Source: Carnobacterium maltaromaticum DSM 20342 (GTDB lineage: Bacteria > Bacillota > Bacilli > Lactobacillales > Carnobacteriaceae). Taken from it: a stretch of 64,000 nucleotides of DNA. Both the position numbers and the translations under genes were made by a program. Every line of letters starts with the position of its first letter. Position 1 is the first letter of the stretch. Below are positions 1 to 64,000 of the stretch, piece by piece. The DNA is taken from NCBI RefSeq assembly GCF_000744945.1, contig NZ_JQMX01000005.1, positions 1-64,000 of the forward strand, in the 5' to 3' direction. The notes under the pieces were generated by a model. That model saw only the letters and a program-made list of their open reading frames with translations, searched no databases and had not been told where the DNA came from.

Positions 1-37
1 TTTTTCCGAATAAATTTTTAATCTTAAAGTCTAAATA

Positions 38-75
38 AAAAAAGAAATGCTGAGTTAGAAGCATTTCCTTTTTTA
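38..75. terminator. Rho-independent terminator hairpin
   Basis: The arms AAAGAAATGCT and AGCATTTC face each other across a short loop, with an A-run before and a T-run after, so it can end transcripts from either side. The gene it serves on the left lies outside the window. Confidence 0.7.
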
Positions 76-130
76 TTGTAGAGCATACCGTAACTTTGGG
101 TGAATGCGCTGTGTTGCAATGTATTATGTT

Positions 131-205
131 CAACTTTCAGGAAAACTAATATTTTTATGAAAGTTGAATAAGGCTAACAACTGAATAGCTGTTAGCCTCT
201 TTTAA
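131..205. terminator. Two tandem hairpins, second terminator-like
   Basis: CAACTTTCA pairs with TGAAAGTTG (131-139 with 158-166). AGGCTAACA then pairs with TGTTAGCCT (171-179 with 190-198), followed by CTTTTAATTT. They lie just past the end of the minus-strand antitoxin remnant, where a toxin gene would be expected, and no coding sequence fits between. Confidence 0.5.
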
Positions 206-237
206 TTTGTATATTCAACAGAATACTCTATCATTTT

Positions 238-492
238 CTAATTACCCCATCTATAATTTCCAAATTCTTTTACCATTTCTTTTTCAGTTACAACATTGCC
301 TTCCTCGAAATCTTTAAAACTTTCTTCAATTAGATTTCTATCATGTAATTTTTGTGTTTCTGATAAGTCTAATTGAATGATGCTTCCATTTTCTTTATAC
401 GTTAATGATTCGTCAACTGTTATTCCGTTATCTTTAGGTAAAATGACTCCAAGAGAATTCCCGATACGTATAACTTTTGTTTTTTTATGAAT
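238..492 (-). pseudogene. Orphan MazE/AbrB-type antitoxin lacking a usable start codon
   Basis: The reading frame encodes about 84 residues with the AbrB/MazE swapped-hairpin signature RIGNSLGVILPK near its N terminus and an acidic C-terminal half, as expected for a toxin-binding tail. A good ribosome binding site (GAGGTGG) is present, but the frame has no ATG, GTG or TTG after the upstream in-frame TGA; the first sense codons are GGT GGA ATT CAT. At the expected position the sequence reads ATAAAAAAAC; restoring one G (ATGAAAAAAAC) recreates a perfectly spaced ATG in frame. I infer that a one-base deletion removed the start. No toxin gene follows; hairpins occupy that space. ATT initiation cannot be excluded. 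Confidence 0.6.
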
Positions 493-581
493 TCCACCTC
501 ATTTCCATTTAAAACTTTACTCTAAATAATAAAAAAATTGACATTGGACTCAAACTCATTTAATTACATATCTTCATTATA

Positions 582-869
582 TTATTTATCTCTTAACTCA
601 ATAAGTTTATTTACATTGCTAACTATTAACTCAAAGTATTCTTTTTGATGATCAGTAAACTCAGGTGATTTTCTACTTTGATAGATCAGAATTTCTTCAC
701 TATCATTGAAAACTCCGTAAGGACGATTTTCTTTTAATATTGCCTTTTCAAAAAAACTTTTTCTTTTTGGAAACTGTGTATACTCAATAATTCTGTTTAA
801 ACTCAAAGTATCATTTTCTAATTCTAAAATATTACTAATCTCATTCAACAATTTTTCCCGTTTTTGCAT
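582..869 (-). CDS. Hypothetical protein, 95 aa
   Basis: This is a small charged, mostly helical-looking soluble protein with no signal peptide or membrane segment. It has no motif I recognise. The C terminus contains a regular leucine/isoleucine helix around residues 75-95. It starts with ATG just downstream of a purine-rich stretch and stands alone between the orphan antitoxin remnant and the fic/mazEF cluster. Its function is unknown. The codon pattern and lack of overlap with other frames support a real gene. Confidence 0.55.
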   Translation of the reverse strand: MQKREKLLNEISNILELENDTLSLNRIIEYTQFPKRKSFFEKAILKENRPYGVFNDSEEILIYQSRKSPEFTDHQKEYFELIVSNVNKLIELRDK

Positions 870-1240
870 AATTTATTCAACCTCTCAACAGTTATTTTTC
901 TAACTTAATTATACCTTTTTCTTTCAACAAGTTAAAGGAAGTAAATAATGCCATAACACTTGATTAAGTTCTTATTTTTTTATTACTACTCTAATACAAC
1001 TTCTTTATATAGAAGCCAAGTTATCTAAATTGATAATATTAAGATTTTGCGATAACTCCCTAATTGCAAATCCATTATGCTTAAAATATGATTAACTCAT
1101 AATTTTTATCTCATTTTAAATAAAAAATAAAAGAATCAACTTATGTGCCGACATAGGTTGATTCTTTTATTTGTTTCTATCGTTATATATTTGTACTTAT
1201 AAGATTAACATGATATCTTAATAATTACAATACCACAGAA
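870..1240. other. Intergenic stretch without genes
   Basis: Very AT-rich DNA between the hypothetical gene and fic. Apart from the hairpin at 1127-1173 I see no open frame with a ribosome binding site and no repeat. Confidence 0.5.
1127..1173. terminator. Bidirectional terminator after fic
   Basis: A long stem (AATAAAAGAATCAAC... paired with ...GTTGATTCTTTTATT) with a GCCG loop, flanked by A-run and T-run. It lies about 70 bp past the stop codon of fic on the minus strand. Confidence 0.75.
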
Positions 1241-1843
1241 TTAAAGGTCTTCTGTATTGTATTCCGTATATCCTTCATAATAGTAACTAACATCGATACC
1301 TTTCATATATATTTCTCGGTTATCAATAAATTTAGTCAGGGCATTAGTCAGAAGATATCGTATTTCCAAATCGTTAACCGGACTACGCTCCATAGCTGAT
1401 AAATAATATTCTTTATTGATTAAATTCCAATCAATAACTTTTTTCACTTCTTTTTTTAAAATTAAATCTAACCATATTCTAGTGCTGCGTCCATTACCTT
1501 CTCTAAAAGGATGCGCTACATTCATTTCCACATATTTTGCTACAATCTCTTCAATTGTTTGTTGCGGCATCTGATCAATAAACTTTAATGAAGCCTCTAA
1601 GTACATAACTGGAGCAAATCTAAAATTACCTTTAGAAATATTAACGGTTCGAATTTCACCTGCAAAATCATAAATATCTGAAAATAGGTATCTATGAATA
1701 TCAGATAAACCTTTATACGTACCAACCTCTAATGTATGAATATCGCCTGAATCATATAATTTCTTAGCATTAGCTTTACTAATTTTTTCTTCAGCCCTTG
1801 CTAACTTTACTTGATCAGTAATCCCTAGTTTATTATTTAGCAT
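1241..1843 (-). CDS. fic: Fic family AMP-transferase-like protein
   Basis: Fic proteins transfer AMP or another nucleotide moiety from a nucleotide to hydroxyl side chains of target proteins. The canonical motif [12 protein letters not shown] is present around residues 111-122, including catalytic His, the acidic metal ligand and the anion-binding GNGR. At 200 aa it is a single-domain Fic protein. I see no clear inhibitory (S/T)xxxE(G/N) motif in it and no small VbhA-like antitoxin gene beside it. It begins at ATG behind GGAGGGGAAAT, 84 bp downstream of the mazF toxin on the same strand, so it may be the third gene of that module. A toxin or effector role is inferred from family and context. 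Confidence 0.85.
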
Positions 1844-1927
1844 ATTTCCCCTCCGTAATACTTACCTAAGCAGCAAAGCAAAAAAATGAAATATAGGCCA
1901 GGTTGTAAAATCAAAAAAGTATATAAA

Positions 1928-2278
1928 CTACTCATTTACTTTTTTTGTCAATTCATGTATAGTATTTAAAACCGTATCAAGAATGTCATTTGGTATTTTC
2001 TCAAGATACTTTAAAGGCCTTACTCTATAATCAATCGTCATTAATTGTTCTACAAATAGTTGACCACTAGTTTTTGTTCGATCATCCAATACTACATGAG
2101 TAGGATAATTCCATTTTCCATTACTAATAGGAACAACCCAAGTAAAAGGAGATGTTTTTGATAGTAAATTTGCACTAACAACTAATGCAGGGCGTTGATC
2201 TTTTTGTTCGTGTCCTAATGAGGGGTCAAAATTTACTAGAATAATATCTCCTTGCTTAGGTATATATTTTCCTACCAT
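1928..2278 (-). CDS. MazF/PemK-type endoribonuclease toxin (module 1)
   Basis: MazF-family toxins cleave mRNA at short motifs when freed from their antitoxin. The protein shows the family hallmarks: GDIILVNFDP near the N terminus, then the QRPALVVS strand and the PISN strand, and the SGQLFVEQLMTIDYR segment. I chose the ATG at 2278 rather than an in-frame start 30 bp upstream because it overlaps the antitoxin stop by seven bases and matches the family start (GKYIPKQGDI). Length 116 aa is normal. It is translated with the antitoxin at 2272-2535 and precedes fic. Confidence 0.88.
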   Translation of the reverse strand: MVGKYIPKQGDIILVNFDPSLGHEQKDQRPALVVSANLLSKTSPFTWVVPISNGKWNYPTHVVLDDRTKTSGQLFVEQLMTIDYRVRPLKYLEKIPNDILDTVLNTIHELTKKVNE

Positions 2279-2535
2279 TCTTCTCCAACTCTCCCCATAC
2301 TTAACCAAGCACTGTCTTCTACAGTTGGTTCATAAAATCCACCATCATAATTTTCAAACATCTCTTCTAAAGTTTTAGTTTGTCTTCTTTTTTTTATAAT
2401 AATTTGATCCGCATCTGCTACAATTTCAATTTCTTCAGAATCATGAAATCCAGCAACTGCTAAAAGTTCTTTTGATAGACGAACAGCACTACCATTCCCC
2501 CATGTTTTAACACTAGCATCAACAACATAGCTCAT
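2272..2535 (-). CDS. MazE/AbrB-type antitoxin (module 1)
   Basis: An 87-aa antitoxin whose N-terminal half is an AbrB/MazE DNA-binding fold (KTWGNGSAVRLSKELL) and whose acidic C terminus would wrap the toxin. The ATG is preceded by GAAGGAAGG at good spacing. Its stop overlaps the toxin ATG, the usual antitoxin-first arrangement. The inverted repeat directly upstream (2558-2609) is the likely autoregulatory operator bound by this protein alone or with the toxin. Confidence 0.87.
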   Translation of the reverse strand: MSYVVDASVKTWGNGSAVRLSKELLAVAGFHDSEEIEIVADADQIIIKKRRQTKTLEEMFENYDGGFYEPTVEDSAWLSMGRVGEEW

Positions 2536-2557
2536 AAGAACACCTTCCTTCTAAAAT

Positions 2558-2609
2558 AAGTATACACGAAAGTAGATACATTGTAAAGTAGATACTTTCG
2601 TGTATACTT
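2558..2609. promoter_or_regulatory. Operator palindrome of mazEF module 1
   Basis: A perfect 17-bp inverted repeat (arms 2558-2574 and 2593-2609, AAGTATACACGAAAGTA and its complement) sits directly upstream of the antitoxin. Its inner part contains AAAGTAGATACTTTC, which also occurs upstream of module 3 at 51435-51449 on the opposite strand. A shared operator for related MazE proteins is inferred. Confidence 0.65.
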
Positions 2610-2815
2610 ATACTTAATAATTATTTATGACTAAATTTTAGAAACGTATTTTGATGCATTTATGACCAATAATCCATATGAATAGTTTCAAATGACCTTA
2701 AAAAGCTCCTCACAACATTCAACTATCACTATATTTTAAAATTATCTTTGATTTCTCCTTGAACAATGAACTTATTAACTTCTGATGTATTCATTAAAGA
2801 CTGATAATATTGGAT

Positions 2816-3409
2816 TTAAAAGCCTAATTTAAAATCAGCCAAACTTTCACCAATTTCTTGATCTGTGATACCTAAATATCGTTTTGTAATCTTTTCGCTA
2901 GAATGATTAAAAATAATCATTAAGGTTCCAATATCTTTTGTCTTCATATAATAATTATAACCAAATGTTTTTCTCATCGTATGTGTGGCCAAGTCTGATC
3001 TCTCTAATTGGATACCTACATTTTGAAATACACGGTATAATCCATTTACAGTTAAGTGACTATTCCCCACATGTGAAGGAAACAAATAATCCTCTTCAGT
3101 TAAATTCATTTCTTCAATATACGTTTTAATTAATGGCTGTAAATTTTCTAAATGTAGTGTTTGAGTTTTCCCCGTTTTTTTCTCAATAATTTTTGGTGTA
3201 AGTGAATATGAAATATCTTTCACTTTTCGACAAACAATATCTGAAGCACGTAATCCAACATTGATTCCAAATAAAAAGAGAAAAACATTTCTTTTAGAAT
3301 ATTTTGTTCGTCTAAGAACAAAAAGTACATCGTCAATATCTGATTTTGTTCGAAGTGGTTGCACATTATAAGACAAAAAATCATTCCCTTCCGGAATTTT
3401 TAACTGCAC
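2816..3409 (-). CDS. Tyrosine recombinase, XerC/D-like, short form (copy 1)
   Basis: This is a compact site-specific recombinase of about 190 aa. The catalytic residues are visible in order: Arg in GLRASD, Lys in KKTGKTQT, HTMRKT (His-x-x-Arg), the NHSSEK segment and the nucleophile Tyr in TKRYLGI. The N-terminal arm-binding domain of longer integrases is largely missing. The start is uncertain: GTG at 3409 follows AAAGGA, but comparison with the paralog at 45036-45620 suggests a TTG at 3376 behind GGAAGGG, which aligns SYNVQPLRT with TYNVQPLRT. Such proteins are common on Lactobacillales plasmids, where they may resolve dimers or invert segments; the role here is inferred. Confidence 0.85.
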   Translation of the reverse strand: MQLKIPEGNDFLSYNVQPLRTKSDIDDVLFVLRRTKYSKRNVFLFLFGINVGLRASDIVCRKVKDISYSLTPKIIEKKTGKTQTLHLENLQPLIKTYIEEMNLTEEDYLFPSHVGNSHLTVNGLYRVFQNVGIQLERSDLATHTMRKTFGYNYYMKTKDIGTLMIIFNHSSEKITKRYLGITDQEIGESLADFKLGF

Positions 3410-3540
3410 TATTTCCTTTCTATTGTACCATATTCATGCGGTTAGTTATACAAAATTCAGAAACCCTTTATTTGAAACAAAGTAACCGCACTATTTTATC
3501 TAAAATAGTGCCCTTGTTTTATTTTTAATTTTCTCCTCAG

Positions 3541-3569
3541 TTTCATGTTGTTATTTATAAAACATGAAA
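3541..3569. repeat. Palindrome between recombinase and TA module 2
   Basis: TTTCATGTT and AACATGAAA face each other across 11 bp. A second short palindrome, CACTATTTTA-TC-TAAAATAGTG, lies at 3489-3510. They could be recombinase sites or regulatory elements. Nothing else fills this gap. Confidence 0.45.
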
Positions 3570-3575
3570 TTATCT

Positions 3576-3604
3576 TTGCAACACATAGTTTTTTATACTA
3601 TAAT
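3576..3604 (+). promoter_or_regulatory. Sigma-A promoter of TA module 2
   Basis: TTGCAA (3576-3581), a 17-bp spacer and TATAAT (3599-3604) stand about 20 bp before the antitoxin start, so the leader is very short. Confidence 0.7.
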
Positions 3605-3624
3605 AAATAAAAGGAGTGTTTAAA

Positions 3625-3855
3625 ATGTTGCTAACAAAATCAAGAATGCAAGGTAGTTCTGTAGTGATAACACTACCACCTCATAATGGTAAAAAACCAG
3701 AGTCAAATAAAGAATATTTAGTTGTCTATTCTTCAGACGGCACTATTCTTTTAGTTCCTAAATTATCTGACCCTTTTGAAGGCGGAGATGAAGGAGAGTT
3801 TTATGAATTGGATGATTGGGAAGATATTTCACCTGAAGGGAGAGAATTAATCTAA
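3625..3855 (+). CDS. MazE-like antitoxin (module 2)
   Basis: A 76-aa protein with an N-terminal AbrB/MazE-like segment (SRMQGSSVVITLPP) and a strongly acidic C terminus. I chose ATG 3625 over the in-frame GTG at 3616 because the ribosome binding site AAAGGAG ends at 3616 and would overlap the GTG, while spacing to the ATG is ideal. The stop shares one base with the toxin start (TAATG). Together with the dedicated promoter this is a complete two-gene module. Confidence 0.82.
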   Translation: MLLTKSRMQGSSVVITLPPHNGKKPESNKEYLVVYSSDGTILLVPKLSDPFEGGDEGEFYELDDWEDISPEGRELI

Positions 3856-4196
3856 TGTCAGAAAAAGAAAAATATATTCCTAACAAAGGAGATATTGTTT
3901 GGGTTGATTTTGATTCCTCATCAGAACAAAAAAATCAAAAACGTCGATCTGGTTTGGTTGTTTCTCGTTATGATTTTAACAGAAAGACACGATTTGTAAT
4001 TATTTGTCCGATTACCTCTACAATAAAAGACCTACCCACTAGATACACACTCCCAACTGAAATGGATATTAATGGACAGGTCCTCATTTCTCAATTAAAA
4101 TCACTGGATTTCAATTCTCGGAATTTAGTACTTGCGGATTATTTACCATTACAAGATATGGCAAAAATAGATCAAATTATTGACTATATATTTTAG
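3855..4196 (+). CDS. MazF/PemK-type endoribonuclease toxin (module 2)
   Basis: The 113-aa protein has the MazF fold landmarks: GDIVWVDFD, RRSGLVVS, the ICPITS strand and GQVLISQLKSLDF. The loop after the first strand is SSSEQKNQK rather than the usual GHEQ, so it diverges from modules 1 and 3. It is translationally coupled to its antitoxin through a one-base overlap. Thirty bases after its stop the IS1380 element begins, so any native terminator was probably displaced. Confidence 0.86.
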   Translation: MSEKEKYIPNKGDIVWVDFDSSSEQKNQKRRSGLVVSRYDFNRKTRFVIICPITSTIKDLPTRYTLPTEMDINGQVLISQLKSLDFNSRNLVLADYLPLQDMAKIDQIIDYIF

Positions 4197-4225
4197 TTTT
4201 TCTATTCTTAATAACTAGCATCTAT

Positions 4226-5899
4226 CCTGAATAATTCATAGATCTAATTTTTTTGGGAAAATAACGTTTATACATCGATTTGAGTTGAATTTTCTTTTTT
4301 CAACCGGTTTGTACTTGCGAAAACAGATTTCCTTTTGTTTTTTTAACGAAGATAGGGAATCTGGAGCTGTTTTTGGGCGCACGAATCCCTTAGTGATTCC
4401 ATGTCTTTTTAAAAGCTGATTGCTATTTTACGCTTGCCAACTGAGTTGCTGGATTTTATCCAGTAACTGATAAAACAAGTCTTGATAGACATGATAGGAG
4501 CTCATCCGTAAAAGCAATCTTCGGCCACTGTGGACTAATTTACCCGACACCTTGAACAGGCGGAGCCGCAATGTGTCGACTTGGAATGTCGCTTCCTTTT
4601 CAGGTAGACAGATGGTCTTCATGAAGTTGACCAGGTTGTAAGCCAACAGGCTTACCATCATCCGCGCATGATTTTCCAAGAAGCTTGAGCTATCCGTCTT
4701 GTCGAAATAGAACCCATTTTTCGCTTCCTTGATGAAGTTCTCCATGGTGCCACGTTTATGGTAAATCTGGAAGATGGTTTTCGCGGATAATTCCTCGTGA
4801 AAATTAGTGACCACGTACTCGTGACTGAACACCAGCTGATTCGCTTCCCGAGTCGATTTGATACAGATTCGACGTTTTTGGGGCCAGCTATTGGCTTGAT
4901 AGAACGCGGAATAGTGGTGGACTTCCCTTTCATCCCAGGAATGGTTGTCCCCAACCAGGACATAGGATTCCGCTAGTTTTTCCACGACTTTATTTGATTT
5001 CAGGCGGATGACATAGAAACTTCCGTTGGATTCACATGTATCATAGACCTCGGGCGTCGCAAAGCCGCTGTCTCCCCGGACCAAAATATCAGTGCAGGGA
5101 AGGACTTGACAGTAATGTGCGAGCATCGGTGCCAGAAAATCTTTTACACCTTTTGACGTATACACATTGCCAGAACGAAGTTCTGCTTTCAGAAAGTCTC
5201 CCGTGAGGCCATCGAAGGCCACCAACGGATGATAGCCCTGTGTGCCGTAATGGGCATTGTACTCAGTCTTTTCTTGGTTCCCGAACGTATCCGAATGTGT
5301 GGAATCTAAATCGATGATCATTTGGGTATTGTTCCGTTCCATGCGGACCTTGTCCAGCATGGCTTGGTTCAGTTCCTGAAACTGTGCAATGTTCTCCTCG
5401 CTGATCCGGTCCCAGAAGCGGGATAGTGAGGCCTGGGAGGCGATGGCTTCCTTATCCAAAACCAACCGAAAAATGGGATCTTCCTTCAAGAGATTGGCGG
5501 ATGAATCCGCGGAATATCTGGCAATCAACTGGAAGAGCAGCTGTTCGAGCAGGGAGATGTTGTCATGAGTCCAATAAATACGGTCCTCATTGAAGTGGAG
5601 GAATTGCTTCGCGAACGAATAAAATCCAAGCGAATCCATGAATTCCTTCACCAAGATGAGACCGGCATCCGACGAAAGATTACCACCGGTGTTTGACACC
5701 ACCATTTTAGAGTTGAATTTTACGTGTTTTTCCTGTAATGTAGCCATTGAGAGAACCCCTTTCTTGGTTTAGTTTAGTCACTTTAACCATAGCAGATTGG
5801 GGTTCTTTTTGTACACCCAAAGGGTGCGGAAAAAGAAAAGAAGAACCGCGCGTTAATAGGCTTTTAATAGAGTATCAGAAATTCTATGAATTATTCAGG
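4226..5899 (-). mobile_element. IS1380-family insertion sequence, complete
   Basis: Bounded by perfect 17-bp inverted repeats CCTGAATAATTCATAGA (4226-4242) and its complement (5883-5899), 1674 bp in all, with a single full-length transposase. The flanking bases (CTAT on the left, TTCT on the right) are not a direct repeat, so either the target duplication is lost or the element rearranged after insertion. GC content is visibly higher than the neighbourhood. Confidence 0.85.
4428..5747 (-). CDS. IS1380-family DDE transposase
   Basis: At 439 aa this is the normal length for the family. The N terminus (SNTGGNLSSDAGLILVKEF), the catalytic Asp region IIDLDSTHSDTFG, the second Asp in LVRGDSGFATPEVYD and the C-terminal Tyr/Arg/Glu region YHKRGTMENFIKEAKNG are all present and the frame is open, so the enzyme looks functional. 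It would cut and rejoin the 17-bp ends of the surrounding element. Confidence 0.9.
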   Translation of the reverse strand: MATLQEKHVKFNSKMVVSNTGGNLSSDAGLILVKEFMDSLGFYSFAKQFLHFNEDRIYWTHDNISLLEQLLFQLIARYSADSSANLLKEDPIFRLVLDKEAIASQASLSRFWDRISEENIAQFQELNQAMLDKVRMERNNTQMIIDLDSTHSDTFGNQEKTEYNAHYGTQGYHPLVAFDGLTGDFLKAELRSGNVYTSKGVKDFLAPMLAHYCQVLPCTDILVRGDSGFATPEVYDTCESNGSFYVIRLKSNKVVEKLAESYVLVGDNHSWDEREVHHYSAFYQANSWPQKRRICIKSTREANQLVFSHEYVVTNFHEELSAKTIFQIYHKRGTMENFIKEAKNGFYFDKTDSSSFLENHARMMVSLLAYNLVNFMKTICLPEKEATFQVDTLRLRLFKVSGKLVHSGRRLLLRMSSYHVYQDLFYQLLDKIQQLSWQA

Positions 5900-5946
5900 T
5901 TCTAATTGATTCTATAAGCACTTTACTTAGCGATACATAAAAATTG

Positions 5947-5955
5947 TGCTATAAT
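5947..5955 (+). promoter_or_regulatory. Extended -10 promoter of clpL
   Basis: TGC-TATAAT, an extended -10 element, lies about 70 bp before the clpL start and about 50 bp inside the boundary of the IS1380 copy. No good -35 is seen. I find no clear CtsR heptad pair or CIRCE element, so heat regulation is not visible in the sequence. Confidence 0.5.
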
Positions 5956-6025
5956 ACAGTTGTAGTCTTAAAGGATATTATGGTCACTAAGTTACACATA
6001 TAAATTTTTATGGAGGTGTTGTAAT

Positions 6026-8140
6026 ATGGCAAATTTTTACGGAAATGATCCTTTTTTCAACAATGATATGGATGATGTTTTCAATCAATTATTTCGGCGC
6101 ATGGATAATCAAAATTCGGAGCGTGCACGGTATTTAGTTAATGGACAATCGTTGACACCGGATGAGTTTACTCAATACCGAGCAACTGGTAAGCTACCCC
6201 AAAATAATAAAACAATAGAAGTATCTAAAGATGGTAAACAGGCTGTTAAAAAAGGAGGGATTTTAGAAAAGTTAGGGACTAATTTGACAGAACAGGCTCG
6301 TGATGGATTACTAGATCCAGTGATTGGACGTGAGAAGGAGATTCAAGAAACTGCAGAAATTTTGTGTCGTAGAACGAAAAATAATGCAATCTTAGTTGGT
6401 GATGCCGGTGTAGGTAAAACTGCAGTCGTCGAAGGTCTGGCACAAGCAATTGTGGCTGGTAAAGTTCCAGAAACGATTCAAGATAAAGAAATCTATTCGA
6501 TTGATTTATCGTCTTTGGAAGCAGGAACTCAATATCGCGGTTCTTTTGAAGAAAATATTAAACAGCTGGTAGAGGAAGTTAAAGCAGCTGGTAATATTAT
6601 TCTATTCTTCGATGAAATTCATCAGATTCTCGGCACGGGTGCCACTGGTGGTGAAGATGGTGGCAAAGGATTGGCTGATATCATTAAACCTGCTTTGTCA
6701 CGTGGCGAGTTGAGTGTAATCGGGGCTACGACTCAAGATGAATATCGCAATACTATTTTGAAAAATGCGGCTTTGGCACGGCGATTCAATGATGTTGTGA
6801 TTAATGAACCGACGGCCGCTGACACTTTACGTATATTACAAGGTATTAAAGAGCTGTACGAAAAACATCATCATGTTGTATTACCAGATGATGTTTTGAA
6901 GGCGGCTGTGGATTATTCAATCCAATATATACCACAACGCACTTTGCCAGATAAAGCTATCGATTTGATCGACATGACTGCGGCTCATTTAGCGGCTAAA
7001 AATTCGCAAACTGATGTTGAGACATTGGATCAACGCCTTAAAAAATTAGAGGCAGCTAAGGAGGCCGCCATTAAATCGGAGGACTTTACAAAAGCCGCTG
7101 ATATCAAGAAGTCGATCGAGGAAACCAAGCAAAAAATTAAAGAAACGGATCAAAAAGAAAAAATCACTGCCACGATTGATGATGTGGCACAATCGGTTGA
7201 ACGTTTAACTGGTATACCAGTTTCTGATATGGGCGCTAATGATATTGAGCGCTTGAAAAATCTTGATAAGCGTCTGAAAAGTAAGGTAATCGGTCAAGAT
7301 GAAGCGGTTGAAATGGTAGCAAAAGCAATTCGGCGTAACCGTGCGGGCTTTTCAGAGGGTGATCAGCCGATTGGAAGTTTTCTGTTTGTGGGCCCAACTG
7401 GCGTAGGAAAGACTGAATTAGCTAAGCAATTAGCCTTAGATATGTTTGGAAATGAAAATGCGATTATTCGGCTAGATATGAGTGAATATGCTGATCGTAC
7501 AGCTGTGTCGAAATTAATTGGTACCTCGGCTGGATACGTAGGCTATGATGATAATGCTAATACTCTAACTGAACAGGTTCGGCGTAATCCATATTCCATT
7601 GTATTATTAGATGAAATCGAAAAGGCTCATCCACAAGTATTAACGTTACTGTTACAAGTGATGGATGATGGGCGCTTAACGGATGGACAAGGCAATGTCA
7701 TTAATTTCAAAAATACGATTATTATTGCTACTTCTAATGCTGGCTTTGGTAATGAAGCATTAAGTGGTGACAAGCAACGAGATCAGTCATTAATGGATAA
7801 GTTAGCACCATTTTTCCGCCCAGAATTTCTGAACCGTTTTAATGGAATCGTGGAATTTTCACATCTGACTAAGCAAGACTTAAGTCAAATTGTCGATTTG
7901 ATGTTGGCGGATGTACAAAAAACTTTAGCCAAAAAATCCATCAAACTTGAGGTAACTAAAGCGGCCAAAGATTGGCTGATGGAACAAGGCTATGATGAAG
8001 CAATGGGTGCGCGGCCGTTACGGCGAGTAATTGAACAACAAATTCGTGATAAGGTAACGGATTTCTACCTTGACCACTTAGATGTCAAAAACTTGAAGGC
8101 TGATTTAGTGGATGCTGAGATTGTGATATCGGCAGCTTAG
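6026..8140 (+). CDS. clpL: ATP-dependent Clp ATPase / disaggregase ClpL
   Basis: ClpL is a class I AAA+ unfoldase of Firmicutes that resolubilises aggregated proteins and raises heat tolerance. The protein has two nucleotide-binding domains: Walker [11 protein letters not shown] (about residue 125), Walker B LFFDEIHQ, then after a coiled middle domain (about 330-380) a second Walker [11 protein letters not shown] and Walker [12 protein letters not shown]. The N-terminal double Clp repeat of ClpC is absent, typical of ClpL, and 704 aa is the expected size. The start ATG follows GGAGGTG. Plasmid-borne clpL copies are known in lactic acid bacteria and Listeria; the IS upstream fits an acquired copy. 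Confidence 0.92.
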
Positions 8141-8189
8141 CTTAAATCAGTGTTCATAAATAACTTTATGTAAGAGGAGATTTATTAGG

Positions 8190-8219
8190 AAGGAGATTGC
8201 TTGATAGATCTCCTTTTTT
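8190..8219 (+). terminator. clpL terminator
   Basis: AAGGAGAT pairs with ATCTCCTT over a 10-base loop, followed by a T-run, 50 bp after the clpL stop. Confidence 0.8.
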
Positions 8220-8273
8220 GGCTCTTCGACATTTAGTGTTGGTAGAGAAAGATACAACTGAAAATTTAGTCAT

Positions 8274-8306
8274 AACCAGTTAGGCAGAGTGCTTAACTGG
8301 TTTTTG
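8274..8306 (+). terminator. Intrinsic terminator at the intron insertion point
   Basis: AACCAGTTA pairs with TTAACTGGTT and is followed by TTTT. The group II intron remnant begins only a few bases after this T-tract. Confidence 0.65.
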
Positions 8307-8308
8307 TT

Positions 8309-8471
8309 GTGCGCCCAGCATGGGCGATAACTTGGTGTTGACAGTCCAGGGGCTTAGTATCCCTAAGCGAAATGGTAGAGTCTGCTTACGCAAGATATTG
8401 AACCGCCGTATACGGATCCGTACGTACGGTGGTGTGAGAGGTCGGAGCCGTGAGGCTCCTCCTACTCGATT
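8309..8471 (+). mobile_element. Group II intron remnant (5' end plus domains V and VI)
   Basis: The segment starts with GTGCGCCCAGC, the conserved group II 5' end. Its 3' part contains a domain V-like hairpin (AACCGCCGTATACGG... paired with ...CGTACGGTGGT) followed by GTGAGAGG, then a domain VI-like hairpin GGAGCCGTGAGGCTCC and the terminal CTACTCGAT. At about 163 nt it lacks most of domains I-IV and any reverse transcriptase, so it is an internal deletion product. Placement straight after a terminator hairpin fits the site preference of bacterial class C introns, although the 5' sequence alone does not fix the class. Confidence 0.75.
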
Positions 8472-8474
8472 TAC

Positions 8475-8773
8475 TTAGAAGATCAAGCCTTGAATGAGAT
8501 AAATTCTTGCTCGAAAGTTGTGGAAATTTCGATAGCCGTAGGCTACTCGTTTTATCACTTTTATCTTGTTGTTTGTTCCTTCTAATGCACCATTACTATA
8601 CCTGGTTTTTAAAGCATATTGAATCCCTAATTTGTATTTATTTAAAAACGTCAGCTTCTTACAAAACCATTGTGGGAGGCGTTGGTCTAAGCTGTTGATC
8701 GTATCGAAAAAGCTTTGGCTGTCCTTGTGTTTAAAGTGATAGAGGAGGAGCTGACAAGTCTCGTAAGCTCATG
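8475..8773 (-). pseudogene. ISL3-family transposase, C-terminal fragment
   Basis: On the minus strand about 100 codons end in a natural stop at 8475-8477. They match the ISL3 transposase C terminus: SNGALEGTNNKIKVIKR followed by AYGYRNFHNFRARI. Upstream of about 8773 the frame is lost and the serine recombinase region begins, so only the last quarter of the gene survives. It abuts the intron remnant, whose 3' exon is the sequence just beyond this gene. Confidence 0.8.
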
Positions 8774-8881
8774 TTAATTGCTCGTCATAACTCATGAGTA
8801 TTGACTACAGTTTTCAGTTCCAGTAAAATCAAGGGATACAAGTGTGTCATAACTTATATTCAAAAGTGAGGGTGAAAAAAG

Positions 8882-9448
8882 ATGAAATATGGCTACGCAC
8901 GGGTGAGTACCCGCCAACAAGATCTAGAAGGACAGCTACGTCAACTCGAAGAGGAACGCTGCGACCGAGTCTACTTCGAGAAAATTACCGGAACAAAAAG
9001 TGATCGTCCCGAGTTCCAAAAACTCCTTCAGGAAATTGAGACAGGAGATACGTTGGTTGTGACGAAACTGGATCGCTTCGCTCGCAGCACGCAAGATGCA
9101 TTGAACACGATCAAGCTCTTATTTGAGAAGGGCGTGCGGATCAACGTGCTGAATTTAGGAATTATCGAAAACACGTCCACTGGAAGATTAATCTTCACGA
9201 TTTTCAGCGCTTTTGCGGATTTTGAACGCGATTTGATTGTGGAACGTACGCAGGAAGGGAAAGAGCTGGCTAAACAGAAACCTGATTTCAGGGAAGGGCG
9301 ACCAAAGAAATTTAATCAGCAACAAATCAATCTGGCCATGAATCTATTGAAGAATCATTCCTATAAAGAGGTAGAGAAAATGACCGGTATCAGCAAGAGC
9401 ACCCTGACTCGTAACAAAAGAATAATGCAATTAAGTGCTGAGGGTTAG
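8882..9448 (+). CDS. Serine recombinase (resolvase/invertase family)
   Basis: The 188-aa protein starts [12 protein letters not shown], with the nucleophile Ser at about residue 9. It continues with KLDRFARS (catalytic Arg pair) and [12 protein letters not shown], and ends in a C-terminal helix-turn-helix ([18 protein letters not shown]). This is the Tn3-resolvase/Hin size class. No transposase accompanies it, so it is a solitary recombinase, perhaps for multimer resolution. The start ATG follows GAGGGTG. Possible half-sites (TCATAACT, seen twice) lie at about 8780-8860 upstream. Confidence 0.88.
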
Positions 9449-9541
9449 AGATAGTCTGAAAATCGTATTATGATAGTGAGCAAGAGAAAGGGTACTGCCC
9501 GAAGTTACCTCCACAGGATGGAAGCTGCACCAAGGTACTCC

Positions 9542-9586
9542 AAAAAAAGGTTCCAACCACCACAATTGGTGATTGGAACCTTTTTT
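9542..9586. terminator. Bidirectional terminator between convergent units
   Basis: AAAAAAGGTTCCAA and its complement close a stem with an inner CCACC/GGTG pairing, A-run on one side and T-run on the other. It separates the recombinase (+) from the ABC exporter (-). Confidence 0.85.
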
Positions 9587-9641
9587 CACTCATTTCAGCT
9601 AGGAATGCCCCAGCCTAATCAAGAAAATTGTAACAAAACAA

Positions 9642-10436
9642 TTAACGAATCGCCATTTTAGTGAAACGTCTCATACCCAACCAGCCCATTGCGAGTGTGA
9701 ATAGAATAATTCCCGTCAAACTAAACCATAGCGGCATAGCAGTAGTGGTTTCCATCATAGTGTATCTCAAGGCTTCATTGATATATACCAGAGGATTAAA
9801 TAAAACGAGCCCCTTGATTATGGGAAGAGGAGTTAAGGATTGCCAACTGAAGAAAACTGCTCCTGTAAAGATGATTGGCATAAGAAACCCAGGGAACATA
9901 GCGGCAATCTGCATGGGCTTCACAATCGTACCAACCAGTAGACCCAAAGAAGCAGATGCAACGGAACTCAAGGCCAAGATAAGGATCAGCAGTAAAATAT
10001 CTAAACTGGACATGGAGAAATTGAGATAGCTACCCATAAACATCAGTGAGATGGGCAGAACGAGCAATCCACCAATCCAGGACTCAATGATTCCGACAAC
10101 CATTTTCGACCAAGCCGTCACTCTGATATCGACTGGCGCCTGCAGCCGATCTTCAATTTCCCGAGAATTGTTAAAGTCCATGGACAACGGGATTGCTGTA
10201 CCGTGGATTCCCGTGACTAGAAGGCTCATGCCAACCATCCCAGGAAACATATTGTTTGGGAAATCTTCCGTTAAAACACCGATGCGCGGCAAAATAAATC
10301 CATAGGTGAGAATGAGGATAAAGGGCAACATGGCTACCCGAAAAATGAACTCCGCCCAGTTCCGCCATTGGACCAGTATATCCCGTTTCACCATCGTCCA
10401 AAATACGGAATTAGTTGATATTTGCATTTGTCCCAT
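9642..10436 (-). CDS. ABC-2 type exporter permease (DrrB-like)
   Basis: The 264-aa protein has six hydrophobic segments in the ABC-2 arrangement, with the conserved cytoplasmic stretch NSREIEDRLQAPV after the second segment. It forms the membrane half of a multidrug or daunorubicin-type exporter with the ATPase encoded immediately upstream. The two genes overlap by 26 bp, indicating translational coupling; the start ATG is preceded by GGAAGGGGAG inside the ATPase gene. Substrate unknown. Confidence 0.86.
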   Translation of the reverse strand: MGQMQISTNSVFWTMVKRDILVQWRNWAEFIFRVAMLPFILILTYGFILPRIGVLTEDFPNNMFPGMVGMSLLVTGIHGTAIPLSMDFNNSREIEDRLQAPVDIRVTAWSKMVVGIIESWIGGLLVLPISLMFMGSYLNFSMSSLDILLLILILALSSVASASLGLLVGTIVKPMQIAAMFPGFLMPIIFTGAVFFSWQSLTPLPIIKGLVLFNPLVYINEALRYTMMETTTAMPLWFSLTGIILFTLAMGWLGMRRFTKMAIR

Positions 10437-11400
10437 TGTTTTTCTCCCCTTCCTTATTATCCGTCAAACTGATGTAAATATCCTCTAAGCTCGTAGAACT
10501 TAACTGAATATTTTCTAAAGTAACATTGTGCTTATCGACCAAATTGATGATTTTGTTCAATGCTTGTTTGTGGTCTTCAGGATAGATTGTTAAAGATTTC
10601 TGGTCATTTTTAACAACTTGTCTAATGGCAGAATCATTTTGAAGAAATTGCTCGAACCCAGAAGGAATTTGATCAAGGGTCAAGTATATAATATTAGCGG
10701 TTGGGACCAATTCCCTTAGTTCTTCAATCGTTCCTATTGCCTTAATTTTACCAGCATTGTAAATGGCAACTCGATCAGAAAAGCGTTGAGGCTCTTCCAT
10801 ATAGTGAGTTGTCAAAAAAACTGTTGTATGATTCTTCTTATTAAGAGTCAATACGTGCTTCCAAAGAATTTCTCGATAGGCGGGATCCAATCCTGTCGTT
10901 GGTTCATCTAGAAAGAGAAGTTTAGGCCGATGCATAATCGCTCGGGCAATTTTGAGACGCTGTGCCATCCCACCCGAAAAACTTTTTACATAATCATCTT
11001 TCCAGTCGGATAGTCCAAAGTCTTCCAAAAGAGAATGGGCGCGCTCTTCTGCTTCCGCTGTTCCCATCCCGAAGTATTTCCCATGAAACACCAGGTTTTC
11101 GAGAGCCGTCAGCCCCCGATCCAAATTATTATGTTGGGCCACAATCCCAATTTTCTGCCTCGCAAGAGCGGGATTTTCCCGGATATCCTGTCCTTCTATT
11201 TTTATCATTCCACCTGATGGGGAAAGTTGGGTGGTGATCATATTGATAGTTGTACTTTTCCCAGCCCCATTTGGACCCAAAAAGCTGAAAATTTCACCAG
11301 CTCTGAGATCAAAAGAGATGCCATCCACCGCCGTGTGCGCGGATCCATCTGCTTTCGTAAAAATTTTTTTAAGACTTTGAACCTCCAATATTGGTACCAT
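10411..11400 (-). CDS. ABC exporter ATP-binding protein (DrrA-like)
   Basis: This is the ATPase of a DrrAB-type exporter. Walker A GPNGAGKSTT (about residue 42), signature SFSGGMAQRLKIARA, Walker B LLFLDEPTTGLDP and the switch His region TTHYMEE are all intact. A C-terminal regulatory extension of about 100 residues is typical of the DrrA group. I chose ATG 11400 over the in-frame GTG at 11409 because the ribosome binding site GGAG overlaps the GTG. No regulator gene is adjacent; the repeats upstream suggest one acts from elsewhere. Confidence 0.88.
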   Translation of the reverse strand: MVPILEVQSLKKIFTKADGSAHTAVDGISFDLRAGEIFSFLGPNGAGKSTTINMITTQLSPSGGMIKIEGQDIRENPALARQKIGIVAQHNNLDRGLTALENLVFHGKYFGMGTAEAEERAHSLLEDFGLSDWKDDYVKSFSGGMAQRLKIARAIMHRPKLLFLDEPTTGLDPAYREILWKHVLTLNKKNHTTVFLTTHYMEEPQRFSDRVAIYNAGKIKAIGTIEELRELVPTANIIYLTLDQIPSGFEQFLQNDSAIRQVVKNDQKSLTIYPEDHKQALNKIINLVDKHNVTLENIQLSSTSLEDIYISLTDNKEGEKNNGTNANIN

Positions 11401-11412
11401 CCTCTTCACTCC

Positions 11413-11460
11413 TTTTTTTCGTTTACATTTGTAATCAGTGTAATTAGTTTACATCTTTAA
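11413..11460 (-). promoter_or_regulatory. Repeated TTTACAT / TGTAA operator-like region
   Basis: Just upstream of the ABC ATPase the sequence GTTTACAT occurs twice (about 11423 and 11448), with TTACA-TTTGTAA and TGTAA elements between. This dense dyad pattern resembles a TetR or PadR-type operator over the promoter. No matching regulator is nearby. Confidence 0.4.
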
Positions 11461-12041
11461 ACGTATGTTGTCAATAATTTATAATCGTGTCTTGGGATTT
11501 AAGCAGCATTTAAACAGCATACTAAAATAGAATTTATCTCACTTTGGTAATCAGAAAATCTAATCAAGCGGTTAAAAGAAAGGTACGGAAATACAGTAGT
11601 ACGCCAACTATACGGTGAATATAGTCCATTAGTGCGAGAAATAGCGCCACTAAATGCGGAAAGAGAAAGCAACCGATACGATTGCGGTGGCTACGTTCTT
11701 ATTTTTCTAAAATGTTATTAATGAAGTATAACCATAAGCTCGCATTCAAACATCCATATAAATGATTTGTAATTTTTTAAGTGTGTCACAACTTTATTAT
11801 GCATAATTAATTGAACATCGATTTTGCAATGGGTTTATGGACACGTATTTCAGATCATTTAGAGAGAAAATATACCAAAAAAGGAGTGTCCAGAAATGAA
11901 CCATTTTCTGGACACTGCTATTCCTTTTTCCAACACGCGTAAAATTTATACTAAAAAATCTACGAGCAGTCTTGCTACCTTCATAATAGACACATGTCTA
12001 TTATCGATAAATCAATATTTTTTAAAGATCCATTACTTTTC
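11461..12041. other. Gene-poor stretch with a degraded reading frame
   Basis: No complete gene is seen. An open stretch of about 57 codons on the plus strand ends at about 11721 and contains RLKERYGNTVVRQLYGEY; it has no start and I cannot place it in a family. A hairpin GTGTCCAGAAA/TTTCTGGACAC flanked by A- and T-runs (about 11878-11930) looks like a bidirectional terminator. Confidence 0.4.
11878..11930. terminator. Hairpin terminator
   Basis: AAAAAGGAGTGTCCAGAAA pairs with TTTCTGGACAC and trailing TTCCTTTTT around a short loop. Confidence 0.6.
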
Positions 12042-12090
12042 CTTTTTATCTTTACTTTACATTTCAAAAAAGTAAAGTAAAGATAAAAAG
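12042..12090. promoter_or_regulatory. 19-bp inverted repeat (GTAAAGTAAAG box, site 1)
   Basis: CTTTTTATCTTTACTTTAC (12042-12060) and its exact complement (12072-12090) flank an 11-bp centre. The same box recurs at 12978-13020 before the HTH gene and in half-site form at 13611-13645. A common DNA-binding protein is the simplest reading. Confidence 0.6.
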
Positions 12091-12099
12091 GAGAGCCAC

Positions 12100-12162
12100 A
12101 TGTATTTAGCTGTCTTTTTCCTTACTGTATTTTTTCAAATTCTGTTTCTTCTAAAAATTTAA
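12100..12162 (+). CDS. Possible 20-aa hydrophobic micropeptide
   Basis: ATG 12100 follows AAGGAG at six bases and opens 20 codons, almost all hydrophobic (it begins MYLAVFF and ends LLKI), enough for one membrane segment. It sits directly behind the site-1 palindrome with the same GGAG-N-CACATG context as the HTH gene at 13037. It overlaps the 3' end of the opposite-strand gene at 12122-12319, which is against it. Whether it is translated is unknown. Confidence 0.3.
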   Translation: MYLAVFFLTVFFQILFLLKI

Positions 12163-12319
12163 TATCAATCAAACCGTCCAAGCTTAGTGCTTCATAGTAG
12201 AGCTTTTTAGGGAGGAATCTACGGTCAATATGAGTGACTCGATAAGGATTTTCTATTAGGTAATCTCCTTCCTCTGTATAGATACGAATAAAATCATTTA
12301 CTTTTGCTTTTTCCTTCAT
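12122..12319 (-). CDS. Hypothetical protein, 65 aa
   Basis: A small protein with a beta-rich pattern (VNDFIRIYTEEGDYLIENPYR) and acidic C terminus. The frame stays open far upstream, but those residues translate the GC-rich structured element at 12334-12682 and look non-biological, so I place the start at ATG 12319, behind AAAGGGGAAAG. Function unknown. The promoter must lie inside or beyond that element. Confidence 0.55.
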   Translation of the reverse strand: MKEKAKVNDFIRIYTEEGDYLIENPYRVTHIDRRFLPKKLYYEALSLDGLIDIKFLEETEFEKIQ

Positions 12320-12333
12320 TTTTTTCTTTCCCC

Positions 12334-12682
12334 TTTCGTTTTGTGTCGGCCCAGCGGGAGCGAAAAGCTGAATTTTTTCCGTTTTGTTGGCCAGCCAGTC
12401 ACCTCGAGGCATTAAAGGGAATCCAGAAAAAAGAGTCCCTTGCCGCTTCAGCGGGTAGGGACTCTTTAGCCAAAAAATTTTTCGGACGGGACCGGAACAG
12501 CGTGGAGAGGACGGAGGAAAAACTTTTTGCGATTCTTGATTCGCTTTTCTGTTCCCGGATAGCAGCATGTGGGACCGCAGGGAGGGCTCCCGCCTGTCGA
12601 TTGCCGTGGAACAGTCCGAAGAGGTAAAGCCCTGATCCGGCCGCGCCGGATTGCCTAGGGCATATGGCGACACAAAACGAAA
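12334..12682. repeat. 349-bp GC-rich structured element with 15-bp terminal inverted repeats
   Basis: TTTCGTTTTGTGTCG (12334-12348) and its exact complement (12668-12682) bound a stretch far richer in G+C than its surroundings. Inside are strong hairpins: AAAGAGTCCCT..CCGC-TTCA-GCGG..AGGGACTCTTT (about 12430-12472) and ATCCGGC-CGC-GCCGGAT (about 12632-12650). Frames across it are low complexity and unlike proteins. Candidates are a MITE, a structured non-coding RNA, or an origin (single-strand or transfer). I see no target duplication at its ends. Confidence 0.5.
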
Positions 12683-12743
12683 AAAGATCTCCATAAACGG
12701 ATTTCTAGAAAGTAGTTTTTAATTTTTAACGACACAATAACGC

Positions 12744-12953
12744 CTAATCAAACATTCCCAGATTGCTATAGTCGTCCTCAATACTGAAGTAAAAAAATGA
12801 ATTGGGGTGTTCATCATGACCGAGAAACGTGAAATTTTGAAGAACATGATAAGGCGAACTGTACTCGACCATTTTTACCAAAACCTCTCTATCATAACCA
12901 ACAGTTTTCCCGATTTCTCCTACATTAAGCTGAGTGAAGATGCTACTGGGCAC
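12744..12953 (-). CDS. Hypothetical protein, about 70 aa
   Basis: An open frame reading away from the HTH gene, sharing the palindromic intergenic region with it. It starts at a GTG (12953) with only a weak ribosome binding site; the frame is open a further 8 or so codons, so the true start is uncertain. The sequence contains an aromatic C-terminal part (SFFYFSIEDDYSNLGMFD). No family recognised. Confidence 0.4.
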   Translation of the reverse strand: MPSSIFTQLNVGEIGKTVGYDREVLVKMVEYSSPYHVLQNFTFLGHDEHPNSFFYFSIEDDYSNLGMFD

Positions 12954-12977
12954 AAAATCCAGTATTCTGTCTTTTTT

Positions 12978-13020
12978 TTTATCTTTACTTTACTTTAAAA
13001 TATGGTAAAGTAAAGATAAA
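12978..13020. promoter_or_regulatory. 16-bp inverted repeat (GTAAAGTAAAG box, site 2)
   Basis: TTTATCTTTACTTTAC (12978-12993) and its exact complement (13005-13020) lie between divergent genes, 17 bp before the HTH protein start. Probable autoregulatory operator. Confidence 0.6.
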
Positions 13021-13036
13021 TGAGAGGGGGAGTCAC

Positions 13037-13648
13037 ATGTTAAACGTCTCTGAAGTACTCACCATTCTTGAAAAAGAAGGCCTTACGAGTTCTAGACAAG
13101 TGGTCTTGCGATGGATTCGTCAAGGGGACTTGCCAGCTGTACAAGAATCCAGAAAAACAGGCTATCAGATAGAACAATCAGACCTCGATGAATTTATTGC
13201 AAAGAAGAAGGAAGCAGCTGCAAGCACCGAATCCGTAGAACAGACAACCTCCGACTATCGAGCAGGCTACCAGGCAGCCATAAAAGATCTGTTGGAGAAA
13301 GCTATGGTGAGTGGGTCAGGAGACCTTTTTCTTTTCAGGAAAAATGCCAGTATCCCGATCCATTTAGCTGATTTCAAGGAAATGGCTGCAAGAAATTTCA
13401 GCACCGGTAAGAACAATCCCTTTTACCAAACTGCGATCAAGAATCTCTTTCACCCCTTCGGACGGAAGACACCGGAGAACGTCATCTATGTCTATCCTTT
13501 GGGGGATTATTATAAACTGGCCAATCTGATCGTCAGTAAAGAAGAATTGTCTGATTTCATGAAAGAGATGGATTTGGAAGGTGCCAGCCTTTCCGATGTT
13601 TTCGTACGCCTTTATCTTTACTATCTGACTTCAGGTAAAGTAAAGTAA
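13037..13648 (+). CDS. Helix-turn-helix DNA-binding protein, 203 aa
   Basis: The N-terminal 55 residues look like an excisionase/MerR-type winged helix (LNVSEVLTILEKEGLTSSRQVVLRWIRQ... then IEQSDLDEFI). A charged linker and a larger C-terminal domain with no recognised motif follow. The start ATG follows GAGAGGGGGAG. Palindromes of the same sequence lie upstream (12978-13020), farther upstream (12042-12090), and as half-sites over its own 3' end, so I infer a regulator or partition/replication accessory protein that binds GTAAAGTAAAG boxes. Confidence 0.6.
   Translation: MLNVSEVLTILEKEGLTSSRQVVLRWIRQGDLPAVQESRKTGYQIEQSDLDEFIAKKKEAAASTESVEQTTSDYRAGYQAAIKDLLEKAMVSGSGDLFLFRKNASIPIHLADFKEMAARNFSTGKNNPFYQTAIKNLFHPFGRKTPENVIYVYPLGDYYKLANLIVSKEELSDFMKEMDLEGASLSDVFVRLYLYYLTSGKVK
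13611..13645. repeat. GTAAAGTAAAG box, site 3 (overlaps the gene end)
   Basis: TTTATCTTTAC (13611-13621) and GTAAAGTAAAG (13635-13645) are imperfect copies of the site 1 and 2 arms, placed over the last codons of the HTH gene. Confidence 0.4.
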
Positions 13649-13797
13649 GAAATATTTCAGTCGATTCAGACAAATAGCTGTTTTTGAGACTCTTTTTCCT
13701 GCTATTTAGACAAAACAAATCCGAAATAACGCATTTTGAGGCGATTTCAGATTTGATTTGCCGGTAAGCCATCATTTAGAAATGAAAGGGTGATTTC

Positions 13798-14052
13798 ATG
13801 ATTGATTATCGTTACCAAACATTCCTGGTTTTAGCGGATTCCTTAGACTATGCAAAGGTTGAGGAAGATCTGTGCCTATCAAAACAAGCGATTACGCAGC
13901 ATATCCACTATCTCGAAACTGATCTGGAAGTTAAATTATTCCAGAATCAGGGCGGGAATTTAGTGCTGACTAAAAAGGGGCAATTACTGAAAAACCGTTT
14001 GGTTATCATCAATGAGCACATTGATGATTTATTACACCAACTAGCAAATTAA
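13798..14052 (+). pseudogene. LysR-type regulator, N-terminal DNA-binding domain only
   Basis: The 84-aa product is just the LysR winged helix (YQTFLVLADSLDYAKVEEDLCLSKQAITQHIHYLE...). Full LysR proteins are about 290 aa with a ligand domain. About 60 bp after the stop, another frame reads ALDYQIKIGVIPDIL and then a stop at about 14211, which resembles the start of a LysR effector domain. I infer a decayed LysR gene, though the short form could still bind DNA. Confidence 0.6.
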
Positions 14053-14236
14053 TAACCGTACTACGAAAAAGGAACGTTTGTTCTTGATTTATTTCCTTGT
14101 TTTTGATAAGATAAAGACACTCGAGAAAAGGCTTTCAAAACCAAAGAAGCCTTAGATTATCAAATAAAAATTGGTGTGATTCCTGATATTCTACCCTCTT
14201 TCTTCTGTAAATAGAGCAAAGTGAGGTGATAAGATT

Positions 14237-14371
14237 ATGGGAGAGAAAAACTGTAAAAAAATTCCTCGTAAAGTAAGCGAAGCCGGAAAAGACTTGGCTA
14301 CTAGTAATAATAAAAAAACAAAAAGTCAGGCAGGAGCGATTCTATCTGACCATAAACAACGCTATCATTAA
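14237..14371 (+). CDS. Small basic protein, 44 aa
   Basis: ATG 14237 is preceded by GTGAGGTGAT and opens 44 codons rich in Lys, Asn and Ser (contains KKIPRKVSEAGKDLATS). The stop codon runs into a strong terminator, so the unit looks complete. The protein is soluble and strongly basic. No family recognised. Confidence 0.55.
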   Translation: MGEKNCKKIPRKVSEAGKDLATSNNKKTKSQAGAILSDHKQRYH

Positions 14372-14403
14372 CACAAAAAGAGGCTTAGGCCTCTTTTTGT
14401 GTT
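14370..14403 (+). terminator. Terminator of the 44-aa gene
   Basis: AACACAAAAAGAGGC and GCCTCTTTTTGTGTT form a near-perfect stem beginning at the stop codon. Confidence 0.85.
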
Positions 14404-14568
14404 AACGGGACACTAAGGGAATTTTTTTATCAATGCTCATTAAATTTTGAGTCTGTATTATTTTCGAAATCCACCATAATTCTATACTTATACGTTATAA
14501 TTAAATATAATTGTACAATTTGAAGAGTATTTCTTATTTTAAAAATCGAATGGAATCGAGGGGGAAAT

Positions 14569-14904
14569 ATGTACACGGACAATTACACAGAGCTACTTAT
14601 TAAGGACAAGACTGCAGAGACCGACGTCGAGCGCAAAGCTTTACTTCTTATCTTCTCAACTGACGACTTATTCAGAAAAGTGACGCACTTTTATGACTTT
14701 AAAGAACACTCTATTAAACCGGAATCCCTGGAAAACGACGAGGTGGACTTAAGCAGCAGTTCACGCAAATTAGTTATGGCGGCGTTTAACTTATACAACG
14801 GACACTACAACGCCGATATATGTGATAGCTTCGCTGGTCTTGACGACGAAAACTTTGACTTACTAATACAAGCCATAAAACTTCGATTCAATAAGGACGA
14901 ATAG
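14569..14904 (+). CDS. Hypothetical protein, 111 aa (DUF6075-like)
   Basis: An acidic helical protein. The central stretch SSSSRKLVMAAFNLYNG resembles the conserved core of the DUF6075 group as I remember it. It starts at ATG behind GAGGGGGAAAT. The gene is monocistronic between the terminator at 14370 and the convergent PTS operon. Its codon choice (GAC, TTC, CTT) is slightly richer in G+C than the lac genes. Function unknown. Confidence 0.6.
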   Translation: MYTDNYTELLIKDKTAETDVERKALLLIFSTDDLFRKVTHFYDFKEHSIKPESLENDEVDLSSSSRKLVMAAFNLYNGHYNADICDSFAGLDDENFDLLIQAIKLRFNKDE

Positions 14905-15024
14905 AACAAAAATCATCTTATAGACTTATTTAAGCCTATATAAAAAATACCGTAATTCCTATCCCTTCTTCATCTTCAATTGCATTATAAAATGTTTCCA
15001 TCAAGAATTTTAAATTGATTGATA

Positions 15025-15062
15025 GAAAAAAACCAAGAAAAAGATTTATCTTCCTCTTGGGT
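15025..15062 (-). terminator. Terminator of the first PTS operon
   Basis: On the minus strand CCAAGAGGAAGAT pairs with TCTTTTTCTTGG and runs into TTTTTTT, just after the lacC1 stop. Confidence 0.7.
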
Positions 15063-15073
15063 ACTAAATAGAA

Positions 15074-16200
<1,127 letters not shown>

Positions 16201-16337
16201 CTATAAAAATGTTGTGTTATTGAAATTTAGTAGTGTATTTTTATTTGCACCCATTTCAATACCACATTTCAGAGGTGTTTCGCTCACCTATACTCTTTTC
16301 GTTTGGAAATGTTATTATTGTTTTCACATTGGTCTTT

Positions 16338-19503
<3,166 letters not shown>

Positions 19504-19534
19504 TTAAAATGTTATTAGAAAAACTATGGATTAT

Positions 19535-19855
19535 TTAAGGTTTATAGATATCCATTAAAAACTCTAAGATATCTTTTAACAAAATTGTCGTCATTAAATG
19601 ATCTTGACCGTGTACAAAGATGAATCCCAATTCAACTTCTTCTCCGCCTGCTTCTTTTGCTAACAATTGAGTTTGGCTATTATGGGCTAAGTTTAGACTA
19701 GCATTTCCTTCTTCAATTAATTGTTTGACTTCTTCTTTACTTTCTCCATTTTTAACTTTTTGAATTGCTTCTATGAAATTTGATCTTGCTTCTCCTGAAT
19801 ACGCGACAATTTCAAAACCAATCCTTGCTACTTGTTCTTTGTCTATTATATACAT
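19535..19855 (-). CDS. lacF: PTS EIIA, lactose/cellobiose family (lacF1)
   Basis: A 106-aa cytoplasmic phosphocarrier passing phosphate from HPr to the EIIB domain. The family core GFEIVAYSGEARS and the phospho-His region [11 protein letters not shown] are intact. The start is odd: ATG 19855 touches the ribosome binding site GGGGAG with no spacing, and no other ATG, GTG or TTG fits before the conserved region, so initiation may be weak. First gene of the first PTS operon, reading toward the glycosidase, with a consensus promoter 46 bp upstream. Confidence 0.85.
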   Translation of the reverse strand: MYIIDKEQVARIGFEIVAYSGEARSNFIEAIQKVKNGESKEEVKQLIEEGNASLNLAHNSQTQLLAKEAGGEEVELGFIFVHGQDHLMTTILLKDILEFLMDIYKP

Positions 19856-19900
19856 CTCCCCACATCTATTCGTTTTGTTTGTTTAATGTTCGTTACAAAC

Positions 19901-19929
19901 AATATAAACCGTTTTCATATGTTTGTCAA
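19901..19929 (-). promoter_or_regulatory. Promoter of the first PTS operon with cre-like site
   Basis: On the minus strand TTGACA (19924-19929), a 17-bp spacer and TATATT (19901-19906). The spacer contains ATGAAAACGGTTTAT, close to a catabolite (cre) element. The left edge coincides with the boundary of the IS1634 target duplication, so a second copy of this promoter exists at 22298-22326. Confidence 0.75.
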
Positions 19930-19965
19930 GGCTAAACATCTATTTAACATAATTACTTTAAACAG

Positions 19966-20173
19966 TTGACATCCTTGCCTCATAGTTGTATCCTGGATTC
20001 CCGGAGACACCTAACTAGGAACAAATGCAAAACCCGTCAAATCAAGGTTTGGACAGTATTTTGAGGTTCGATTCACCTAGTTATGTGTTAAACGCATAAC
20101 TAGGGAGAAATGCTTTTATATCAAGGTTTTATCCGACCTAGTTACGACTATCCGGGAATACAGGTTGTATTAT
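19966..20173 (+). promoter_or_regulatory. lacR promoter split by a MITE
   Basis: TTGACA (19966-19971) is followed by exactly 17 bp and TAT, where the MITE begins. After the MITE the duplicated TTGTAT restores TATTAT (20168-20173). Without the insertion this reads TTGACA-N17-TATTAT, a consensus promoter, so the element landed in the middle of the -10 hexamer. Confidence 0.8.
19992..20164 (+). mobile_element. 173-bp MITE, copy 2, in the lacR promoter
   Basis: Identical in every base to copy 1 (15890-16062), opposite orientation, flanked by a six-base duplication TTGTAT. A third, truncated version (22389-22472) lies in the right copy of the IS1634 duplication. Confidence 0.9.
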
Positions 20174-20249
20174 AACCTCAAACAGCTTATGTTCGATTCA
20201 AACATTTAATTGTTTGTTTATCACTGTAAAGTCGATTGGAGGTACAGGA

Positions 20250-20334
20250 ATGATTAAAGAGCGTCGTCACAGAATGATTTTGCAACTATTAGATGAAAAA
20301 AATGCCGTGAAAGTTTCCGATTTAGTCGAAACAC
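20250..20334 (+). pseudogene. Truncated lacR copy left of the IS
   Basis: The first 28 codons of the DeoR-type repressor (from ATG 20250, ribosome binding site GGAGG) end at the IS1634 boundary; the frame then runs into the element to a stop at 20433-20435. The complete gene is at 22522-23280. This fragment is the product of the long target duplication. Confidence 0.88.
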
Positions 20335-22297
20335 GGGCGTTTGACACTTACGAATCGAAAAAGCATCCGGAAAGCCCGAGAGGGCTTATTTTTTTTGTCA
20401 AATTTATCGGTTGTATTTTGCGTGACTTAGCGTGATTTGTTATAATGAAAATAAAAAGGGGCTGTTCTTATGCGGTTGAAAGTTTCAAAATCTAAAAACG
20501 CTGCCTCCTTCTACGTTACCAAAACCATCTATGAGAACGGAAAGGAACGAACCATCACGGTAGAGAAGCTCGGCACTGAAAAGGAACTCCGTGAAAAACT
20601 GGATGGGCAAGATCCTTATGCATGGGCAAAAACGTATGTGTCGGAGCTTACTGCGAAGGAAAAAGAAAACCAGCGAGAAATCCTCGCTCCCTTATCCCCT
20701 ATCAAACAAATCGAAAAAAATCATCCTTGTCTATTCAATGGTGGCTACCTGTTCCTCCAGGATATTTATTATGATTTAAAGTTAGACAAGATTTGCCAAA
20801 CAATCAGCGACCGGCACAAGTTCAGCTTTGATCTAAATAGCATCCTCTCCTATCTGATTTACGGCCGAATCATTTATCCCGCTTCCAAGAGGGCTACTCA
20901 TGAACTATCCCAAAAATTTCTGGAGCGACCCTCTTTTGAACTGCAGCATGTATATCGAGCGCTGGAAGTGCTGGCAAAGGAATTCGATTGGATTCAGGCC
21001 CAACTCTATAAAAATAGTCTGGCTATTCTTCCTCGGAATACGCGCGTCCTCTTCTACGACTGTACAAATTTCTTTTTCGAAATCGAACAGGAGGAGGGGT
21101 TAAAACAATACGGCTTGTCGAAGGAGCATCGGCCCAATCCGATTGTGCAAATGGGGCTTTTCATGGATGGAAACGGCATGCCACTGGCATTCTCAATTCA
21201 GAAGGGGAATACGAACGAGCAGACAACCTTGAAACCCTTGGAGAAGAAGATCCTTTCAGATTTTGAATTATCTCAATTCATAGTTTGTACAGACGCAGGA
21301 TTGGCATCGACAGCTAACCGCAAGTATAACAATCTAGGAAACCGAGGCTTCATAACTGTTCAATCCGTCAAAAAACTGAAAGCCCATCTGAAGGATTGGG
21401 CGTTGGACCCGAAAGGTTGGCGGCTAGCTGGCCAATACGAATCCCCTGAAGATGGCTATGATGTGAGGAAACTTTCTTATGATTCGAAAGAAGACCGGAA
21501 CAAGAACTTTTATAAAGAGCGATGGATCAATGAAGATGGTCTAGAACAAAGACTGATTGTCACTTATTCTCTGAAATACCGCATTTATCAGGAGCAGATT
21601 CGCAATCGTCAGGTGGAGCGCGCACAGAAATTAATTGATACCGCTCCTCAAAAATTCAAGAAAGCCAACCAGAACGACTACAAACGGTTTATCGAGCAAC
21701 TCCCCTACACCTCTGATGGTGAGAAAGCAGAAAAGGTTGCTTTCTCCTTAAATCAAGATGTAATCAATAAAGAAGCTCGGTATGATGGCTTTTACGCTGT
21801 ATGTACGAATCTAGCAAGTTCCGCTGAGGAAATTATAGCCATTAACCACAGGCGTTGGGAAATCGAGGAAAGCTTTCGCATCATGAAAAGTGAACTGAGG
21901 TCCAGACCCGTCTATCTGAGTCGTGACGATCGCATTATTGCTCATTTTATGACTTGTTTCATCTCACTTATGGTAGTGAGGGTGTTGGAGAAAAAAATGG
22001 GAGAAAAGTTTACTTGCCAAGAGACCATCACAAAACTAAGGGAAATGAACTTCATGGAACTCCGTGGCGAGGGATTCATTCCGGCCTATACTAGAACAGA
22101 TTTCACAGATTCCCTACACGAAGCCTTTGGCTTCCGAACAGACTATCAGATTCTACCTACAAAAAAAATGAAAAAAATTTTTAAAATGACCAAAACCACG
22201 AAAAAGGTACGCACTTTTTAACAAAATAAAAAAGCCGGAAAAGCTGTAATAGCAGCATTTTCTCGGCTTTTTTCCTTCTACAAGTGTCAAAGACAGG
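20335..22297 (+). mobile_element. IS1634-family insertion sequence, complete
   Basis: About 1963 bp with short inverted ends sharing TTTGACACTT, an intact transposase and an internal terminator (about 22223-22272). It is flanked by a 434/309-bp direct repeat. IS1634 is known for unusually long, variable target duplications, which agrees with the transposase family seen here. Boundaries are certain to within one base. Confidence 0.88.
20470..22221 (+). CDS. IS1634-family transposase, 583 aa
   Basis: A DDE transposase of the IS4 superfamily. The first catalytic region is LFYDCTNFFFEIE, the second FIVCTDAGLAS, and the C-terminal Tyr-Arg-Glu region NHRRWEIEESFRIMKSEL is intact. The N terminus SKSKNAASFYVTKTIYENG is typical. 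Full length with ATG after AAAAGGGGCTG. The frame is uninterrupted, so the element is probably active. Confidence 0.9.
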   Translation: MRLKVSKSKNAASFYVTKTIYENGKERTITVEKLGTEKELREKLDGQDPYAWAKTYVSELTAKEKENQREILAPLSPIKQIEKNHPCLFNGGYLFLQDIYYDLKLDKICQTISDRHKFSFDLNSILSYLIYGRIIYPASKRATHELSQKFLERPSFELQHVYRALEVLAKEFDWIQAQLYKNSLAILPRNTRVLFYDCTNFFFEIEQEEGLKQYGLSKEHRPNPIVQMGLFMDGNGMPLAFSIQKGNTNEQTTLKPLEKKILSDFELSQFIVCTDAGLASTANRKYNNLGNRGFITVQSVKKLKAHLKDWALDPKGWRLAGQYESPEDGYDVRKLSYDSKEDRNKNFYKERWINEDGLEQRLIVTYSLKYRIYQEQIRNRQVERAQKLIDTAPQKFKKANQNDYKRFIEQLPYTSDGEKAEKVAFSLNQDVINKEARYDGFYAVCTNLASSAEEIIAINHRRWEIEESFRIMKSELRSRPVYLSRDDRIIAHFMTCFISLMVVRVLEKKMGEKFTCQETITKLREMNFMELRGEGFIPAYTRTDFTDSLHEAFGFRTDYQILPTKKMKKIFKMTKTTKKVRTF

Positions 22298-22606
22298 AAT
22301 ATAAACCGTTTTCATATGTTTGTCAAGGCTAAACATCTATTTAACATAATTACTTTAAACAGTTGACATCCTTGCCTCATAGTTGTATCCTGGATTCCCG
22401 GAGACACCTAACTAGGAACAAATGCAAAACCCGTCAAATCAAGGTTTGGACAGTATTTTGAGGTTCGATTCAAACATTTAATTGTTTGTTTATCACTGTA
22501 AAGTCGATTGGAGGTACAGGAATGATTAAAGAGCGTCGTCACAGAATGATTTTGCAACTATTAGATGAAAAAAATGCCGTGAAAGTTTCCGATTTAGTCG
22601 AAACAC
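22298..22606 (+). repeat. Long target-site duplication of the IS1634 element, right copy (125 bp deleted)
   Basis: Matches 19901-20334 except for a 125-bp gap. The missing segment lies between two copies of GTTCGATTCA (20066-20075 in the MITE and 20191-20200 before lacR); only one copy remains here (22463-22472). Deletion by recombination or slippage between these ten-base repeats is evident. The lost segment included the native -10 of the lacR promoter. Confidence 0.9.
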
Positions 22607-23280
22607 TCAACGTAACAGATATGACTATTCGAAGAGATTTACAAGAACTAGAGGACGAGAACCTTCTTATAAGGACACACGGAGGGGCTCGTAAAACTGA
22701 AAATCAAACTTTACCATTTCTAGAGTTGAGTCATCAAACAAAAAGAGAAATTAATCCGGATGAAAAGAATGAAATCGCTCAATTGATCGCCTCAAATATC
22801 CATGATAACGAAACAGTATTTCTAGGATCGGGTTCTACAATTGAATTGGTTTATGATTATCTAGCTTTAAATCATGCGAAAATTATTACAAATTCAATAT
22901 ACGTCTTTGACAAGTTCAAATACGATGAAAGATACGAATTGATATTAACGGGTGGAGCCTATCGCTCTAAAACAGGCTCATTCACCGGCACAATAGCAAA
23001 TGATTTTATTTCTACTATTAATGTAGAAAAATCATTTATAGGGGTTAATGCTTTAAATGAGTATTCTCTATACAATGCAAATGAAGATGAGGGTGTTATC
23101 CAGCGTTCCATTTTAAAGAACTCTCGTAAAAAATATGTCATTGCAGACTTTGAAAAATTCGACAAAATGGATTTTTATCAATTTTACGACTTAAGAGATA
23201 TCGATTATTTAATTACAGATAGTAAAGTGCCTCAAGAGACGAAAGACAAATATTCCAAGTGGGTACAAATAATTAATTAA
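22522..23280 (+). CDS. lacR: DeoR-family repressor of the PTS operon (LacR-like)
   Basis: The N-terminal DeoR helix-turn-helix (RRHRMILQLLDEKNAVKVSDLVETLNVTDMTIRRDLQELE) and the C-terminal sugar-phosphate sensing domain (GSGSTIELVYDYL, then GVNALNEYSLYNANEDEG) are complete at 252 aa. I chose ATG 22522 behind GGAGGTACAG over an in-frame start 36 bp upstream. It would repress the divergent PTS operon until tagatose-6-phosphate or a similar ligand appears. The IS1634 insertion now separates it by over 2 kb from that operon, and its own promoter lost the -10, so expression may be altered. Confidence 0.87.
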   Translation: MIKERRHRMILQLLDEKNAVKVSDLVETLNVTDMTIRRDLQELEDENLLIRTHGGARKTENQTLPFLELSHQTKREINPDEKNEIAQLIASNIHDNETVFLGSGSTIELVYDYLALNHAKIITNSIYVFDKFKYDERYELILTGGAYRSKTGSFTGTIANDFISTINVEKSFIGVNALNEYSLYNANEDEGVIQRSILKNSRKKYVIADFEKFDKMDFYQFYDLRDIDYLITDSKVPQETKDKYSKWVQIIN

Positions 23281-23365
23281 AAACGCTTAATTGCAATATC
23301 AAATGCATAAAAAATTTATTAAACACTATGCTATCGGCATATGCTCTTCTATACAGTCCGTATCT

Positions 23366-23393
23366 GGAATCCTATTAAGATAGGATTCTTTTT
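23366..23393 (+). terminator. lacR terminator
   Basis: GAATCCTAT-TAAG-ATAGGATTC followed by TTTTTA, about 90 bp after the repressor stop. Confidence 0.8.
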
Positions 23394-23423
23394 AATTTCA
23401 AATTTAAAAAGGGAGTGAATCGC

Positions 23424-24407
23424 ATGATAAAAGGAAGAAAGTTATTGTGGGCTATGAGCAGTATGATGTTTCTCAGTGCTTGTACACCAACAGAAGCAGT
23501 AACAGAAGAAATAATGGCGTCCAGGTCGATCGAATCTAGCGTTGCAGTCGCTTCCGTGGCTACCGATACGAAAGAAAGTAAAGAAACCGAGGAATTTCCT
23601 TCAGAATCAACCGATTCCTCAACGTATTCTGAAAGTGTCGAACCCCAATTAACTGTATCTCATGATGGCTATGCATTAATCGAAGTCTATGGAGGGGAAT
23701 TGTCAGGATATCGTGCAGCAAACGTTGTCGTTGATATCGGGTTTGGTGACAGGGAATATTGGGCCTATACAAATGAATATGGACAATTGGTTCGGGTTGT
23801 TGCAGCAGAAATTATTTTGCAAGATAATGCCACTGAACCAGTCAATTCTGAAGGACGCTATTATGATGATGAAGCAAAAGTGCCGGGGACAGAGAACGCA
23901 AATCTCGACGAAGGACATGTCATTGCCGATTCCTTAGGAGGTGTGGCTAATGCCTATAATATTACGCCACAAGACAGTGTGCTGAATCGTCACGGGGACC
24001 AGGCTTATATGGAACGAAACATTGTACAAGCAGGTGGTGCCACTAATTTTGAGGCGATCATTACCTACCCAAACACGACTACCCACATTCCAATTTCTTA
24101 TAAATACACGTATACAATTAATGGGTACCAAGTAGTAGATGAATTCCAAAATGTTAACCCAGATGAATACAATGCAGCACAAGGGCTAACAGGAGAGGCT
24201 AGCTCACCTCCTGACAGTTCCGGAATAGCAGCCGCTGCGCCCACCGAAACTGCCGGAGGAGGCGTATCTGCTGTAGATACGAACGGAAATGGGCAAGGCA
24301 CAATCCAAGAAGCGAAAAACGCGGGTTACGCCATGCCGATTTATAGTAATCATTGGTTATATCCGCATATGGATGACCGAGATGGGGATGGACAAGTCGG
24401 GGAATAA
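23424..24407 (+). CDS. Lipoprotein DNA/RNA non-specific endonuclease with Excalibur-like tail
   Basis: An exported nuclease anchored as a lipoprotein: basic N terminus, hydrophobic stretch, lipobox LSAC (Cys about residue 20), a Ser/Thr/Glu-rich linker to about 80. The nuclease domain carries DEGHVIADSLGG and NITPQDSVLNRHGDQAYMERNI, the EndA-type core with the catalytic His. The last 45 residues (IQEAKNAGYAMP... DRDGDGQVGE) look like an Excalibur calcium-binding repeat, but both usual Cys are replaced. I chose ATG 23424, spaced correctly from GGGAG. Roles could be nutrient nucleic acid use or DNA processing at the surface. Confidence 0.8.
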   Translation: MIKGRKLLWAMSSMMFLSACTPTEAVTEEIMASRSIESSVAVASVATDTKESKETEEFPSESTDSSTYSESVEPQLTVSHDGYALIEVYGGELSGYRAANVVVDIGFGDREYWAYTNEYGQLVRVVAAEIILQDNATEPVNSEGRYYDDEAKVPGTENANLDEGHVIADSLGGVANAYNITPQDSVLNRHGDQAYMERNIVQAGGATNFEAIITYPNTTTHIPISYKYTYTINGYQVVDEFQNVNPDEYNAAQGLTGEASSPPDSSGIAAAAPTETAGGGVSAVDTNGNGQGTIQEAKNAGYAMPIYSNHWLYPHMDDRDGDGQVGE

Positions 24408-24453
24408 TTTAAAAATATTCAAAATGGTTATATTAAAACTGTATTCTTAACAA

Positions 24454-26230
24454 CCTGCATTCCCGAAACACCTAACTATGATTTAACAAAAAAAAGCTGA
24501 AACCATTGATATTAATAGGTTTTAAACACTCTCGCCATTACATAAACCTAGTTATGTGTTATACTATACATAACTAGGAGGCGGCAGAATGGCTATTATA
24601 AACCAGTTTGATAAACGAAGTGGCATTACCTATGTTTACGAATCCATATCCTATTGGGATAAGGAAAAGAAACAACCCCGGGCGAAACGCACACTGATCG
24701 GTAAGCGTGATTCTAATACAGGAGAAATCATTCCGACCGATGGTCGTGGCAGAAAACACAAGGAGGATCCGGAAGCTGCTAACTCAAGGAAACAAGGAAA
24801 CCAGGACCGGTACCTATCGAAATAGCTAGCCGCAGGTTTTACGGTACCACATATCTACTGGATGAGATTGGTAAAAAACTGGGTCTAACAGAAGATCTTA
24901 AGCAATGCTTTCCCGCTAGCTACAAACAAATCCAATCCATTGCTTACTATATGATTCTTGAATCTGAATCCCCGCTTTTTCGTTTTGAAAAATGGAGCAC
25001 ACTTCATAAGCATCCCTATGATAAAAATATTTCTTCACAGCGCAGCAGTGAACTTTTTTCAGATATTTCTGAAGAAGAAAGAACAAAGTTCTTTATGCTT
25101 CAGGAGAAACGACGCTCCGGAGATGAATACTGGGCTTATGATACTACCTCAGTGTCCAGTTATTCCCAAACGCTTCGCCAAGCTCAATATGACAAAAACA
25201 AGGAAGACGATAGACTGCCTCAGATTAACTTGGCACTCGTATTCGGTGAAAAATCCGGTCTTCCTTTCTATTATCGAAAGCTAGCCGGCAACATTCCGGA
25301 TGTGCGGACTGTTCAAAATCTTCTAGCGGATTTTGCAGTTCTCGGCTTTGATAAAGTGAAACTGGTCATGGACCGTGGATTTTATAGCGAGGCGAATGTC
25401 AACGGCCTTCTTAAGGAGCACTTGAAATTCATTGTTGCGATTCAGACAAGCAATTGCTTTGCACGCAAAGCAATCGATACCGTTTATGACAACTTCCGTT
25501 CTTTCGAGAACTTCGATGAGCAGCATGAATTGTATTCCAAGACTGTCCTTTCAGAATGGGAATATAAGCAAGAACGCCCCTACAAGAAGGATGTTCTCAC
25601 AGATAAAAAGCGGGTTTATTTACACATTTACTTCAACATCGATAAGTTTGCTGAAGATGAAACCAACTTCGATCGTAAACTTATGGCTATGCGGAAGGAG
25701 ATTCTGAGTGGCAAACGTGTTGCGAAACATGAGCGATTCTACAAGCAGTATTTCCAAATTAAAGAAACTCCGATTCGTGGCTTACAGGTTACTGTTATAG
25801 AAGATGCAGTGAAGGCGACAAAACGTTATTATGGCTACTTCACTTTGATATCCAACGAAAAGATGGATGCCATGGCCGCACTGGAATTATACAGAAACAA
25901 AGATCTCATCGAGAAAGCCTTTGGTAATATTAAAGACCGCTTAAATCTTCGCCGCCTATTGGTGTCATCTGAGAAAAGCCTTGACGGAAAACTCTTCGTT
26001 GCATTTGTCGCGCTCATATATTTATCTTATCTCAAAAAACACATGCATGAAGCAGAACTTTATCAAAACTATACGATTCAGTCTGCCTTGGATAAACTTG
26101 ATATTATAGAATGTTTTGAGTATCCAGGCTACGACCTTAGGGTCGGTGAGGTTCTTACAAAGCAAAAACAAATTTACGAAGCACTAGGCATCACCCCGCC
26201 TGCATAGTTATGTGTTGGCGGGAATCCAGG
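24454..26230 (+). mobile_element. IS element (IS4 superfamily, IS1634-like group) related to the MITE
   Basis: Ends CCTGCATTCCCGAAACACC (left) and GGCGGGAATCCAGG (right) match the MITE termini, and the palindrome CCTAGTTATGT...ACATAACTAGG at about 24548-24578 matches the MITE internal palindrome at a similar distance from the end. Length 1777 bp. The transposase is frameshifted. No six-base duplication is visible at the borders. Confidence 0.8.
24589..26207 (+). pseudogene. Frameshifted DDE transposase of the 24454 element
   Basis: The N-terminal part (IINQFDKRSGITYVYESISY) is open to a stop at about 24825. The remainder, from a point near 24780-24800 (KPGPVPIEIASRRFYGTTY) to 26207, is open one frame away and contains YDTTSVSSYSQ, LVMDRGFYSEANV and DLIEKAFGNIKDRLN. 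A single base change in the A/G-rich stretch near 24790 explains both. The intact relative at 37050-38654 reads through the same position. A programmed frameshift is possible but I see no slippery signal typical of one. Confidence 0.8.
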
Positions 26231-26291
26231 TTGCAACGGAGATGAAGGTTCGTTGAAGGGTTGAAACCCGTGGTACCGGACAATACGACAA

Positions 26292-26335
26292 AAAAACAAG
26301 AGAGGTATATTTTCATATAGCTCTCTTGTTTTATA
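26292..26335 (-). terminator. Terminator of the intact lac operon
   Basis: ACAAGAGAG pairs with CTCTCTTGT, flanked by A- and T-runs, directly beyond the lacG stop on the minus strand. Confidence 0.8.
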
Positions 26336-26351
26336 TTTATGAATAAACGTA

Positions 26352-27770
<1,419 letters not shown>

Positions 27771-29489
27771 CTAGTCTTCGAATTGTTCTTGAACAAATGC
27801 AAGAGCCCCTTGGCCATCACGGGTCAATTTAATGTATTGACCTCCTTGCGTTTTAGCAAGTTTAACGCCCAATCTATCAGTATCCTGTTTGATATCTTCG
27901 TAATTCGAAGCCACTTGAGGTGCTAGAATGACTAAATCATAGTCTTTCAAGATATCCATGTGAGCACCATAGCTGCCTGCTGCTGCTTTTACAGGAGCCC
28001 CATATTCAGCCGCAGCTTTATTTAAAGCATTAGCAAGAAGGCCACTTGTTCCACCGCCGGCACAAAGGACAAGAACATTTTTAGCTTCTATTATTTTATT
28101 TTCAAAAACTTTCGGATCATTCTCGTTCGCATCAACACTTGCAAGGACCGCTTTGGCTTTTTTAGTGTCAAAGCTGCCTTCAACTTTTTCTTTCAAACTA
28201 TCCGTAGATGATACACCAGCTTTTTCTTCTTCAAGAATTTGTGCATCGTAGACTTTAAAGAATGGGTAGTAAATCACTACGTCCACTACAATCAATGTAA
28301 GAGCAAGAACAAGTGACATCAGCCCGAATCCTGTTCCGATAACGATCCCTAAAGGACCTGGTGTTGTCCAAGGCAAATTCACGCTAAAGCTGTTCATCCC
28401 AAGAACATCAACGAAGAATTTGAAAATCCAGACGTTGGCAATCGGTGCAAAAATAAAAGGCACAAAAAATACTGGATTTAAAACGATAGGTGCTCCAAAT
28501 AAGATGGGTTCATTAACCCCAAAGAAAGTTGGTACAACTGACGCTCTGCCGATCGCCTTATTCCGTTTTGATTTTGATAACCACATGAACATGAACGGAA
28601 CAACCAGCGTTGCACCTGTACCACCCATTGTAACGATAAACATCTGTGTTCCGGATGTCAGAATCTTATCTGCATGCTGTCCAGCTTGTAAAAGTTGGAA
28701 ATTTGTTTCAATATTCGCATAAGTAATCGCTGCAATAGCAGGTTCAACGATAGATGGCCCATGTATACCGACAAACCAGAATAGTGCATAGGCACCAAAT
28801 ATGATTGTAATACCCAAGTAACCATCAGCCGCTGTGAACAGGGGCTCGAATAACTTAATGATAGACTCAGCCACATTCGTGCCCATAATGTTCCTGGTCA
28901 CTATATCCAAACCATAAAGAACGACTATCACTAAGGTAAAAGGAATAATATCTTTAAATACTTGTGAAATGTTTGGTGGTACTTCTTCCGGCATCCGGAT
29001 TGTCACATTATTTTTCACAGTGATATTATAGATGTTCACAGTAATGAACGCTGCAAGAAACGCTGTCAATAGTCCTTTTGTTCCTAAGAATCCGTTTGCA
29101 AATCCACCGCCCTCAACTGCATCCGCAGCAAGGAGTAAGAAACCGGATATGGAAGCCAGCATAGTGGAAAGGAAGTTAATTTGATTGGTGCTTTCCAGCT
29201 TTCTGTTGAAGGAATCCGTTAAAGACTTCGCAGTTGTGCCGGCAACCAAAACGCCTAAAATCCCCATTGTATATCCGTATGGTTTCATAATCAAAGCTTC
29301 AGTCGATGCACTCCATGAGAAACCGAAGATATTAGGAACATAGGCAATCAATAGGAAAATACTTGAAAACAGAACAACAGGCATCGCTGAGATAAAGCCA
29401 TCACGTATTGCGCGTAGATAGATATTACGGGATACTTTCTCAAAAAAAGGTTTAGCTTTTTCAATTTGTGTAATCAATGCATTCATCAT
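27771..29489 (-). CDS. lacE: Lactose-specific PTS EIICB, LacE
   Basis: The membrane transporter of the lactose PTS, 572 aa. EIIC occupies about residues 1-430 with about ten hydrophobic segments and the conserved [11 protein letters not shown] and [12 protein letters not shown] loops. The linker is acidic. EIIB starts near 470 with [18 protein letters not shown], whose Cys is phosphorylated by LacF. Two ATGs stand at the start behind a weak ribosome binding site in the lacF tail, suggesting coupling. It is the intact paralog of the frameshifted gene at 16338. Confidence 0.92.
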
Positions 29490-29491
29490 AA

Positions 29492-29809
29492 TTAGTTGCT
29501 CTCTCTTTTATACAATTCAATCAAATGTTTCATCAAATCTCTAAGCAGCAATGTTGTCATCAAGTGATCCTGTCCATGCATCATCGTAACGCTGTATTCA
29601 ATATCATCACCTGAAGCTTCCATAGTAAGCAAACTTGTCTGAGCTTTATGAGCCTCTTTGATGCTGGTATTTGCTTCTTCGCATAATGCTTCGGCTTTAT
29701 CATAATCACCTTTTTCCGCTGCTTTTAAAGCCTCCAAAAGGTATGATCGCGCTTCACCTGCATAGGCAACAATTTCAAACCCTAATAAAGTAGCTTCTTC
29801 CCTGTTCAT
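29492..29809 (-). CDS. lacF: Lactose-specific PTS EIIA, LacF
   Basis: A 105-aa cytoplasmic phosphocarrier. [13 protein letters not shown] and the active-site His region [11 protein letters not shown] are present. The frame is open a further 19 codons upstream, but ATG 29809 follows GGAGGGAATGTA and matches the usual [12 protein letters not shown] start. It sits 19 bp after lacD and 2 bp before lacE. Confidence 0.92.
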
Positions 29810-29828
29810 TACATTCCCTCCAATTTGT

Positions 29829-30809
29829 TCAGATTTTTTCTGTCCAAGATGTTGCTGTCGTTTCAAGAACTTTGTTTAGTGTATCGATATTATTAAAGCC
29901 AGTCGTGCGCAACCATTCACGCGCAGCTTGCTCACCTTCTTTGATATAAACTGGAACTACACCCGCCCATGTTGCACGACCACATAAGACACCATTAAAT
30001 TTAGCACCCGCATCGTGAGCAAAACGAAGTGTTTCTTGGAACAATTCCGCACTAACGCCTGCACTTAAATAAATATATGGAAGATGTGATGCTGCTTCTT
30101 GTTCTTTAAAAAAGTTAGCTGCTTCTTCTTTAGTATAAACAACTTCTCCATCTGAATATCCTTCTACATAATTCATATTCACTGGAACTTCAACTTTTAG
30201 AACGTCTACATTGTATCTATCATCTGAGAATACTTTCATTGCTTCGATAACTTTTCTTGGTTTAATTTTAGCGAACTCTGTGCTACTGTTATCCGTAACA
30301 TTCTCATCATATGTTAAAATCTCCAGGAAGAATGGAATATCTTCAGCCACACATTCCGAACCTATACGCTCCATATATGCTAGTTTTTGAGTATTAATAT
30401 AATCTGAAGAATCAACATCATAGTAAAGAAGGAATTTAACAGCATCTGCGCCTCTTTCTTTAATACGTTTAACTGACCATTCAACTAGGCAATCTGGTAA
30501 TCGTCCTTCTGTATTTGCATCGTATCCAGTTTTTTCATATGCTAGCAGAAGACCTGAATTCTTATCACGAGCATCAGCAGCAGGCAAGCCATATTCAGGA
30601 TCCAGAAGAATAGATGATGAATATTTTGTTAGTTCTTCTGAGACAAGCGTTTTCAATTTTTCCATATCCCCAACAGTTGGCTCTTCCGTTTGATGTGCAG
30701 CCATCATTTTTTTCAAAGCACCACGTTGATCAAATGCCAATGCTGAAATGATGCCTTTATCATCGCTTAAACGTTTTAAATATTCTTTTTTATTTTCGGT
30801 GTTTATCAT
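29829..30809 (-). CDS. lacD: Tagatose-1,6-bisphosphate aldolase LacD
   Basis: Class I aldolase of 326 aa that splits tagatose-1,6-bisphosphate to dihydroxyacetone phosphate and glyceraldehyde-3-phosphate. The start [20 protein letters not shown], the [12 protein letters not shown] strand and the Schiff-base Lys region [11 protein letters not shown] are as in known LacD proteins. Three bases separate it from the lacC stop, typical of the compact operon. Confidence 0.93.
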
Positions 30810-30812
30810 TTT

Positions 30813-31745
30813 TTATACCTCTTCTACTTTTATTTTATCATATAACTTCTCAAAATTATCTAAGTTTACATGTCCAGTAAGTTTCTCTTGGGCATTCAGC
30901 ATGCCCAACGTATTTGCTTTCTTCAGTAAGGAATCATCCGCTTCATCATTTACCAAGGCTGATACAATTCCGGCCACAGTTGAATCACCTGAGCCCACAG
31001 GATTTACGACAGAAATTTTAGGGATCGTCACTTGATAGAAAGTGTTTTGGTGTTTGGCGAAGGCACCTTTAGAACCGAGTGATACGACAATCCATTCGAT
31101 ACCTGTAAAAATATCTTGGGACAGTGCTGCTTTTAAGCTATCAACATCATCGGTAATCTCTTTGTTCAATATCTGTGATAATTCTTCTGTATTTGGCTTA
31201 ATGACGGTTGGCTTACCGCTGCCTCTTAACACCTCAAGCATAGCCTCTCCTGAGCAATCAAGCACGACTGGCTTGTTATGCCTATTGCAAATTCCAATCA
31301 TTTGAGAATAGTAAGTTGACGCAATTCCTTTCGGCAAACTACCTGAAATAGCGACTGCTTTGACTTGCGTTAGTAGTTGCTCGAAATGATTTAGAAATCC
31401 TTCTGCCTCAGCTTCTGTGATCACAGGTCCTTGCTCCAAAACCTCAGTTTGATGTCCATCATGGAGGATCGCAATACAGTTTCTTGTGTCGCCAGTAATT
31501 TTGTAGAATGAATGTTTAATATCAGTCTTATCAAGTTCATTTTCAATAAACTCACCCAATTTACCTCCAATTAAACCGCTCGCAACAACCGCTTCATTTA
31601 ATTGCGATAAAACTCTAGTCACATTCAAACCTTTACCACCAGGTGTTTTGTATGTCTCTTCAACACGATTAACGGAATCGAGATGGAAATCTTTTATTTG
31701 GTAAGCAATATCGACTGAAGGATTCATAGTTATCGATAAAATCAT
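30813..31745 (-). CDS. lacC: Tagatose-6-phosphate kinase LacC
   Basis: PfkB-family kinase, 310 aa, converting tagatose-6-phosphate to the 1,6-bisphosphate. The family signatures are TPGGKGLNVTRVL near residue 40 and NPVGSGDSTVAGI near 250, with catalytic Asp in the latter. It starts at ATG behind GGGGAGAAGCAAG. This intact copy presumably covers for the MITE-disrupted paralog at 15074. Confidence 0.92.
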   Translation of the reverse strand: MILSITMNPSVDIAYQIKDFHLDSVNRVEETYKTPGGKGLNVTRVLSQLNEAVVASGLIGGKLGEFIENELDKTDIKHSFYKITGDTRNCIAILHDGHQTEVLEQGPVITEAEAEGFLNHFEQLLTQVKAVAISGSLPKGIASTYYSQMIGICNRHNKPVVLDCSGEAMLEVLRGSGKPTVIKPNTEELSQILNKEITDDVDSLKAALSQDIFTGIEWIVVSLGSKGAFAKHQNTFYQVTIPKISVVNPVGSGDSTVAGIVSALVNDEADDSLLKKANTLGMLNAQEKLTGHVNLDNFEKLYDKIKVEEV

Positions 31746-31757
31746 CTTGCTTCTCCC

Positions 31758-32273
31758 CTAGTCATGATATTCACCGTTATCCCATTTCACTAAAAATTCA
31801 TCAAAGAAATGAGGATCCATTTGATCTTTATTTACGCTTTCAACATGAGCTATTTTTGCAATTAATTCTTTATTTTCTTCTGTCTCTTGATACTCTGCAT
31901 TGATAAAAGCCTCGATGATGTCACACATAAGTAGCTCACCTGTTATTTTCCCACCGAAACCAATCACATTTGCATTCAATTCTTTTTTAGCATACAGCGC
32001 TGTAGTCATGTCACGAACAAGAGCAGATCGAACTCCCGGTACTTTATTAACTGCATTGTTAATACCAACACCCGTTCCGCAAATACAAACACCTAAATCT
32101 GCTTCCCCGCTTGCTACAGCCTCCCCCACTTTTTTCCCAAAGATAGGATAGTGAGTACGATAAAAATCATATGTTCCAAAATCAAGAACTTCATGACCCA
32201 GCGATTTCAAAAAACTTGATACTTCCATTTTTGTGTCCGTTACAATGTGGTCACAACCAATAGCAATTTTCAT
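31758..32273 (-). CDS. lacB: Galactose-6-phosphate isomerase subunit LacB
   Basis: RpiB-type subunit of 171 aa that with LacA isomerises galactose-6-phosphate to tagatose-6-phosphate. [34 protein letters not shown] and [20 protein letters not shown] are diagnostic. Two ATGs six bases apart could start it; I chose the second (32273), which has better spacing from AAAGG and gives the family-standard MKIAIGCDH start. Confidence 0.93.
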
Positions 32274-32293
32274 TTTCATCTACCTTTCTTTAA

Positions 32294-32722
32294 TTAACCC
32301 ATTTTATTTAGCATATCAACGCGAATTTGATGTCTTCCACCTTCGTATTTTCCTGTAACGAATCCTTTTACGATATTTTTTGCAAGCGTAACCCCTACTA
32401 TTTCACTCCCCATCGTAATCATTCGGGCATTATTGTGTCCCCTAGTCATATAAGCAGAGCGCTCATCTGAAACTTGAGCTGCAATCATACCTGTGATTTT
32501 TGTTGCTACCATAAAACTACCTGCGCCATAAGCGTCAATTACAATACCTAAGTTGTCGTCATCTTTTTTAACTTCTCGTGCTACTGCTAATGTGGTTTCA
32601 ATGAAATCACTAGCTGAATTTCCACTAACATCGACTACCTCATAATTATTTTCCACAAGATAGTTTTTAATAATTGATTTCAATTCCTTACCCGCTAAAT
32701 CTGCACCCAATATAATAGCCAT
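32294..32722 (-). CDS. lacA: Galactose-6-phosphate isomerase subunit LacA
   Basis: A 142-aa RpiB-type subunit partner of Lac[21 protein letters not shown] and the C-terminal [17 protein letters not shown] are standard. First gene of the lacABCDFEG operon, behind a consensus promoter at 32824-32852; ATG follows AAGGAGAAATTAAT. Confidence 0.93.
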
Positions 32723-32823
32723 ATTAATTTCTCCTTACTAAAAATATTTTAATGAACTTACGAAGACAGTTTGGAAATTTGCAAATCATTTTTCGGGAAG
32801 CGTTTTTATTTCCTCATGCCCCT

Positions 32824-32852
32824 ATTATAAACAGAACAAAACATATAATCAA
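32824..32852 (-). promoter_or_regulatory. Promoter of lacABCDFEG
   Basis: On the minus strand TTGATT (32847-32852), 17-bp spacer, TATAAT (32824-32829). Upstream lies a run of GAACAAAA/TTGTTTT elements of the kind bound by LacR. A cre-like AAATAAAAACGCTTCC sits about 15 bp downstream of the -10. Confidence 0.78.
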
Positions 32853-32955
32853 TCTTTTTTGTTCTTTTTTTTGTTTTATTTTTCTTTTTGATTCTCTATT
32901 CGTTCCTTTTTGTTTGCCGGCATGATAAAAAAGCTGTTTTTATTAGTGTTTCGCA

Positions 32956-33834
32956 TCAAAACATTTCAATTGTAAATTTCAGGATTTTTTCCCTGCTTTT
33001 TTGCAAACAAATCATGCCATCTTTCTCTTCTAGTGATCCGATTTCACCCGCAATATCAGGTAATCCGTAGAATGGCTCGATACAAACAAACGGAGCATCT
33101 ATTGTTTCTTTTGTCCATAGGCATAGGTAGGGGAAATCAGTCATATGCACGCTAACGCCATGCTTGCCTTTTGATGACGTCAATGTGACGGTCTCAATGT
33201 CTGCTTCATCAATGATGATAAGACCCTCACGAAATACTTCATGGCTCATTGGTAATGCCCCATTTTTCATTGCTGCGAATGGTTTTTTGCCACCCTTTCG
33301 GAATGGCGCTGGACCAATTTCGAAAAATTCCACATTTTTTTGGGGATTTATTGTGATTGTGTAGTCTTCATACGTCCCTTCACCATTCATCGGCACGTTA
33401 AAGCCTGGATGGCCCCCTACTGAGAACGGCATCATTTCTTCAGAATGATTTTCCACCTTATATGCTGTTTCCAATTTATTGTCCGTTAATGTGTAAGTAA
33501 CCGAGTATACAAACTCATATGGATAAATCGCCTTCGTTTCTTTGTTTGCTCTTAAAGTGAAGGTTGCTTTTGTATCCGTTTTTTCCGTCACTTCTAATTC
33601 TGATATCTTTACAAAACCATGTTGTGGTAATTCATATGTTTTACTATTTTTTATGTGTTTATGTTCGTTCAAACGACCGATGATGGGAAATAAATTTGGT
33701 GCATGGCTAGACCAAACATTAGGATCTCCACCCCACAGATAATCAAAGCCTTCTTTTTTATTGTATATTTTTTGAAGTTCTGCTCCTTTTGTAGCTATCT
33801 CTACTAAAAGGTATTCATTTTCTAATAGGACCAT
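32956..33834 (-). CDS. lacX: Aldose 1-epimerase family protein LacX
   Basis: A galactose mutarotase-like protein of 292 aa often attached to lac operons. The core runs from LLVEIATKGAELQKIYNK through LFPIIGRL and the SVGGHPGFNVPM motif (His near 155). Starts at ATG behind GGAGGGGACATA. It lies between lacB2 and the promoter of lacABCDFEG, with a 230-bp gap after it. Confidence 0.88.
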   Translation of the reverse strand: MVLLENEYLLVEIATKGAELQKIYNKKEGFDYLWGGDPNVWSSHAPNLFPIIGRLNEHKHIKNSKTYELPQHGFVKISELEVTEKTDTKATFTLRANKETKAIYPYEFVYSVTYTLTDNKLETAYKVENHSEEMMPFSVGGHPGFNVPMNGEGTYEDYTITINPQKNVEFFEIGPAPFRKGGKKPFAAMKNGALPMSHEVFREGLIIIDEADIETVTLTSSKGKHGVSVHMTDFPYLCLWTKETIDAPFVCIEPFYGLPDIAGEIGSLEEKDGMICLQKSREKILKFTIEMF

Positions 33835-33998
33835 TATGTCCCCTCCAATAATATTATTTTCACCTATTGCATACTATTCATATCTTGAAAAAAAGGAGCG
33901 GTATACGATTCGAACTATCTCCTGACCGAACACTGGTGCTAGCCACCGAAATTTCTGGAAATGGGAGACTTCTTTCGGAAAAACGTCAAAATAACTGA

Positions 33999-34520
33999 TC
34001 AATCGTGATAGAATCCTTCAGACCATTTCTTCATTTCTTCATCGAATAAATGTTCGTTTATTTCAGTATTTGTTTCTTTTTCAGGTGCAATAGCATTAAT
34101 TTTTTCAATTAATTTTTTATTTTCAGGTGTTTCAACATACTCGGTATGAATAAAAGCGTCTATAATTTCAAAAATCAAGTTCTTCCCAACAATCATGCCA
34201 CCAAAACCAATTACATTTGCGTTCAATTCTTTTTTCGCATAAACTGCACTAGTCACATCTCTCACTAATGCAGCTCTAGCACCTAGTACTTTATCTGCTG
34301 CAGTTGTTATCCCAACACCTGTGCCGCAAAGCGTGATTCCCAAATCAGCTTTTTTTGATACAACGGCTTCCGCTACTTTTTTCCCAAAAATCGGATAATG
34401 TGTACGGGTAAAATCATATGTCCCAACGTCAATTACTTCGTGCCCTTGTTGTTTCAAGTAATCTGATACCGCAATCTTTACATCCGTGACAATGTGGTCA
34501 CAACCTAATGAAATAATCAT
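33999..34520 (-). CDS. lacB: Galactose-6-phosphate isomerase subunit LacB, second copy
   Basis: A 173-aa paralog of the protein at 31758, with [21 protein letters not shown] and [13 protein letters not shown] conserved but clearly diverged in the C-terminal 30 residues. I chose ATG 34520 behind GGAGGAACAAAA; an upstream ATG would add seven residues lacking family support. It pairs with lacA2 37 bp upstream. The pair is a separate, divergent copy, not a recent duplication. Confidence 0.9.
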
Positions 34521-34557
34521 TTTTGTTCCTCCATTTTCCATATTATATATTTGGTTA

Positions 34558-34986
34558 TCACAACATTTTATTTAACATATCAACTCGGACCTGATGCCTG
34601 CCAGCTGCGTAATCAGCATGGATATAATATTTAACTAAGTTAACAACTAAATCTTTTCCCACTATACCTGAACCAATAGTAATCGCTTTTGCGCCATTGT
34701 GTTCGCGGGTCATTTTTGATGAATTTTCATCCGTGACGTTTGCGGCAATCATTCCTTTGATTTTATTTGCTGCCATATAAGAACCTACACCAAATTGATC
34801 AATTATAATGCCTGTCCTACCTTCGTCCTTTAAGACTGCTTCCGAAACTGCAAGAGCGGCATCAACAAAATCTTCAGCTGGAGTTTCAGACAAATCGACC
34901 ACTTCAAAACCCTCTTCTTTGATAACTTTCTTCAACAATTCTTTTAATTCAAATCCGGCATTATCTGCACCCAATACAATACTCAT
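34558..34986 (-). CDS. lacA: Galactose-6-phosphate isomerase subunit LacA, second copy
   Basis: A 142-aa LacA paralog ([19 protein letters not shown] at the start, [16 protein letters not shown] at the end). It is the first gene of a lacA2-lacB2 (-lacX) unit with a promoter at 35052-35080 and is divergent from lacR2. The two isomerase pairs could serve different sugars or be redundant. Confidence 0.9.
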
Positions 34987-35051
34987 TTTTCTTCCCCTCC
35001 ATTTTCTGATCGATAACCTGATAATTAGTACATTGATTCTTTACACGCACT

Positions 35052-35080
35052 AATTTACCATCACAAACTAACATTGTCAA
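35052..35080 (-). promoter_or_regulatory. Promoter of lacA2-lacB2
   Basis: On the minus strand TTGACA (35075-35080), 17-bp spacer, TAAATT (35052-35057), about 65 bp before lacA2. The remaining region to lacR2 holds a second TTGACA (35134-35139) followed by TATAAT (35162-35167) reading toward lacR2, though that spacing is long. Confidence 0.7.
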
Positions 35081-35230
35081 ACATTTTTGGACATATATTA
35101 TTCAACCAAATTTCTATCTTCCTTTTTATCTATTTGACATACGTTTTCAATGGTGATAAGTTATAATTAACAGTATTAACGAAATAAATCGGAACAATTT
35201 CGAACATAACAAAGCAAAGGAGATAGCCCC

Positions 35231-35983
35231 GTGTTAAAACAACAACGTTTAAATATTATTCAAGAGTTATTGTCACAGAAGGAAATTGTTCAGGTGTCTG
35301 ATTTAACAAACATCCTAAATGTTACAGAAATGACAGTAAGACGAGATTTAAAAACTTTGGAGGATGCAGGCAAACTTCTACGGATCCACGGTGGAGCAAA
35401 ACCTGTGGACAATTCATTCAACAAAGAACTGTCTAATATTGAGAAGCAAGAAATCATGATAGAAGAAAAAAAATATATTTCAAAAAAAATTGCAAATTTA
35501 ATTAAAAGTGGCGACACAATATTTTTAGGTCCCAGTACAACAATCGAGAATGTGTACGGTTACATGGAAGACTTTCCAACAAGGATCATTACTAATTCAA
35601 TCCATGTCTTTAATAAATTTAACAACTCCAACAAATATGATTTGATTCTAATAGGCGGTAGCTATAGATACCGAACAGGAGCTTTTGTTGGGAGTATCGC
35701 CAATCAAGCGCTGTCTAAGATGAGAATTTCAAAAGCTTTTATCGGAACAAACGGAATAAGCAGGAATGAAATATATACTGCAAATGAAGAAGAAGGCACT
35801 ACTCAAGAAATTGTGTTGAACAATGCCAGGGAAAAATATATTGTCGCCGACTCAAGCAAAATAGACAAAGAGGATTTTTATAAGTTTTACAATCTCGATG
35901 AAATAACAGCCTTGATTACAGACGAAAAAATAACGGATAAAGAAAAAAAAGACATTGAAAAATATACTAGAATTATTTGCTAA
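35231..35983 (+). CDS. lacR: DeoR-family lactose operon repressor LacR (copy 2)
   Basis: A 250-aa DeoR repressor: helix-turn-helix NIIQELLSQKEIVQVSDLTNILNVTEMTVRRDLKTLE and the sensing domain with FLGPSTTIENVYGYM and NGISRNEIYTANEEEG. It starts at GTG behind AAAGGAGATAG. It is divergent from lacA2 and would control both lac promoters here, with tagatose-6-phosphate the usual inducer. It is about as far from the other LacR (22522) as separate family members, so the two regulators likely answer to their own operons. Confidence 0.9.
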   Translation: MLKQQRLNIIQELLSQKEIVQVSDLTNILNVTEMTVRRDLKTLEDAGKLLRIHGGAKPVDNSFNKELSNIEKQEIMIEEKKYISKKIANLIKSGDTIFLGPSTTIENVYGYMEDFPTRIITNSIHVFNKFNNSNKYDLILIGGSYRYRTGAFVGSIANQALSKMRISKAFIGTNGISRNEIYTANEEEGTTQEIVLNNAREKYIVADSSKIDKEDFYKFYNLDEITALITDEKITDKEKKDIEKYTRIIC

Positions 35984-36565
35984 CCTGACCGTTTCCTTAC
36001 AACCTTTATAAATTGAACTTGGATATGATGGACTTCCCAATCTCTGTACGATATTAGCTTGAGTATGTTTGATTCACTAATAACTTGATTGAAATAAAAA
36101 AAATCCAAATTTCCTCCTGATATAAGTCTTTCGTTTTCCAATCCAATATATCCCCTCAGTTGAAAGTAGATTAGATAACAAAAACAACGATTTTTCGCGG
36201 ATCGTTGTTTTTTAGCTCCTTTCATCAAATTGTACATGAAGGTTTCCTTCAAACAGCTTCGTTGACCGCTTTCATTACCCGAAAGATGTTTGCATATTTC
36301 GGGTAATGAAAGCCCGAAATGCACAAAAAACTTTAAGTTCGCTTCGCGAACAAATCCATGACAGAAAATAAGTTGCCGCTTATAATTTAATCGAAGGTAA
36401 CACAAATTCAACCTCTTTAACGGAGTTTTGCCGAACCCGTACAAAAAACTGAATGATTTCATCTTGTTGAGAAAAACCGAATATACCTATGAGTATGGAA
36501 ACAAAATTACAGATCTATTTCGATGAAATCCGTTATCTTCTCATTTTTTTATAGGAGGGATTTCC
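35984..36565. other. Intergenic region: lacR2 terminator and left part of an IS110 element
   Basis: An AACAACGAT/ATCGTTGTT hairpin followed by TTTTTT (about 36180-36213) can end lacR2. A perfect 17-bp inverted repeat (GCTTTCATTACCCGAAA, 36268-36284 and 36297-36313) lies nearer the IS110 transposase. A long minus-strand frame here has no family features or ribosome binding site. The left non-coding part of IS110 elements often encodes a guide (bridge) RNA, which could lie here. Confidence 0.45.
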
Positions 36566-37033
36566 ATGGAAGTTATGGTTGAAACCTGTTGTGGTATCGA
36601 TGTGCATCAAAAATCCATTGTTTGTTGTATCCTTGACGGCCCGTTAGACACGAACAAACCAAAAAAGCAGCCTCGTACCTTTGGTACAACAACAAAGAAA
36701 CTACGAGAAGCATTGACGTGGATTCAATCTCAGAACGTAACGCATGTTTTTTTCGAAAGTACTGGGCAATATTGGATTCCCATATTTAATATTTTTTATG
36801 ACAGTAATCTAACGTTGATACTGGCGAATCCGCAACACATTAAAAATCTTCCTGGCCGGAAGACGGATATGAATGATGCGGAATGGATTGCCCAACTTGG
36901 TAGATGTGGTCTGATCCAGCCATCCTACATCCCTTGCGAAGAAGTTCATCAATTGCGGCTTCTGACAAGACGTCGGAAAGCCTATACCGAACGCATCACC
37001 CAATGCAAAAATGAAATTCATAATATTTTACAA
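36566..37033 (+). pseudogene. IS110-family transposase, N-terminal part
   Basis: The frame starts at ATG behind ATAGGAGGGA and shows the IS110 DEDD catalytic domain: Asp in CGIDVHQKS, Glu in FFESTGQYW, the Asp pair in KTDMNDAEW. After about 156 codons it is cut by the element at 37034, and the C-terminal serine-containing domain is not found on the far side. The insertion was therefore accompanied by a deletion, or the rest was lost later. Confidence 0.85.
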
Positions 37034-38777
37034 CCTGAATTCCCGGAATTTATAACGAGGGAAGGGCAACGCCTAACGCCTCGTATAATTCCTTCTGCTT
37101 CGTCGTAACCTCTCCCAACACGCGACCGTGCCCGGGGGCCTCAAATAATTCAATCATGTCCAGTTCGTCCAGTACACCTTGAAGGGTCCATTGGTTAAAT
37201 AGCTCGGCATCCTGCATCTTCTTTTTCACGTAGGATAAGTAGATTAAGGCGATGAATTCCACAAAAAGCTTCCCATTCAGGGACAATTCGGATGAAACTT
37301 GCATTCTTCTGAAGTTGAGGCGCTCTTTTAAATTGCCGAAGGCTTTTTCAACAACATCCTTGCTGCGATAAAGAGACAACGCTTCAAACGGATCATTGAC
37401 CTCATTAGAAAGCAAGGCGAAGTAACCATAATTTCTAACCGCATTGCGCATCGCCTCTTCTTTAGGCGTGATTTTCTTCCCTCGTTTAGGTGTCTCAGTA
37501 ACTTCGAAGTACTTATCATAATCTTTCATACGATAATCTTTTAGTGTATTTTCCTTCAGATCTTGGTGAAGGGCTGTCAGATAGTCGTTCATGTCTACCT
37601 GATCTTTAATCGCTTTTTCAGGATTGTAGAACAGATGCAGATACGCGCGCTTTTCCAATTTTATCACATCACCTTTATACGGACGTTCCTGTTCGTATTC
37701 CCAGTTTATTGTGCGACATACACCGTAGGTGGTGAACTGTGTTTCGAAGTTTGACCAAAGTTTCAAGTTCTCACGTTCCGCTTCCAACACACCCTTGACA
37801 TATTTGAGTTTGAGTTGCACTCCTATCACGAATTTCTGGTGGTGTTTATACAAGGCGTTGATATTATCCTTGCTGTAAAAACCTCGATCAAATATCACGT
37901 TGACCTTTTTGTAGCCCATTACATCAAATTCCTTCATGAGTTGCCGAACCGTTTTAACATCGGTGATATTTCCGGAGAGCTTGCGGTAATAAAAGGGCAG
38001 TCCGGATTGCGCCCCAAACAAGAGTGCCAAGTTGATTTGTGGCAAGCGGTCGTGTTCCTTGTTTCGTCCCTTCTTCACTTGCGATAAGACCTCTGAGTAA
38101 CTCGATATCGACGTAGTGTCAAATGCCCAATACTCCTTTTCCATCCGGCGGTTGCCTTGTTTCTGAAAGAAGGCCATCCGGCCTTCCTCATCGATTGCTT
38201 GGAATAGGTCGCTGCTTCGTTGTGAAGGAATATCCTGGCAATACGGGTGATGATGCAGTTTTTGCCAATGGGAAAAACGACTCAAGGCGTTATTCTCTTC
38301 GAGAATCAAGTAATAGGCGATCGACAGAATTTGCTTATAATGCTCCGGGAAGATGGCCTTAAGGTCCGCGTATACGCCTGTCTGCTTGCCAATTTGATCG
38401 AGCAGATAACCTGCCCCATAGAAGATTCTTCGGACTTGTGTCATTGGAATCGGCCCTGGCTTAACTTCCGATGAAGTCGGGGCCGGTTTCTTTTTGTACG
38501 AACGTGTTGGGACGATTTCACCTGTAACCGGATCGACTTTTCCAATCAGTGTCCTCTTAGCGCGTGATTGTTGCTTTTCCTTATCCCAGTAGGGTTCATT
38601 CTGATAGGCATAAGTAATGCCCGTTTTCTTGTTTGTCTGAAAAATAACTGCCATATCAACACTCCTCGTTATACATTATATTATATAACGAGTTATAAGT
38701 CTACAAAAAAACCGCTATATATCAATCGTTATAGCGGTTTTTCGAGTGATTATCGTTACACAATTCGGGAATGCAGG
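37034..38777 (-). mobile_element. IS element (IS4 superfamily, IS1634-like group), complete
   Basis: Ends CCTGAATTCCCGGAATT (37034) and AATTCGGGAATGCAGG (to 38777) are inverted repeats of the same type as the MITE and the IS at 24454. Length 1744 bp with an intact transposase. Flanks TTACAA and TTTAAT do not match, so there is no target duplication, fitting a deletion at this site. Confidence 0.85.
37050..38654 (-). CDS. DDE transposase of the 37034 element, 534 aa
   Basis: A full-length transposase of the same group as the frameshifted one at 24589. It contains AFDTTSISSYSE, NVIFDRGFYSKDNI and the Glu region KDVVEKAFGNLKERLNFRR. The frame is open end to end. Given shared CCTG-ATTCCCG ends it is a candidate source of transposase for the 173-bp MITEs, along with the 24454 element family. 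Confidence 0.87.
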   Translation of the reverse strand: MAVIFQTNKKTGITYAYQNEPYWDKEKQQSRAKRTLIGKVDPVTGEIVPTRSYKKKPAPTSSEVKPGPIPMTQVRRIFYGAGYLLDQIGKQTGVYADLKAIFPEHYKQILSIAYYLILEENNALSRFSHWQKLHHHPYCQDIPSQRSSDLFQAIDEEGRMAFFQKQGNRRMEKEYWAFDTTSISSYSEVLSQVKKGRNKEHDRLPQINLALLFGAQSGLPFYYRKLSGNITDVKTVRQLMKEFDVMGYKKVNVIFDRGFYSKDNINALYKHHQKFVIGVQLKLKYVKGVLEAERENLKLWSNFETQFTTYGVCRTINWEYEQERPYKGDVIKLEKRAYLHLFYNPEKAIKDQVDMNDYLTALHQDLKENTLKDYRMKDYDKYFEVTETPKRGKKITPKEEAMRNAVRNYGYFALLSNEVNDPFEALSLYRSKDVVEKAFGNLKERLNFRRMQVSSELSLNGKLFVEFIALIYLSYVKKKMQDAELFNQWTLQGVLDELDMIELFEAPGHGRVLGEVTTKQKELYEALGVALPSL

Positions 38778-38864
38778 TTTAATGCAATTGTACATGCAAG
38801 TAGTTTAACAAAAGGCGGTACTGCCATTCAGAGAAGTCGTATGGTAGGCGGACATAAAGGATAG
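38778..38864 (+). pseudogene. C-terminal remnant of an unidentified gene
   Basis: Immediately after the IS border 28 codons are open to a TAG (contains SSLTKGGTAIQRSRMVGG). The 5' part was lost at the IS junction. It precedes, on the same strand, a run of small plasmid-type genes. Family not recognised. Confidence 0.4.
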
Positions 38865-38871
38865 TGATAAT

Positions 38872-39030
38872 ATGACAACAATACAAGAAATAATTCAGGA
38901 TTATAAGGAGAACAAAATACCATTAAGTGAGTTACAAGAAACTATCTGGGGATTATCAGAAAGCTCATTAGAAATGATTTCAGAAGAATCCATACATTAT
39001 TATATAAATTTAATAGAACCAAGGATATGA
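38872..39030 (+). CDS. Small acidic protein, 52 aa
   Basis: ATG 38872 follows AAAGGATAGTGATAAT, seven bases after the remnant's stop, so it was probably in that gene's operon. The product is helical, acidic, with no membrane segment. It resembles the 58-aa protein at 39170 in size and character. Unknown function. Confidence 0.5.
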   Translation: MTTIQEIIQDYKENKIPLSELQETIWGLSESSLEMISEESIHYYINLIEPRI

Positions 39031-39169
39031 ACAAAATATACAACCGTAATGAAAATGTATGTTGGTTATCCATTAAAAAAGATAAAAAAATCAAAGACAA
39101 TATATTGTAATATGATGGTATAATAATACAAAATCTTATTTACTATGAGTGTTTTAGGAGATGTTTATA

Positions 39170-39343
39170 GTGTTCGATGTATTAAAAGAAATGATATATA
39201 ACAATTATAATGCGAATACCTTGCAAGACCATATAGATTCTTTACATACAATACTAGATAACAATGTAGAAAAAATGACTATTTCAGAAGTAGAATATGA
39301 AGTACTAAATGAACTGATTGGTGATTTAAATAATATCAATTAG
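39170..39343 (+). CDS. Small acidic protein, 57 aa
   Basis: A helical acidic protein. The frame includes an ATG at 39161 that touches the ribosome binding site TTAGGAG; GTG 39170 is nine bases downstream and is the better start. No motif recognised. Likely part of the radC-associated plasmid gene set. Confidence 0.5.
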   Translation: MFDVLKEMIYNNYNANTLQDHIDSLHTILDNNVEKMTISEVEYEVLNELIGDLNNIN

Positions 39344-39578
39344 TATATTGGCAGATCGGTAAGTGTAAATAACAAAAGATATGTAGGTAAAAAACATGTA
39401 TATGCCTATCCAATTAGCTTTATTGATTTTTTATCTTATTTAAAACAATTTGTAAAAGAACCATTTACTGTTTTAGCAGTAAACGGTTCTTTTTCCCTAA
39501 TTACAATAAGTGATATAAAAAAATGATTTGAATATTAAAAGCGTACTTTTAATACAACAAAGAAAAGGGAGGTACAAA

Positions 39579-40052
39579 ATGAAAACAGTAAAAGAGATAG
39601 AGGGGAAAAAATCAGTACAATTAATAAAAGAAGTGGTGAGAGTAAAACAAACTGTTGTAGAAAGACCAGTTGAATACAATACAATGATTACTAGTACTAC
39701 GATAGCTAAACAAATAGGAATTGACGAAATAGGAGACGAAGCTCAAGAAGTGTTACTTTTAGTTGCACTAAATACTAAAAATAAAATCAATGCTATTCAC
39801 AAAGTGTTTAGTGGATCACTAGATAGCAGCATAGCGCACCCAAGAGAAATATTCAGAAGTGCTTTGTTGAATAATGCAGCAAGAATACTGATTTATCATA
39901 ATCACCCTAGTGGAAATACTGATCCATCAATTGAAGATTATGAGCTTACAGATAGATTTTTTGCAGCAGGAGAATTGCTAGGAATAGAAGTGTTAGATCA
40001 TATTATAGTTGCTGGAAATGATGCAATATCTTTTAGAGAAAACACTTTATAA
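39579..40052 (+). CDS. radC: RadC-like JAB/MPN domain protein
   Basis: The 157-aa protein has the RadC metal-binding signature HNHPSGNTDPSIED (His-x-His plus Asp) with an upstream Glu/Ser core. The helix-hairpin-helix N domain of chromosomal RadC is absent, as usual for plasmid and phage versions. I chose ATG 39579 behind AGGGAGG over an in-frame ATG 51 bp earlier without a ribosome binding site. RadC proteins are common beside plasmid anti-restriction and replication genes; biochemical function is not settled. Confidence 0.85.
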   Translation: MKTVKEIEGKKSVQLIKEVVRVKQTVVERPVEYNTMITSTTIAKQIGIDEIGDEAQEVLLLVALNTKNKINAIHKVFSGSLDSSIAHPREIFRSALLNNAARILIYHNHPSGNTDPSIEDYELTDRFFAAGELLGIEVLDHIIVAGNDAISFRENTL

Positions 40053-40329
40053 AATAAAAAAACAAAAGAGTAGTAAGAACTATGGGTTGGGCGTTATAAC
40101 TCACTGGAAAACTTATTCTGCAACTTGATAATTTTTTTAATGTTTAATTTTTTAGTTTAGCTATATAATTAAGAATAAGTAGTAGAAGAAATAAAATTAA
40201 TAGGTTCAGAACAAAAAAAGAAAAAATCCTATCCAGAAAAAATAAAAAATAAAAAAAACTAGTGACTTTAAATATTTTTTATGTAGGTCAATAAAATAAG
40301 TAACAACTTATAAGAAAGCAGGGATGAAA

Positions 40330-40539
40330 ATGACTCAGACAGACTTAGATTTAATTGCAGAGTCTTATCAAAAAGCTTTATTTTTACCTAAAAGAAGAAA
40401 AAATGAAACGTTAGTTTCGTTGATGAATCAGCTTGAACATAGGTATTCCACATTCATTATTAATCCTATTGGAGAAGATCTAGAACGAGAAGAAGTACGG
40501 TTATACAAGGAAATCAGTAATGCGCGTGACTTTTCATAA
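40330..40539 (+). CDS. Hypothetical protein, 69 aa
   Basis: A small charged protein (TDLDLIAESYQKALF at the start). Two ATGs six bases apart could start it; the second (40330) is better spaced from AGCAGGG. It ends just before a strong terminator. The 270 bp before it are AT-rich with no other gene. Function unknown. Confidence 0.5.
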   Translation: MTQTDLDLIAESYQKALFLPKRRKNETLVSLMNQLEHRYSTFIINPIGEDLEREEVRLYKEISNARDFS

Positions 40540-40557
40540 TTATATAACTGGTGGTAA

Positions 40558-40602
40558 TCCAAGTAGCTCCGTCACAACATGAGCGACGGAGCTACTTGGT
40601 TT
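40558..40602 (+). terminator. Strong hairpin terminator
   Basis: CCAAGTAGCTCCGTC pairs with GACGGAGCTACTTGG (15 bp) and is followed by TTTAAT. Confidence 0.8.
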
Positions 40603-40732
40603 AATGGGTGATTATGTTAAGTAAATGTTAAAATAGGATTTAAAATACTTGCTTTTTAGATAATGATAAGATAAAATTAGATTGTAATAAATATTATTAA
40701 ATAATTAGTATAAAAACGGAGGGATTAGGATA

Positions 40733-41155
40733 ATGAGTATTGATTTTAAAGATCATGGCAAAAAACCTTATGTAGTCAATATTGAAGAGGCTACTGTGCA
40801 AAACGATAATTATCGGACAACAATATGGACAGGAGAAAAATTACAAGTAACGGTAATGACTATTCAACCGAACGATGATATTGGTTTAGAAGTGCATAAA
40901 GGAATCGATCAATTTATTCGTATCGAAGAAGGGCAAGGATTATGCCTTATGGGACCGTCCGAAGACAACTTGAATTTTGAACAATCCGTTTCTGAAGATG
41001 AGGCAGTTTTTGTTCCAGCAGATATGTGGCATAATATCAAAAACACTGGAGATACTCCCTTAAAGTTATATACCATTTATGCTGGACCTGATCATATTGA
41101 AGGAACCGTTCATCCAACCCATGAAGATGCAAAAAATGATCCAAACGAACATTAA
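40733..41155 (+). CDS. Cupin-domain protein, 140 aa
   Basis: A single cupin. Motif 1 is EVHKGIDQFIRIEEGQG (metal ligands His and Glu), motif 2 PADMWHNIKNTG (second His). The C terminus is His/Asp rich. Proteins of this size bind a divalent metal and often act in stress or sugar-nucleotide metabolism; the reaction cannot be told from sequence. It starts at ATG behind ACGGAGGG and has its own terminator. Confidence 0.8.
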   Translation: MSIDFKDHGKKPYVVNIEEATVQNDNYRTTIWTGEKLQVTVMTIQPNDDIGLEVHKGIDQFIRIEEGQGLCLMGPSEDNLNFEQSVSEDEAVFVPADMWHNIKNTGDTPLKLYTIYAGPDHIEGTVHPTHEDAKNDPNEH

Positions 41156-41181
41156 AAAAAATTACTGAAAAAATAATGATT

Positions 41182-41228
41182 TAAGCCCAAAAATTTGAGT
41201 TCTACTTTTATTTTTGGGTTCTTTTTTA
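41182..41228 (+). terminator. Terminator of the cupin gene
   Basis: AGCCCAAAAAT and ATTTTTGGGTT pair, followed by CTTTTTTATTTTTTT. Confidence 0.75.
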
Positions 41229-41275
41229 TTTTTTTGAAATAAACCTACATATGAACGATTTGAGGAGGTAAATAT

Positions 41276-41929
41276 ATGGAGGCACCATTATTAAAAACAA
41301 CAAATTTAGAATTCGAGGTAGATGGTAAAACTATTTTAAAAGGTATCACTCTAACTATTGAAAAAGGAGATTTTTTAACGATTACAGGTCCATCTGGTAG
41401 TGGTAAAAGTACATTATTAAAAATTATTGCCTCAATGTTATCGCCCACCGAAGGCAAATTATGTTATCAAAATAAACCAGTTGAAGAATATGAACCGACT
41501 GATTACCGAAAAGAAGTATCCTACTGTTTTCAAACGGCGACTCTTTTTGGAGAAACAGTAAAAGATAATTTAACGTTTCCTTATGATATTAGAAATCAGC
41601 CTTTTAATGAAAAAAAGGCCTTATCTGCTTTAAAAAGCGTTGGTTTAGGAAAAGAGTACCTAACTAAATCAGTCCATGCATTATCTGGCGGTGAAAAGCA
41701 AAGAGTAGCGTTAATTCGTAATATATTGTTTATGCCTAAGGTTCTATTGCTAGATGAAGTGACAAGCGCATTGGATGAAGAAAATCAGACTATTATTCGT
41801 TCCTTGATCCGTAATCTAAATCAAGAGCAAGGCATTACGATAGTATGGGTCACACATAATACAGTAGAGATTCAATCTTCAAATCGTATTGTCCACTTAG
41901 TTAATGGAGAAATGGAGGAACCTAAATGA
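41276..41929 (+). CDS. fetA: ABC transporter ATP-binding protein, FetA/YbbL type
   Basis: A 217-aa ATPase: Walker A GPSGSGKSTL, signature ALSGGEKQRVALIR, Walker B VLLLDEVTSALD. The adjacent permease belongs to the UPF0014/FetB family, so this is the FetAB-type exporter, linked in E. coli to iron export and oxidative stress. The stop overlaps the permease start by four bases (ATGA). Confidence 0.85.
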   Translation: MEAPLLKTTNLEFEVDGKTILKGITLTIEKGDFLTITGPSGSGKSTLLKIIASMLSPTEGKLCYQNKPVEEYEPTDYRKEVSYCFQTATLFGETVKDNLTFPYDIRNQPFNEKKALSALKSVGLGKEYLTKSVHALSGGEKQRVALIRNILFMPKVLLLDEVTSALDEENQTIIRSLIRNLNQEQGITIVWVTHNTVEIQSSNRIVHLVNGEMEEPK

Positions 41930-42684
41930 ACTTAGCTATTAATAATGCATCTTTATTATTTGCAACAGCTTTGGTTGGAATAGCACTTATTGTTGTTTAT
42001 AAAGAAAAATTAGGATTAGGTAAAGATATTTTAATCGGTGTGGTTCGAGCAGTTATTCAATTAGTTGCAGTTGGTTTTTTGTTGGGCTACGTTTTTAATT
42101 TAAATAATATTATTGTGACATTAGCACTTGTTTTAGTCATTATTTTTAACGCCTCTTTTAATGCTGGTAAGAAAAGCAATGGCATATCAAATGCATTTAA
42201 AATATCGTTTATTGCTATATTAACAGCAACTAGTTTGACTTTAGTAGTGCTCCTTCTATCGGGAGCTGTTTTATTCATTCCTTCGCAGGTGATTCCAATA
42301 TCAGGAATGATTGCTAGTAATTCAATGATTGCGATTGGAATTTGTTATCGAAACTTAAATGCAAAATTTAAAGACCAACGTCAACAAGTATTAGAAAAGT
42401 TAGCTCTAGGAGCAAATTTAAAACAAGCCTCTATTACAATCGTACGTGACAGTATTCGCTCAGGTATGTTGCCTACCATAGAGTCTGCAAAAACAATAGG
42501 AATCGTTAGTTTACCCGGAATGATGTCAGGATTAATGTTTGCTGGTGTAGATCCAACACATGCAATAAAGTACCAGATTATGGTTACCTTTATGTTGCTT
42601 TCTACAACAAGTATTGCATCTGTTATGGCTAGTTACATGGCATACAAAGAATTTTATACCGAAAGCAAACAATTAAAGAATTAA
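41926..42684 (+). CDS. fetB: ABC transporter permease, FetB/UPF0014 family
   Basis: The 252-aa membrane protein has about seven hydrophobic segments with the family stretches VIPISGMIASNSMIAIG, ANLKQASITIVRDSIRSGMLPTI and GIVSLPGMMSGLMFAG. It forms the channel of the FetAB-type exporter. Its neighbour is a metal-efflux ATPase, so a metal-tolerance cluster is plausible. Confidence 0.87.
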   Translation: MNLAINNASLLFATALVGIALIVVYKEKLGLGKDILIGVVRAVIQLVAVGFLLGYVFNLNNIIVTLALVLVIIFNASFNAGKKSNGISNAFKISFIAILTATSLTLVVLLLSGAVLFIPSQVIPISGMIASNSMIAIGICYRNLNAKFKDQRQQVLEKLALGANLKQASITIVRDSIRSGMLPTIESAKTIGIVSLPGMMSGLMFAGVDPTHAIKYQIMVTFMLLSTTSIASVMASYMAYKEFYTESKQLKN

Positions 42685-42742
42685 AAGCTCCTTTTTTCTA
42701 GAGAAGTTTGTTATTGAAAAGTTTATTTTTTTATAAAAAATA

Positions 42743-42800
42743 GAGTAAGAAAAGGAGGAAATTAAGATTGATTCCTAGATCCCCGTTTTCTCACTCTGTT
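42743..42800. terminator. Imperfect hairpin between convergent fetB and the metal ATPase
   Basis: AGAGTAAGAAAAGGAGG and CCCCGTTTTCTCACTCT pair imperfectly around an AT-rich loop, with T-rich sequence on each side. Confidence 0.45.
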
Positions 42801-42837
42801 TTAGTATCAACTTGTCTTTTATTTAATTACATTGAGG

Positions 42838-44676
42838 CTACACTTTTTTCTCCTTTTGCAATAAACGTAGCCCGTTCAAGATAACCAAAATTGTTGAACC
42901 TTCATGAAAGACAACTCCTACTGGTAAATCTAGATAGCCTAAAAGATTCAAAAAAATCAGTATGACAATGACGCTGATTGAAAAAATAATATTTTGCTTA
43001 ATGATACGGTTTAATCGACTACTTAGTTTATAACTATAAAGTAGTTTTGCTAAATCATTTTTTACGATTACCACATCAGCTGATTCTATTGCCACGGATG
43101 AGCCGCTACCCATAGCGATACCAATATCAGCATTTGCTAATGCTGGTGCGTCATTGATTCCATCTCCAACCATGCCGACTACCTTTTTATTTCGTTGGCT
43201 TTTTAAAATATAATTGATTTTATCTTCTGGAAGACAGTTTGCTACATAATCATTTACTTTGACTTCTTTGGCTACTTTCGCAGCTACTCTTTCGTTGTCA
43301 CCCGTTAATAGAACAACTTGAATACCTTCTTTTTGAAAACCCGATACCGCTTCTATTGCTTCATAACGTACTTGGTCGGAAAGAGATACGTAACCAACAA
43401 TTCCATTGTCTTTTACCACAATAATAGTTGTATTTTCCTCGGCTATTTTATCAAGATAATGATTTTTATCGAGGTAACCGTTAAAAGCACTGGGTTTTCC
43501 TATTGTGATTGCTCCTTTTTTAACACCGGATCCAGCTATTTCCTCCACAGGTTCTGAAGTATCAATGTCTTTAAAGGTTCTATCTTTGAAAGCTGCAACA
43601 ATCGCGTTGGCTATAGGATGGTTAGATTGTTGTTCCATATAAACTACTTCATTAAGAACATCATCTGGAACTTCGTAATCTAATACTGTGAAATCGCCAA
43701 GTGTTAATGTCCCTGTTTTATCACTATACAAAATATCCATAGTGTTCAAAGATTCCATCGCTGCCCCACCTTTAACTAGTACCCCATTTTTTGCCCCATT
43801 GCTTATGGCACTGAGAGTTGCTGGTGTAGCAGAAGCGACCAAAGCACATGGGCTAGCAACGGTTAGTAAAACCATTCCCCGGTAAAAGGCTTCTTGAAAG
43901 CTAAATCCATTAATAGTATAGAGGGTAACAATAAAAATGGGTACTATAATTAAAACAGCAATTACATATTTTGTTTCAAATCGATCAATAATTTTTGAGA
44001 TTTTTGAGGGTCTTTTTTGTGCTTCTTCCACCATGCGAATAATATTTGAAAAAACAGTTTGATCACTCGTTTTATTCACTTTAAGATGAAATGCATTCCC
44101 TTCATTGAAAGTCCCAGAAAAGACTTCATCTCCGTTTTCCTTTTCAACAGGTAATGATTCTCCAGTAAGACTTGCTTCATTGATTTGTGTTTTCCGATCC
44201 GTATACCCATCGATAGGTATTTGAACTCCTTTTGAAATTACTACGGTATCACCAACTTTTAAGGTGTTAGTAGGCACCTCAACAACTTCACCATTCTCTT
44301 TAAATAATTGAGCTACAGCTGGAACATGGGACATTAATTCAGAAATAGCACTTTTTGATTTATTAGTAGCATATGATTCTAGAGCTTCTGATCCCGCAAA
44401 AATTAGTAATAGTATAGCTCCTTCTGATTCATAACTGATTAAGCATGCACCTAAAGCCGCTAAAATCATAAGCAAATCAACATTTGGAGCTTTAGAATGA
44501 ATTGTTTCTACAAGGGCTTTTTTTGCTGAAAAGAAGCCTAAAAAGAAAATGGCAAAGTAAAAAGAAAATTGACTATAGAAGCCTCCTAATGAATTCAAAA
44601 CAAAACCACTAAGCGTAAAAAAAATTCCAATCATTAAAAATTGACCTGAACGTGTGTTACTTAAAAATTTCAACAT
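42838..44676 (-). CDS. P1B-4-type metal-transporting ATPase (Co/Ni class)
   Basis: A heavy-metal P-type ATPase of 612 aa. The phosphorylation motif is SDKTGTLTLGD, the hinge GDGINDAPALANADIG, and the actuator loop LTGESLPVEK. The transmembrane metal-site motifs are SPC (VASPCALVASATP) and HEGST (FHEGSTILVILNG), the P1B-4 signature linked to Co2+ and related metals rather than the CPC of Cd/Zn/Cu pumps. No N-terminal metal-binding domain. I chose ATG 44676 behind GGAAGAGGGAA; the longer frame translates the riboswitch. The NiCo-like aptamer upstream independently supports a cobalt/nickel role. Confidence 0.88.
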   Translation of the reverse strand: MLKFLSNTRSGQFLMIGIFFTLSGFVLNSLGGFYSQFSFYFAIFFLGFFSAKKALVETIHSKAPNVDLLMILAALGACLISYESEGAILLLIFAGSEALESYATNKSKSAISELMSHVPAVAQLFKENGEVVEVPTNTLKVGDTVVISKGVQIPIDGYTDRKTQINEASLTGESLPVEKENGDEVFSGTFNEGNAFHLKVNKTSDQTVFSNIIRMVEEAQKRPSKISKIIDRFETKYVIAVLIIVPIFIVTLYTINGFSFQEAFYRGMVLLTVASPCALVASATPATLSAISNGAKNGVLVKGGAAMESLNTMDILYSDKTGTLTLGDFTVLDYEVPDDVLNEVVYMEQQSNHPIANAIVAAFKDRTFKDIDTSEPVEEIAGSGVKKGAITIGKPSAFNGYLDKNHYLDKIAEENTTIIVVKDNGIVGYVSLSDQVRYEAIEAVSGFQKEGIQVVLLTGDNERVAAKVAKEVKVNDYVANCLPEDKINYILKSQRNKKVVGMVGDGINDAPALANADIGIAMGSGSSVAIESADVVIVKNDLAKLLYSYKLSSRLNRIIKQNIIFSISVIVILIFLNLLGYLDLPVGVVFHEGSTILVILNGLRLLQKEKKV

Positions 44677-44747
44677 TTCCCTCTTCCTTTCTATAAACAA
44701 TATCAATCTAGTAGCTAGATTTCCCCTCCTTAATAAAAAATAAAAAC

Positions 44748-44872
44748 AAAAAAAGGCACACCTATAGGACAGTATTACTGTCCCACAGGTGTGCCTTTTT
44801 GGCACTACTCTGCTATCACACATCGGTGATCCGGCTGCATGTACCTCGAAGAGGTCCACCGCCTGTTCAGAT
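44748..44872 (-). ncRNA. NiCo-type (czcD) riboswitch with terminator
   Basis: On the minus strand the leader reads GAACAGGCGG, a hairpin GACCTC-TTCG-AGGT, then CATGCAGCCGG, another stem, and GATAGCAGAGTAGTGCC. ACAGG, GCAGCCGG and the purine-rich GCAGAGTAG strand match my memory of the NiCo aptamer layout. A strong terminator follows: GGCACACCT...AGGTGTGCC with inner GGACAG...CTGTCC and a T-run (44748-44796). The aptamer's last strand can pair with the terminator's first, as a ligand-controlled switch needs. The ATPase start is about 70 nt further on. Confidence 0.78.
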
Positions 44873-45035
44873 TTAAATAGCTCTCATTCTAAAACATAAG
44901 CAAGAAGAGCAAGTTAAATTAGATTTATACATACAAATAATATCATTTGTAGAATAGTATATCAACAAAAAAATATAAGAGGAGTATTTAAAATTGAATT
45001 TTTATAGAATTAGTAAAAATATACCTAAAAGAATA

Positions 45036-45620
45036 TTAAAAACCTAATCTGAAATTAAATAAGGTCTCGCTGATTTCATCTTCATTGATTCCAATATAAC
45101 GTTTCGTAATCTTCTCGTTGCTATGGCCAACTATTTCCATGAGTGTAGCCACGTCTTTGGTTTTCTTATAGTAATGATAACCGAACGTCTTGCGCAACGT
45201 GTGCGTGCCGATATCGTCTCGATCCAATAGGTCGCCCACCTTTTGAAACATCTGGTACACCGTGTTGACCTTTAAATGGCCACCGGTGGTGCTAGGAAAC
45301 AAATAATCCTCTGGCTTCAAGTCTTTGGTGTAGTCTTGGATCAACTCCTGCAGGCTGCTTAAATATAAAATACGTGTTTTCCCGGTCTTTTGTTCCACAA
45401 TGCGTGGATTCTTCGAGGTAATCACGTCTTTTTTCTTTAGTTTCACGATATCGGACATGCGTAAACCGCTATTAATACCGATCAAAAACAGAAAAACATC
45501 GCGTTTGGCGTTCTTATTGCGGCGCAAACAAAATAAAAAGTCGTTGATTTCTTGCTGCGTTCTTAAAGGTTGGACGTTATATGTCATTGAAAATGGCTCT
45601 CCTTTCAAAAAACGATACAT
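45036..45620 (-). CDS. Tyrosine recombinase, XerC/D-like, short form (copy 2)
   Basis: A paralog of the recombinase at 2816. Catalytic residues: Arg in GLRMSDIVK, Lys in KTGKTRI, HTLRKT, GHSNEKI with the last His, Tyr in TKRYIGI. Only this copy keeps the His of the GHSN motif in the classic form. The start may be the ATG at 45620 or the one at 45587 (MTYNVQPLRT) behind AAAGGAGAGCC. A 14-bp inverted repeat overlaps the gene's 5' end, and related palindromes recur over the next 5 kb. GC content is higher than the genes to its right. Confidence 0.87.
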   Translation of the reverse strand: MYRFLKGEPFSMTYNVQPLRTQQEINDFLFCLRRNKNAKRDVFLFLIGINSGLRMSDIVKLKKKDVITSKNPRIVEQKTGKTRILYLSSLQELIQDYTKDLKPEDYLFPSTTGGHLKVNTVYQMFQKVGDLLDRDDIGTHTLRKTFGYHYYKKTKDVATLMEIVGHSNEKITKRYIGINEDEISETLFNFRLGF

Positions 45621-45654
45621 GATTTCATTCAGTATACCACGAAATCATGTATCG
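45613..45654. repeat. Palindromic site A at the recombinase 5' end
   Basis: CGATACATGATTTC (45613-45626) and its exact complement (45641-45654) flank 14 bp. Shares ATACATGA with sites B, D and E. Confidence 0.65.
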
Positions 45655-45696
45655 GAGGGGCTTAGAAAAAAAGAACCCTATAGAGATAGTATTCTG

Positions 45697-45726
45697 GATA
45701 CATGATTTTATACAATTTCATGTATC
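45697..45726. repeat. Palindromic site B
   Basis: GATACATGA (45697-45705) and TCATGTATC (45718-45726) around 12 bp. Nearly the same sequence recurs at 47078-47105. Confidence 0.6.
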
Positions 45727-45854
45727 TGGACTAATAAACTAATGTAATTTTACAACGAAACAATAGAGCTTAAACAATAGAGCTTAAACAATAGTGAATA
45801 ACCATATAGATAATAAAGCAATAATTCCTGCTACTAAACAAAAAACAAGTACTA

Positions 45855-46355
45855 TTAATCTTTTATCTTGCTTATCCTTTCGTTTGTTTCTTTTTTTCTT
45901 ACAGCTTCAATGTCTTTATTTTCCATGAAAGCTATGATTTCTTTATATGTTTGGACATCTTCCGATTTTTTGATTTTCTCAACTTTTATCGCTCCATACA
46001 TTCCTACTAACCATAGAATAAATGGGGGAAGAAAAAACCAATAACCCGGTAGTAATAAAGAAGGACCAATTGATAACATAGCCAACACAATAAAAACAAT
46101 CATTACCTTAGTATATTTGTCCATTTCTGAATGAGATACCCAATCTTTCATTGTTTCTACATCTCCTTTTACTAACTCATCTAAAGAAACATCAAAAAGA
46201 GCGCTAAGTAATAATAAGTTATGAATATCAGGATAACTATGTCCATTTTCCCAGTTTGAAATGGTTTGTCGTGAGACAAATAGTTTTTCCGATAATTCTT
46301 CTTGAGAGAGTGCCAATGTAGCTCTATATTTTTTTATTTGTTTACTTAGATTCAT
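45855..46355 (-). CDS. XRE-family regulator with C-terminal membrane segments
   Basis: A 166-aa protein with an N-terminal helix-turn-helix (LSKQIKKYRATLALSQEELSEKLFVSRQTISNWENG), a linker and two hydrophobic segments (about 85-125), then a charged tail. Membrane-tethered XRE proteins of this kind are common in Firmicutes next to small membrane proteins. ATG 46355 behind AGAAGGAGCAG is preferred over an upstream in-frame start. The truncated homolog at 47114 and membrane protein at 46609 suggest a duplicated module. Confidence 0.78.
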   Translation of the reverse strand: MNLSKQIKKYRATLALSQEELSEKLFVSRQTISNWENGHSYPDIHNLLLLSALFDVSLDELVKGDVETMKDWVSHSEMDKYTKVMIVFIVLAMLSIGPSLLLPGYWFFLPPFILWLVGMYGAIKVEKIKKSEDVQTYKEIIAFMENKDIEAVRKKETNERISKIKD

Positions 46356-46608
46356 ATTATCTGCTCCTTCTAACAATAGGATAATTTAAGTGGAAGAAAT
46401 ATACTATCAAATGTCTTTATAATCAGGAAATTTCGAGTGTCAAAATGTTTTTACAAACAATAAATACGTACTTGAAAACCACTAGTATTACTTATTCAAG
46501 GAACTTATGTTGTATTTTATACTAAAAAATAACCTTATTCGAATAAGGTTCAAGATATATATTTCTATCTAATTTCATGTATGAAAAAACGAAAAGGAAG
46601 TGTCTCTA

Positions 46609-47028
46609 TTGTTTGCCTACCAACCATTCTACCCTATGATGCTAGCTCTAGTTTATATAGGAGTAACTTATTTCTTAGTTAGACATGAAAATAAGTATAT
46701 CACCTACGGAATTACTATTTTCTCGTGTCTTTTGAATTTCTCATTTCTTTATCTCTGGCTTGATAAAATAATTTTTTTGATGACCTCTGCAGGTGAAGGA
46801 TTCCAACGATTTATGGAGTTTAGTCAATTCGTTGATGTTTCATACTTTATCTTGCTTGTTCCTCTTCTGCTTCTTTTTGCGTGGTATGGCATCAAGAAAA
46901 TAGTCCAGCAAGATCAATATCTCGGGTTAAAAATAGTCTTTATCTCTTTTTACATCGTTGCACTAGTTGGACTATTAGTATTAGGACAACTTGTATTTAG
47001 CTTATTATATTATGGTTTTGCTCCTTAA
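46609..47028 (+). CDS. Small integral membrane protein, about 139 aa
   Basis: Four hydrophobic segments with short loops and no enzymatic motif. The frame opens at a GTG (46600) that overlaps the ribosome binding site AAAAGGA; TTG 46609 is spaced properly. It lies divergent to one XRE membrane regulator and convergent to the remnant of another, so it may be their target. Unrecognised family. Confidence 0.6.
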   Translation: MFAYQPFYPMMLALVYIGVTYFLVRHENKYITYGITIFSCLLNFSFLYLWLDKIIFLMTSAGEGFQRFMEFSQFVDVSYFILLVPLLLLFAWYGIKKIVQQDQYLGLKIVFISFYIVALVGLLVLGQLVFSLLYYGFAP

Positions 47029-47077
47029 GATACATAAAATAAACTTAATAGTAACCTTGATTCAACAACATCCTATA

Positions 47078-47105
47078 TACACGACTTTATGCAATTTCAT
47101 GTATT
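47078..47105. repeat. Palindromic site D
   Basis: ATACACGA and TCATGTAT around 12 bp; closely matches site B (CTTTATGCAATT against TTTTATACAATT in the centre). Confidence 0.55.
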
Positions 47106-47113
47106 AAGATGAT

Positions 47114-47565
47114 TTAGAAAACCGACAGTACGCCATACATTAAGAAAAACTCAATAAGAGCTCCTACTATCGCCAAGCTAGATTTTTCTAAGTTCATTCT
47201 CTTCCTGTTTTGTGTTTTCGGATCATTTCTTACTTCTCTATTGTCCATATAATCTAAGATTTTTTTATAGGTTTTTAGATTTTCTTTATCTTGGATCTTT
47301 TGAAGTTTAATAGCAGCATTGACCATGATTACTATAAAAGTAACTGGCAAAATCAAAGAAAAATCGCCCCAGTATTTAAATAAGGATGCAGTAATGAGGG
47401 TTAAAACAAATGATCCTATAATAACCAACATTAATTGATTCATCTTAGCAATAGTTACTTCTCTTTTCATCTTATCGTCATCTCCTTTAATCAATTCGTC
47501 TAAGGAGATATTAAAATAATTGCTTAAAAGTAACAGACTTTGTAGATTTGGATAACTTTTAGGTG
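47114..47565 (-). pseudogene. XRE membrane regulator lacking its DNA-binding helix-turn-helix
   Basis: The C-terminal part aligns with the regulator at 45855: SYPNLQSLLLLSNYFNISLDELIKGD, then two hydrophobic segments and a tail with KTYKKILDYMDNRE. The helix-turn-helix that should precede SYPN is missing; at about 47565 the sequence changes to the Rrf2 promoter region. From ATG (47494 or 47470) a 118-126 aa membrane protein could still be made. I infer 5' truncation by recombination. Confidence 0.7.
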
Positions 47566-47581
47566 TATACTTAATTTAGAT

Positions 47582-47604
47582 AAAGTAACTTTAAAAGTTA
47601 CTTT
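47582..47604. promoter_or_regulatory. Palindromic operator of the Rrf2 gene
   Basis: AAAGTAAC-TTTAAAA-GTTACTTT lies 20 bp before the Rrf2 start, a likely autoregulatory site. Confidence 0.6.
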
Positions 47605-47623
47605 TTAAAGAAGGTGAATAATT

Positions 47624-48058
47624 TTGAGTGAATTTACGATTGCAGTACATGGGTTGGTCTATTTAGGTCATAACAATTCAATTTTTACCAGTGAAGCATT
47701 AGCTGAGAACATTTGTAAGAATCCAGTTCGTGTTCGCAGAGTTCTGGCAAAATGCCGAAAAAAAGGATTAGTTCAAACAAAAAAAGGTGTGCATGGCGGA
47801 TACTTTCTAACCGATAATTTAGAAGCTATCACTTTAAAAAATGTTTATGAGGCGATAAAGATCCCAATTATCCAAAATACTTGGCATTCAGGTTATATCA
47901 ATGAACAATGTATGATTTCGTCTGGTATGTCAGAAGCTATGGATGATCTTTATGATGAGCTGAATAAAGATGCAGTAGCAAAACTAGCAACTATTACATT
48001 AAAAGATATGGAAGTAAAATTATATGCAATACAAAATGAGAGGGGCACTAAAATATGA
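47624..48058 (+). CDS. Rrf2-family transcriptional regulator
   Basis: A 144-aa winged-helix regulator (FTIAVHGLVYLGHNN, then RRVLAKCRKKGLVQTKKGVHGGYFL). It has Cys residues near 51 and 95 but not the three-Cys cluster of iron-sulfur IscR, so redox or reactive-chlorine sensing through thiols is possible. The start is TTG behind AAGGTG. Its stop overlaps the oxidoreductase start (ATGA), so the two are co-translated. Confidence 0.82.
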   Translation: MSEFTIAVHGLVYLGHNNSIFTSEALAENICKNPVRVRRVLAKCRKKGLVQTKKGVHGGYFLTDNLEAITLKNVYEAIKIPIIQNTWHSGYINEQCMISSGMSEAMDDLYDELNKDAVAKLATITLKDMEVKLYAIQNERGTKI

Positions 48059-49446
48059 ATGAGTACACTACAGACGTAGCCATTATTGGATTTGGTAAAG
48101 CAGGAAAAACATTAGCAGGTGCTTTAGCTAAAAAAGGAAAAACCGTCACTGTGATTGAAAAATCAGCTAAAATGTATGGTGGAACTTGTATTAATGTGGG
48201 ATGCTTACCGACTAAATCGTTGACACATAGTGCAAAAATTATTGATCAATTATCAGAATTTGGCATTGAGCGAAATCCTGAGATTAACAACCAGTTTTTC
48301 AAACAAGCCATGGACTATAAAACTGAATTAGTAACCAAATTAAATAAAAAAAACTACCATAAAATTGCTGATTTAGATAACGTAACAGTCTTAGACGGTT
48401 TTGCTCACTTCAAAGATGACCATACTTTGTTAGTGGATACAGATACAGAAACGCTACAAGTTACGGCTGCTAATATCATTATTGGAACTGGATCTACGGC
48501 TGTTATTCCAGATTTTGAAAACAAGCAAAACAGTCCACACATCCACACAAGTGAAGAAATTTTAGAGCTAACAAATCTGCCAAAAAAACTAGGTATTATC
48601 GGAGCTGGTCCAATTGGATTAGAATTCGCTTCTTATTTTGCTGAATTTGGTTCTGAAGTAACCGTTTATCAATTCAATGACTCATTATTGCCACGTGAAG
48701 ATAAGGATGACGCAGCAGCTATTTTGGAAAGATTAGAAGAATTAGGGGTAACTATTGAATTTAACGCTCAAGCTAAACGTGTTCAAGATACGGATAATGG
48801 TGTACGTTTAACATTTGAACAAAACGGCGAAGAAAAATCTGCTGAATTAAATGAAATTTTAGTTGCTACTGGCCGTATTCCTAACACAAATAAATTAGAT
48901 ATTGAAAAGGCTGGCGTGGCGCTCGGCGCTCGTGGAGAAATCAAGGTAAACAAGCACTTGCAATCTTCTGTTGAACACATTTGGGCAGTGGGCGACGTTA
49001 AAGGTGGACCACAATTCACTTATATTTCTTTGGATGACTACCGTATTGTTTTGCCTCAATTGCTAGGAGAAGAATCCAACTATAATTTAGAAACGCGTCG
49101 TGTTTATCCTACAGCAACATTTGTGGATCCAACATTTGCACGGGTAGGCTTTAATGAAAAAGAAGCAACTGAAGCTGGTAAAAATTATAAAGTTGCTAAG
49201 ATGCCCGTTGCTGCTGTTCCTAAAGCTCAAGTATTGCGTGAAACAAGCGGCTTTTTGAAAATATTAGTTGATCCAGAGACTGACCTTATATTAGGCGCAA
49301 GCTTCTTCAGCTACGAAGCTCACGAAATGATCAACTTAATTGCATTAGCAATTAATGAAAATATTTCATATAAGAGTTTACGAGACGGTATTTATACTCA
49401 CCCTACAATGAGTGAATCCATGAATGATTTACTTGAAATGATTTAA
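48055..49446 (+). CDS. FAD-dependent pyridine nucleotide-disulfide oxidoreductase (RclA-like)
   Basis: A flavoprotein of 463 aa. FAD-binding VAIIGFGKAGKTLAG, redox-active disulfide GGTCINVGCLPTK, NAD(P)-binding IIGAGPIGLEFASYF, second FAD motif IWAVGDVKGGPQFTY, and C-terminal dimer region YTHPTMSESMNDL. It lacks the N-terminal metal domain of MerA. The closest known type by layout is RclA, which protects against reactive chlorine and copper stress. Pairing with an Rrf2 sensor fits that reading; substrate is not proven. Confidence 0.82.
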   Translation: MNEYTTDVAIIGFGKAGKTLAGALAKKGKTVTVIEKSAKMYGGTCINVGCLPTKSLTHSAKIIDQLSEFGIERNPEINNQFFKQAMDYKTELVTKLNKKNYHKIADLDNVTVLDGFAHFKDDHTLLVDTDTETLQVTAANIIIGTGSTAVIPDFENKQNSPHIHTSEEILELTNLPKKLGIIGAGPIGLEFASYFAEFGSEVTVYQFNDSLLPREDKDDAAAILERLEELGVTIEFNAQAKRVQDTDNGVRLTFEQNGEEKSAELNEILVATGRIPNTNKLDIEKAGVALGARGEIKVNKHLQSSVEHIWAVGDVKGGPQFTYISLDDYRIVLPQLLGEESNYNLETRRVYPTATFVDPTFARVGFNEKEATEAGKNYKVAKMPVAAVPKAQVLRETSGFLKILVDPETDLILGASFFSYEAHEMINLIALAINENISYKSLRDGIYTHPTMSESMNDLLEMI

Positions 49447-49820
49447 CTTAAATTTAACCACAAAAGAGGCTGGGACAAAATAAAATGGACCTTATAGAGA
49501 TCTATTTTTCAGAGTCCACTCTATAGGAGTCATTTTACACTATTCACCTCCTATTCATTATTACTTATAACAGATAAGAGGTGAATATCATGCCCTCACT
49601 AGACGTTTATGTACCAATTAATAACTCTATTTTAGTACTTGTTGAAGAAATAAAAGAGTGTCTATAAAATCGTATAAACTAATTTATATAAGAGATTCCG
49701 GAAAACATCGTGTGCGATATAAAAATAAATTCTATCAAATATAGAACTTACCCAAATCTTTAAGCCCATCATAGCGTAAGTTTCATATCTAAAAAGAGAA
49801 GATTGGATTTATTGAGTAAA
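49447..49820. other. Gap with an IS1182-type remnant
   Basis: AGAGGCTGGGACAAAA at about 49464, a hairpin (CCTTATAGAG...CTCTATAGG), and a 25-codon ORF with a good ribosome binding site (49590-49667, contains SLDVYVPINNSILVLVEEI) resemble the left end and first residues of an IS1182-family transposase. Nothing else is intact in this stretch. Confidence 0.4.
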
Positions 49821-50099
49821 TTAATCATGCAAATATAACATTACCGTTACTATATCGCCACCGCTTTTCCCTATCGCGTCTCTAATTTCCTTATTGATTG
49901 AGATGATCTTATCTTCATCTTTCCTTGGAGCCAAATAAATGTTTTTCACTTCAAAATCGTCAATTGTACCAGATACTTTTAAATGTCCCCATCTCCCTTT
50001 ATTATCAGCTGTTCCTGGTAGTCTAAGGTGATAAGTCCATGATCCAAATCCCTCTTTGTAATGTAATTTGAGTTTCTGATTGTCAATTATTTTTATCAT
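49821..50099 (-). CDS. DUF1905-domain protein, 92 aa
   Basis: The sequence follows the DUF1905 pattern closely: WTYHLRLPGTADNKGRWG, then LKVSGTIDDFEVKNI, and IGKSGGDIVTVMLYLHD. These small beta-barrel proteins have no established activity. It is alone on the minus strand; ATG begins just inside a short AT-rich leader. Confidence 0.75.
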   Translation of the reverse strand: MIKIIDNQKLKLHYKEGFGSWTYHLRLPGTADNKGRWGHLKVSGTIDDFEVKNIYLAPRKDEDKIISINKEIRDAIGKSGGDIVTVMLYLHD

Positions 50100-50139
50100 T
50101 TAAATAGCCCCATTTCTCATTCACTTTATCTATAGTTAT

Positions 50140-50168
50140 GATACATGAAACTATCTAATATCGTGTAT
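50140..50168. repeat. Palindromic site E
   Basis: GATACATGA and TCGTGTAT around 12 bp, the same geometry as sites B and D, upstream of the DUF1905 gene. Confidence 0.5.
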
Positions 50169-50326
50169 TTTAAAATAATGATCGTCTAAAAAAAACACAT
50201 ATTATATTATATTAATTATTCTTTAAGAATACACTTAAAATAAGGATTTCTCTTGATCCATAGTTAGTTTATTGCTTAATATATACTTGTAGGTATTTTA
50301 AAATACAAAAGAACGGAGGATCTTTT

Positions 50327-50647
50327 ATGATGACTCATTTTTTTGATTCATTCTGGTGGATGTTTTCAGGAGTTTTTATTACTGCAAGTATTTTAATTAC
50401 TTTAAATTTAATAAAAGTGATTAGTTTTAGAAAAGAACTTTCCTTAAAGTTTAAAATAGTAGATTTAATCGTTCCAATAAGTTTATTAGTGCTATTGATT
50501 TTTGCTAATTTCTTTTCAGGCGTTTTATATGATCAATTTAATCTAGCTACAGATAATATGCTACTTATACTAACTTTTTATTCAGGTATCATATTTTTAA
50601 TTCAAGTTTATTATACGTTTAAGAAAGAAAAACAAAAAAGTGTTTAG
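50327..50647 (+). CDS. Small membrane protein, 106 aa
   Basis: Three hydrophobic segments (about 8-28, 45-65, 78-98) and a Lys-rich C terminus, so probably cytoplasmic-tail-in topology. ATG follows ACGGAGGATCTTTT. After its stop, a short open tail without a start (FLIKATQQDIIEDAVIFLS, to 50727) is a likely gene remnant. Function unknown. Confidence 0.6.
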   Translation: MMTHFFDSFWWMFSGVFITASILITLNLIKVISFRKELSLKFKIVDLIVPISLLVLLIFANFFSGVLYDQFNLATDNMLLILTFYSGIIFLIQVYYTFKKEKQKSV

Positions 50648-50733
50648 AAACGCAATTTCTAATTAAAGCAACACAACAAGACATTATTGAAGATGCTGTT
50701 ATTTTCTTAAGTACTCAATATAAATAATAGCAA

Positions 50734-50773
50734 AAAGGACTCTACCGCTGTTTAAGCGATAGGGTCCTTTTGA
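50734..50773. terminator. Bidirectional hairpin terminator
   Basis: AAAAGGACTCTACCGCT pairs imperfectly with AGCGATAGGGTCCTTTT between the small membrane protein and the convergent mazF. Confidence 0.7.
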
Positions 50774-50825
50774 GCATTAACTATTAATAGCCTTCATTGC
50801 TAAATTTAAATTTTCACTGTCAACA

Positions 50826-51164
50826 TTACTTTATATTTTCATTTTTTTGAACAATTACTTTTACTTTCACTAATAATTCATCTATCAATTTCTCTGGAAC
50901 AGTCTCCACATAACTATATTTTCTTGCATTGTAATCAATGGTTACTAATTGATCTAACAAAACTTTTCCTGAAGATTTCGTACCTTGTAATGGCACATAT
51001 AAAGGATAGTTGCGTTCTGTGTTTGATATTGGAGCAAAGACCGCTATATTAGCATAGTCACTGACACCATGATAGCTTAAACAAATATAGGGTCTGTATC
51101 CTTGTTGTTCATGTCCTTGTTTAGGATCTAAATTTATCTTAACAATATCGCCTTGTTTTACCAT
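50826..51164 (-). CDS. MazF/PemK-type endoribonuclease toxin (module 3)
   Basis: A 112-aa toxin close to that of module 1: GDIVKINLDPKQGHEQQGYRP, then PISNTERNYP, SSGKVLLDQLVTIDYNARKY. The GHEQ loop is conserved. Its ATG overlaps the antitoxin stop by seven bases, exactly the arrangement of module 1, so the two modules share ancestry. Confidence 0.88.
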   Translation of the reverse strand: MVKQGDIVKINLDPKQGHEQQGYRPYICLSYHGVSDYANIAVFAPISNTERNYPLYVPLQGTKSSGKVLLDQLVTIDYNARKYSYVETVPEKLIDELLVKVKVIVQKNENIK

Positions 51165-51400
51165 TTCTCATTTCCTATAGGAGAAAAACTTTGTAGTTCT
51201 GTTGTAAATGTTTCTTTGTTGTAGTCTTTGAAAAGTTCTTCAAAAGTTACTTCTTTTTCGGCTTTGGTTAATACAATCGAATGATTAATAACTTCTACAT
51301 TTAAGTCATCATCTTTTTCTGCTTCCAATGCTTCTAATAGGCTTTTGGGTAAACGGATTGCCTGACTGTTTCCCCACTGTTTAACTGGTAGTTGAATCAT
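51158..51400 (-). CDS. MazE/AbrB-type antitoxin (module 3)
   Basis: An 80-aa protein with the DNA-binding core VKQWGNSQAIRLPKSLL and an acidic, aromatic C-terminal half that ends EKW like module 1's EEW. I chose ATG 51400 behind GGAAGGG over a GTG/TTG-type start 27 bp upstream. The operator-like GAAAGTATCTACTTT lies just upstream. Confidence 0.86.
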   Translation of the reverse strand: MIQLPVKQWGNSQAIRLPKSLLEALEAEKDDDLNVEVINHSIVLTKAEKEVTFEELFKDYNKETFTTELQSFSPIGNEKW

Positions 51401-51434
51401 TAGAATCCCTTCCTCTCTTTTGTCCATTGTAGCA

Positions 51435-51449
51435 GAAAGTATCTACTTT
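51435..51449. promoter_or_regulatory. Operator-like motif shared with mazEF module 1
   Basis: GAAAGTATCTACTTT, the reverse complement of 2585-2599, followed by GTATATACACG, which also echoes the arms of the module 1 palindrome. Confidence 0.55.
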
Positions 51450-51584
51450 GTATATACACGTTATTCAATAAGAGTAAGAAATTAATTCTATTAAATTAAA
51501 ATTTATATAAGCAGATTTTCATAATAGAAGCTGGCTAATCAATATAAAAAGTATAATTGTTAAAAATGTAATAAAGTGAATAAT

Positions 51585-51620
51585 ATAATTGTAGCCTATT
51601 ACACAACAAGGTACAATTAT
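51585..51620. promoter_or_regulatory. Inverted repeat before the small RHH-like gene
   Basis: ATAATTGTA (51585-51593) and TACAATTAT (51612-51620); a third ATAATTGT lies at about 51552. Likely operator. Confidence 0.5.
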
Positions 51621-51651
51621 AGGTGTTATAAAAAAGGGATATTGAAAAATT

Positions 51652-51858
51652 ATGATACAAATAGGCTTTTCGGACCAAGTAAAAAAAGATATTAATGTTA
51701 AACCATCTAAAAATAAACATCAGAAATCAGAGGAAAACATTACTACCGCAGTTAGAATTAGCACACAATATTATGAAGTATTAAGAGAAAGAGCTTTTCT
51801 TGAAAAGACCTCTGTCCGTCAATTAGTTGACGATAGACTAGCAGAGAAATTAGATTAA
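51652..51858 (+). CDS. Small ribbon-helix-helix-like protein, 68 aa
   Basis: The C-terminal 45 residues (TTAVRISTQYYEVLRERAFLEKTSVRQLVDDRL) fit a ribbon-helix-helix DNA-binding fold as in CopG or ParG-type plasmid proteins; the N terminus is a basic flexible tail. The ribosome binding site AAAGGG is rather far from this ATG; a nearby TTG is in another frame. Copy-number control, partition or antitoxin functions are all possible. No partner gene follows. Confidence 0.6.
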   Translation: MIQIGFSDQVKKDINVKPSKNKHQKSEENITTAVRISTQYYEVLRERAFLEKTSVRQLVDDRLAEKLD

Positions 51859-51901
51859 AAAACTGTAACAATAAGATATGTGAGAATGTATTATTTACTT
51901 T

Positions 51902-51959
51902 AAAGCTTGTATAACAAGGAACCACAATTTTTGTGGTTCCTTGTTATACAAGCTTTTTT
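51902..51959 (+). terminator. Very long perfect hairpin terminator
   Basis: A stem of about 26 bp (AAAGCTTGTATAACAAGG... with its complement) around a tiny loop, followed by TTTTTTTT. It ends 35 bp before the Tn3-type end. Confidence 0.85.
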
Positions 51960-52154
51960 TTTCACTTATTTGATAAGAACTATTTCTTTTATACGGGGTC
52001 AATGGAACATCTTAACGAAAAGTTGCGGTATAATCGACTATTAAAAAATAGAAACGCTGATTTAACAGCATTTCTATTTTTTTTAGACTTTAAGGCTCCA
52101 AAATTGTCTGGAACAATCGAACGAAAAGTTGCGGTATCTTTATAAACACGAACA

Positions 52155-55100
52155 TTAGAGAGAATCAGGTGTTTTTAATGGTCGTAATGATCCGTCTTCT
52201 AGACCTTGATTATACTGGAATGAATATTTACCAACAAAGTTTATATGCTCAAATAAAAGTGGAGATAATTTTCCTATAAGTTCTTCTGAACAGTCATATC
52301 CTTCTACTTTCATCTGCTCCAATACTTTTTCAAGATACAGTGTATTCCAATAAATTACTGCATTTGTTACAACGCTTAAAGAGGTTAACTGCTCCTCCAT
52401 TCCATCAATATAAGTTTGATATAATTTTCCATTTCTTCCGTAAAATATACTTCTGCAAAGTGCATGACGTGATTCACCCTTATTTAGCTGTTCAAGTATT
52501 TGACGAGCATAAATTTCATCTGAAAGATAGCGTAGTTGATGTTTGGTCTTATAAACCTTTCCATATTCTGTAATTGCTTTTCCAAGTGAAGTTGGTTGAC
52601 CAGATCGTTGTAACGCTCGAGTTAGTTCAGTTGCATTGACTTTACCAGATTTCAGGGAACCTGCTACTCGAAGTATATCTTCCCAATGTTCTTCAATTAA
52701 ATCAGTGTTAATTCGACTTTTAGTAACATCATTCAATAAACCATAATCAGCATTTTTTTCAATTCTCCATAGTTTGGTACCATGTTTATTCGCAATTCTA
52801 GGACTAAATTGAAAACCTAGTAGTCCAAATAATCCAAAAATAAGGTCACTATATCCAGCTGTATCTGTCATTATCTGAGTGGGCTGTAATCCGCTGGTTT
52901 GATTAAGAAGTCCCTCTAATAAGTAAAGAGAGTCTCTTAACGTGCCTGATACAACCATTCCATGGAAACCAATATAATGATCTGAAACAAAGTTATAGAA
53001 AGTGATTCCTCGGCCTTTGCCAAAGTATTTTGGATTACTAGCAGAGTAAAGTGATCTTTGCGGTGTTATATACCGAATTCCATCTGCAGACGCCATTTCT
53101 CCATTTCCCCAAGCAAGAGCCAGTTCCAATTTCTTATGTGAATGAATAATTTTTTGATTAGCTGCAGTTAAGGTATCAATACGTAAGTATTGATGAGCTA
53201 CATAGGTGAGCCTATCATACTTCAAACTATCAATATTATTTTTGGGAACTGGAGAAAATCCAATATTACATGATTCCGCTAACAATACTGCTAAAATACT
53301 AATATCTAACTGTTTCATTCTGGATTCTTTCTCATTTAAATGTTTAAAGGATTGAGTTAACCCAACTCGTTGGTTTACTTCCAATAATAAATCGGATAAA
53401 TCAATGCTAGGCATGAGTTGGCGCACACGTGATTTAAACTCTTTTTCATTAGGCTGCTCATTTCCCTTTTTCAAATTTGAAACAACTACTTTTACTTCAC
53501 CATTTATTTCTTCAAGCCTTGCCATATTAGATGCATCCCAATTTGATTGTGTTTCTATAAAAGATAGAGACAAATCTTCGCTTAATTTTTGTACAGCTAA
53601 GGTGCCTGAAGAAGGTAAGTCAAGTTGAGTAATCAAAACTTCCCGTTGCTCTATCCACGTAGAATCATCCAATAAATAGCTCATTGGGTCTGCATATTTT
53701 TCACTATTAGTAACAAATATGTCATGCTTTTTTAATCCTTGAAAGAGAAGTTCTAGCCCAGCAATTAACACGCACTGATTTACTGAAGTGGGATTTTCAT
53801 GTATATAATATTGCCATTTTTTAGATAAACAGGGTTCAATATCATAAAAATGGTCTAGTGTTATTGGTTTTGGAAAAACTTCTTTTATCTTTTCCCAAAC
53901 GACTAAGCTATCTGCCCCGTAATTGTTACCTTCAAAGTTAATGGATAAAAGAATAGAGGGGATGAACTTTTTAATTTTCCTGAATGCTTTGCGAAGTTCA
54001 TTAATTGCAATGGGTTCTTGTTCGTTACGAACAATATCCTTAACTTGAAAAATGGCTGCATCCATTTCTTCTTTTTGAAATTTATCTGAAATAACTTTTC
54101 GAATTTCTTGGTTAGTAATGGATTCGTCAAATAAAAGTTCTACAATTTTTGATAACGTAAGAGCAGCTCGATCTAAATCTTTTATTGTTCTCATTCGATC
54201 TTTTATTTCTTTATTTTTTGCACGTCTAAAAATAGCATCTACATATTTTGATAGTGCTAAAAGTTGTTCATCCATTGCTTTTTTCTGATGTTCATAAACA
54301 AATGCCACTAAATGAGCTATTTGGCGATTTAGTGGCATTCTTTATATAGCTTGAGCTTTTGCTTTGAAAGCATAGCTGGCAAGTTTTTTTAATTTCCCTT
54401 CAGGAATTACAGAAAAGTCCCAGTTTTCTGTATGAAAAGATTGGAACATAATCAGTCTATTAAACCCACGAATAAGCTCCTTTTGACTTTCGTCAATCAA
54501 AGGGCTTCGTAAAATATCCATTTTAAGCGTTGCACCACGTATAGGCTCACCAACAAAATCAAATAATTCTAACAAACGTTCTACCTCTGATGTAGCAGGA
54601 ATCTCAGAAAGTAATTTATAGAGTTGTTTTTCAGAAGAATCAATAATTTTAGATACAAAGCGTTCAAAAGTAGAAAAACCTGGTAAAATAATTTTTTCAT
54701 CCAAACATTTTTTTAATAGCATATCAAAAAGCATATTATCCGTCTCAGTTGTATACCATGACCGATCAAGTAACCAATCAGATAAATATTTTTCTACTGC
54801 ATTATCAGTAAATAGTACATAGTTATAGTAGTCTTGTATAAGTTTCATATGTTGCCAAATTGTTTGTTTACGTGTGTACCCATAAAATTCCTTGTAGTCA
54901 ATATTTAGTTGCGCAGCTAAATGCTGAATGACCACTATTGGAAGTGTTTCAAAATCAGATGTAAAGCATCCGAGGAACCTGACGGTTCCTAGTTGAACTG
55001 CGAATCCTAATTTTGTGGACGATTTTTTCATTTTTGCAATAACCTCTTTATCAGAATCATTTAAATAAAAGTAGAGATTAAGTTGTTCTTTAGATGGCTC

Positions 55101-55160
55101 ATTTATAAATTTCCCAAATCCTTCTTTGTGGTGTCCCTTCAATTGTTTAATTTCTACCAT
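52155..55160 (-). pseudogene. tnpA: Tn3-family transposase TnpA with one in-frame stop
   Basis: The gene begins at ATG 55160 and reads 272 codons to ATA-TAA-AGA-ATG (stop at 54342-54344), then continues in the same frame for 727 codons to 52155. Joined, it is about 1000 aa, the normal Tn3 length, with conserved stretches such as HSHKKLELALAWGNGEMASADGIR in part (DDE region) and SDHYIGFHGMVVSGTL. The only lesion is the TAA. The second part has its own ATG two codons later but would lack the N-terminal DNA-binding domain. Confidence 0.88.
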
Positions 55161-55344
55161 TTTAATCCCCCTGAGTGGTTACCAAAAACCAATGTTTTTG
55201 TAACCTCATATTTTTTGAAACTCGATACTGAATAACTAGCTTTTCTAAGTTACAAAAACTAGTTATAAATAAGTTTACAAGAAACACTTGCAAAAATATA
55301 GTTATTTACCGATAATAAAGTAAAAGAGCATCAGGAGGAATTAT
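55161..55344. promoter_or_regulatory. Probable res region between tnpA and tnpR
   Basis: The 184-bp divergent gap contains dyads such as GGTTACCAAAAA...TTTTTGTAACC and repeated AACTAG(T/C) motifs (TAACTAGCTT, AAACTAGTTA), as expected for resolvase subsites and divergent promoters. Confidence 0.55.
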
Positions 55345-55929
55345 ATGATAATAGGATACGCAAGAGTGTCAAAAGATGAGCAACATCTAGATCGACAATT
55401 AGATCAGTTAAAAAAATATGGAGTTGAAAAAATTATTAAAGAAAAATATACTGGAACAAAAAAGTCACGGCCAGGAATTGAAGAACTGTTAAAAATAATC
55501 CGGACAAATGATACAGTAGTTGTAGAAAGTATTTCTCGACTTGGTAGAAATACTTTGGATATATTGACTCTTCTTCAGCACTTAGAAAAAGAAAAGGTAG
55601 AATTCATTTCGTTGAAAGAAAATATGGATACTTCTACGCCTACCGGAAAAGCAATGCTCCAGATGATGAGTGTGATTGCTGAATTAGAGAGGAATTTATT
55701 AGCCGAGCGTGTAAAAGAAGGAATAACTGCAAGCAGGAGACGTGGCGTAAATATTGGAAGACCAAAAATTCCTCAAGAAAAATTGAATTTAGCAATGAGA
55801 ATGTATGACAGTGGAGATTATTCGATTAAAGAAATTCTTGAATCTACCACTATTTCTCAAGGAACGCTTTATCGAGAAATAAATAAAATGAAATTGAAAA
55901 AAATAGAAGATATAAAAAACGAAAGCTAA
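55345..55929 (+). CDS. tnpR: Tn3-type resolvase TnpR
   Basis: A serine recombinase of 194 aa: IIGYARVSKDEQ (nucleophile Ser), ESISRLGRNT with catalytic Arg residues, AELERNLLAERVKEG, and a C-terminal helix-turn-helix (YSIKEILESTTISQGTLYR). It is divergent from tnpA across the res region and would resolve transposition cointegrates. A short hairpin with T-run follows (about 55925-55958). Confidence 0.9.
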   Translation: MIIGYARVSKDEQHLDRQLDQLKKYGVEKIIKEKYTGTKKSRPGIEELLKIIRTNDTVVVESISRLGRNTLDILTLLQHLEKEKVEFISLKENMDTSTPTGKAMLQMMSVIAELERNLLAERVKEGITASRRRGVNIGRPKIPQEKLNLAMRMYDSGDYSIKEILESTTISQGTLYREINKMKLKKIEDIKNES

Positions 55930-56050
55930 GTTGTTAATCCAACCTAGCTTTCGTTTTTATACCGCAACTTTTCGTAAAGATGTTCCATTGACCCCGATTC
56001 CATTACCTTTTTTCTATTTATACATTCAAATGTTCCTTTGATCAAAAGCA

Positions 56051-56722
56051 TTATAATTTTTTCATGTATCTAAGTTCTCGTTCAACCGATAGCAATAGAT
56101 AACTATTCTTAATTCCTAAATATTTTAAACTTTGGAAAGATTTAAAATCAGTCCACATTACCAAAACCATCGATACAATTAAAGTACAAAGAAATGCTAA
56201 TACATACCCTAAGAAATATAAATTGCTTATAAGTCCAGTGAAAATTGCAGCAGTAATGGGAAATAGAAATAGCTTCATAATCGACAATAGAATCTTTCCA
56301 ATTGTATCCCTTTCATTTTTATAGCTAATTTTTAGGTTTGCAACATCTTCTAAAAGTTTATCAATATCCTCATTATCCAAGCTTCTTTCTGATTTTAAAT
56401 CTTTCAAAAATGCTATATATTTCTTACTTCTGCTGCCACTTTTTCTATTTTTAAAAAGAACTATCATTGAAGGAATAAATAATAGTAGCCCACTAATAAA
56501 TAATGCAAGAAGTCTTTTGATAACGACAGTATTCATAGTAGTTGTAAGTATATTGTTAATAAATATAAAAAAGCTCATTATACATAAACTCAGTCCAACT
56601 GTCAAAATATATAGAAATGTCGGTCTAATTACCCATAAAGAATTACAAGCCTTCTTGTAAATCTTTGTATAAAAATTTATAGAATCTATCTTACCTACCA
56701 GCTCAATATTATTTTGACTCAT
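56051..56722 (-). CDS. Hypothetical membrane protein, 223 aa
   Basis: Four predicted membrane segments in two pairs (about 33-55 with 68-90, and 145-165 with 170-192) separated by a charged cytoplasmic stretch (RKSGSRSKKYIAFLKDLKSER...). No motif recognised. It lies downstream of the PlcR-like regulator on the same strand, 200 bp away, and may be in its regulon. Very AT-rich codon use, like the genes to its right. Confidence 0.6.
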   Translation of the reverse strand: MSQNNIELVGKIDSINFYTKIYKKACNSLWVIRPTFLYILTVGLSLCIMSFFIFINNILTTTMNTVVIKRLLALFISGLLLFIPSMIVLFKNRKSGSRSKKYIAFLKDLKSERSLDNEDIDKLLEDVANLKISYKNERDTIGKILLSIMKLFLFPITAAIFTGLISNLYFLGYVLAFLCTLIVSMVLVMWTDFKSFQSLKYLGIKNSYLLLSVERELRYMKKL

Positions 56723-56919
56723 TTCTTAACCACCTTAGTTTTCTTTCTTTTAGTGTATGGGGCTCCTGTAGCAACAGATTAGAAAGTTCCATAGGAATCC
56801 GAACAATAAAAAGTAAAACACTGATATAACTACATTTTTATTATTAGTCTTACCTTTTTTCTTGATTAGATGTTTTTTTCCTCCAGATTATTATAAATAA
56901 ATCGGAAATGAATAAAATT

Positions 56920-57810
56920 TTAAAACAACTCTTTTCCAATATCAAACCCTATAGCGTCTTTTTTGATTATATCTATAACAACTTGATTCCCATTGAAATC
57001 TGCAAATGCCAGTGCATGTAAATAAGATTTTATCGCTTCATCTTTTTTTCCAAGCTTCATTAAATTAAAGGCCTTTTCATACGTTAAAAAATCTAAGTAG
57101 TATGCTAAACCTTCATTTTTCAATAATCTAATCCCTAAATTACATAAGTTCATGCTCTTACTGTACTCATCAATTTTAGAATAGAATTTGGCTGTATTGT
57201 AATAAATCTTTGCAATTTCAGGACTTTCATTTATTGTATCGATCAACGTAAACAATTCATCTAATTGCTCTAATGAACGTTCAAAATAAGTTAATGCTTT
57301 ATCGCTCTCATTTTGCAAATCATAAGCTATTCCAATTCCATTGGTGGCTGAAACATCTAAAAAATCTATACTTTTTTCTAATTCACTATCCAGCACTTGA
57401 TTAAAATAATAAATCGCGTCTGTCGGACTTTCTTTCCCCATTAAGCTAGTAATTCCCATAAAGTAATAATAAAGTTTCCAGTCATAAATCGTTTCTAATT
57501 CGTCTTTTTTTATACTTGATTCAAGTAATTCAAAGGCTTCTTTGTGCTTAACTTTACTACAAAGTTCTCTAACTTCTTTAAATACTGGATTATTTTTATG
57601 TTCCGCATCTAAAGCATAGTCATAAATGCTATTGAACTCAATATTTAGTCTTTCTGCTAACTTTAGTAAAATTGAAATCGTTGGTACACTTGCCCCATTT
57701 TCTAAATTACTAATGGTTGCCTGCGTACAGATATTTTCAGCCAACTCTTTTTGAGTTAATCCACGTTTTAAACATTTGCTCTTAACTTCTTCCCCTATTT
57801 TTGTAGTCAT
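56920..57810 (-). CDS. PlcR-like (RNPP) peptide-responsive regulator, 296 aa
   Basis: N-terminal XRE helix-turn-helix (KCLKRGLTQKELAENICTQATISNLENGASVPTIS in two parts) followed by about 230 residues of TPR-like helices, e.g. ALTYFERSLEQLDELF and KAFNLMKLGKKDEAIKSYL. The layout and the ENIC..SxxENG sequence match PlcR of the RNPP family, whose TPR domain binds an imported signalling peptide. ATG follows AAAGGAATTAAAAA. Directly divergent is a 27-codon ORF (57933-58016) with promoter, ribosome binding site and terminator, the natural candidate for its peptide or target. Confidence 0.85.
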   Translation of the reverse strand: MTTKIGEEVKSKCLKRGLTQKELAENICTQATISNLENGASVPTISILLKLAERLNIEFNSIYDYALDAEHKNNPVFKEVRELCSKVKHKEAFELLESSIKKDELETIYDWKLYYYFMGITSLMGKESPTDAIYYFNQVLDSELEKSIDFLDVSATNGIGIAYDLQNESDKALTYFERSLEQLDELFTLIDTINESPEIAKIYYNTAKFYSKIDEYSKSMNLCNLGIRLLKNEGLAYYLDFLTYEKAFNLMKLGKKDEAIKSYLHALAFADFNGNQVVIDIIKKDAIGFDIGKELF

Positions 57811-57844
57811 TTTTTAATTCCTTTCTTTTTTATATTTTACCCTC

Positions 57845-57873
57845 TTGATTAATCATACAATATTTCGTATTAT
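57845..57873 (+). promoter_or_regulatory. Promoter of the 27-codon ORF with an overlapping palindrome
   Basis: TTGATT (57845-57850), 17-bp spacer, TATTAT (57868-57873). ATAC-N8-GTAT (57855-57870) overlaps spacer and -10, a geometry like the PlcR box (TATG-N8-CATA). Probable binding site of the divergent regulator. Confidence 0.6.
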
Positions 57874-57932
57874 TAAGATATAAATTAGTATTAAAAAATC
57901 AATTTACTTATAAAGAATAGGAGGTTAGTACA

Positions 57933-58016
57933 TTGACTCTCGAAGAGACTATTCTAATATCTAACGCAACACAATTCCCAATTGTTACACCCTTTGGAAA
58001 TGTTCCATACGTATAA
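57933..58016 (+). CDS. Candidate leaderless signalling peptide, 27 aa
   Basis: TTG 57933 stands eight bases after a perfect AGGAGG and opens 27 codons (starts MTLEETILIS, ends TPFGNVPYV). There is no hydrophobic signal segment; the last nine or so residues are mostly hydrophobic/aromatic with Pro and Gly, like mature peptides of RNPP systems. It has its own promoter and a terminator nine bases after the stop, so it is a complete transcription unit rather than the edge of a larger gene. The role as ligand of the PlcR-like regulator is inferred from position alone. Confidence 0.5.
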   Translation: MTLEETILISNATQFPIVTPFGNVPYV

Positions 58017-58024
58017 AAAACTAC

Positions 58025-58062
58025 AAAAAAATAAACTATTAGCTATAATAGTTTATTTTTTA
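58025..58062 (+). terminator. Terminator of the 27-codon ORF
   Basis: AAATAAACTATTA (58029-58041) and its complement (58046-58058) with a GCTA loop and flanking A- and T-runs. Confidence 0.8.
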
Positions 58063-58090
58063 TTTGGTTATTTTTGCATAACCCCCGAAA

Positions 58091-58126
58091 CGGGTTCAAT
58101 GGAACATCTTTACGAAAAGTTGCGGT
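58091..58126 (+). repeat. Solo Tn3-type terminal repeat
   Basis: GGGTTCAATGGAACATCTTTACGAAAAGTTGCGGT (quoted here only in outline: it begins GGGTTCAATGGAACATCT) repeats the 51995 end in the same orientation with few changes. No partner end to its right was found. Confidence 0.75.
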
Positions 58127-58377
58127 GTAAATGCGAATGATTAAAGAATATTAATCTTCATTCGTCGCTATTTTATTTTGGAAAACAGCGTCATTTATTC
58201 TGTCTAAAGCTTTAATTTTCACAATCTCTTGTTCATTCAAAAGAGCCGATTAACAGCCTTTCAATAGAGCCAGTCAACTAGACCATTTCGTTTTCACAAT
58301 CTATCAGGCTGTAACACTTACGGGACATGGTACTTGGTAAAAGGTGGATTATGTCTTCCTAACAGTTAAATAACTTT
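58127..58377. other. Remnant of a minus-strand gene end
   Basis: On the minus strand about 58151-58240 reads LNEQEIVKIKALDRINDAVF and a stop, apparently the C terminus of a lost gene. The rest of the gap holds no gene. Confidence 0.35.
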
Positions 58378-60348
58378 TTATAAATCGTCTAAAAATAAAT
58401 CTTCTTGTTCTTCTATTGTTTTTAATTCTTTTTTAATATCTTCAGATAAGTTATCTAACATATCCATCCTGTACTTTATCATAGAACTCATAAATATATC
58501 GTTTAAAATATTAGATATTTTTATTTGTTCAAGATTAACCCCTACTCCAAAAGAACCTACGTCTTCCCGACTTTTAAACTCTTCAAAACGTTCTTTATAA
58601 ATCTCACGCATCTCAATATTAGAACCCAAAGTAACTTTCATCATTTCAGAGGCGATCAACTCTAATTTTTTATCATTATTAATTTGATGCAACTCAGGTC
58701 TGTATTTAACATTTTTATAGTTTGTAAATTTCCTAAAGACATAGTAGATAAAAATAGATCTATTGGTTTCTCCGGTTTCTGTGGGATAAGGAAACAACAT
58801 ACATCTTATAAAAAAAGAAGTAGAATTTTCTTTTTTTCTGATTTCAAATCTATATTTTCTATCTAACTCTGTTATATAATCTTTAAATGTTGGTTCCATC
58901 TCTATTTCATCTAGAATAGGTACTATAACTTCTTTTTTTAATTTTACTTTATCCAAGGTTTCATCTAATTCATCAAAATAATCTAATGTAGTAATTAATG
59001 TTCTCCAATTATTACTATTATCATTTAGAATTAATTTTTTAAAAAAAATCCGTTTTTTTTCGTCACTAACAACTTCATATAAAAAGTAAGCAGCATAAAA
59101 CTCTTGAAAAATATTATGAACAAAATACCAATTATCCCCTTCTTGATACATAACACATAAACATACCGAAAGATCGTACAAAACGGAGTCTGATGTTACT
59201 TGTCCATTACTCAATAATAAGGATTTTTTGATGATTTCTTTCATTTCATACTTTGTAAACCCTTTTTTTTCTCCTTTGTATTTAAAGTAGGTATGGAAAC
59301 AAATTCTTGAAAATAAATTCAATAGCTCTGAATCTGAAAATGGAGTATGAAAATCTCTAGAGTACTTACCTAACTTTATAGCATCATGTTCTTGATACAA
59401 AATATCATATACCTTTAATAAAAATTGAGCTTTTACTTTAGGGAACTCTGTTGTTTTTTGAAATGTTCTAAACATCAATAATAACAATATAGGATTGGAA
59501 GCCAAACTTTTAAATGAATTAAATAAAGACTCATCTAATAAGCTTCTAAACTCTTCATTTTGCTCATCAGTATAAATGTCAATTTTAGAAATTAAACAAA
59601 TTGCTTGTTCTTTATTTAATCCTGTTGTTCGGTATTTTTCTAATCCTGGTATAGTTTCTAAATATCCTATTTCTGGCATAGCTCTGCTAGTAACTACAAA
59701 ATTATTTTTATCATTTTTACATATCAAGTCATTTATTTCATGAATCGCTATATCGAAATACTCAGATGATATTTCATCAAAAGCATCTAAAAGAAATACA
59801 AATCGTCCTTTTTTGGCCATAAATTCAAAATATTTATATTCGATATCAAATCCTAGCACACACATTTCATCATAGATAAATTTTAAAAAATTTCTTCTCA
59901 TGTTATCCTTTTTTTCCAAATTATATTTTCTCAATTCAATATAAATAGGGATCTTATTCTCATGAAACTCCCCTTTTTGCAGGGAAGATAGCAGGAAATA
60001 TTTTAACATCGTTGATTTTCCAATCCCACCAAATCCTGATATCCACGCTTTCGAACTAATTGATAAAAGTGGTTTTAACGATGTAGTTAGTATATATTGT
60101 TCTATTTCTTCATTATCTTTATATTCCAAATACGTTTCTTGGTATATTTGTTGCAAAGGCATTTTTTTGTCACTTAAAACTGTCGGAACTTTTTCATATG
60201 AATTTATTGCCTTTTCAAAATATAATTTGAAATTTTTATTGAATTTAGTTTCCCACTCACTCCATTTTTCTACTCCTAAATCTATAAATCCATCATGTAA
60301 TTGTATTAGATTATGTCCTAAAAGTGTAGTAATACTAGATAAAATCAT
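58378..60348 (-). CDS. NACHT-domain STAND NTPase (candidate bacterial NLR, phage defence)
   Basis: A 656-aa protein. After about 105 N-terminal residues the NACHT core has Walker A SGFGGIGKSTML (about 105), Walker B FVFLLDAFDEIS with tandem acidic residues, sensor FVVTSRAMPE, and the winged-helix mark VHNIFQEFYAAYFL near 430. About 200 C-terminal residues form an unrecognised, probably sensing, domain without visible repeats. Bacterial NACHT proteins are known stand-alone anti-phage NTPases that trigger abortive responses. The start ATG lies 5 bp after the recombinase stop, with GGAGGAG inside that gene's last codons. Confidence 0.82.
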   Translation of the reverse strand: MILSSITTLLGHNLIQLHDGFIDLGVEKWSEWETKFNKNFKLYFEKAINSYEKVPTVLSDKKMPLQQIYQETYLEYKDNEEIEQYILTTSLKPLLSISSKAWISGFGGIGKSTMLKYFLLSSLQKGEFHENKIPIYIELRKYNLEKKDNMRRNFLKFIYDEMCVLGFDIEYKYFEFMAKKGRFVFLLDAFDEISSEYFDIAIHEINDLICKNDKNNFVVTSRAMPEIGYLETIPGLEKYRTTGLNKEQAICLISKIDIYTDEQNEEFRSLLDESLFNSFKSLASNPILLLLMFRTFQKTTEFPKVKAQFLLKVYDILYQEHDAIKLGKYSRDFHTPFSDSELLNLFSRICFHTYFKYKGEKKGFTKYEMKEIIKKSLLLSNGQVTSDSVLYDLSVCLCVMYQEGDNWYFVHNIFQEFYAAYFLYEVVSDEKKRIFFKKLILNDNSNNWRTLITTLDYFDELDETLDKVKLKKEVIVPILDEIEMEPTFKDYITELDRKYRFEIRKKENSTSFFIRCMLFPYPTETGETNRSIFIYYVFRKFTNYKNVKYRPELHQINNDKKLELIASEMMKVTLGSNIEMREIYKERFEEFKSREDVGSFGVGVNLEQIKISNILNDIFMSSMIKYRMDMLDNLSEDIKKELKTIEEQEDLFLDDL

Positions 60349-60353
60349 AAAAT

Positions 60354-60977
60354 TTACTCCTCCATATGAGCTATTGAGGTACTAGCTTCATTTTTATTTT
60401 CTTGCACCTGCCGTTTGATTCTTTGCAACGTACTTTTACTAAACTCGGTCTCTTTAGCCACTTCTTTATAACTCTTACCAGACATTAATTTTTCATAGGC
60501 TTCCATTTTTCTGGTTGTGAGTGTTGCCTTTGGACGTCCTTCCCGATAGCTCTTATTGGTCTTTTTAGCGTATGCCTTTCCCTCTTGTGTTCTAGTTACA
60601 ATTAGATCACGTTCAAACTCCGCAAATGATCCTAGCATATTTAACATCATAGTTTGCAATGGACTGGATTTTTCAGAACCATTAAATTCCATTTTGTCTT
60701 CAATAAAAATTACGGAAGAACCTTTTTCAATTATTTCATCTACAATCATTCTTAGGTCTCTGATACTTCTTGCTAAACGATCTATTTTCTTAACTAGAAC
60801 TATATCACCTGGTTTAATTAATTCCAACAATTTTTTAAGTTCATTTCTCCCACTTCGATTTGTGGCAGACATTTTTTCTGCAAATATTAGTTCAGCACCA
60901 TTTTTCTTAAGCAATGATTTTTGTTCTTTTAATTCTTGGCCAAGAGTTGAAACTCTCGCATACCCATAAATTGTCAA
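60354..60977 (-). CDS. Serine recombinase upstream of and coupled to the NACHT gene
   Basis: A 207-aa resolvase/invertase: [13 protein letters not shown] (Ser nucleophile), KKIDRLARSIRDLR, FAEFERDLIVTRTQEGKAYAKK, and C-terminal helix-turn-helix SYKEVAKETEFSKSTLQR. I chose TTG 60977 behind TGGAGGGGG; the longer frame has no ribosome binding site. Its last codons contain the NACHT ribosome binding site, so both genes are likely one transcript. It may move or switch the defence gene, or be incidental. Confidence 0.87.
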   Translation of the reverse strand: MTIYGYARVSTLGQELKEQKSLLKKNGAELIFAEKMSATNRSGRNELKKLLELIKPGDIVLVKKIDRLARSIRDLRMIVDEIIEKGSSVIFIEDKMEFNGSEKSSPLQTMMLNMLGSFAEFERDLIVTRTQEGKAYAKKTNKSYREGRPKATLTTRKMEAYEKLMSGKSYKEVAKETEFSKSTLQRIKRQVQENKNEASTSIAHMEE

Positions 60978-61043
60978 TTTTCCCCCTCCATTTCCAAAAA
61001 CATACAGAATAGAGTATCTGACCATCCCGCAAGTCAATGATAC

Positions 61044-61100
61044 CAATAAAAAAAAGGGTAGTCAACAACTTATAAGTTATTGACTACCCCTTTTTTATTG
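61044..61100. terminator. Long hairpin upstream of the recombinase-NACHT unit
   Basis: CAATAAAAAA-AGGGTAGTCAA and complement form a near-perfect stem of about 26 bp. It separates the unit from the genes to the right and can terminate in both directions. Confidence 0.75.
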
Positions 61101-61464
61101 TGACTAGTAATTTTAGTATGGCGCACTTTAATGGTGGCACGAAAACCTACATAAACTACTTAGGTTGAATCAATCAATAGATTACACCCTATTGGTTGAT
61201 TTTAATTCAATAAATAATTTTTTCTAATGACCACCCATACTACACTCTAGAAAGTTCTATAAATGGGATTAAAACCAAATGACAATAAAGTATACCCTAT
61301 TGTCATTTGTTAGAATGAAAAATATCAGCTAATGCCAATTTGATTTTGCAACAAGTTCCCTAAACCTCTAAAAACATAAATGAATTTCTTTTTAAATTAA
61401 AGGAATAAAAATTAGATACAATGCAAAATTTTAGCTTCTCTTATTTAAGCTTAGTCTTTATAAC
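61101..61464. other. Gap with a 12-bp palindrome
   Basis: No gene is seen. CAAATGACAATA (61276-61287) and its exact complement (61298-61309) flank AAGTATACCC; the run ACCCTATTG also occurs about 100 bp earlier. Could be a recombination or regulatory site. Confidence 0.4.
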
Positions 61465-62088
61465 TTAGAAAGTAAAATCATTTCTAGTTATTTTTATAAT
61501 ATCCGTAAGTTTTGAAATATTTTTATTTGACTTTGAGTCAGGTTGAGTTAAATTAAAACTAATAATTCCAGTATTATTTGCTACTTCTACATCAAGACTT
61601 CGATCTCCTATATAGTACGTATTTTCTAGAGATAGATGATACTTATCTATCAAATAATTTAAACCTTCTGGATTAGGTTTTCTCAAAAATTTATTTGAAC
61701 TTGTCACTATCTCAGTAAAATATTCTCTTATTCCTAGTTTTTCAATAAGTTCCAAAGCATTATCGCTTTTATGCGTATATATGAAGTTAACTATACCTTT
61801 AATTTCTGTCCAACGTAAGATATCCAAAGCTCCTTCCATTAAAGTTACTTTGTCATTCTTTTCTTTTGATTTTTCTGAAAAATAATTTTTTAAAATTTCG
61901 TAAGGAATATCAAAATCACTGGAAATTTTTTTTAAAAAACTTACCACAGATTCATTAATGATGGTTTTTTTTGCGAATTCATAATCAAATGGTATATTAT
62001 AAAAAATAAATGTTTCTTCTAATGACGTTAAAATAATATCGTAAGAATTAATTAATGTTCCATCTAAATCCCATATAAATGCAGTCAT
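61465..62088 (-). CDS. HAD-superfamily hydrolase (phosphoglycolate phosphatase-like)
   Basis: A 207-aa HAD enzyme. Motif I WDLDGTLINS with the nucleophile Asp, motif II YTHKSDN, motif III Lys in RKPNPEGL, motif IV YIGDRSLDVEVA. The cap between motifs I and II is helical (subfamily IA). It is the last gene of a four-gene minus-strand operon, 21 bp after a second HAD gene. Substrate unknown. Confidence 0.83.
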   Translation of the reverse strand: MTAFIWDLDGTLINSYDIILTSLEETFIFYNIPFDYEFAKKTIINESVVSFLKKISSDFDIPYEILKNYFSEKSKEKNDKVTLMEGALDILRWTEIKGIVNFIYTHKSDNALELIEKLGIREYFTEIVTSSNKFLRKPNPEGLNYLIDKYHLSLENTYYIGDRSLDVEVANNTGIISFNLTQPDSKSNKNISKLTDIIKITRNDFTF

Positions 62089-62109
62089 AAATTCAGCTCC
62101 TTCCTATTT

Positions 62110-62763
62110 TCACAATAAATCATTCAATGAATCAAACAAATAATCAACTTTCTTCATCAGTATAGAGTTAGGTTTAATTAAATCTGGAATCATAATCGTT
62201 GTCATACACGCTCTTTTCCCAGCTTCAATTCCATTCGGTGAATCTTCAATAACAAGACACTTATCATTAGAAACATTTAATATTTCCGAAGTCTTAAGAA
62301 AAATATCAGGATTCGGCTTCCCTTTATTAACCATATCACCTGTAACAATTAGATCAAATCTATCTCGTAAATTTGATTTATCAATATAATAATTGGCCAT
62401 CGTGTGTCCTCTAGAGGTTGCAATAGCTTTTTTTATACCTAGTAAATCTAATAAATCTAACACAGATATTATACCACTTTTTATGGGAGTACCATTAATG
62501 TCTATATAATTACGTACAAAATTACGTTTTTCTTCTTTTATTGAAGTATAGTCAAAATCACTACCCATGTATTGTTGGATTAAATTTTTAGAATCTTTTG
62601 AATTAAGTCCTATTTTCTTCTTTAAAATCTCAATAGGTACATCATAATCAAAATAAGCAAATGCATGTTGCCAACCTTTAAATCCCAATCTTTCAGTATC
62701 AAAAATAGTTCCATCCATATCAAAAATCACTAATTCGATATTTTGAAATACATAATTATTCAT
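62110..62763 (-). CDS. HAD-superfamily hydrolase (beta-phosphoglucomutase-like)
   Basis: A 217-aa HAD protein: FDMDGTIFDTERLG, TSRGHT, Lys in NKGKPNPDIFL, and VIEDSPNGIEAGKRA, the classic beta-phosphoglucomutase/phosphatase set. It overlaps the phosphopantetheinyl transferase stop by eight bases and is therefore co-translated. The pairing of two HAD enzymes with a carrier-protein activator suggests tailoring in a biosynthetic pathway. Confidence 0.83.
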   Translation of the reverse strand: MNNYVFQNIELVIFDMDGTIFDTERLGFKGWQHAFAYFDYDVPIEILKKKIGLNSKDSKNLIQQYMGSDFDYTSIKEEKRNFVRNYIDINGTPIKSGIISVLDLLDLLGIKKAIATSRGHTMANYYIDKSNLRDRFDLIVTGDMVNKGKPNPDIFLKTSEILNVSNDKCLVIEDSPNGIEAGKRACMTTIMIPDLIKPNSILMKKVDYLFDSLNDLL

Positions 62764-63406
62764 TAGGTCCTCTCCTTTTGTCCATAAATTTTAATATTTC
62801 ATCTAATCTAACTGTTCTTATTTTAATAGGTAAACTTGCATAAACAGTTAAAATTTTTTCGTTTTTTAAAGTAGAGAAAAAATTTGATTTGTTTAAAGAA
62901 GAAATATTTATTTCTTTTGGATTTTTATAAAAACCTACTCCCAAAAATTTACTGTAACTTTCTTTTTTCGTCCAAATTAATGTTCTAAAAATAGGCTTAA
63001 TATCAGATGAAAAATACGATTCAAGTTCTGATTTTGTCATAAATTCAGTAATAATTTCGTCTGTGACTTTAAATATTGACTCAATATCTATACCAATTTT
63101 ATTTTTGCATAGTGCAACTGCAATTGTATCTTCACAATGTGAAATGCTCACAAATATATTTTCTTTTTTTATAACCGGGCAACCTTTACTTTTAATAGTT
63201 ATGCAAGGAGTCCCAGAGATTCCATAACATGATATCAATGCATACTTAATTAGGACTGAAGCAATCATTGAATTAACTATATCTTTTTTATTCCTATACT
63301 TAAGACAATATCTCATTCTGCACTCACATATGTCTTGATGGAAATCTTTCACTCTTAAATCTGAATATTTTTCTACTTGGAGTATATATACTTCTGTATG
63401 TTCCAA
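62756..63406 (-). CDS. 4'-phosphopantetheinyl transferase (Sfp type)
   Basis: Sfp-type enzymes load the phosphopantetheine arm of CoA onto carrier proteins of polyketide, peptide or fatty-acid synthases. The protein has SISHCEDTIAVAL, metal motif IGIDIESI and WTKKESYSKFLG with the catalytic Glu/Lys. Length 216 aa fits. In a Lactobacillales accessory region such a gene normally belongs to a natural-product cluster, which would lie to the right of the window. Confidence 0.82.
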   Translation of the reverse strand: MEHTEVYILQVEKYSDLRVKDFHQDICECRMRYCLKYRNKKDIVNSMIASVLIKYALISCYGISGTPCITIKSKGCPVIKKENIFVSISHCEDTIAVALCKNKIGIDIESIFKVTDEIITEFMTKSELESYFSSDIKPIFRTLIWTKKESYSKFLGVGFYKNPKEINISSLNKSNFFSTLKNEKILTVYASLPIKIRTVRLDEILKFMDKRRGPNE

Positions 63407-63409
63407 AAA

Positions 63410-64000
63410 TTAATTTCCACCCTTAAATTTTATCGTAAAGTACTTTTCCATTTTAGAAAAACATTCAATTTTTTTTGCACGAAGAATAGCTCGTTCTTCA
63501 AATTTAGGATTAGCTGATTTAATCAAATTTTCATAGACTGATAAGGCTTGACACATATATAATTGATTAATAATAAACATTTTTTCATAATCATAACTAT
63601 TTAAAGGTATTTTCTCCGAATAATAATTTAAATAGAATAAAAATTCATCAAAATCGGGAATCCCTGTTTCAGAATTTGGAGCAGAATTTAAATAGAAACG
63701 CATAAGTTCCCAAATAGCGGGAACTCTCGAAACCTCAGTCATGTCAATAACTGCCGTAATTTCTTTATTTGATGTTAATAATTGAGTTATAGAATAATCA
63801 CCATGCCCATTTACCATAGTTAACTTATTTAAATCTAACTCTTCCGACTCTTCAATGAATGATAATCTATAATGTAAATCTTCAAGATATAATTTTTTAT
63901 TCTTCAATTGTTTAATTTTTTGTAGATTATATATGATTTTTTTTATTCTCCGTATATGATACTGCTTTTCATTAATTATTTCAATTGATTTTCTAGTATT
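63410..64000 (-). CDS. APH-like phosphotransferase family protein, partial at window edge
   Basis: The frame is open from 63410 to the right edge with no stop, so the N terminus lies outside. The visible part contains VNGHGDYSITQLL, like the catalytic HGD loop of aminoglycoside/choline kinases (with Gln for the usual Asn), and AVIDMTEVSRVPAIWELMRFY, like the metal-binding Asp strand and following helix. It is 3 bp upstream of the phosphopantetheinyl transferase. A kinase or a degenerate relative acting on a small molecule is inferred. Confidence 0.65.
   Translation of the reverse strand, partial: NTRKSIEIINEKQYHIRRIKKIIYNLQKIKQLKNKKLYLEDLHYRLSFIEESEELDLNKLTMVNGHGDYSITQLLTSNKEITAVIDMTEVSRVPAIWELMRFYLNSAPNSETGIPDFDEFLFYLNYYSEKIPLNSYDYEKMFIINQLYMCQALSVYENLIKSANPKFEERAILRAKKIECFSKMEKYFTIKFKGGN

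Follow-up and report, generated by a model that had tools for sequence, protein, structure and literature searches.

Divergent from the gene of a PlcR-like regulator in Carnobacterium maltaromaticum DSM 20342 lies a 27-codon open reading frame (ORF), which raises the question of whether so short a stretch is a gene and, if it is, whether its product serves the regulator beside it. A first-pass annotation of the window, the 64,000-nucleotide stretch of DNA analysed here, had read the unit as a new leaderless quorum-sensing pair on a mobile segment. On checking the sequence, we found the promoter, palindrome, AGGAGG, ORF, and hairpin all where that annotation had placed them.

The peptide unit and its divergent regulator

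The features of the locus are as follows.

56920..57810, minus strand: PlcR-like RNPP regulator, 296 aa, HTH_3 plus TPR / RNPP_C (Pfam, PDB, AlphaFold2 fold)
57845..57873, plus strand: promoter-like TTGATT-N17-TATTAT of the peptide gene (TTGATT 57845-57850, TATTAT 57868-57873, 17-nt spacer), from sequence and kept at part of the Carnobacterium peptide loci; an alternative -10, a TATAAA/TATAAT/TATAGT-like hexamer, lies just 3' of TATTAT
57850..57875, no strand assigned: candidate palindromic operator TAATCATAC-N8-GTATTATTA, covering the promoter spacer and -10; core ATAC 57855-57858, N8, GTAT 57867-57870
57919..57924, plus strand: Shine-Dalgarno (SD) AGGAGG, 8 nt 5' of the TTG
57933..58016, plus strand: 27-codon peptide ORF MTLEETILISNATQFPIVTPFGNVPYV, TTG start, apparently leaderless (counterparts, pS/pN)
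57993..58013, plus strand: codons of the C-terminal heptapeptide FGNVPYV, candidate receptor ligand (motif spacing in 36 of 41 peptides)
about 58029..58062, plus strand: AT-rich intrinsic-terminator-like hairpin and T-run (-13.7 kcal/mol, own hairpin scan)

The TTGATT-N17-TATTAT consensus match alone was no better than chance (2 found against 2.7 expected), and a standard terminator scan, which requires G-C pairs, returned no terminator at the peptide unit; the promoter and hairpin are therefore credible because they are conserved. When 57811-58100 was dinucleotide-shuffled 1000 times, 2 of the shuffled sequences yielded a plus-strand ORF of 16-60 aa whose SD match reached 6 or more, a frequency that, together with purifying selection, ruled out a chance ORF. 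That the unit is not accidental also follows from the plasmid copies L009 and L010, which keep the operator, the reading frame, and the hairpin. Between the window and L009, the operator differed by 1 substitution in 36 columns and the hairpin stretch by none (25 of its 63 columns being gaps), and the ORF by 16 substitutions in 84 columns, with 6 synonymous and 6 nonsynonymous codons. For the ORF, pS and pN were 0.51 and 0.10 against L009, 0.46 and 0.09 against L010, and 0.56 and 0.21 against the paralogue L011. Across 12 peptides of genus g22 they were 0.58 and 0.20 overall, and 0.66 and 0.08 in the last eight codons. This excess of pS over pN, most marked in the last codons, points to selection on the protein that is strongest at its C-terminal end. 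The start codon is TTG in the window, L009, and L010, and ATG at the matching site in L011. At Rfam gathering thresholds, no known RNA matched 56800-58400.

In Pfam, the regulator matched HTH_3 (4.8e-13), TPRs, and RNPP_C (3.5e-05), the last at 23.9 bits and hence short of its cut-off of 26.5, which two of five regulator relatives exceeded. PlcR (1.4e-17) was the sole RNPP-type match at E up to 0.001 in a PDB sequence search. An AlphaFold2 model from 14 sequences (mean pLDDT 86.7, pTM 0.73) was best matched by the PlcR-PapR7-DNA structure 3u3w; PlcR took ranks 1-5, Rgg2/Rgg3 chains appeared from rank 13 on, and PrgX first at rank 35. TIGR01716 was absent from NCBIfam matches of the window regulator at E up to 0.1, and of this regulator plus five relatives at E up to 0.01. 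The HTH part showed sub-threshold similarity to antitoxin HTH models. Judged by sequence and predicted fold, both of which place it nearest to PlcR, the regulator is a PlcR-branch RNPP receptor, and the earlier description of a PlcR-type RNPP regulator divergent from the peptide gene was borne out by the Pfam, PDB, and fold searches.

Peptide genes beside related regulators

To determine how often such an ORF accompanies related regulators, we catalogued 77 distinct regulators, merging identical ones, from the host genome, three more genomes of its genus, and further genomes within the order, as well as from two plasmids and from named contigs of Enterococcus and Lapidilactobacillus. L027, which matched in the HTH part alone, and the HTH-only loci L088-L093 were left out; L122 (89 aa, internal stop) is counted in the 77 and stands outside the tree. 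One regulator search scored at most eight candidates per genome, and paralogues may be missed. Peptides were sought as ORFs whose SD match reached 5 or more and whose products carried a relaxed motif of two residues, G, one of N/D/E/S, and two to nine further residues before the end.

A divergent, SD-preceded motif ORF of 16-27 aa was present at 39 of the 77 regulators, including the window; no peptide was detected at the remaining 38, among them 11 of 19 host-genome paralogues. The host genome had 22 regulator matches, and 8 of the 19 catalogued carried the divergent micro-ORF. Since the motif was derived from the same data, the real test is the comparison of flanks rather than the motif count. 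Counted by start site, the motif occurred in 42 of 51 SD-preceded small ORFs of the divergent flank and in 1 of 49 of the other flanks, this one being the L012 peptide viewed from an adjoining second regulator. Conservation of the small ORF beside homologs of the regulator, the check that the first-pass annotation had proposed, was thus found, and the frame was intact in L009 and L010.

In the regulator tree (76 rows), all 39 peptide-bearing rows fell within a 63-row part behind the 96/83 branch, with none among the 13 rows outside it. Peptide presence took 16 changes on the tree, compared to a mean of 25.8 when shuffled and with 0 of 500 shuffles as low, which suggests repeated loss or gain, or undetected peptides. 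A 26-row peptide profile matched 20 of 396 genomes of the order, 19 of them trusted (four of the same genus, one of the sister genus, 13 of g22, and G287), and 1 of 398 sampled genomes of the class, the host genome itself; with 24 columns the profile is weak and gives no proof of absence outside the matched genomes. The match in G317 was discounted for its internal stop and lack of an SD-preceded motif ORF. We refer to g22 as enterococcal on the grounds that two peptides of one member, G379, also occur unchanged in E. rivorum.

Six of 14 plasmid records were examined as loci, three from E. faecalis and three from C. maltaromaticum, as was one of four phage-collection records. The three E. faecalis plasmid stretches (L144-L146) bore one peptide, ending YGNLPHV and flanked by two divergent regulators, and in L144 and L145 the pair adjoins an annotated replication initiator gene. 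No such peptide accompanied L147, a regulator on a C. maltaromaticum plasmid that is additional to the 77. The phage-collection record L148, labelled Enterococcus phage, contains a regulator identical to L099 of genome G287 and the peptide MFDLLALLTGISVRGNAPHQ, also present in G287, and is probably host chromosome rather than phage. A viral scan gave two weak regulator relatives, L094 and L095, with no motif peptide at L094. The gene tables of L009, L010, L144, and L145, incomplete by design, had no gene at the peptide.

Some loci departed from the common arrangement. In E. songbeiensis L082, 5' of 2501, a same-strand ORF upstream of the regulator, read by eye, ends in DGNTGHVGK, so orientation may vary. 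The divergent micro-ORF 5' of 2492 at E. rivorum L079 differs, reading MVNMTKWLVSAISICWGAYFL; a G-rich stretch precedes it, and its product is possibly another ligand type. At L041 (G003), 1501-1569, a stretch like the L015 peptide lies inside an 81-aa open frame with no matching start.

The window belongs to a 129-kb contig of a 3.88-Mb genome. Six DNA-similar plasmid records were all from C. maltaromaticum, and two matched over most of the query. Tn3-family-like terminal repeats lie at 51998(+), 55961(-), and 58095(+) (spans 51998-55992 and 58095-58126); the first two enclose a resolvase and a transposase split in two ORFs (DUF4158, DDE_Tnp_Tn3), and the regulator-peptide pair sits between this Tn3-like element and the third repeat. 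These repeats and plasmid relatives agree with the proposed mobile segment, but six of the eight host-genome pairs lie on the 3.6-Mb contig C1 or another contig, and five or six of the eight are chromosomal. Beyond the third repeat, a 656-aa NACHT-domain protein is encoded convergently with the peptide gene (58378-60348, minus strand), with no PADLOC match. A second pair on the same contig, L176 about 2790-6475 (G000:C5 about 72290-75971), has the peptide MTIDDMINLSSDLTGFSPYGNIPYG, and about 53 bp beyond its regulator lies the gene of a helicase that matches PDC-S28, a phage-defence candidate. A 4'-phosphopantetheinyl transferase superfamily protein (ACPS) at 62756-63406 (minus strand) is perhaps part of a biosynthetic cluster.

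The peptide C-terminus, the operator, and neighbouring genes

Among 41 distinct peptides (the 39 loci plus L144-L146), the motif G was followed by exactly five residues in 36 (G-[NDES]-x4-stop) and five did not fit, which places the chain end at a fixed distance. The usual C-terminal pattern is [FY]-G-[ND]-x-[PGS]-[HYFW]-[VGI], and the amino ends vary in length and sequence. The eight host-genome heptapeptides are FGNVPYV, FGDAPHI, FGNLGFG, FGDLSHG, FGDIPHG, YGNIPYG, FGNTGHW, and YGNTPWS. GNTGHV was the invariant C-terminus in 12 genomes of one genus, 10 of which had YGNTGHV. Species-specific pherotypes are usual in quorum sensing, and this invariance, being unlike them, counts against a quorum-sensing reading.

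The 39 peptides, 846 residues in all, contain 4 Lys/Arg compared to 85 Asp/Glu, and some have hydrophobic runs. Amino ends that are acidic and nearly free of Lys/Arg argue against a Sec-type leader, and by composition the peptides apparently have no export leader. The claim of a conserved, translated-looking, and apparently leaderless peptide gene is supported by composition, pS/pN, and the 39 counterparts.

In the PDB match alignment, N157 and N205 of the window regulator align with PlcR N159 and N201, which we take to be PapR contacts. N157 was kept in 35 of 39 peptide-bearing regulators and 0 of 13 outgroup rows, and N205 in 37 and 5, respectively; S211, Y244, E245, and N249 were present in all 39, and in 0, 7, 1, and 11 of the 13. 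The candidate ligand-contact residues were also mostly kept in the 31 remaining rows (N157 in 25, N205 and E245 in 27 each), which may mean eavesdroppers or missed peptides; 7 of these 'no peptide' rows are regulators added from L144-L146 and L148, and a peptide does adjoin 4 or more of those 7. Q30, T32, S34, N35, and E37, presumably recognition-helix positions, were invariant in a 15-row regulator alignment, which fits with a shared operator.

The window and L011 share the element TTGATTAATCATACAATATTTCGTATTATTAAGATA letter for letter, and in near form it had three genome matches within three mismatches. All six genome matches to a degenerate composite promoter/operator pattern with at most one mismatch were at peptide genes; elsewhere in the genome there was one match, with 3 mismatches, and the reversed control gave one match. 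Scored against 200 shuffles per locus, the operator was strong at the window, L009-L015, L096, and L128, and its standing was marginal at L021, L097, and L131. At L025, several other Carnobacterium loci, and every enterococcal locus, its score did not exceed that of the best shuffle. By these sequence comparisons the operator is limited to part of the Carnobacterium set. An arms-only pattern gave 63 rows compared to 42 for its reversed control. Of the 63, peptide operators account for 13 and the leader of the L013 peptide for one, so we claim no further targets. The search for a regulon through the operator, with composite and arms-only patterns, thus ended with no targets beyond the peptide loci.

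Terminator-like hairpins followed 33 of 39 peptide ORFs, compared to 13 of 195 simple shuffles in our own scan. No common target gene was seen, with differing neighbours at seven host-genome loci where ORFs were judged by eye. Close downstream on the regulator strand, 8 of 39 peptide-bearing loci and 13 of 38 others had an ORF of 60 codons or more with an SD before it; the 8 include a DNA_alkylation gene and the helicase matching PDC-S28. Inspection of the same seven loci by eye gave no common exporter gene, with transporter-like ORFs within a few kb at some, and the genome encodes seven oligopeptide-binding proteins as candidate importers.

A candidate receptor-ligand pair

Comparison of sequences showed coding, conservation, a genetic partnership with the regulator, an operator common to several pairs, and a terminator-like hairpin. 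We propose that the micro-gene is the ligand half and the divergent PlcR-branch TPR regulator the receptor half of a pair, and consider it likely that the C-terminal heptapeptide, bound in the TPR groove, regulates the promoter from which it is expressed. The last seven residues, FGNVPYV, would dock in this groove, and binding would alter the hold of the regulator on the palindrome across the peptide promoter. Through this feedback, which we infer along with binding and the sign of control, the peptide would set the level of its own production, and possibly of the regulator too. With the palindrome between -35 and -10, repression that the peptide either lifts or strengthens is more likely than activation of the PlcR type; with the alternative -10 the palindrome would cover the -35 region, again pointing to repression. 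The arrangement suggests repression more than activation at the peptide promoter. Repression relieved or tightened by peptide is the mode of PrgX.

PlcR-PapR of the Bacillus cereus group resembles the present pair in receptor sequence and predicted fold; there the ligand PapR7 is the C-terminus of the PapR precursor, and here the C-terminal heptapeptide is the candidate. PapR7 is the heptapeptide ADLPFEF (PMC6568020), and genes of the papR type are described as lying immediately downstream of the receptor gene (PMC9765709) and their products as Sec-secreted (PMC10075063), whereas the peptide gene here is divergent, lacks an apparent leader, and has the operator inside its promoter. PrgX and TraA are plasmid-borne RNPP repressors of E. 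faecalis pheromone plasmids (PMC4873490), and three E. faecalis plasmids bear the present kind of pair; however, the PrgX precursor is exported via PptAB (PMC10075063), and PrgX came far down the fold ranking. TprA-PhrA and PapR-TprA-like systems of streptococci share a PlcR-family receptor in the Lactobacillales, but TprA-like precursors are reported to run to about 45 aa and to begin with a basic, hydrophobic segment (PMC12445099), unlike the acidic peptides of 16-27 aa found here. The 13 tree rows outside the peptide-bearing branch, not identified as TprA, had no such micro-ORF.

The leaderless communication peptides of RopB (LCP/SIP) come from unannotated micro-ORFs with an SD, often divergent from an RNPP-type receptor, and according to the same source (PMC10518010) their class extends to Carnobacteriaceae and Enterococcaceae, with an adjacent putative target at many loci. 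In spite of this likeness, membership of the present pair in that class is extremely improbable: its receptors were selected by TIGR01716 and its peptides are mostly 8-10 aa and hydrophobic, with few longer exceptions (PMC10518010), while our regulator lacks TIGR01716, matches PlcR best in sequence and fold with Rgg2/Rgg3 lower in the fold ranking, and is paired with longer peptides bearing a G-[NDES] motif, usually Gly-Asn/Asp. The streptococcal class, invoked earlier as a model, thus holds as an analogy and not as the same family. Cell-cell signalling by these pairs is plausible; the quorum sensing proposed in the first-pass annotation would further require secretion, re-import, and density dependence.

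We entertain tentatively a variant of the receptor-ligand model in which the peptide stays inside the cell that makes it and serves there as ligand or anti-repressor, giving timing or bistability rather than cell-cell signalling. It agrees with the lack of an apparent signal sequence and the acidic composition, the lack of a common exporter, and a C-terminus kept between genomes rather than diversified, but leaderless RopB ligands are reported to be intercellular signals without canonical export or import machineries, a heptapeptide has the length of processed RNPP ligands, 5-8 residues (both PMC10518010), and the genome has its oligopeptide-binding proteins. A leader or attenuator role for the micro-ORF, or a regulatory-RNA role for its transcript, in either case with a peptide that does nothing itself, is very unlikely: a hairpin directly 3' of a short ORF would fit, but the same strand shows no apparent SD-preceded gene from the hairpin up to the convergent NACHT gene, it is the protein that is under selection, its C-terminal spacing is fixed, and Rfam gave no match. 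A small toxin or bacteriocin-like product, with the regulator as controller or antitoxin, would account for the antitoxin-like HTH similarity and the hydrophobic runs of some peptides; we give this reading hardly any credence, as the regulator is full-length PlcR-like with TPRs, the peptides are acidic and conserved in the C-terminal tail, and many regulator relatives have no detected peptide.

In a literature search whose scope was without Parthasarathy et al. 2020, reportedly a study on E. faecalis RRNPP homologues, the peptides were not found described, and peptide sequences used as queries gave no relevant paper among the matches listed. RRNPP surveys place PlcR mainly in Bacillus (PMC9765709, PMC10075063), and the strict survey level is described as demanding a secretion tag or SHP match (PMC10075063); the 'loose' output of RRNPP_detector, in the survey supplements, could list some of these pairs. 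Within the literature searched, then, a conserved leaderless pair of PlcR type was not found described, and a prior E. faecalis description is possible. The novelty claimed for the pair holds to that extent.

A more speculative reading, which we consider doubtful, is that eight parallel leaderless channels, plasmid-borne and chromosomal, operate in one bacterium through the same promoters as a self-contained network. At least six of these channels have almost the same promoter/operator, which has no close match in the rest of the genome, and recognition-helix residues are kept while each channel has its own heptapeptide. If true, plasmids would join the host's peptide conversation without bringing a target regulon.

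Collectively, if the proposed pairing is correct, Carnobacterium and Enterococcus, E. faecalis plasmids included, would hold peptide signals that have been overlooked because their genes span 16-27 codons, are absent from four incomplete plasmid gene tables, and offer detectors no secretion signal. The conserved heptapeptide is an immediate source of synthetic candidates, and the route of a leaderless peptide to its receptor, via the outside or wholly within the cell, would become testable. The pairs would then form a PlcR-type lineage of leaderless ligands beside that of RopB.
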